Below are positions 1 to 34,992 of a stretch of 34,992 nt of DNA, one piece after another. This DNA is from Fibrobacter sp. (GTDB lineage Bacteria > Krumholzibacteriota > Krumholzibacteriia > LZORAL124-64-63), in the NCBI GenBank assembly GCA_020718045.1, contig DYDD01000004.1, positions 765 through 35,756 on the forward strand, given 5' to 3'. Position 1 is the stretch's first letter. Each line of letters opens with the position of its first letter. Below the pieces are notes generated by a model. The model searched no databases. It saw nothing but the letters and a program-made list of their open reading frames with translations, and was not told the origin of the DNA. The translations under genes were made by a program, and so were the position numbers.

Positions 1-2
1 AG

Positions 3-533
3 GTGCAGCTCACGATCCAGAGCGTCGTGGTGCGGCGCTTCCCCGCCGAGATGCGGGTCGGCCTGCCGGCCGGGCATCCCGAGACCTGGCCCGCCACGGT
101 CTTCAAGCTCCACTCGGGCCTGCCGGAGTTCGAGCGCCCCGTGATCCGCCCGCCCGACAAGCCGGTCGTCGACACGCGGACCACCGGGCCGGCGGCGCCC
201 GCGGTGCCCGACACCGGCGCCTCGGCGAAGAAGTCCCCCGACGACCTGCTGGACGAGCGCAACCGCGCGCTGGCCGGCGTGCCCACGGTCTACGTCCTGC
301 ACTTCGATCCCGGGCTGGACCTCCTGGTGCGCGGCGAAGCCGAGGCCAAGGGGTTCTCCGGGCGGTGGAAGAAGGCCTGGGCCTCCCTGGCCGAGGGCGT
401 CCGGCGAGGCTATGCCAGGCTGACCGGCAAGCCGCGGACCCTGCACATCGTGCTGCAGATGGATCCCGAGGACGCCCGCCGGCTCGGCCTCGCGCTTTCG
501 CCCCAGACGCCGCTGCTGATCCGCGCCGGGTAG
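3..533 (+). CDS. Hypothetical protein, probably the 3' part of a gene truncated by the window start
   Basis: Open frame from the first bases (GTG at 3) to TAG at 531-533; no family recognised; no convincing start or RBS visible. Confidence 0.5.
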   Translation: MQLTIQSVVVRRFPAEMRVGLPAGHPETWPATVFKLHSGLPEFERPVIRPPDKPVVDTRTTGPAAPAVPDTGASAKKSPDDLLDERNRALAGVPTVYVLHFDPGLDLLVRGEAEAKGFSGRWKKAWASLAEGVRRGYARLTGKPRTLHIVLQMDPEDARRLGLALSPQTPLLIRAG

Positions 534-567
534 CCCGCGCCCGGACACCCACCTTACGGGAGGTCCG

Positions 568-1470
568 ATGCCACACCTTCGCCGTCCGGCCGTCATGCTC
601 CCGCTTGCACTGCTGGCCTGCGGTTGCGCCCGCGAGGCCGGGCCCGGCCCGCGCGCCCGCGACGGCGCCGTCGCGGTGGAGTTGCTGACGGCCGAGAAGG
701 CCGCCGTTCCCGGCCGCATCCTGACCCTGGGCTGGCGCTTCCGGATCGACGAGGGCTGGCACCTGTACTGGCACGGCGCCAGCGACACGGGCGTGCCGCC
801 GAGCGTCGCGCTGACCCTGCCCGCGGGCTGGGAAGCCGGTCCGCTGCGCTGGCCCGCGCCCTCGCGCCACGTGTCTCCCGGCGACATCCTGGACCACGTC
901 TACGTCGGCGAGGTGGTGCTGCTGCAGACCGTGCGGGTGGCGGCCGACGCGCCGCTGGGCGGCCGCGCCGAGATCCGCGCGCGCCTGGACTGGCTCGCCT
1001 GCTCGCAGAACTGCGCGCCGGGGAGCGCGGAGCTGGTCCTGTCGCTGCACGTGGAGCGCCACGCCGCGCCGACGCCCGACGCGGACGCGATCACCCGGGT
1101 CTACCAGGGGCTGCCGCAGCCGCTGCCGGAGGGGCTCGCGACGGTCGTCCTGTCGGGAGCCGAACTGTCGGTGGCGGTTCCCGGCGCCGAGCGTCTGGAG
1201 TTCTACCCGCTGGATTCCGGCGGGTCCCTTCTGGTCGCACCTTTGGTCGCGCCCCTGGCCGACGCCGCCGCCGACGGCGGTACCCTGCGGTTGCGCCTGC
1301 GCGAGAGGGATGGGCACGTCGGGCCGGTCCGCGGTATCCTGTACGTCCGGAGCGGCGACGGTGCCGCCCGCAGCTACGAAATGAACGTCACGGCGGCCCC
1401 GGTCACCGGCGGCAAGCCGGCCGTAGCCGAGACCAAGCCGTACGGTTGCAGCGTGAAGTACGCCGACTGA
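568..1470 (+). CDS. Lipoprotein with DsbD N-terminal-like (thiol:disulfide interchange, DsbD_N) domain
   Basis: RBS gggagg before ATG; lipobox-like LLACGC; motifs WRFRIDEGWHLYWHGASDTGVPPSVALTLPAGW and LDWLACSQNCAPGSAELVLSL resemble DsbD/ScsB N-terminal domains; no following transmembrane or thioredoxin domain. Confidence 0.75.
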   Translation: MPHLRRPAVMLPLALLACGCAREAGPGPRARDGAVAVELLTAEKAAVPGRILTLGWRFRIDEGWHLYWHGASDTGVPPSVALTLPAGWEAGPLRWPAPSRHVSPGDILDHVYVGEVVLLQTVRVAADAPLGGRAEIRARLDWLACSQNCAPGSAELVLSLHVERHAAPTPDADAITRVYQGLPQPLPEGLATVVLSGAELSVAVPGAERLEFYPLDSGGSLLVAPLVAPLADAAADGGTLRLRLRERDGHVGPVRGILYVRSGDGAARSYEMNVTAAPVTGGKPAVAETKPYGCSVKYAD

Positions 1471-1485
1471 GCCGAAAGGAATGCC

Positions 1486-2313
1486 GTGAGCGGGGAGACG
1501 GACGGCCGCCGGGGCTGGTGGGGGACGTACGACGTGCCGTCGGGCGGCGGCCTCGTGTGGTCGATCGCCACGCGCCGCACCTGGGTGCGCCGCGCGCCCT
1601 GCGAGTGGCAGATCGCAACGCTCGTCACTCCGCAGGACGGTCCCGACGGCCCCGCCGGCGAGGCGTCGCCGCGCCGGCTCGAGACGGCGGAAGCTCCCGA
1701 CCCCGCCGCCGAGCTGCGCCGGTTCGGCTTCCGCGAATCGCCGGGTACCCTGCGGATCCACCCGGCGCTGGCCGACCGCCCCCTGGTGGTGGATGCCCGC
1801 ACGCCGTTCGCCCTGACCCCGGGCGAGGAGCTCACCCTGTACGTGGGCCAGCCGGTCTGGGCCAGGTTCCTGGTGGGCCCGCCCGAGGTCAGCCTGCTCG
1901 AGTTCCCCATCGTGCGGCCCCACGACACCTGGTTCGGCGCCAACACCCGCGCGGGCGATCTCTGTTACTCTGAAAAGATCGGCGCGCGCATGGACCTGGC
2001 CAACCTGGCGATCCGGCCGCACCGCGCGATCTCGGTCGTGCACATCCAGAACCGGGCCTCGACGCAGCTCGCCCTCGAGAAGCTCGAACTGCCGGCGCCG
2101 AACATGTCCCTGTTCGCCGACGGGCAGGGGCGGCTGTGGACCGAGGCGGTCACGATCGAGCGGCGCGAGGACGGCGAGGAGGCGGCGATCCGCCTCGACC
2201 GCGGCGCGCCGCCCCAGGCCTTGTCGCCGCGCATCGTGGGCGGGCCCCGCGCGGCGCTGGCCCGCGGCGGCCTCGGGCGGGTCTTCGGCGGCGTCTTCGG
2301 CGGGGGGTGGTGA
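1486..2313 (+). CDS. DUF432-like protein
   Basis: 275 aa, GTG start; pattern ...LTLYVGQPVWARFLVG...LLEFPIVRPHDTWFGANTRAGDLCYSEK...LPAPNMSLFADGQGRLWTEAVTI resembles DUF432 proteins; stop overlaps the MscS start. Confidence 0.6.
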   Translation: MSGETDGRRGWWGTYDVPSGGGLVWSIATRRTWVRRAPCEWQIATLVTPQDGPDGPAGEASPRRLETAEAPDPAAELRRFGFRESPGTLRIHPALADRPLVVDARTPFALTPGEELTLYVGQPVWARFLVGPPEVSLLEFPIVRPHDTWFGANTRAGDLCYSEKIGARMDLANLAIRPHRAISVVHIQNRASTQLALEKLELPAPNMSLFADGQGRLWTEAVTIERREDGEEAAIRLDRGAPPQALSPRIVGGPRAALARGGLGRVFGGVFGGGW

Positions 2314-3173
2314 CCGTGCCGGCGGAATGGAGCCTCGGACTGGAGAAGCTGTTCACGGCCGTGAGCCTGACGGCCGTGCTGCGCACCGTCGTGGTGCTGG
2401 TGGTCGGGCTGGGCCTGGCGCGGCTGCTGAGCGTCGCGGCCGAGAACATCATCGGCCGCCGCACGAGCCCCCAGGGTGCGATGCTGCTGCGCCGCGCCAT
2501 CAACTACGTGTTGGTCTCGCTGGTGATCCTCGGGGCGCTCAACAGCCTGGGCATCGAGCTGGGCTTCCTGCTCGGCGCCGCCGGCGTGCTGACCGTCGCG
2601 CTGGGCTTCGCCTCGCAGACCTCCGCGTCGAACCTGATCAGCGGCCTGTTCCTGGTCGTGGAGCGCCCCTTCGTGGTGGGCGACGTGATCACCGTCGACG
2701 ATGTGACCGGCGAGGTGCTGACCATCGACATGCTGTCGACCAAGCTGAGGACCTTCGACAACCTCTACGTGCGGATGCCCAACGAGACGATCATCAAGTC
2801 GCGGGTCACCAACCTGACGCACTTCCCGATCCGCCGCATCGACCTGCGCCTGGGCGTGTCGTACCGCGAAGACCTCGCCCGCGTGCGCAAGGTGCTGGAC
2901 GCCGTGGCCGCGGCCAACCCGCTCTGCCTCGACGACCCGCAGCCGCTGTTCCTCGTGCAGGGCTTCGGCGACTCCGCCCAGCAGTTCCAGTACTCGGTGT
3001 GGGCGACGCGCGACAACTACCTGGAGCTGCGCAACTCGATCCAGATGCAGATCAAGGCGGCCTTCGACCGCGAGGGCATCGAGATCCCGTTCCCGCACCG
3101 CACGCTGCGCCTCGAGGGCGCGACGCTGCCGGTGCACGTGATCGAGGACGGTCGCGACGGCGGCGACTCGTGA
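2310..3173 (+). CDS. MscS-family mechanosensitive ion channel
   Basis: GTG at 2310 overlapping the previous stop (GTGA); LGFLLGAAGVLTVALGFASQTSASNLISGLFLVVERPFVVGDVITVDDVTGEVLTIDMLSTKLRTFDNLYVRMPNETIIKSRVTNLT is a typical MscS pore/beta domain. Confidence 0.92.
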   Translation: MTVPAEWSLGLEKLFTAVSLTAVLRTVVVLVVGLGLARLLSVAAENIIGRRTSPQGAMLLRRAINYVLVSLVILGALNSLGIELGFLLGAAGVLTVALGFASQTSASNLISGLFLVVERPFVVGDVITVDDVTGEVLTIDMLSTKLRTFDNLYVRMPNETIIKSRVTNLTHFPIRRIDLRLGVSYREDLARVRKVLDAVAAANPLCLDDPQPLFLVQGFGDSAQQFQYSVWATRDNYLELRNSIQMQIKAAFDREGIEIPFPHRTLRLEGATLPVHVIEDGRDGGDS

Positions 3174-4864
3174 GCGACGCCGGCGGGAGATCGCGGGGGA
3201 TCGCGCTGCCGCTGGCGCTGGGGCTCGTGACAATCGGCCTCGGGCTGCCCGCCATGCGGATCTTCTTCAGTCTCGACGACCATCTCTTCCTGGAAAGAGC
3301 CGCCGGACTCGTACCATGGGACGAAGGATTCCGGCGCCTGCTGTCCGTCCGGGCCTTCTTCATCGCAGCCTGGCGCCTCTTCGGAGACAACGCGGTCGGT
3401 TACCACCTGACGATCATGTCGATCCACGCCCTGAACGGTTGGCTGGTGACCCGCGTCGCGCGGCGGCTGGGCCTCGGCGACGCCGCGGCCGCCGCCGCCG
3501 GCCTCGCCTTCGTCGCCGCACCGGCCGCGTTCACCGTCCTGCATTGGATCAGCTGCGTCCAGGAGGCGCTGCTGGCCTGCGGGGCTCTTCTCGCGACGCT
3601 GCTGGTGCTGGAGGGACGGGTTCCCGTCGCCTTCGGCGCTTTCGCGCTCACGCTGCTCTGCAAGGAGTCCGGCGCGTTGCTGCTCCCCGCGCTGGCCCTG
3701 GTCCTGCCGATGCCCCCTCGGCGGCGCCTGCTGCTCGGCGCGGGCGGCGCGGCCCTGGCGACCGCTTTGCTCGTCGTGATGGGGACGTTCGCGCCCCGCC
3801 CCGCAGGCAGCCCCTACGAGACGGCGTTCGGCCTGAACCTCGTCGCGAACCTGTTCACCTACCTTGCCTGGCTGGGACGTCCCTGGGATTGGTTTCCCGA
3901 CCGGGCCGCCGTCCCCGCGCCGCAGATCTGGGCCTGGGGGCTGGTGCCGGTCGCGGCGTCGATCGCGGCCGTATGGGGCAGCCCGACCCGCCGGCGGGTC
4001 CTGCTGCGGGGCGCCCTGGTGTTCCTGGCCTTGCTCTCCCCGGTTCTTCCCCTGGTCCGTCACAGCTATTCCTATTATCTCTACCTGCCCCTGGTGCCGG
4101 TCTGGATCCTGGCGGCGGCCGCTTTGGGCCGGGCGTCCGGACGGCTCCGTCGCGCGGTGTGGGCCCTGCCGATCTTCATGATCCTGCTGTCCGGGTGGCA
4201 AGGTCACCAGCGACGTACGGGAACGATCGCGGAAGGCGTGCTCGCCGATCCCGTGCTGCGCTATGCGGCGTCGGCCCGGGGCATGGTGGAGGACCTGCGC
4301 GCCGCGGGGGCGGCGGGCGACCTGCTCATCGTCGGGCCGCCGGCGTCCGGAGCGGTCGATCTGATCGACGAAGACGAGATCGAGGGCGACGTTCAGAGGG
4401 AGGTCTTCCTGCTGGCGGGTCGGGCGCTCGATGACGGCCGCAGCGTGCCCGTATTCCTGCCGCGGGTGACTTCGGCCGCCCTGGTCGTCGACATCGGCGA
4501 CGACACGGTCTGGCGGGACCGCAAGTTGTACCTGACACGAGGCGAGGGTCGCCTGCACTATCTCGGCGACGGAGCGGACGGGCGGCGGAAGCTGGCCGCC
4601 TACTTCTACCGCACCCGGGACTATCCACGTGCGCGGCGGGAAATCCTCGCGTTGATGGTCCGGGCGCCGAACGATCCTCAACTGATCGGTGAACTTGGTG
4701 CGATCGCCCTGGCCCAGGGGCTGGCTGCGGAGGCGGACAGCATCTTGTCGCGGCTCGACGAACTCGTCCGCCGCGAGGCTGTTCCCGGCGGCGCGGCGGC
4801 TTCCAGGAACGACTTGGCGCGGTGGATCCAAGAGGATCGCAGCCGCCTGTCCGGAGTGCATTGA
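3170..4864 (+). CDS. Polytopic membrane protein, glycosyltransferase-39/PMT-like, with a soluble C-terminal region
   Basis: GTG at 3170 overlapping the MscS stop (GTGA); FFSLDDHLFLERAAG..SVRAFFIAAWRLFGDNAVGYHLTIMSIHALNGWLVTRVARRLG is typical of the GT39-like N-terminus; many hydrophobic segments. Confidence 0.65.
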   Translation: MSDAGGRSRGIALPLALGLVTIGLGLPAMRIFFSLDDHLFLERAAGLVPWDEGFRRLLSVRAFFIAAWRLFGDNAVGYHLTIMSIHALNGWLVTRVARRLGLGDAAAAAAGLAFVAAPAAFTVLHWISCVQEALLACGALLATLLVLEGRVPVAFGAFALTLLCKESGALLLPALALVLPMPPRRRLLLGAGGAALATALLVVMGTFAPRPAGSPYETAFGLNLVANLFTYLAWLGRPWDWFPDRAAVPAPQIWAWGLVPVAASIAAVWGSPTRRRVLLRGALVFLALLSPVLPLVRHSYSYYLYLPLVPVWILAAAALGRASGRLRRAVWALPIFMILLSGWQGHQRRTGTIAEGVLADPVLRYAASARGMVEDLRAAGAAGDLLIVGPPASGAVDLIDEDEIEGDVQREVFLLAGRALDDGRSVPVFLPRVTSAALVVDIGDDTVWRDRKLYLTRGEGRLHYLGDGADGRRKLAAYFYRTRDYPRARREILALMVRAPNDPQLIGELGAIALAQGLAAEADSILSRLDELVRREAVPGGAAASRNDLARWIQEDRSRLSGVH

Positions 4865-4948
4865 CCGGTCGGCGGGGTTTCGAGGATCATCAGGGACCGC
4901 CGAGCGGGCGGCGGCGCGTCTCCGTCGTGCGTTGCATTGGGAGGCAGC

Positions 4949-5608
4949 ATGGGCTTCGTCAAGATCAGGACCCGGTTGGGATTACTCATCCTCACGTTGC
5001 TGGCGTCGTCGGCTCCGTCGGCCGTCGCGGGCGGCCACGGCCCCGAGGTGCTGCTGGAGGCGGGAGCGGTGGCGCCCCTCGGTGATCTCGGCGACGATTA
5101 CGAGGAACCGCTCGGCTTCGGCGCCGGTCTCGGGTACCAGGTCGGCTTCCGCTTCAGCCTGCCGGTCGCGTCGCGCTGGTCCGTCGCCCCCTGCTTCCAC
5201 TACGTGAAGCCGCGATCCCGAACCGGGACCGACGCGACGCTCGGCGAGATCGAGACGGCCACCTCGATGTACCGCTACGGCATCGACGCGCGGTACGCCC
5301 TGCCGTCGCGCCCGGGCGCGGTGCGCCTGTTCCTGACCGGCGGCCTCGCCGTGGTGCGCGACCGGCTGCGCGAACGGGACGGCGAGGGCCAGTTCTTCGC
5401 CGAGAGCTGCAACGCCGTCGCCGTGGCCGCCGGCGTCGGCTTGCGCCTGGACCTGCTGGAGGTCACGTTCCAGTACGAGGCGAACCGGTTCACCACGAAC
5501 CGCTTCTGGTCGCCGCGGGACACCGGGTACGACTGGGACACGATCTCGATACGGGTGGGCGTCGCGCTGCCGCGGTCGTTCGGGGTTCCCATCCAGCGCG
5601 CCCAGTAG
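4949..5608 (+). CDS. Outer-membrane beta-barrel-like protein
   Basis: GGAGG RBS at about 4940, ATG 4949; signal peptide LGLLILTLLASSAPSAVAGG; alternating amphipathic strands (VLLEAGAVAPLGDLG..., FGAGLGYQVGFRFSLPVASRWSVAPCFHYVKP). Confidence 0.7.
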   Translation: MGFVKIRTRLGLLILTLLASSAPSAVAGGHGPEVLLEAGAVAPLGDLGDDYEEPLGFGAGLGYQVGFRFSLPVASRWSVAPCFHYVKPRSRTGTDATLGEIETATSMYRYGIDARYALPSRPGAVRLFLTGGLAVVRDRLRERDGEGQFFAESCNAVAVAAGVGLRLDLLEVTFQYEANRFTTNRFWSPRDTGYDWDTISIRVGVALPRSFGVPIQRAQ

Positions 5609-5634
5609 CCGGACCGCTGCGGGACGACATGCGG

Positions 5635-5660
5635 AAGGCGCCGCCCAATGGCGGCGCCTT
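5635..5660. terminator. Hairpin between convergent genes, possible bidirectional terminator
   Basis: Perfect 11-bp stem AAGGCGCCGCC-CAAT-GGCGGCGCCTT; no strong T tract. Confidence 0.6.
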
Positions 5661-5687
5661 CGCTGTCCCTGCTGACCGGGGTGGCCC

Positions 5688-6047
5688 CTAGAAGACCGCG
5701 ATGGGCCGGCCCGGCTGGCCGGGCGCGCCGAGGGTCGGCGTGTACGGCTCGGAGGAGACGGACCAGGGCCCCTGGCGGCTGAGGGCGTCGACGCCCGCCA
5801 CGCGGACGCTGTGCTCCACGTCGTAGGCGGCCGTCAGGATGTACGTCGTCGCCTGCAGGTTGTCGCTGACCGTGGTCCAGGCGGCGCCGTCGGCGGAATG
5901 CTGCACCACGTAGTGGTGCACCACGGAACCGGTGGTCGGGGCGGTCCAGGTGTAGGTCACGCTTTCCTGGGCGAGGGCCGTGCCGGCGACGAGGAGACCC
6001 GAGGCGATCAGCACGGCCAGGAGGAGTACGCGTTGTCCTTGCTTCAT
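5688..6047 (-). CDS. Small secreted fibronectin type III-like protein
   Basis: Signal peptide MKQGQRVLLLAVLIASGLLVAGTALAQ; YTWTAPTTGSVVHHYVVQHSADGAAWTTVSDNLQATTYILTA...YSVRVAGVDALSRQGPWS-type FnIII strand pattern. Confidence 0.7.
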   Translation of the reverse strand: MKQGQRVLLLAVLIASGLLVAGTALAQESVTYTWTAPTTGSVVHHYVVQHSADGAAWTTVSDNLQATTYILTAAYDVEHSVRVAGVDALSRQGPWSVSSEPYTPTLGAPGQPGRPIAVF

Positions 6048-6302
6048 CTTGATCTCCGCCTCTTGATCGATGGGCCCGGGGGCCCGGTGCGCCGCCCGCG
6101 TGGGCGGTCTGGGTTGCGATTCCGGGGGGTCGATTGCAAGGTCGGTGCCAGTTCGGCCGGCAGGGCCGGACACGACAGACCGGCGGTGACGGCGCGCTCC
6201 CATTGCCCCGGTGGCCTTCATCCTGCGCGCTGTCCGGGGAACAGGTCGCGGGATTTCGGGTCGCGGGCGGCCGGTGACGGGATCCCGTCTCTTCCGCGCA
6301 TA

Positions 6303-6333
6303 TTGCGAAAGGGTTGCCCGCGCTCCTTATTAT
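6303..6333 (+). promoter_or_regulatory. Weak sigma70-like promoter candidate upstream of the HD-like gene
   Basis: TTGCGA (6303-6308), 18-19 nt spacer, TATTAT/TTATTA (about 6327-6333). Confidence 0.3.
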
Positions 6334-6454
6334 CGCTCACAATGCGAACCGGCGGCGGCGGCGGGGACCGGGCGAAACCGGAGCCGCGGCATGGCGGTTC
6401 GACTTCGACCTGAATGTCGGGTAACGGGACGCCCGGTGCAAAGGAGAATCTGCG

Positions 6455-6997
6455 ATGAATCCGCAAGTGCTTGCGCTGTGGCCGGAACTGGAATGGATCC
6501 GCGACGTGGAACTGCGCGAGCAGACCGCCCGGACCTGGGAAGCGGCCCTTCAGGAGAGCCCGCTGGAGGCCGCCGACCTCGAGCGCATCCCCTTCACCTT
6601 GCTGGTTCCGGGGCTGAAGGTCAGCTTCATGGCGCACAAGCGGTGCGTGGTCCACGTGGCCCGCGACGCGGCGTTGAAAATGAATGAATTCTTCGGCGAC
6701 GAGCTGCGCTGCGACGTCGACACGGTCATCGCCGGCGCCATCCTCGCCGACGTGGGCAAGCTGCTCGAGTACACCAGGAACGCCGACGGGACGACGGGCA
6801 CCAGCGACTGCGGCAAGTACCTGCGCCACCCGTTCACCGGCGTGGCTCTGGCGAGGAAGTGCGGCGTGCCGGATCGGGTCTGCCACATCATCGCGGCGCA
6901 CGCAGGCGAGGGGGACCTGGTCAAGCGGACGGTGGAGGCGTACGTCGTCCACCATGCAGACTTCATGACCTTCCTGCCGTTCAAGCACAAGTTCTAG
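6455..6997 (+). CDS. HD-domain-like protein (putative phosphohydrolase fold, altered HD motif)
   Basis: VVHVARDAALKMNEFFG..DVDTVIAGAILADVGKLLEY...HPFTGVALARKCGVPDRVCHIIAAHAGEG aligns by eye with HDIG-type proteins, with AD instead of HD. Confidence 0.65.
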   Translation: MNPQVLALWPELEWIRDVELREQTARTWEAALQESPLEAADLERIPFTLLVPGLKVSFMAHKRCVVHVARDAALKMNEFFGDELRCDVDTVIAGAILADVGKLLEYTRNADGTTGTSDCGKYLRHPFTGVALARKCGVPDRVCHIIAAHAGEGDLVKRTVEAYVVHHADFMTFLPFKHKF

Positions 6998-7028
6998 CAG
7001 CGCGCGGAACGTCCGCCGAAGGAGCCAC

Positions 7029-8480
7029 ATGTCCGATCGAGTCGCGCGCCGCCGGTTCGTCCCGGTCGCTTGCCTACTGGCCGTCGCGGCGACGCTGCTG
7101 CCCGGGTGCCAGGGAAGCGCGAAGCAACCGAACATCCTGATCGTCGTGCTGGACACCGTGCGCCGCGACGCCGCCGGCTGGCCGACCGCCGCCACGCCCC
7201 CGGAGCTGACCGGCGCCGTCCTGACGCCGAACGTGGCCGCGCTGGCCCGCCGCGGCGTCGCCTGGAGCAACGCCTGGTCCGCCGCGCCGTGGACGGTGCC
7301 GTCGCACGCCTCCCTGTTCACGGGGCTGCTGCCGTCGGGCCACGGCTGCAACGGCCTGCGGCCGCGACTGAAGGCGGACCTGCCCACCCTGGCGGGTCGG
7401 CTCGGCGACGCCGGCTACGAGACGGCGGCCTTCTTCAGCAACCCCTGGCTGGCCGACCGCTCCTCCTGGCTGCTGAGGGGCTTCCAGCTGCGCCAGGAGG
7501 CCTCCATCGGCGGGCTGACGCGCATGATGGTGGGGGAGTCGGCGCACGACCAGGGCGGCGCGGCCTCCGTGGCCGGCTTCCGCAAGTGGCTGCTCGGCCG
7601 CGAGCCCGGCCGGCCCTTCCTGGCCTTCGTGAACATCCTGGAGGCGCACCTGCCGTACGCGCCGCTGCCGGCCGACCTCGCCGTGGCCGCGCCGGGCCGG
7701 GAGGCGGGCGGGGGCGTCCCCATCGGCTGGGGCCACGAGTACAATGCGGGCCTGCGTGACGACGCCGTCGTGGACTGGTCGCTCGTGCGGGCCTGCTACG
7801 CCGGCGACGTGGTGGCAGCCGACCGGCTGTTCGGCTTGATCCTGAACGCACTGCGGGAAGCCGGGCTCGACGGGGAGACCGTCGTGGTGGTGACCTCGGA
7901 CCACGGCGAGAACCTCGGCGATCATCGGCTCTTCGAGCACCAGTTCTCGGTCCACGAGACCCTGCTGGCCGTGCCGCTGGCGATCGCGGGCCCGGGCATC
8001 GACTCCGGCGGCGCCGTGCGCGACGAGCCCGTGATGCTGACCGACCTGTTCGCCACCATCCTGGACCTGGCCGGTTTGCCCGACGAGTCGGCGCCGCCGG
8101 GCAGCCGCTCCCTGTTCGGCGCCGCCGCCGCGGACGACCGGCCGCTGGTCGGCGAGTACGAGGGGCCGAGCCCGGGGCTGGTGAGCATGCTCGAGGGGAT
8201 CAACCCGCACCTGGACGCCGCGCGCCTGCGACCCGCGCGCCGGACCGTGCGCGCCGGCGACCTGCGCCTGTCCTGGGCGTCGGACGGCTCGTTCGCGCTG
8301 CACGACATGGCGTCCGACCCGGCGCAGGCGCGGGATCTGGCACCCGCGCGCCCCGGCGACGTGGAGCGCCTGCGGATCCTGTTGGACGCCCTGTCGGGCG
8401 CCGCCCCCGGTACGGTCCCGGCCGGGAAGCTGGACGAGGCGACGCGGCGGCAGCTCGAATCGCTGGGCTACGTCCACTGA
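7029..8480 (+). CDS. Alkaline-phosphatase superfamily lipoprotein (sulfatase / LTA synthase-like)
   Basis: Lipobox LLPGCQG; NILIVVLDTVRRDAAG; WTVPSHASLFTGLLPSGHG (Thr nucleophile-type motif); VVVVTSDHGENLGDHRLFEHQFSVHE. Confidence 0.85.
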   Translation: MSDRVARRRFVPVACLLAVAATLLPGCQGSAKQPNILIVVLDTVRRDAAGWPTAATPPELTGAVLTPNVAALARRGVAWSNAWSAAPWTVPSHASLFTGLLPSGHGCNGLRPRLKADLPTLAGRLGDAGYETAAFFSNPWLADRSSWLLRGFQLRQEASIGGLTRMMVGESAHDQGGAASVAGFRKWLLGREPGRPFLAFVNILEAHLPYAPLPADLAVAAPGREAGGGVPIGWGHEYNAGLRDDAVVDWSLVRACYAGDVVAADRLFGLILNALREAGLDGETVVVVTSDHGENLGDHRLFEHQFSVHETLLAVPLAIAGPGIDSGGAVRDEPVMLTDLFATILDLAGLPDESAPPGSRSLFGAAAADDRPLVGEYEGPSPGLVSMLEGINPHLDAARLRPARRTVRAGDLRLSWASDGSFALHDMASDPAQARDLAPARPGDVERLRILLDALSGAAPGTVPAGKLDEATRRQLESLGYVH

Positions 8481-8504
8481 CAGGAGCGCCCGCGTTTTTT
8501 CCCG

Positions 8505-8537
8505 TTGACACGCGCCGAATGTGCTTTATTTAAAGCA
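8505..8537 (+). promoter_or_regulatory. Sigma70-like promoter with overlapping dyad, upstream of the ferredoxin gene
   Basis: TTGACA at 8505-8510, 16-nt spacer, TATTTA at 8527-8532; perfect dyad TGCTTTA-TT-TAAAGCA at 8522-8537. Confidence 0.6.
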
Positions 8538-8610
8538 GGGGTTTTCACGGACACGGTCCGGGGCTCGCGCTCCGGCGATTTGCGGAGTCATCGAGCCGGA
8601 GGAACTGAAC

Positions 8611-8841
8611 ATGGCCGATCCTACCGACAAGGTCGGGAGCAACATCGAGGGCACCTGGTACGTCGACAGCAACTGCATCGACTGCGATCTCTGCCGGCAG
8701 ACCGCCCCCGACAACTTCGAACGCAACGAGGACGAAGGCTACAGCTTCGTCTATAAGCAGCCCGAGTCGCCCGAGGAGGAGGAGCTCTGCCGGGAAGCCC
8801 TGGAGGAGTGCCCCGTCGAGGCGATCGGCGACGACGGCTAG
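8611..8841 (+). CDS. Single-cluster [4Fe-4S] ferredoxin
   Basis: GGAGGA RBS before ATG 8611; WYVDSNCIDCDLCRQTAPDNFERNEDEGYSFV...CREALEECPVEAIG (CxxCxxC...CP). Confidence 0.9.
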   Translation: MADPTDKVGSNIEGTWYVDSNCIDCDLCRQTAPDNFERNEDEGYSFVYKQPESPEEEELCREALEECPVEAIGDDG

Positions 8842-9027
8842 CCGAACCCTCGCCAGCGATCCGATCCGGGCCCGGTCGCCGTACCGGGCCCTTTTACCTA
8901 TGCTGGAGCCTCGCGCCGGCGGCCGGCCGCCGGTGCGGGAGCCCGGGAACCGGCGGTCCGGCGAGGCGTAGAAGCGCCCGGCACCGATGCCGGCAACCCC
9001 TGAATCCGCTTCCGGAAAGGCAACGTC

Positions 9028-10509
<1,482 letters not shown>

Positions 10510-10535
10510 CGTCGGACCGCGGCGGACGGGGAGAT

Positions 10536-10565
10536 GCGGGGCCGGAGGGATCCGGCCCCGCTTTG
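10536..10565 (+). terminator. Terminator-like hairpin after degP
   Basis: Perfect 10-bp stem GCGGGGCCGG-AGGGAT-CCGGCCCCGC followed by a short TTT. Confidence 0.6.
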
Positions 10566-10626
10566 CGACGGGGAGCGGCGTGAAGGCTTTCTACCGGTAG
10601 GTGCCCCCCTTCCCCGGGTGGCGTCG

Positions 10627-10655
10627 GGCGCCGGCTCTCCCGCAGGGCCGGCGCC
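10627..10655. terminator. Second hairpin in the degP downstream intergenic region
   Basis: GGCGCCGGC (10627-10635) / GCCGGCGCC (10647-10655), perfect 9-bp stem, followed by TTCGTT. Confidence 0.4.
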
Positions 10656-10743
10656 TTCGTTCGCCCCGCGGCGGGAAAACTGTTTCCGTGGCGAGGCGGC
10701 GTCCGTATCATGGCCCGATCGGTCCGAACGAGAGGGGGTGGTC

Positions 10744-12795
10744 ATGTCGGCGCGGGTCAGGGTGCTGCTGGTCGACGACGACGCGGTCTACCGCGCCGCG
10801 CTCGGCGCCCGTCTGCGGGCCGCCGCCTGCGAGGTGGTCGAGACCGGCGACGGGCAGGAAGCCGTCCGGCTGGTCCGTTCGGACCGCGGTCTCGACATCG
10901 TCGTGGTCGAACTCGCGCCCCCCGGGCTGGACGGCAGCGAGATCATCGGCGAGATCAAGAAGTTCCGCCCGGAGATCCCCGTGCTCGTGCTGACGGGCTC
11001 GGGGTCCGTCGCCTCGGCCATGGACATGGGCAGCCGCGGCGCCTACCGCTACCTCGAGAAATCCGCCGATTTCGAGCTTATCGTCGCGGCCCTCGGCGAG
11101 GCCCGCCACGAGAAGCTGCGCACCATGGCGCGCCACGACATGGCCCTGCCCACCCTGGCCTCGGCGCGGGCCCGCCTGTGGGGGGGGCACAACCACCGGC
11201 CCGCCGTCGTCATCCTGGGGATGCTCCTGCTCGGGGCCGCCTACGCGCTGCCGCCGCCGCCCGGCCTGCTCTCCCTGCTCGGCGCCCCCAAGTCCGCCGC
11301 GACCGCCGTCGCCGCCGACCAGATCGCCGGCTACGCCGAATACCGGGAGATGGACGCCGGGGAGACGATTGCGTCGCACTACGCCCGCTGGCACGGGACG
11401 GCCGCGGATCGGGACGGGCGCGACGGCGGGAGCGCGGCGGCCACCGCCGGCGTCGCCCGCAAGGCCATGCTGATGGTGGCGCTGTTGATGGCGGGAGCGA
11501 TGTTCTGGGCCACCGCCGCGGTGCCGATCGGGATCACGGCGATCTTCGTGGCGGCCGCGCTGTACGCGTTCGGCATCATGCGGCCCGACCAGGTCGCCCA
11601 GGCCTTCGCCAAGGACTCGGTGGTCTTCATCTTCGGCGTGCTGGCCATGTCGCGGGTCATCACGCGCACGGGGCTGGACCGCCGCCTCGGGATGGTGCTG
11701 CTGGCGCCGGTGCGCAGCCTGCCGCTGTTCCTGTTCCTCTTCCTGCCGGTGTTCGCCCTGTCCTGCTCGTTCATCTCGGAGTCGGTGCTGGTGGCGGTGA
11801 TGATGCCGCTGCTGTTGGTCGTCCACGCCGCCTCGGTGCGCGAGCGCGGGGTCGGGCAGGACCGGCAGTTGCTGACGCTGCTGGCGCTGGGGCTGTGCTT
11901 CGCCTCGAACCTGGGCGGGCCGGGCTCGCCGGCGGCGGGTGCCCGCAACGCCGTGATGATCGGCATCCTCGAGGAGTACGGCCGGGCGCCGTCCTTCGTC
12001 GAGTGGCTGCGCTACGGCCTGCCCTTCGTCCCGGTCGCGACCCTGCTGCTGGGCGCGTACCTCGCGGTCGCCTTCCGCAAGACCGTGTTCGGGGTCCGGC
12101 TGGACGCCGCCGCCGCCATCCGGCGCACGGCCGTCACCATGGGTCCCGCCAACCGCGACGAGCGCCTGACCGGCATCGTGTTCGGCGGGGTGATCCTGCT
12201 GTGGATCGCGGCGGGATCGCGCATGGGCATGGGCGGCCCGATCCTGCTCGGCCTGGTGGCCCTGAACCTGCTACAGGTCCTGAAATGGCGCGACGTGATC
12301 AGGATCCCTTGGGAGGTCGTCTTCCTCTACGCCGGCGCCAGCGCCATCGGCAAGGGGCTCGCCGCCACCGGCGGCGCCCTCTACCTGGCCGAGAGCGCGG
12401 TGCGGCTCCTGCCCGAATCCTGGCTGCAGGGATCGGGCCTGCCCCTGGTCGCGGCGCTGCTGGCGGGCGTGACCACGAACTTCATGAGCGACGGCGCCAC
12501 CGTGGCTGCCGTCGGCCCGATCACGGTGCCCATGGCCCGCGCGGCGGCGCAGCACCCCTGGGCGGTGGGCCTGGCCACCGCGTTCGCGTCCTCGTTCGCC
12601 CACATGCTGATCATCGGCACGCCGAGCAACGCCATGGTCTACGCGATGTGCCGGGACCCGATGACGGGCGGGCACCCCGTCTCGCAGCGCGATTTCCTGC
12701 GTCATGGCGCGGCCGTCTTCGTGCTGAGCTTCGTCGTGCTGTGGTTCTGGACGATGACGACGTACTGGCAATGGCTCGGTTTCCCCGCGTCATGA
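10744..12795 (+). CDS. Receiver domain fused to an SLC13/DASS-like (divalent anion:Na+ symporter-type) transporter
   Basis: ATG 10744; receiver MSARVRVLLVDDDAVYRAALGARLRAAACEVVETGDGQEAVRL..DIVVVELAPPGLDGSEII..PVLVLTGSGS..YRYLEKSADF; then transporter with SVVFIFGVLAMSRVITRTGLDRRLG, CFASNLGGPGSPAAGARNAVMIGIL, GLAATGGALYLAES, AGVTTNFMSDGATVAAVGPI and LIIGTPSNAMVYAM motifs. Confidence 0.85.
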   Translation: MSARVRVLLVDDDAVYRAALGARLRAAACEVVETGDGQEAVRLVRSDRGLDIVVVELAPPGLDGSEIIGEIKKFRPEIPVLVLTGSGSVASAMDMGSRGAYRYLEKSADFELIVAALGEARHEKLRTMARHDMALPTLASARARLWGGHNHRPAVVILGMLLLGAAYALPPPPGLLSLLGAPKSAATAVAADQIAGYAEYREMDAGETIASHYARWHGTAADRDGRDGGSAAATAGVARKAMLMVALLMAGAMFWATAAVPIGITAIFVAAALYAFGIMRPDQVAQAFAKDSVVFIFGVLAMSRVITRTGLDRRLGMVLLAPVRSLPLFLFLFLPVFALSCSFISESVLVAVMMPLLLVVHAASVRERGVGQDRQLLTLLALGLCFASNLGGPGSPAAGARNAVMIGILEEYGRAPSFVEWLRYGLPFVPVATLLLGAYLAVAFRKTVFGVRLDAAAAIRRTAVTMGPANRDERLTGIVFGGVILLWIAAGSRMGMGGPILLGLVALNLLQVLKWRDVIRIPWEVVFLYAGASAIGKGLAATGGALYLAESAVRLLPESWLQGSGLPLVAALLAGVTTNFMSDGATVAAVGPITVPMARAAAQHPWAVGLATAFASSFAHMLIIGTPSNAMVYAMCRDPMTGGHPVSQRDFLRHGAAVFVLSFVVLWFWTMTTYWQWLGFPAS

Positions 12796-12820
12796 CGGCG
12801 CGGGCAGCAAGGAGAAGACC

Positions 12821-13681
12821 ATGACCCCCAAGTCGAAGGACAAGGCGCCCGACGGCGACCGCACCGCCCGGCACGTCGAGCCCGAGACGAGCCGCCATCG
12901 CAGCAAGCTGCCCGGCGACCTGTACGACAAGGAGATGGCCCGGCTCGAGGTCGAGCTGGTCAAGCTCCAGGCCTGGATCCGGCACGCCGGCCTGAAGGTC
13001 GTGGTGATCTTCGAGGGGCGCGACGCGGCCGGCAAGGGCGGCGTCATCAAGCGGATCACCGAACCGCTGAACCCCCGCATCGCGCGCGTCGTCGCCCTGG
13101 GCGTGCCGACCGAACGCGAGAAGACCCAGTGGTACTTCCAGCGCTACATCGCCCACCTGCCGGGGGCCGGCGAGATGGTGCTGTTCGACCGCAGCTGGTA
13201 CAACCGCGCCGGCGTCGAACGGGTCATGGGCTTCTGCAGCGACGAGGAGCACCAGGAGTTCCTGCGCTGCTGCCCCGAGTTCGAGCGCATGCTGGTGCGT
13301 TCCGGGATCCTGCTGGTCAAGTACTGGTTCTCCGTCAGCGACGACGAGCAGGAGCGGCGCTTCAGGGACCGCCTCTCCGATCCCACCAAGCGCTGGAAGC
13401 TCAGTCCCATGGATGTGGAGTCGCGGTCCCGGTGGGTGGAGTACTCGCGCGCCAAGGACGAGATGTTCGCCCACACCGACATCAAGCAGGCGCCGTGGTA
13501 CGTGGTCGACGGGGACGACAAGAAGCGCGCGCGGCTGAACTGCATCAGCCATCTGCTGGGCTTGATCCCCTACGAGGACCTGACGCCTGAGCCGGTCACG
13601 CTGCCGCCGCGGCTGACGGGGGCGGAGTACGTGAGGCCGCCGCTGAGCGACCAGACGTTCGTGCCGGAGCTGTATCCGTAG
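12821..13681 (+). CDS. ppk2: Polyphosphate kinase 2 family protein
   Basis: Walker A VIFEGRDAAGKGGVIKRITEPLNPR, Walker B VLFDRSWYNRAGVERVMGFC, lid-region RFRDRLSDPTKRWKLSPMDVESRSRWVEYSRAKDEMF. Confidence 0.95.
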   Translation: MTPKSKDKAPDGDRTARHVEPETSRHRSKLPGDLYDKEMARLEVELVKLQAWIRHAGLKVVVIFEGRDAAGKGGVIKRITEPLNPRIARVVALGVPTEREKTQWYFQRYIAHLPGAGEMVLFDRSWYNRAGVERVMGFCSDEEHQEFLRCCPEFERMLVRSGILLVKYWFSVSDDEQERRFRDRLSDPTKRWKLSPMDVESRSRWVEYSRAKDEMFAHTDIKQAPWYVVDGDDKKRARLNCISHLLGLIPYEDLTPEPVTLPPRLTGAEYVRPPLSDQTFVPELYP

Positions 13682-13688
13682 GTGGTCG

Positions 13689-15191
<1,503 letters not shown>

Positions 15192-15430
15192 GCCGGTCCC
15201 TCCCTTCCCCCGCGGCATCGGCGGGTGGCGCCGCAGGCACAATGTAGCGGCGATCGGGGGTGCATGTCCAGGTTCGGCGACGACCCGGCCTCGACGCTGA
15301 CGCCGGCATGGTGCATTCTGGTGGGACGCGGCGGCCGGCGCCCGGGGTCGTCCCGCAGGAACGGGCCCGATCGCGCGTTCCGTGGCGTTGGCGTTCCTGG
15401 ACGACGGACCGGTGCGACCCGAGGTGGGGC

Positions 15431-16714
15431 ATGAAGAAATGGCTGATCCTGGCGGCGATCGCGGCGGCGGCTGGTGCCGTCGCCTGGTTCCTGACCCGCG
15501 GCGACGACGGGGGGGGCGAGACCTACCGTCTGGCGGAGGTGTCCCGCGGCGACGTCGAGGAGGTCGTCACCAGCACCGGCACCCTCGACGCGGTGACCAA
15601 GGTGCAGGTCGGCACCCAGGTGTCCGGCCTGATCGCGACCATCGGCGCGGACTTCAACGACCGCGTGTCGGCCGGCCAGGTCATCGCGGTCATCGACACC
15701 ACGCTGCTGGCGAGCGAGGTGCGCAGCGCCCGGGCGAACGTGGCCCGCGCCGAGGCCGAGCGCAACGACGCGCAGCGGGAGCTGGCCCGCACGCAGGAGC
15801 TGTTCCGCGAGCAGCTGGTGTCCCAGACGGACCTCGACAAGGCGCTCTACGCGGCCGAATCGTCCGCGGCCTCGCTGGTCTCGGCCAGGGTCGGGCTGGA
15901 CCGCGCGAGCAACAACCTGAAGTACGCCACGATCCGCGCGCCCATCTCCGGCACCGTGGTCGAGCGCAACGTGGACGTGGGGCAGACGGTCGCGGCCAAC
16001 TTCTCGGCGCCCCAGCTCTTCCTGATCGCCGAGGACCTGGCGCGGATGCAGATCCTGGCCGCGGTCGACGAGAGCGACATCGGCAAGATCGTCGAGGGCC
16101 GGCCCGCCCGCTTCACCGTCCAGGCCCACGACGACGAGCAGTTCCAGGGGACGGTGCGCCAGGTCCGGCTGCAGTCGACGGTCGCGGAGAACGTCGTCAA
16201 CTACACCGTGGTGGTGGACGTGGACAACACCGACGGCCGCCTGCTGCCCGGCATGACCGCCACCGTGGACTTCGTCGTCAGCCGGGCGGAATCCGTCCTG
16301 ACCGTCCCGAACGCCGCGCTGCGCTTCAAGCCCACCGAGGCCATGGTCGCGGCCCTCCAGGCGCGCCGCGCGAAGATGGCCGCCGAGGGGGGGCGCGGCG
16401 CGGGCGCAGGCGGACCGGGCGCAGGCGGATCGGGTGCTGGAGGTCAAGGCGCCGGCATGCACGGCGGCGGCGCGGGCTTCGCCGGCGGCGCGAAACCGAC
16501 GCTCCTGTGGTACCAGGACGAGGACGGCACGATCGGCGCCCGGCCGGTGCGCGTCGGCGTGAGCGACGGCACGGTCACCGAGATCACGGCGCCCTGGCTC
16601 CGGGAGGGGCTCCAGGCGGTGGCCGGGGTCACCGGCGGGACGGTCGCCGCGACATCGACCAACCCGTTCCAGTCCCAGCCCGCCGGCTCGCGCCCGCCGC
16701 CGGGCGGGTTCTAG
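15431..16714 (+). CDS. macA: MacA-like periplasmic adaptor (HlyD/RND-MFP family)
   Basis: N-terminal membrane anchor [44 protein letters not shown]; coiled-coil hairpin; [39 protein letters not shown]. Confidence 0.9.
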
Positions 16715-16751
16715 GCCGCACCGATCGGGAACGCAGCCGGGAGGACCGCGC

Positions 16752-17485
<734 letters not shown>

Positions 17486-17489
<4 letters not shown>

Positions 17490-18703
17490 GGGCGACGACC
17501 CTGGTGCGCCTGGCGGCGCGCAGCATCCGCCGCAACGTCATGCGGACCCTGCTGACCATGCTGGGGATCATCATCGGCGTGGCGGCGGTCCTGGTGATGG
17601 TCGCCGTGGGCGAGGGGGCGCGCTCCCAGATCCGCCACAGCATCCAGAACCTGGGCTCGAACATGATCGTGATCACGCCCGGCGCCAGCCAGCAGGGCGG
17701 CGTCAGCCACGGCGCCGGCAGCTTCAACCGCCTGACGGTCGATGACGCGACCGCCCTGCGGCGCGAAAGCACGCTGCTGGCGGCCGTCTCCCCCGTGATC
17801 TTCGCGCCGGCGCAGATCGTCGGCGGCACCGGCAACTGGCGGGCGGTGTGCTACGGCGTCGACGCCGGCTACCGCGAGATCCGCGACTGGGACGTCTCGA
17901 GCGGCCGCTACTTCGACGCCGCCGACCAGCGCGGCATGAAGAAGGTCTGCCTGCTCGGTGCCACCGTCGCCAAGCAGCTCTTCCCGGACGCCGACCCCGT
18001 CGGCCAGACGGTCCGCCTGCGCGACGTGCCCTTCCACGTCATCGGCGTGCTGGCGGCCAAAGGGCAGAACGCCCAGGGCGCCGACCAGGACGACGTCGTG
18101 CTGGCCCCGTACACGACCGTCCGCACCCGCCTGGCCGGCCGCATGTTCATCGCGCAGATCCTGGCCAGCACGTCCAGCCCCGGCGACCTGCCCGCCGCCC
18201 AGCAGGAGATCGCCGCGATCATGCGCGAGGCGCACGGGCTGGCCGCCTGGGAGGCCGACGACTTCCAGGTGCGCAACCAGACCGATCTGGCCGAGACGGC
18301 GTCGGCCACCACCGAGGTGATGACGATGCTGCTGGCGGCCATCGCCAGCATCTCGCTGCTGGTGGGCGGCATCGGCATCATGAACATCATGCTGGTGTCG
18401 GTGACCGAGCGCACGCGCGAGATCGGCATCCGCATGGCCGTGGGCGCCCGCGGCTCCGACGTGCTGACCCAGTTCCTGGTCGAGAGCACGGTGCTGTGCC
18501 TCGGCGGCGGCGTCATCGGCGTGGGGGTGGGCGTCGCCGGCGCCTGGATCCTGGGGCGCACCGCCGGCTGGGCCACCGTGGTGCAGCCGCAGACGATGCT
18601 GTTGGCGCTGGGGTTCGCGGCGGCGGTCGGGATCTTCTTCGGGTATTACCCGGCGCGCAAGGCGGCGGCGCTGGATCCGATCGAGGCGCTGCGGTACGAG
18701 TAG
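17486..18703 (+). CDS. macB: MacB-type ABC transporter permease (FtsX/MacB_PCD)
   Basis: ATGA overlap with the ATPase gene; MRTLLTMLGIIIGVAAVLVMVAVGEGA...ISLLVGGIGIMNIMLVSVTERTREIGIRMAVGARGSDVLTQFLVES...YPARKAAALDPIEALRYE. Confidence 0.95.
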
Positions 18704-18937
18704 GTTCTGGCCACGGAATTGTCCCTGCCCATGCGGTGTTGCGACTTGGCTCCACACATCCTGCGGTGACAGGGGGCGCTCGTCGGGCACATCCTGTGCC
18801 CGACTCGCTTGGCCTTCCGGCCCTTTCGCCATCCTGGCTCCAGGGCCTGCAGGACACCCCTGTCACCACAGGATGTGTGGAGCCAAGTCGAACGGCAGCG
18901 TGGATATGGGCAGGGACGATTTCGTGGCTTGGACCGC
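18704..18937. mobile_element. MITE-like palindromic element with flanking 8-bp direct repeats
   Basis: Left arm 18711-18775 vs right arm 18857-18927: CCACG[G/A]AAT[T/C]GTCCCTGCCCAT and CGACTTGGCTCCACACATCCTG[C/T]GGTGACAGGGG in inverted orientation. Direct repeat ACGAGTAG at 18696-18703 and 18938-18945. Confidence 0.65.
18782..18804. repeat. Nested hairpin inside the palindromic element
   Basis: GTCGGGCAC-ATCCT-GTGCCCGAC, perfect 9-bp stem. Confidence 0.7.
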
Positions 18938-19018
18938 ACGAGTAGACCATGGCCAGGATCGATGCTCGGGCCGACTTCGGGCTTGATCAGTGCCTCTGCT
19001 CTTGTACAATCCACGGAC

Positions 19019-20182
19019 ATGAGCACGCGGCCCCACCTTCGAGCGCATCTAGGACTGCACGGATGGAGCGGAGCCGTTCGGTGGTTCTGCCTCGCCGCTT
19101 CAGGTCTGGTCTGCGTTGCGGGTGCCGCCGCCGAGATCCCGTATCTGGGAACGTCCCTGCATGATTCCACGCAGATCCGGGGGATCTGCGCCGCGATCAG
19201 TGCCGTCGACGCTCCCGCGGAGGCCCGAGCCGAGTTCGTGACCGGGCTGCCCCTGGATCGCGATCGTCTGGACCTGGCCCTGGTCGACGTTCCGGTCGGC
19301 CTCACGCGGTTCCATGTCTCCATGTCCGCCGGGGGATACGACAGCGTGGCGGTGCGCGTCTATGCGCAATTCTGGCTGCGTTCGGTGGCCGCCGATTCGC
19401 TGCTGGCGCGGCGCACCCTGATCCACGAGTACATCCATGCGATCCTGCGACAACACATGCATCAGGACGACTACTCGCGATTGCCGGAGTGGTTCCAAGA
19501 GGGTGTCGCGACCTATCTCAGCGGAGAGCACGGCGATCGGTTGCGGGTGGCGCTCGCCCATCACTGGCGCGACCCGCAGGCCCTCCACGTTGGATTGGCC
19601 GAAGGTCCGGCAGTCGCGGAGCGTGTCGCCGGCTCCTGGTGGTTCGCCGCTCTCGACCACCGCTACGGGCCGGAATCCACCCGGCGGTGCCTCGCGGCGC
19701 TGGTCGCCGGCCACAACCTGGTGGATGCGCTCGCGCCGTTCGGTTGCAGCATCGATGATCTCTGGCGGGTCGCGGAAGGGATCGCCGCGTCAGAGGTGCA
19801 GTCGTTGACCGGCGAGTGCGCCGCCCGATTGCGCGAGTGCATGGAGGCCGGGTCCCTGGACTCGGAGCAACGCCGGAAGCGTTTCGGGGAGCTGATCAAG
19901 AAGCACCGCGGCACCTATGCCGCCGAATTCGCCCTTTATTTGGCGGCGAAACTCTCCTACGAGTTGCTGTACCTGCAGGATGCCCGCAGGTACCTGGACG
20001 AGCTGGCGAGCTGCCCCCGCGACTACGGGTACGGAGACGATGCCCTCTACTTGCGACTCCGGATCGCAGCCGAGTGCCACCGCGACGCCGAGGCCCGACG
20101 GTACTGTCGAGAATACTTCTCGCTGTGGCCGGACGGCGCATACTGGGGAAGGGTCATGACGATCTGCAGGGAACTGCCTTGA
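19019..20182 (+). CDS. Peptidase-MA-like zinc metallopeptidase-fold secreted protein
   Basis: Signal-like N-terminus WFCLAASGLVCVAGAAAE; RRTLIHEYIHAILRQHMHQDDYSRLPEWFQEGVATYLSG (HExxH-like HEYIH plus downstream Glu). Confidence 0.7.
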   Translation: MSTRPHLRAHLGLHGWSGAVRWFCLAASGLVCVAGAAAEIPYLGTSLHDSTQIRGICAAISAVDAPAEARAEFVTGLPLDRDRLDLALVDVPVGLTRFHVSMSAGGYDSVAVRVYAQFWLRSVAADSLLARRTLIHEYIHAILRQHMHQDDYSRLPEWFQEGVATYLSGEHGDRLRVALAHHWRDPQALHVGLAEGPAVAERVAGSWWFAALDHRYGPESTRRCLAALVAGHNLVDALAPFGCSIDDLWRVAEGIAASEVQSLTGECAARLRECMEAGSLDSEQRRKRFGELIKKHRGTYAAEFALYLAAKLSYELLYLQDARRYLDELASCPRDYGYGDDALYLRLRIAAECHRDAEARRYCREYFSLWPDGAYWGRVMTICRELP

Positions 20183-20370
20183 GGGCGCCGCATGCCGGCG
20201 TGTCTTGTGAGGCACCCCGGCCAGGTCCGTGATCCGGCTAGCCTCTTCCCCGCCCGCACGATCAACGAAACCGGACATAATGTTCCGTCGGGTGCCTGCT
20301 TCGCGGCATTGCTGGATGAGGAATCCCGACGCCCGGCGTTGTGCAGGTTGACCCTGATCAGATAGGCAAC

Positions 20371-21636
20371 ATGTCTGAGCATGGCCACACATTCGGACTG
20401 AAGCGGCTCTTGCTGCGAATCCTGCTCGCGATCGCGCTGATCTGGCAATTCGGCGGCGTGCTGCTGCCCTTCCCACGCTGTAAGGTGGAGAAAATCCAGG
20501 TTGCATCCCTGATCGCCTTGGCCGTGGACCTGGATGTCGCCGGGAGGCGCATCTACCTGGACATGCACTATCCCGAGGACAAGGTGCTGCTCTGCGATCC
20601 CGGGGATGACGGGAGCAATGGCATCCCCTACGAACCCAATTATAAGATCGGTTCGCCTTTCATCGAGCCTCATCGGCGAGAGGGGGTCTTTCTGCCGTCC
20701 CCCGGGTTCCCGCTGTCGCCGGTGAAGTGTGCGCCCGAGGCTCTGGGCACGGTGCTGACCCTGTACGGCATGAGCGGCGAGGCCATGGCCCGGGTCGAGG
20801 GGAAGCCTTGGGAGAAACCGCTGCTGGACATCGCGGTACGAGGATTTCTCGGCCGGCAGGACACCCTGGCGGTGACCTACATCCCGAGGCTGCGCGTCGA
20901 GCAGTTGATTCGCGGGGAATGGATGCAATTGACTCAATTCAACATCGTGGGGATGTGGTACTACTGCGCTCCCGAGGATACGGTGCGCATCCGGATGTGC
21001 GCGGCGGCGATGAAGGCCGTGTTTCTTCGGGATCGCGTGCTGGTGAAGCCGGCGACCGAGGAAGAACGATCTGCACTCGACGTGATCGTCCGTACACCGC
21101 GCACCGAGGGCAGCGGTTGGCCCTACTACCATTCCTGGGAGTGGAAGAACGGCAAGGAGTTCTTTAAAACGTTCCAAGCGGATACGTTGTCGATCGGCGA
21201 GTGGTTCGAGTTGGATTACCCGCTTATGCCACGTACCAGGCTGTTCTCACTCGATGTGATCGTCGAATGCCGGGGATTACCCGATTATGTGCAACTAACC
21301 GAATTCCACGACCCCACACTAGCCATCCTGGGCCATGAATCACCGAACACCCTCATGCGCTGGCCGTTGGTCCCGACACCATCCGGGCTTGCGGCCGGAG
21401 ACTCCGCAGGCGTCAGCTACCCCGGCGGCTACGTCTTCCCGCGCTGGGCGTTTTTGAAGCAGCTCGAGATGGGGTTCTGGTCTGGTGGCGATGACATCAC
21501 GAACCCGAATGTCCAGCACTACAAGATTGAGATCGATCGTCGGAATGAGGAGATCCGCCGCGAGCGTCTGGCAGAGCGGGAGCGGAAACGTCGGCATGGT
21601 CCGATACCGGAAACGCCGAAACAGGACGATCAATAA
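20371..21636 (+). CDS. Hypothetical membrane-anchored protein
   Basis: 421 aa from ATG 20371; N-terminal hydrophobic segment LLLRILLAIALIWQFGGVLLPF; charged C-terminal helix; no family recognised. Confidence 0.65.
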   Translation: MSEHGHTFGLKRLLLRILLAIALIWQFGGVLLPFPRCKVEKIQVASLIALAVDLDVAGRRIYLDMHYPEDKVLLCDPGDDGSNGIPYEPNYKIGSPFIEPHRREGVFLPSPGFPLSPVKCAPEALGTVLTLYGMSGEAMARVEGKPWEKPLLDIAVRGFLGRQDTLAVTYIPRLRVEQLIRGEWMQLTQFNIVGMWYYCAPEDTVRIRMCAAAMKAVFLRDRVLVKPATEEERSALDVIVRTPRTEGSGWPYYHSWEWKNGKEFFKTFQADTLSIGEWFELDYPLMPRTRLFSLDVIVECRGLPDYVQLTEFHDPTLAILGHESPNTLMRWPLVPTPSGLAAGDSAGVSYPGGYVFPRWAFLKQLEMGFWSGGDDITNPNVQHYKIEIDRRNEEIRRERLAERERKRRHGPIPETPKQDDQ

Positions 21637-21678
21637 TTCTGCAATGGATGGAACTAGGGATCCCGGGCGACGGCCGGG

Positions 21679-22239
21679 CTAGTGCCGCGTCCCGGCCAAC
21701 TTCCGCCCTGCCCGCACGACCGCCGTCACCAGCCCCGCGACCAGCACCAACCCCAGCACCGGCACCAGCAGCGCGATCGCCGCCAGGGCGACGGCGCCAC
21801 CCGTCTCGGCGGCGGCGACGAACGGGTTGCCGAAGCCGGCGGTCATGACGGTCGAGAGGGCGCGCGTGCCGACCGACGCGGCCTGGACCAGGCCGGCCAG
21901 GCCGCCGCCGGCGATGATCGCCAGGGGCCAGCGGGCGTAGGGCGGCAGGTCGACGGCCACGGCGGCCATCAGCGCGGCGCCCGCGATCGCGGCGGCCGGT
22001 GTGGCGAGCGTGTCCAGGGCGTGGTCGAGCCAGGGGACGAAGTAGGCGAGGGCCTCGGCCAGGGAGGCGGTGCCGAAGATCACCAGAGCCGTGGTCGAGC
22101 CGAGCCAGCCGAATCCGGAGGCCGGCTCCAGGTGGCCGGTGTGCACGGCGATCGCCGCCAGCAGCAGCGGCACGAAGACGCGCAGGCCGGCCGCGGCGGC
22201 CAGCCCCAGCCCGAGCGTGATCCCGATCGCCGTGTCCAT
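21679..22239 (-). CDS. DUF4126-like membrane protein
   Basis: MDTAIGITLGLGLAAAAGLRVFVPLLLAAIAVHTGHLEPASGFGWLGSTTALVIFGTASLAEALAYFVPWLDHALDTLATPAAAIAGA is typical of DUF4126. Confidence 0.75.
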   Translation of the reverse strand: MDTAIGITLGLGLAAAAGLRVFVPLLLAAIAVHTGHLEPASGFGWLGSTTALVIFGTASLAEALAYFVPWLDHALDTLATPAAAIAGAALMAAVAVDLPPYARWPLAIIAGGGLAGLVQAASVGTRALSTVMTAGFGNPFVAAAETGGAVALAAIALLVPVLGLVLVAGLVTAVVRAGRKLAGTRH

Positions 22240-22256
22240 GGTGCTCCTCGCCGGGT

Positions 22257-23594
22257 TCAGGGACGGTCGTGCGGCTCCGACGGCTCGCGCGGCTCCTGGG
22301 ATGTCTGAGACGTCTGGGGCGCGAAGAGCCGGTGCAGCGTCGCCAGGTGCTGCTGGCGCTCCTGCTCGCTCTCGGCGCTCTTGAGCGACTCCATCGAGCG
22401 ACCCAGGACCTTCTTGATGAACTGCTGCAGGCTGGCGTCGACCGCCGCGGCCACCTCGTCGGACTGCTTGCGGCGCACGTAGCCGACCTGCTTCTCCTTG
22501 AGGTCCTCGAGGTAGGCGCGGAACTCGGCCACGCTGGGGCGCAGGTCCATCTCGCGGACCCAGGCGCGGAACTCCGCCAGCTCCTCCTCGACGATGCGCT
22601 CGGCCCCGGGCAGCTGCTTGCGGCGCGCGGCGAGGTTGGACTGGACGATCTCGTCGAGGTCGTCCAGACCGAAGACATAGGTCTCGTCCACCCGCGCGAC
22701 GTCGGGATGGACATCGCGCGGGACGGCGATGTCCAGGACGTACAGCGGCCGTCCGCGGCGGCGGCGCATGGCGGCGCGCACCATCTCCGGCAGGATCACG
22801 GGCTCGAGGCTGCCGGTGGTCGAGAGCACGACGTCCACGTCGGCCAGCGCGGCGGGCAGGTCCTCCCAGGGACGCGCGCGCACGAGTTCGCCCTTGCCGC
22901 CGTTGAGGTCGTCCGCCAGGGTCCGCGCGCGCTCGGGGCTGCGGTTCACCACGATCAGGCCGCCGATGCCCTGCTGCAGGAAGTGGCGGGCCGCCAGGGC
23001 GCCGGTCTCGCCGGCGCCGACCAGCAGGGCGCGGTGCCGCGGCAGGTCGGCGAAGAACTTGCGGGCCAGTTCGACGGCGGCGAAGGCGACGCTGACCGCC
23101 CCCTCGCCGATCTTCGTCTCGGTGCGGACGCGCTTGCCGGCGCGGAACGCGCCCTGGAAGGCGCGCATGAGCACCGGGCCGAGCTCGTGGTGCTCCTTGG
23201 CCAGCCGGTAGGCGTCCTTGAGCTGGCCGGAGATCTGGGGCTCGCCCAGCATCATGCTCTCCAGGCCGGCCGACACCCGGTAGAGGCGGCGCACGGCCTC
23301 CCCGTCGGTCAGGCGCACGGCGTGCTCGCCGGTGAACAGCGAGGGGTCGAGCCCGGCGCCGGCCAGGCTGCGGGTCATGCTGTCGAAGGGCGCGAAACCG
23401 GGCAGGGCCTCGACGTAGATCTCGGTGCGGTTGCAGGTGCTGACCGGCACGGCCGAGACGAACCCCGGCTCCCGCGACAGGGCCGCCAGCAGTCCGCCCA
23501 CGCGCTCGGGGTCGATGTGCGCGCGCTCGCGCACCTCGGTCGGCGCGAGCCGGTGGTCGATCCCCCACAGGTGCAGGCCGGCGCGCCCCGCCAT
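22257..23594 (-). CDS. hemA: Glutamyl-tRNA reductase
   Basis: LHLWGIDHRLAPTEVRERAHI, VSTCNRTEIYVE (catalytic Cys), LESMMLGEPQISGQLKDAY, LVGAGETGALAARHF. Confidence 0.95.
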   Translation of the reverse strand: MAGRAGLHLWGIDHRLAPTEVRERAHIDPERVGGLLAALSREPGFVSAVPVSTCNRTEIYVEALPGFAPFDSMTRSLAGAGLDPSLFTGEHAVRLTDGEAVRRLYRVSAGLESMMLGEPQISGQLKDAYRLAKEHHELGPVLMRAFQGAFRAGKRVRTETKIGEGAVSVAFAAVELARKFFADLPRHRALLVGAGETGALAARHFLQQGIGGLIVVNRSPERARTLADDLNGGKGELVRARPWEDLPAALADVDVVLSTTGSLEPVILPEMVRAAMRRRRGRPLYVLDIAVPRDVHPDVARVDETYVFGLDDLDEIVQSNLAARRKQLPGAERIVEEELAEFRAWVREMDLRPSVAEFRAYLEDLKEKQVGYVRRKQSDEVAAAVDASLQQFIKKVLGRSMESLKSAESEQERQQHLATLHRLFAPQTSQTSQEPREPSEPHDRP

Positions 23595-24457
23595 CACACG
23601 CCCCCGCGCAGGCTGAAGTTGTGGAAGCTGGGGATGAAGTGGTGGATGGCGCCCATCGCCAGGACCACCGCGAGGTAGGTCAGGATCGCCAGCGTGTTCA
23701 TGCGGCGGCCGCGCCAGCCCCACCAGCGGTGGCCGGCCAGGCCCGCCAGGTAGACCAGGAAGATCAGCCAGGAGGTCAGGATCTTCGGGTCGAAGGGGGT
23801 CAGGCTGCGCGCCGTCTCGGGGTCGAGCTTGTCGGCCAGGTCGTAGAGCCACAGGTGACCCAGCGCGAGGGCCCCGAACAGCAGGGGCACGCCCAGCTTG
23901 GCCGCGCCCACGCTCATGCGCTCCAGGACCTCCAGCGGCGGCAGCCGGCGGAAGAGCAGCCCGAACGTCTTGCGGGCGAGCTGGCGCGCCAGCACCAGGT
24001 AGAGGGCCGCGTAGAGGAAGCTGAGGCTCAGCGCGGTGTACGCCAGCAGCACCAGCACGGCGTGGCCGGCGTAGCCGGGGTCCTCCAGCAGTGGGTTGGC
24101 CGCCGGTTCGGCGATGGAGAACGCGCTGGCGATGAACTGCAGCAGGAACGCCACGCCCGTGACCAGGAACCCCGTCTCGCGCACGCGCAGACGGCGTTCG
24201 ACCACGGCGTAGATCAGCAGCAGGGACAGCGCCAGCAGCGACAGGAACTCCAGGGGCGAGGCCATCGGCAGGTGGTGGTGTACCCGCGCGTGGATGACGG
24301 ACGCCGCAAGGTGGGCCACCACGGTCGTCGCGAGCAGCCGCCGCGCCCAGCGGTGGGCGAACTTGCGGTTCTCGTAGAAGACCCACAGGTAGGCCACGAA
24401 GAGCAGCAGGTACAGCAGCGGTAGCAGGACCTCGCCCACCGTCAACGCGAGCCTCAT
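23594..24457 (-). CDS. CcsA/HemX-like cytochrome c assembly membrane protein
   Basis: Multi-TM protein; DPKILTSWLIFLVYLAGLAGHRWWGWRGRRMNTLAILTYLAVVLAMGAIHHFIPSFHNF; located directly upstream of hemA as HemX usually is; ATGA overlap with hemG. Confidence 0.85.
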   Translation of the reverse strand: MRLALTVGEVLLPLLYLLLFVAYLWVFYENRKFAHRWARRLLATTVVAHLAASVIHARVHHHLPMASPLEFLSLLALSLLLIYAVVERRLRVRETGFLVTGVAFLLQFIASAFSIAEPAANPLLEDPGYAGHAVLVLLAYTALSLSFLYAALYLVLARQLARKTFGLLFRRLPPLEVLERMSVGAAKLGVPLLFGALALGHLWLYDLADKLDPETARSLTPFDPKILTSWLIFLVYLAGLAGHRWWGWRGRRMNTLAILTYLAVVLAMGAIHHFIPSFHNFSLRGGV

Positions 24458-25935
24458 GCCGCCCCTCCTTCGACGCGGGGACCGGCCGCCGCCAGCCGGT
24501 CGAGCACGGCGGCGGCCATGGTTTCGGATTCCTTGATGCAGGCGTTGACCGACACGCCGCGGTACGAGCTGCCGGACAGGTGCAGGCCCGGCAGGGCGGC
24601 GAGCCGCGTCTCCATTCGGCGCAGGCGGTCGAGGTGGCCGGGTTCGTACTGGGCGATGGCCCGCGGGTGGCGGAACACCCGGGTCATCACGGGGTTGTCG
24701 CGCAGGCCCATCAGCCCGCGCAGCTCGGCGACGGCGCGGTCCCGCAGGGCGTCGTCGCCGTCGTCCAGGACGTGCGGGTCGCCCGGACCGCCGGCCATGC
24801 AGTGCAGCAGGACCCGGCCGTCCGGCGCGCGGCCGGGGAAGATGCTGCTGGTCCACAGGGCGCCCAGCAGGCGGCTGTGTTCGCAGGTGGGGATCAGCGC
24901 GCCGAAGCCGTCGAGGTCGTGCGCCACGTCGCCGCGCGCGTAGCCCAGGGCGATCACGGCCATCGGCACGTAGGGGATGCCGTCCAGCAGGCCGGACAGC
25001 GCGGGGTCGAGCTCGCGCAGGTGGGCGGCGGCCGCGTGGGCCGGCGCGGCGTGGACGACGGCGTCGGCGTCGAAGGATGCGCCCTCGTCGACCCGCACGC
25101 GCCAGACCGCGCCGTCGCGGCTGATCGACGCGACCGCGCGGCCCGTGACGAGGGAGGCGCGCGGATCGTCGCGCAGGGCCCGCGCCAGGGCGGCGGGCAG
25201 CGCCGCCATGCCGTCACGGAAGGAATGCAGGGTGCCGGAGGGGCCGGCATCGGCGGCCCGCTTGCGCTGCTTCGAGATCGCCGCGAGCGCGCGGAACAGG
25301 CTGCCGTGGTCGCGCTCCAGCTCGACCATCCGCGGGAACGCGGCCGCGAGGCTGAGCCGGCGGGCGTCGCCGCCGAAGATGCCCTTGACCATCGGGTCGA
25401 GCATCAGCTCCGCGAAGTCGCTCCCCAGGCGCCGGCGCCCGAACTCCCAGACCGACTCGTCGGTGGCGGGATCGTCGGCGGCGCGGCCCAGGTCCCGCCG
25501 GCGCGGCACCAGGAGTTCGCCCAGCACGCGCAGCTTGGCGCGGGGGGTGAACAGATCGGTCTTGAGGAAGGCGAGCGGCGAGGCGGGGATCTCGCGCAGG
25601 CGGCCGCCGACCACCAGGAAGCGGCGCCGGGCCGCGTCGCTGCTGCGCACCAGCTCGTCGTGCAGGCCCAGGCGGTCGACCAGGCGCAGCGTCGCCGGCT
25701 CGTTGTCCAGGAAGCCGTTGGGGCCCCACTCCAGGCGCCAGCCGTCGTGGACGCTGGTGCGCAGGTTGCCGCCGACCTGCGGCGCGGCCTCCAGGACGTC
25801 GACCCGCAGGTCGAGCCCGCGCGCCGTCGCCCCCTCCAACAGCCGCAGGGCCGTGGCCAGGCCCGACACCCCGCCGCCGACCACGACCGCGCGCCGCGCG
25901 TTCCCTTGCAGCTTCGTCGTGACCTGCTCAGTCAA
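24454..25935 (-). CDS. hemG: FAD-dependent protoporphyrinogen/coproporphyrinogen oxidase (HemG/HemY type)
   Basis: AVVVGGGVSGLATALRL (FAD motif), EAAPQVGGNLRT, WGPNGFLDNEPATLRLVDRLGL, C-terminal YRGVSVNACIKESETMAAAV; located in a hem operon. Confidence 0.93.
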   Translation of the reverse strand: MTEQVTTKLQGNARRAVVVGGGVSGLATALRLLEGATARGLDLRVDVLEAAPQVGGNLRTSVHDGWRLEWGPNGFLDNEPATLRLVDRLGLHDELVRSSDAARRRFLVVGGRLREIPASPLAFLKTDLFTPRAKLRVLGELLVPRRRDLGRAADDPATDESVWEFGRRRLGSDFAELMLDPMVKGIFGGDARRLSLAAAFPRMVELERDHGSLFRALAAISKQRKRAADAGPSGTLHSFRDGMAALPAALARALRDDPRASLVTGRAVASISRDGAVWRVRVDEGASFDADAVVHAAPAHAAAAHLRELDPALSGLLDGIPYVPMAVIALGYARGDVAHDLDGFGALIPTCEHSRLLGALWTSSIFPGRAPDGRVLLHCMAGGPGDPHVLDDGDDALRDRAVAELRGLMGLRDNPVMTRVFRHPRAIAQYEPGHLDRLRRMETRLAALPGLHLSGSSYRGVSVNACIKESETMAAAVLDRLAAAGPRVEGGAA

Positions 25936-27016
25936 GGGTCGCCTCCGCGCGGAAGGGGTCGCCGGCCAGGCGCGCCGCCAGCGAGGCGAGCCAGGTCTCG
26001 TCGAGGTTGAGCGCGGCGCCGCGGTCGAATTCGCGCACGCCCAGCTCCTCGGCTTCGCGACGCAACTCGCGGTCGAGTTCGTGCAGCGTCTCGATGTGCT
26101 CGCAGGTGAAGCTGACCGGCTGCACCAGCAGCCGGCGGCAACCGGCTCCGGCCAGGCGCCGCGTCTCGGCCGTGATCTCGGGGCCGAGCCACTTGATGGG
26201 GCCGACCTTGCTCTGGAAGGCCAGCAAGGGCGCGGGCCCGCCCGGCAGTCGGGCCAGCCAGGCGGCGTGGCCGTCCGCGGCGAGGGCCGTGCGCACGCGC
26301 TCGTGGACGGCGCTGACCGTGGCGCGGGTCTGGCTGAGGTATGGGTCCCCGCGCTTGATGAAGCTCTCGGGCAGGGAGTGCGCCACGTAGATCAGGGCGC
26401 ACTGCTGCGGGTCGGCGCCCTCGTCGGCCCAGCGTCGCAGGCCGCGGCCCGCGTTGGCGGCCAGCGTCGCGACGAAGCCGTCCAGCAGATGCCAGGCCTC
26501 GATCACGTGGACCGCGGTGCCGGGGGCGAGGCGGTCCAGCGACCGCTGCACGAAGGACAGCGTGCTGCCGTTGGTGGCGTCGGAGTACTGGGGGTACATC
26601 GGCAGGACCAGGAACTGCTCGGCGCCGCGCTCGCGCAGCCCGCGCACGGCCTCGTCGGGAAAGGGCCGCCAGTAGCGCATGGCCGGCAGCGCGATCGTCG
26701 GCCTGCCGGCTTCGCCCAGCAGCGCGGCCAGCCGGTCCCCCTGGGCGCGGGTGGTCGGGACCTGCGGCGAGCCGCCGCCGAGCCCCATCTCGAGGTACCG
26801 CCGGCGCACGGCTGGCGCGCGCCGCCAGGCGATCAGGCGGCCCAGGAGCGGGGAGAGCAGGCGCGGGATGGGGATGATCTGCGGGTCCTGGAACAGGTTG
26901 CGCAGGAAGGGCTGCACCGCGTCGGGCCCGTCGGGCCCGCCCATGCCGCACAGGATCAGGCCCGTGGTCCGGGCCGGGTCGAGGTGGTCCTGCCGGAAGC
27001 GACGCGGTGCGGTCAT
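25928..27016 (-). CDS. hemH: Ferrochelatase
   Basis: MRYWRPFPDEAV, YPQYSDATNGSTL, YVAHSLPESFIKRGDPY, AFQSKVGPIKWLGPE, VQPVSFTCEHIETLHELDRE. Confidence 0.95.
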   Translation of the reverse strand: MTAPRRFRQDHLDPARTTGLILCGMGGPDGPDAVQPFLRNLFQDPQIIPIPRLLSPLLGRLIAWRRAPAVRRRYLEMGLGGGSPQVPTTRAQGDRLAALLGEAGRPTIALPAMRYWRPFPDEAVRGLRERGAEQFLVLPMYPQYSDATNGSTLSFVQRSLDRLAPGTAVHVIEAWHLLDGFVATLAANAGRGLRRWADEGADPQQCALIYVAHSLPESFIKRGDPYLSQTRATVSAVHERVRTALAADGHAAWLARLPGGPAPLLAFQSKVGPIKWLGPEITAETRRLAGAGCRRLLVQPVSFTCEHIETLHELDRELRREAEELGVREFDRGAALNLDETWLASLAARLAGDPFRAEATLD

Positions 27017-27023
27017 CCTCGCC

Positions 27024-28400
27024 TCAGATGGTCTTGGAGAACAGGGGTTTCCCGCTCGTGCGGTCCAGGTAGGCGTCGAACTCCATGCACAGGTTGCGCA
27101 CGAAGAAGCGTCCCAGGTCGGTCACGCGCACGCGGTCGGGCAGGAACTCCACGAAGCCCTCGTCCTGGTAGGGGAGCAGGCGGGCCAGCCCGTCGGCCAG
27201 CAGCTCGTCCGCCGGCGCGCCGAAACCGGGCACGGTCAGCGCGTAGGGCAGCTCCAGGTTGCACATCAGGTTCAAGATCGCCAGGCGCCGCAGGCGGTCG
27301 TCGTCGCTGAGGCGGTGCCCCTTGACGACCGGCAGGTGGCCGGCGTCGACCGCGTTCTGGTAGCCGTCGAGCTCGGCGTCGTTCTGGACGAAGCGGTCGC
27401 ACACGTCGCCGATGCCGCTCATGCCGAAGGCCAGCATGTGGGGCGCCGGGCGCGTCGTGTAGCCCATGAAGTTGCGGTGCAGGCGCCGCTCCCGCAGCGC
27501 GACGGCGAGCTCGTCGTCGCGCCGGGCGAAGTGGTCGATGCCGATCCAGTCGTAGCCGGCCTCGGCGAACAGGTCGATCGCCAGGCGGAACAGCTCGAAC
27601 TTCTCGAAGCCCGACGGCATGTTGTCGGTGTTGATGAGCTTCTGCCGCGGGCGCACCCAGGGCACGTGGGCGTAGCTGAAGCAGGCCACGCGGTCGGGTC
27701 CCTGTTCGATGATGTCGCTCAGGGTGCGAGCGAAGGAGTCGCGCGTCTGCTCCGGCAGGCCGTAGACGAGGTCGAGGTTGACGCCCTCGTAGCCGGCCTC
27801 GCGGCAGGCGTGGTACAGCTCCAGCGTGCGGTCGCGCTTCTGCAGGCGGCCGATGGCCTTCTGCACCGCGGGCTCGAAGTCCTGCACGCCCAGGCTGATG
27901 CGGTTGAAGCCCTGCGCCCGCAGGAAGCGCGCCTGCTCGGGCGTGCCGATGCGCGGGTCGACCTCGATCGAGACCTCGCCCCGCGGGTCGACGGCGAAGG
28001 CGGCGCGCAGCAGCCCCAGCGCGCGCTCGACCTGCGGGTCCTTGAGGAAGTTGGGCGTGCCGCCGCCCCAGTGCAGTTGCACGACGCGCCGGCCCGGACC
28101 CAGCACGTCCACCACCGCGGCCAGCTCGCGCTCGACGCGGTCGAGGTAGGCGTCGACGGCGCCCTTCTCGGTGGAGACGACGGCATTGCAGCCGCAGTAG
28201 TGGCAGTGCTTGGCGCAGAAGGGCAAGTGCAGGTAGACCGACAGCTCGTCGCCGGGCCGCGCCGCCAGCTCGCGCAGCGCCGCGCGGAAGTCGTCCTCGC
28301 CGAAGCCGCTCGTCCAGGCCGGCACCGTCGGGTAGCTTGTGTACCGGGGGCCCGGCTTGTCGTGCTTCTCGAGAAGGTTGCGCGGCACGTCCAGGGCCAT
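27024..28400 (-). CDS. hemN: Oxygen-independent coproporphyrinogen III oxidase (radical SAM)
   Basis: GPRYTSYPTVPAW, HLPFCAKHCHYCGCN (CxxxCxxC radical-SAM cluster motif), LHWGGGTPNFL, GVNLDLVYGLPEQT, HFARRDDEL. Confidence 0.96.
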   Translation of the reverse strand: MALDVPRNLLEKHDKPGPRYTSYPTVPAWTSGFGEDDFRAALRELAARPGDELSVYLHLPFCAKHCHYCGCNAVVSTEKGAVDAYLDRVERELAAVVDVLGPGRRVVQLHWGGGTPNFLKDPQVERALGLLRAAFAVDPRGEVSIEVDPRIGTPEQARFLRAQGFNRISLGVQDFEPAVQKAIGRLQKRDRTLELYHACREAGYEGVNLDLVYGLPEQTRDSFARTLSDIIEQGPDRVACFSYAHVPWVRPRQKLINTDNMPSGFEKFELFRLAIDLFAEAGYDWIGIDHFARRDDELAVALRERRLHRNFMGYTTRPAPHMLAFGMSGIGDVCDRFVQNDAELDGYQNAVDAGHLPVVKGHRLSDDDRLRRLAILNLMCNLELPYALTVPGFGAPADELLADGLARLLPYQDEGFVEFLPDRVRVTDLGRFFVRNLCMEFDAYLDRTSGKPLFSKTI

Positions 28401-28401
28401 C

Positions 28402-29439
28402 TCAGTCCCCCTCGCGGTACGCCTGCACGGTCGCGACCAGGGTCTCGACCGCGTCCAGGGGCGCCTCCGGCAGGATGCCGTGCCCGAGGTTGAAGACGTG
28501 GCCGGCGGCGTCGCGGCCGGCGCGGCAGATCTCCAGCGCGCGGCGGCGGATCTCCTCGTGGCTGCCGAACAGGCACAGCGGGTCCAGGTTGCCCTGCACG
28601 GCCCGGCCGGGATAGGCGCGTGCGGCGACCGCCAGGTCGAGCGTCCAGTCCACGCCGAACGCCTCGGCGTCGAGCGTGCGCACGTGGTCGAGGTAGGGGG
28701 CGCTGCCCTTCAGGAAGTAGACGCGGGGCACGCCCGCGCCCTTCAGGCCGGTCAGGATCCGCCGCAGCCCGGGCATGATGATGCGCTCGTAGTCCTGCGG
28801 GTGCAGGATGCCGCCCCAGGTGTCGAAGATCTGGACCGCATCGACGCCCGCCTCGACCTGCATCAGCAGGTAGTCGGTGATCTGGTCGGCGAGCTTGTCC
28901 AGCAGGCGCGACAGCAGCGCCGGGTCGGAGTAGAGCATCGCCTTGAGGTGCCGGTAGTCCTTGGAACCGCCGCCTTCGATCATGTAGGCCGCCAGCGTGA
29001 ACGGCGCGCCGGCGAACCCGATCAGGGGCGTGCGGTCCCCGAGCTCGCGCTTGATCATCCGCACGGCCTCGGCCACGTAGCCGGTGTGCTCGCGCGAGTC
29101 GACGACGCGCAGGGCGTCCACGTCGGCCGCCGCGCGCACGGTGTGGTGCATGCGCGGGCCGTGGTCGTCGAAGGAGAAGGGGGCGCCCATGGGCTCCAGC
29201 GGCACCAGGATGTCGCTGAACAGGATGGCCGCGTCGAAGCCGAAGCGGCGGATCGGCTGCAGGGTGACCTCGCAGGCCAGCTCCGGCGTCTTGCAGAGGC
29301 CGATGAACGAGGTCTTCTCGCGCACGGCGCGGTACTCGGGGAGGTAGCGGCCCGCCTGGCGCATGATCCAGATCGGCGTGCGCTCGTGCGCCTCGCGACG
29401 CAGGGCGGACAGGTAGGGGAGATGCTGCAGCGTGTCCAT
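28402..29439 (-). CDS. hemE: Uroporphyrinogen decarboxylase
   Basis: RTPIWIMRQAGRYLPEYRAVR, DAAILFSDILVPLEPMG, IGFAGAPFTLAAYMIEGGGSKDY, FNLGHGILPEAPLDAVETLV. Confidence 0.97.
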   Translation of the reverse strand: MDTLQHLPYLSALRREAHERTPIWIMRQAGRYLPEYRAVREKTSFIGLCKTPELACEVTLQPIRRFGFDAAILFSDILVPLEPMGAPFSFDDHGPRMHHTVRAAADVDALRVVDSREHTGYVAEAVRMIKRELGDRTPLIGFAGAPFTLAAYMIEGGGSKDYRHLKAMLYSDPALLSRLLDKLADQITDYLLMQVEAGVDAVQIFDTWGGILHPQDYERIIMPGLRRILTGLKGAGVPRVYFLKGSAPYLDHVRTLDAEAFGVDWTLDLAVAARAYPGRAVQGNLDPLCLFGSHEEIRRRALEICRAGRDAAGHVFNLGHGILPEAPLDAVETLVATVQAYREGD

Positions 29440-29610
29440 CGTGTCTCCGGGATGGGGCCGCCGCTGCGGGGCGGCGCCGGGGCGCGGTCGACCGCCGCGC
29501 GCCGGGAGGAAATCTAGTCGCGAAACCGGCGAATTGTGTCACGGAGACGTCATGTCGGCGGATTTTCGGGGACGGCGGAGCCGGGTCAGCGGCCGCGGGA
29601 GTCCCGGCTT

Positions 29611-29646
29611 GAGAAACGGGCCCCGCACCGTCCTGGTGCGGGGCCC
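29611..29646 (-). terminator. Terminator-like hairpin downstream of the hexaheme cytochrome gene
   Basis: Perfect 12-bp stem GGGCCCCGCACC-GTCCT-GGTGCGGGGCCC; short GTTT after the stem on the minus strand. Confidence 0.7.
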
Positions 29647-29691
29647 GCCGGATTGTCGCGATCACCCGGCTGGGGCCGGGTAGGCGTCGGA

Positions 29692-30813
29692 TCAGGGCGC
29701 CGTGTAGGGAGCGTCGCCGAAGTCCTTCACGTGGCACTTGTTGCACAGCGACCGCTGGTTGGTCACCAGGGTGTAGCCGTAGTCCTTGTTCGCCACGTCG
29801 TCGGCCGAGGCGCCGGTGTCGGTGGCCAGCGGGTGCGAGCTGATCAGGTGCGTGGACGTGAAGTCCCAGCGGCCGGCGTCCGCGAAGGGCGACGCGTGCG
29901 AACGGTGGCAGGTCAGGCACATGACCTGGTCTCCGGCCACGGGGCCCTGGGTGTAGTTCAGGGGGTCGATGGCTTCGAGGTCGACGTTGACGGCCTCGAA
30001 GGGCACCAGACCGCGGTACGAGGTGGCGGGGTCGCCGCCGGTGGTCTGGTCGGTGCTGATGTAGGCGTTGTAGGTCGCCACGACCAGGCTGCTCATGTCC
30101 TCGCCCGTCGGGTGCACGAAGTCGGTGGTGTTGCCGGCATGCAGGTCGGTGTGGCAGTTGGCGCACCACTCGCTCATGCCCGACTTGTACACGGTGTGCG
30201 AGAGGTCGGTCTCGGGCACGCCCGAGGGGCTGTTGCCCAGGGTGCGGCGGCTGTTGCCCAGGGCGATCGGGGCGGGGCTGTCGAAGTTGTAGCGGGCGCC
30301 GCCGTAGATCGGGCCGGCGCTCTCGTCGCCGTAGAGCAGACGGTAGTTCTGGTTGCCGTGCGGGTCGTGGCAGCTCGTGCAGGTCAGGTACTGGCTGTCG
30401 AAGTCGCCGCCGGGGGCCGCGGCCAGGACGGGATCCCGGACGATGCCGTAGGCCGGCGAGATGACGTTGTGGCCGTGGGTGTAGCCCTGACGGGAGCCGG
30501 CCCGGGGCGTGGTCCACGAGAAGGTCTTGGTGATCCAGTAGAAGTCGCCGCCGGCGCCCCAGCCGAAGCCGCCGGCGAGCTGGCCGTACGCGGCGTGGCA
30601 GCGCAGGCAGGTGTCGCTGGCGTTGCCGTTGTTCAGCAGGTAGGCGTTGCCCGTGGGGTGATTGACGTCCACGAGGGCGCCGTTCTGGCTGTTGTGCATG
30701 GTGTGGCAGCCGGCGCAGTAGGCCACGCCGCCGTCGTGGAACGCCAAAGCGGCGCCGCTGCTCAGGGCGAGAGCCAGGACGATGGTTGCGGAGATCAACA
30801 GTTTGTGTTTCAC
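29692..30813 (-). CDS. Secreted hexaheme c-type cytochrome
   Basis: GTG start with GGAGGCG RBS; signal peptide; six CxxCH motifs (CAGCH, CLRCH, CTSCH, CANCH, CLTCH, CNKCH). Confidence 0.92.
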   Translation of the reverse strand: MKHKLLISATIVLALALSSGAALAFHDGGVAYCAGCHTMHNSQNGALVDVNHPTGNAYLLNNGNASDTCLRCHAAYGQLAGGFGWGAGGDFYWITKTFSWTTPRAGSRQGYTHGHNVISPAYGIVRDPVLAAAPGGDFDSQYLTCTSCHDPHGNQNYRLLYGDESAGPIYGGARYNFDSPAPIALGNSRRTLGNSPSGVPETDLSHTVYKSGMSEWCANCHTDLHAGNTTDFVHPTGEDMSSLVVATYNAYISTDQTTGGDPATSYRGLVPFEAVNVDLEAIDPLNYTQGPVAGDQVMCLTCHRSHASPFADAGRWDFTSTHLISSHPLATDTGASADDVANKDYGYTLVTNQRSLCNKCHVKDFGDAPYTAP

Positions 30814-30990
30814 AGAATCGCCTCCGAGTTGTGCCGGCGGGCGAGGCCGCCGGTTGGGGTTGAGCTGGCGACCGGGTCGCCGCGACCGTGCTTCGCGCCG
30901 GCCGCCACTTCATCCGACGAGGACCAGGACCACTGCCGATACCGGAACATGCTGACAATCCGTGCGGCCCCGCGCGGGCGGAGCCTCCCT

Positions 30991-31914
30991 CTACTCTCCT
31001 GCTTCCGTGCTGAAGATCCCGAAAGCCTGGACGCGCCCTTCGTAGCCTTGGGCCACCAGGATGCGACCGGGCGTCGCGGCGATGGCCAGGGGGTGGTAGA
31101 GCTGCCCCGGCGCGCCGCCGAACGATCCGAATTCCGACGTGAAGTTGAAGTCTCGGTCGTAGACCAAGACCGTGTGCCGCATGCGGTCCAGGACCAACAC
31201 CTCGTCGGCGGGTCCGAACGCGACGCCGACGGGGAAGGCGAGGCGCCCCGGGCTGGTGCCGGGGCGGCCGAAGGAGCCGGCGTCCGCGCCTTCGGCCGTG
31301 AGGACCAGCACGACGTGCAGCTCGCCGCCGGGAACGAAGAGACGGCCGTCGGGCGCTTCGGCGGGCCGGCCGAGTTCCGACTGTTCAGTGACGCCTTCGA
31401 GGGCGCGGTGCCAGAGCACGCGGCCGGTCGCGGCGTCGTGCTTGGTCAGCGTGCCGGCGCGCTTGTCGAGGGACATATAATGGCCGTCGGCGGTGACGAT
31501 CAGGTGGTCGGGCTGCCATTGCGGCGCGGGCCGTTCGACATCGAAGCGCACCGGTTCGCCGTGCAGGTCGAGCTTGCGCAGCGTGCGCTCCCCGGCGGCG
31601 TCGCGGTCGGCGAAGACGAAACCGCCGTCACGGTCCAGGCAGCCGTCGGCGGGGGTCGAGAGGGAGGCGGCGATACTGCTGGTGAACAGGGTGATCCCGT
31701 GTCCATCGACCACATGGAAGCACACGCCCCGCTCGTCGGTGACGCACACGTCGCCGGTCGCCGGGTCGACGCTCAGAGCGATGGGGCGGACATGGCCGGA
31801 TGTTCCCACGCCCAACTGCAGCATGCCCTCGTAGCGATAAGCGATCGTTCCTTTCGCCGCGAGCGGGCAAAGGAACAGCGTCAGGGCGGTGCAGATTGCA
31901 AGGCATCTTGTCAT
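30991..31914 (-). CDS. Secreted NHL-repeat beta-propeller protein
   Basis: Signal peptide MTRCLAICTALTLFLCPLAAKG; repeated propeller signatures (RPIALSVDPATGDVCVTDE; GRLAFPVGVAFGPADEVLVLDRMRHTVLVYD; GQLYHPLAIAATPGRILVAQGYEGRVQAF). Confidence 0.8.
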   Translation of the reverse strand: MTRCLAICTALTLFLCPLAAKGTIAYRYEGMLQLGVGTSGHVRPIALSVDPATGDVCVTDERGVCFHVVDGHGITLFTSSIAASLSTPADGCLDRDGGFVFADRDAAGERTLRKLDLHGEPVRFDVERPAPQWQPDHLIVTADGHYMSLDKRAGTLTKHDAATGRVLWHRALEGVTEQSELGRPAEAPDGRLFVPGGELHVVLVLTAEGADAGSFGRPGTSPGRLAFPVGVAFGPADEVLVLDRMRHTVLVYDRDFNFTSEFGSFGGAPGQLYHPLAIAATPGRILVAQGYEGRVQAFGIFSTEAGE

Positions 31915-32015
31915 GGGGCTGTCACCGAATCTGTTGGTGGATTCACAGCGAGGGCGAGTCGGAGTCGCAAGCAACGCTGTTGTTGTCACCCATTGTGAAC
32001 GCTTGTCACGGAGAT

Positions 32016-32045
32016 ATCATAGCGGTTCTGTTACTAATCCGTCAA
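32016..32045 (-). promoter_or_regulatory. Sigma70-like promoter candidate for the NHL-repeat gene
   Basis: On the minus strand TTGACG-N18-TATGAT within a locally AT-rich intergenic stretch. Confidence 0.55.
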
Positions 32046-32130
32046 AGGCAAAGTGAAGTGAACGATGTCATATTGCGAACAATCTTCATTTTTGACAATA
32101 AATGCCAAAATCGACATTTTGGAGTTGAGA

Positions 32131-32159
32131 TGAAAAACCGGCCCCCTCGCGGGGGCCGG
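32131..32159 (-). terminator. Rho-independent terminator of the giant multiheme cytochrome gene
   Basis: On the minus strand CCGGCCCCC-GCGA-GGGGGCCGG followed by TTTTT. Confidence 0.85.
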
Positions 32160-32203
32160 CCTGTTAAAATAGTATCCGGATTGTCGGTCTCTGGTCCCGA
32201 CGA

Positions 32204-34992
32204 TCAGCGCTTCTCGCGGATCTTCTCGGTGTGACATCCGATGCACAGCTTCCCGCCGGCATCCTCCCGGAGGACCTTTTCGAACTCAGAGCCGTGAGGG
32301 TCGTGGCAACTGGAGCAGACGATCTCGCCGCCATGGACCGGATCCGTCGTGCCGGCGCCCAGAGGGTGGTCGGTGTGCTCCTGCCAGGTGTGGCAGCGCA
32401 GACAGGGGTCGGGACCGGCGGGTGCCGACCCGGGAGCGCCTACGGCGGCATGGGGGTTGTGGCACATCGTGCACTGACGGCCCTCGGGATCGGGGTGCCG
32501 GTGGCTCGACGACTTCATGCGCTCGGCCTGCTCGGCGTGGCAGCGTCCGCAGACGGCGACCTGGCTGCGGGGCAGCAGGTTGGACACCGGCGAGGCGTGG
32601 GGAGTGTGGCACTCCAGGCAGGCCCGCTCGCCCGCAAGCGGGGCGTGGAGGGTCGCGCCCTTGAGTTCCTCGGCCAGACCGGGATGGCAGGCCAGGCACA
32701 GGCGCTTTTCGGCTCCCGTCTGCACCTTGCCGCCGGCGTCGTGGCAAGCCTTGCAGTCGCGCTTGGCGTACGGCTGGTGGACGTGCCCGTGCGTCAAACC
32801 GGCGTGCGTGCTGGCGTGCGGATCGTGGCAGGCCATGCAGTCGGCCGTCCCGAGATCGAAGTTCAAGTGCGGTTTGGCCAGCGCGGCGCCCGCGAGGTCG
32901 TGGCAGGTCGCGCAGAGGGCGGGCACCGCCTTGGACAGGAGATCCGCTTGGTCCGTGCCGTGGGCGTCGTGGCAGGTGGCGCACTTCCCGTCGGCGAACG
33001 GTTGGTGCCGCCTCGGCAGCGACTGGGCCGTTTGCAGGTCCTGGTGACAGGTCCAACAGAGAGCCGTGCGCGCCGTGCGCAGCAGGGCGGGCTGGTCCGA
33101 GCCGTGGGGATCGTGGCATGCGGCGCAGTCGCCGTCGCGGGCGGGCCGGTGGGCCAGATCCGCCCGGGGGAACAGCGTGCCGCCGCCGTGGCAGACCGCG
33201 CAGGCGGCGCCGACGCCGCCGGCTTTCAACAAGTGCTCGCCGCGGGCGGCGTGGGCGTCGTGGCAGGCGCTGCACTCGCCGTCGTCGAAGGGGGCGTGGG
33301 GGTGTTTGCGCGTCGCCGTCAGCCCGTCGTGGCAGCCGGCGCACAGCGCCTTCTGGTCGGCGATGGGCGCGGGGCCGTCGTGGCAGGTCGCGCAGTCACG
33401 GTCGTCGAAGGGCGGGTGCGAATTCGGCCGGATCAGCGCCGCCTGCGTCGAGTGGTGCGGCGCGTGGCAGCCGGTGCAGTCCAGCCCGAGGAGGTCGCGC
33501 CCGAGGTGGGCGCCCTTCAGGGCGTCGTCGTTCTCGTCGTGGCAGCGGAAGCAGAGCTCGGTCGCCGGCGCCGCCAGTAGCGAGGGCTGCGCGCCGCCGT
33601 GCGGGAGGTGGCAGGTCGTGCAGTCGTCCTGGATCGGGGGATGGACCGACTTGGCCGCCGCGACGTCGACGATGTCGTTGTGGCAGATCGTGCAGAGCAG
33701 GGGCTCCGGTGCGGAGAGCAGGTCGCCGCGAGCCGCGCGGTGGGCGTCGTGACAGGCCGTGCAGTTGCCGGCGGCGACCGGCGCGTGCGCGTGGCCGCCG
33801 GCGCCCGGGCCGGTGTCGTGGCAGACCAGGCAGATCTCCGCAGCCGGGCGGCGCAGCATGGCGACCTCGTCGCCGCCGTGGGGGCGGTGACAGTCGCCGC
33901 AGAGGCCGTCCGCGACGGGCGGGTGCAGGCTGCCCCCCTCGGGGCGGACGGCCTGGTCGGCGTGGCAGGCCAGGCAAGTCGCCGCGGGCGTCGTCTTCAA
34001 CAGCGATGGCTGATCGGCGCGGTGCGGCACGTGGCAGGCCAGGCAGTCGCCGCGCGCCGCCACATCGTGGGGATGGGAGGTGACGAGCTCGACCTTGACC
34101 TTGAGGTGGCAACCGAGGCAGAGGGTCCCGGCCTTGGCGGTCAGCAGGCCCGGTTCGGTCGAGCTGTGCGGGTCGTGGCAGGCGGAACAGTCCCTCTTGA
34201 CGAAGGGCGTGTGGTCCGAAACGGCGGCGGCCGCACCGTCGTCGATCTCGCTGTGGCAACCGAGGCACAGTTCTCCGGGCTGTGCGGTCAGCAGCGCGGC
34301 CCGTTCGCCGCCGTGGGCGTCGTGGCAGGCGGCGCAGTCGCCCCCGGCGACCGGTGCGTGGACCACGTTGCGGCGGAACGGATCGTCCCCGTGGCACCCG
34401 AAACAGAGTCGGCGCAGTTCGGTCCTGATCATCCCGGAGTGCGCGCTGCCATGGGCGGCGTGGCAGTCCAGGCAGGAGCCGTCGGCGACGGGGGCGTGGG
34501 GCGTCGCGGCGCCGGCGCCGGGCTGGTCGTGGCAGGACAGGCACAGGTCGTTACCCTGGGCGACCAGCGCGGTGCGGCCGTCGGCGTCTTTCACGTGGCA
34601 GGCGGCGCAGTCGCGGTCCCGGACGGGCGCGTGCTGCACGGCCAGCAGGAGCTTCGACGCGTCGGCGCTGTGGGGGTCGTGGCAGGACGTGCAGCCGACG
34701 GTCGCGTCCGCGTCGCCGTGCGCCTGCGCGAGCTTGCGGACATCGCGGTGGCAGGACAGGCAGAGGGCGTCGACGGCGACGTCCAGCAGATGCGGCTCGG
34801 CGCTGCCGTGGGGCCGGTGGCAGGCGGCGCAGCCCTGCTTCTTCAGCGGGGCGTGGACGAACGCGCGCGAGAAAGCGGCGCTGTCGTGGCAGGTCAGGCA
34901 GGACGCGTCGCCCTTCGCGGGCAGCAGGTCCGGCTGTCCGCTGCCGTGGGGGTCGTGGCAGGCGACGCAGCCGCCGTCCCGCACCGGCGGGT
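32204..34992 (-). CDS. Giant multiheme c-type cytochrome with doubled-CXXCH repeats (5' end beyond the window)
   Basis: 926 aa visible with 39 CxxCH motifs by hand count; alternating CxxCHxPH and LCxxCH half-repeats. The frame stays open to the window edge (PPVRDGGCVACH), so the GTG at 34984 is internal. Confidence 0.95.
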   Translation of the reverse strand, partial: PPVRDGGCVACHDPHGSGQPDLLPAKGDASCLTCHDSAAFSRAFVHAPLKKQGCAACHRPHGSAEPHLLDVAVDALCLSCHRDVRKLAQAHGDADATVGCTSCHDPHSADASKLLLAVQHAPVRDRDCAACHVKDADGRTALVAQGNDLCLSCHDQPGAGAATPHAPVADGSCLDCHAAHGSAHSGMIRTELRRLCFGCHGDDPFRRNVVHAPVAGGDCAACHDAHGGERAALLTAQPGELCLGCHSEIDDGAAAAVSDHTPFVKRDCSACHDPHSSTEPGLLTAKAGTLCLGCHLKVKVELVTSHPHDVAARGDCLACHVPHRADQPSLLKTTPAATCLACHADQAVRPEGGSLHPPVADGLCGDCHRPHGGDEVAMLRRPAAEICLVCHDTGPGAGGHAHAPVAAGNCTACHDAHRAARGDLLSAPEPLLCTICHNDIVDVAAAKSVHPPIQDDCTTCHLPHGGAQPSLLAAPATELCFRCHDENDDALKGAHLGRDLLGLDCTGCHAPHHSTQAALIRPNSHPPFDDRDCATCHDGPAPIADQKALCAGCHDGLTATRKHPHAPFDDGECSACHDAHAARGEHLLKAGGVGAACAVCHGGGTLFPRADLAHRPARDGDCAACHDPHGSDQPALLRTARTALCWTCHQDLQTAQSLPRRHQPFADGKCATCHDAHGTDQADLLSKAVPALCATCHDLAGAALAKPHLNFDLGTADCMACHDPHASTHAGLTHGHVHQPYAKRDCKACHDAGGKVQTGAEKRLCLACHPGLAEELKGATLHAPLAGERACLECHTPHASPVSNLLPRSQVAVCGRCHAEQAERMKSSSHRHPDPEGRQCTMCHNPHAAVGAPGSAPAGPDPCLRCHTWQEHTDHPLGAGTTDPVHGGEIVCSSCHDPHGSEFEKVLREDAGGKLCIGCHTEKIREKR

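Follow-up and report, generated by a model that had tools for sequence, protein, structure and literature searches.

The window, by which we mean the whole 34,992-nucleotide stretch analysed here, carries a gene whose product joins a CheY-like receiver domain to a transporter of the DASS/SLC13 type, with Glu at the position where the phosphorylatable Asp of a receiver is expected. The locus raises the question of what a receiver does on a secondary transporter, and whether the Glu belongs to this architecture or is a later departure from it.

Domain architecture of the fusion protein

The gene (10744–12795, + strand) is a single open frame of 683 amino acids with its stop at 12795. The frame is still open at an alternative upstream ATG at 10534; the start at 10744 is preferred because homologue alignments begin near residues 1–6 counted from it. 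Pfam places a Response_reg domain (PF00072) at residues 7–117 (10762–11094, + strand; 64.4 bits against a gathering cut-off of 30.2) and a Na_sulph_symp domain (PF00939) at residues 234–679 (11443–12780, + strand; 125.3 bits against a cut-off of 27). The preliminary description had read receiver and transporter in one frame, a reading borne out by the open 683-residue frame and by both Pfam domains, each above its cut-off. Between the domains, all on the + strand, lie a linker (residues 123–150, 11110–11193), a membrane helix predicted from hydropathy together with the turn that follows it (residues 151–182, 11194–11289), and a segment of about 50 residues separating the first two predicted helices (residues 183–232, 11290–11439), visible in the alignments. 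AlphaFold prediction for the window protein, supplied with one homologue, gave a pLDDT of 37 and was set aside.

In the active-site map of the receiver, the acidic pair D11/D12, T84, Y103 and K106 are all present, in agreement with the acidic pocket, Thr and Lys described earlier. The phosphoacceptor position is occupied by Glu56 (residue table), encoded by GAA at 10909–10911 (+ strand), as had also been noted, and K106 is followed directly by Ser107, where Pro is usual. Among the other receivers of the same genome, Asp is found in 22 of the 22 examined, leaving the fused receiver as the only one with Glu. Two MAGs of the same genus encode a protein that is 94% identical and has the same GAA codon, so Glu56 cannot be put down to a frameshift or to an error of sequencing. 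A domain that fits the receiver profile with its Asp replaced is, by definition, an aspartate-less receiver or pseudo-receiver (PMC4395418, PMC12632262), and this is what the Glu56 receiver is; the phosphoacceptor Asp that marks a phosphorylatable response regulator is missing from the proteins of the window and the two same-genus genomes. Replacement of Asp by Glu can mimic phosphorylation, yet it is frequently insufficient alone for activation (PMC4395418), and in some pseudo-receivers swapping the residue at this site left activity unaltered (PMC12632262). The phosphomimetic role proposed for Glu56 in the preliminary description is thus possible as mimicry, and its constitutively "on" state is to be read as hypothetical. 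Most likely, to judge from its sequence, the window-genus receiver is no longer switchable by normal aspartyl phosphorylation.

The transporter core aligns with VcINDY. The SNT motifs of DASS proteins contact substrate and sodium, as in VcINDY. At the aligned positions, the window protein reads S345-E346-S347 and S582-D583-G584 and therefore lacks the two SNT motifs by which DASS/SLC13 proteins are recognised; across the fused family, the first position reads SES, SET, SEH or SGS and the second SDG wherever it is covered. The score against the NCBIfam model TIGR00785 (dass), 154.1 bits, falls below the curated cut-off of 198.6, though the match spans the full model. By sequence, the window transporter is a divergent DASS member or belongs to a sister group. 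The earlier assignment to SLC13/DASS is thus supported by the Pfam match, and the "anion transport" attached to it is not established, since the SNT motifs are non-canonical. The inter-helix segment (residues 183–232) is partly conserved throughout the family (GY..Y..M..GETIA..Y) and would be extracytoplasmic if the receiver is cytoplasmic; it is also the fastest-evolving part of the protein within the genus, with a dN/dS of about 1 or more over few sites.

Distribution of the fusion and its Asp-type relatives

The search set comprised 80 genomes of the phylum, all of one class. The receiver–transporter fusion is present in 12 of these, from 8 genera, all in the window's own family; 11 copies are full length, and in G006 the C-terminal end is cut by the contig. 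A thirteenth genome, G016, from a ninth genus, has the transporter half only, at a contig end. The fused proteins align over their entire length. In the trees, the transporter parts of the fusion group together, separate from the sampled receiver-less DASS proteins (99/93), as do its receiver parts, separate from the sampled stand-alone receivers (99/94). This grouping of both parts suggests that the fusion arose once. The window assembly is a draft in 431 contigs, and an assembly chimera or a frameshift could have joined two genes there; this reading, which we regard as having next to no chance of being correct, is refuted by the identical fusion in 12 assemblies from 8 genera and by the single clade of each half. 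The preliminary description had named two outcomes that would speak against it, a frameshift separating the domains and homologues that are always separate genes. No such frameshift was found, the fusion being kept in 12 assemblies, and the homologues are fused. When the phosphoacceptor residue is tabulated for the 12 genomes, as had been suggested, it is Asp in nine and Glu in three.

The nearest named record, from a pattern scan of genome contigs, is a MAG under the name Gemmatimonas sp. SW.020. Apart from the MAG of the same genus, the scan gave a single match, to a receiver alone; its patterns were built on the window protein itself and carry little information on other phyla. A tblastn search of plasmids with an Asp-type relative matched 566 records, all with less than 80% of the query covered, and the 15 matches listed involve the transporter part only. 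Two related arrangements were also observed in the genome set. In G043, from another family of the class, a dCache kinase, three receivers and a DASS protein are neighbouring separate genes (locus L046, 1610–8421), and in G007 a related transporter that lacks the receiver lies beside a CBS-domain gene (locus L045, 5748–7968); its repeat 2 contains a similar motif, MSD.

Outside the window's genus, the fused receivers have Asp (GAC) and Lys-Pro in 9 of the 9 that are readable, and a membrane histidine kinase gene lies just upstream in 8 of these 9. In seven genomes (G004, G006, G009, G014, G018, G020 and G026) it is immediately upstream, with tiny gaps or overlap; in G007, one gene intervenes, which we take to be CBS-like. 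In both kinases tested, from G026 and G007, Pfam identified HisKA and HATPase domains, and dCache matched below its cut-off. A stand-alone receiver lies directly downstream of the fusion at 8 loci (8 genomes), with a PAS-containing hybrid kinase next in line in members of two genera. Since Asp is kept in the other genera and the kinase is encoded in the same apparent operon in most, the family looks like a phosphorylation-controlled transporter. The Glu pointed out in the preliminary description is therefore not a feature of the family, and the "constitutive or partner-sensing" regulator that it had inferred applies at most to the window's genus.

Kinase, neighbourhood and selection in the Glu-type genus

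All three carriers in the window's genus (G000, G001 and G002) combine Glu56 with Ser107, the Lys-Pro having become Lys-Ser. No cognate kinase gene adjoins the fusion in the window, and a full-length orthologue of the kinase was not found in G000–G003; in these genomes and in G005, the kinase query matches the core only (32–41%), and the sensor half was never found. A close match to the partner stand-alone receiver was likewise not found in G000–G003. The assemblies are drafts, 83–96% complete; on several of them taken together, the kinase is probably absent.

Sulfatase, ferredoxin and HtrA-like genes precede the window gene, and a PPK2 polyphosphate kinase gene (12821–13681, + strand; PF03976, 351.5 bits) follows it after 25 bp. 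According to the neighbour lists, the PPK2 gene adjoins the fusion in 3 of the 3 same-genus genomes and was not seen adjoining it in other genera; it is possibly co-transcribed with the fusion, and its position may be a hint of phosphate or may be chance. Genes near the fusion that we take to encode an ATP-sulfurylase-like protein in G005 and a FeoB-like protein in several other genomes were also considered as guides to the substrate. These hints and that of PPK2 are mutually inconsistent, and no substrate is therefore assigned to the transporter. No Rfam family was found in the window and no promoter-like site near the fusion gene. Elsewhere in the window, on the – strand, are a 926-residue multihaem cytochrome c (32204–34984) in which Pfam identifies 17 paired-CXXCH stretches, another CXXCH protein (29692–30813) and, near these multihaem cytochromes, what is presumably a haem biosynthesis cluster (hemA, hemG, hemH, hemN and hemE-like genes; 22257–29439).

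G005, which belongs to another genus, bears on the order of events. By sequence similarity, the same sulfatase–ferredoxin–HtrA series lies upstream of its fusion gene, with two further genes between, and the kinase was not found there, yet Asp is kept. The receiver tree groups G005 with the window's genus (88/85), and the transporter tree groups it with the others (87/72). As its similar neighbourhood is without the kinase and retains Asp, the simplest order is probably loss of the kinase first and replacement of Asp by Glu later. The Glu receiver would then have arisen from the Asp form and be independent of phosphorylation, perhaps locked in a single state.

The receiver of the window's genus might alternatively be an inert relic, or a mere folding or assembly module, in which Glu56 has no signalling meaning. 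Such a reading would fit the loss of Lys-Pro, the loss of the partners (neither kinase nor stand-alone receiver was found) and the long stem branch of the genus, 0.9 in the receiver tree vs 0.55 in the transporter tree. However, dN/dS within the genus is 0.13–0.29 for the receiver and 0.24–0.38 for the transporter core, ratios that rest on few substitutions because the three genomes are closely related, and linker residues 123–150 show no amino-acid change among them. D11, D12, T84, Y103 and K106 are intact, and the substitute at the phosphoacceptor site is a charged Glu rather than a random residue. On these ratios the receiver is under purifying selection, and we give little credence to an inert relic or a mere module.

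Proposed mechanism and relation to known systems

With a kinase upstream, Asp in the relatives and a separate receiver downstream, the family reads as a response regulator with its transporter half as output, and we consider it rather probable that this is so and that the window's genus has kept its receiver as a fixed regulatory domain. The domains, the gene order and the conserved Asp, Thr and Lys are observed; phosphotransfer, gating and the sign of gating are what we infer from them. In most members, the membrane histidine kinase encoded upstream, with its Cache-like sensor, would phosphorylate the Asp of the cytoplasmic N-terminal receiver, and the resulting change of shape would travel through the linker and the first helix to gate the attached DASS transporter. 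In the window's genus, Glu would fix the receiver in one state, selection would retain the receiver, most probably as an unswitched regulatory domain that is either phosphomimetic or structurally required, and transport would be controlled through gene expression or a non-phosphate input. The more specific proposal, that a two-component kinase gates a secondary transporter directly via a fused receiver and that in one genus the kinase was lost and the switch permanently set by Glu as a natural phosphomimetic, is a tentative one, and we incline slightly against it in this full form.

The flow of information could also run the other way. The DASS part might act mainly as a substrate sensor whose occupancy alters how the receiver takes up, holds or passes on phosphate; the kinase and the stand-alone receiver would read this signal, and transport would be secondary. 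The alteration of the SNT motifs to SES/SET and SDG, the second receiver in the operon and the hybrid kinase of some genomes are in keeping with such a transceptor, and SLC5–kinase transceptors such as CbrA are already known (PMC7096432, PMC13022988). In the window's genus, however, the transporter core is still conserved though kinase and partner receiver were not found, which argues against a pure sensor role, and we consider the transceptor unlikely. The receiver could also be a phosphate sink serving the kinase, rather than gating transport.

The nearest functional parallel, by analogy, is with the yeast SPX–DASS transporters Pho87, Pho90 and Pho91, which likewise carry an N-terminal regulatory domain on a DASS transporter. 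Removal of SPX from Pho87 or Pho90 raises Pi uptake up to eightfold, the N-terminal domain restricting phosphate flux (PMC7381174). These proteins differ from the window family in that SPX is not a receiver, they are eukaryotic and without a two-component kinase, and their substrate is known. The nearest two-component parallels, again by analogy, are the SLC5/STAC kinases CbrA and CrbS and the ammonium transporter–kinase of Kuenenia, in which a two-component domain and a transporter fold share one chain (PMC7096432, PMC9100948, PMC5764959). In those fusions, the transporter belongs to families other than DASS, and it is the kinase that is fused and the transporter that serves as input, whereas the fused signalling domain of the window family is a receiver and its transporter probably serves as output. 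VcINDY and other DASS (SLC13) proteins share the Pfam family and the aligned core but are without a receiver; the SNT motifs of VcINDY are canonical, and the segment between helices 1 and 2 is an addition of the window family. Aspartate-less receivers have the same fold with Glu at the phosphoacceptor position, Glu being the commonest replacement (26%), and DNA-binding or enzymatic functions make up most of the outputs catalogued for them (PMC4395418); the window family differs from them in having close Asp relatives that date the change. No description of a receiver fused to a DASS/SLC13 transporter was found in the open-access literature, consistent with the preliminary description, which had not recognised the architecture. 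The family is best classed among response regulators, with a transporter as its output and an aspartate-less version in one genus.

Two-component systems are known mostly for controlling genes or enzymes. A receiver placed covalently on a secondary transporter would, if the proposed mechanism is true, allow a sensor kinase to set transport directly, without transcription. The on/off switching of pseudo-receivers has been named a major unknown (PMC12632262), and the Glu-type genus beside its Asp-type relatives would offer a natural experiment in how a phospho-switch becomes phosphate-independent.
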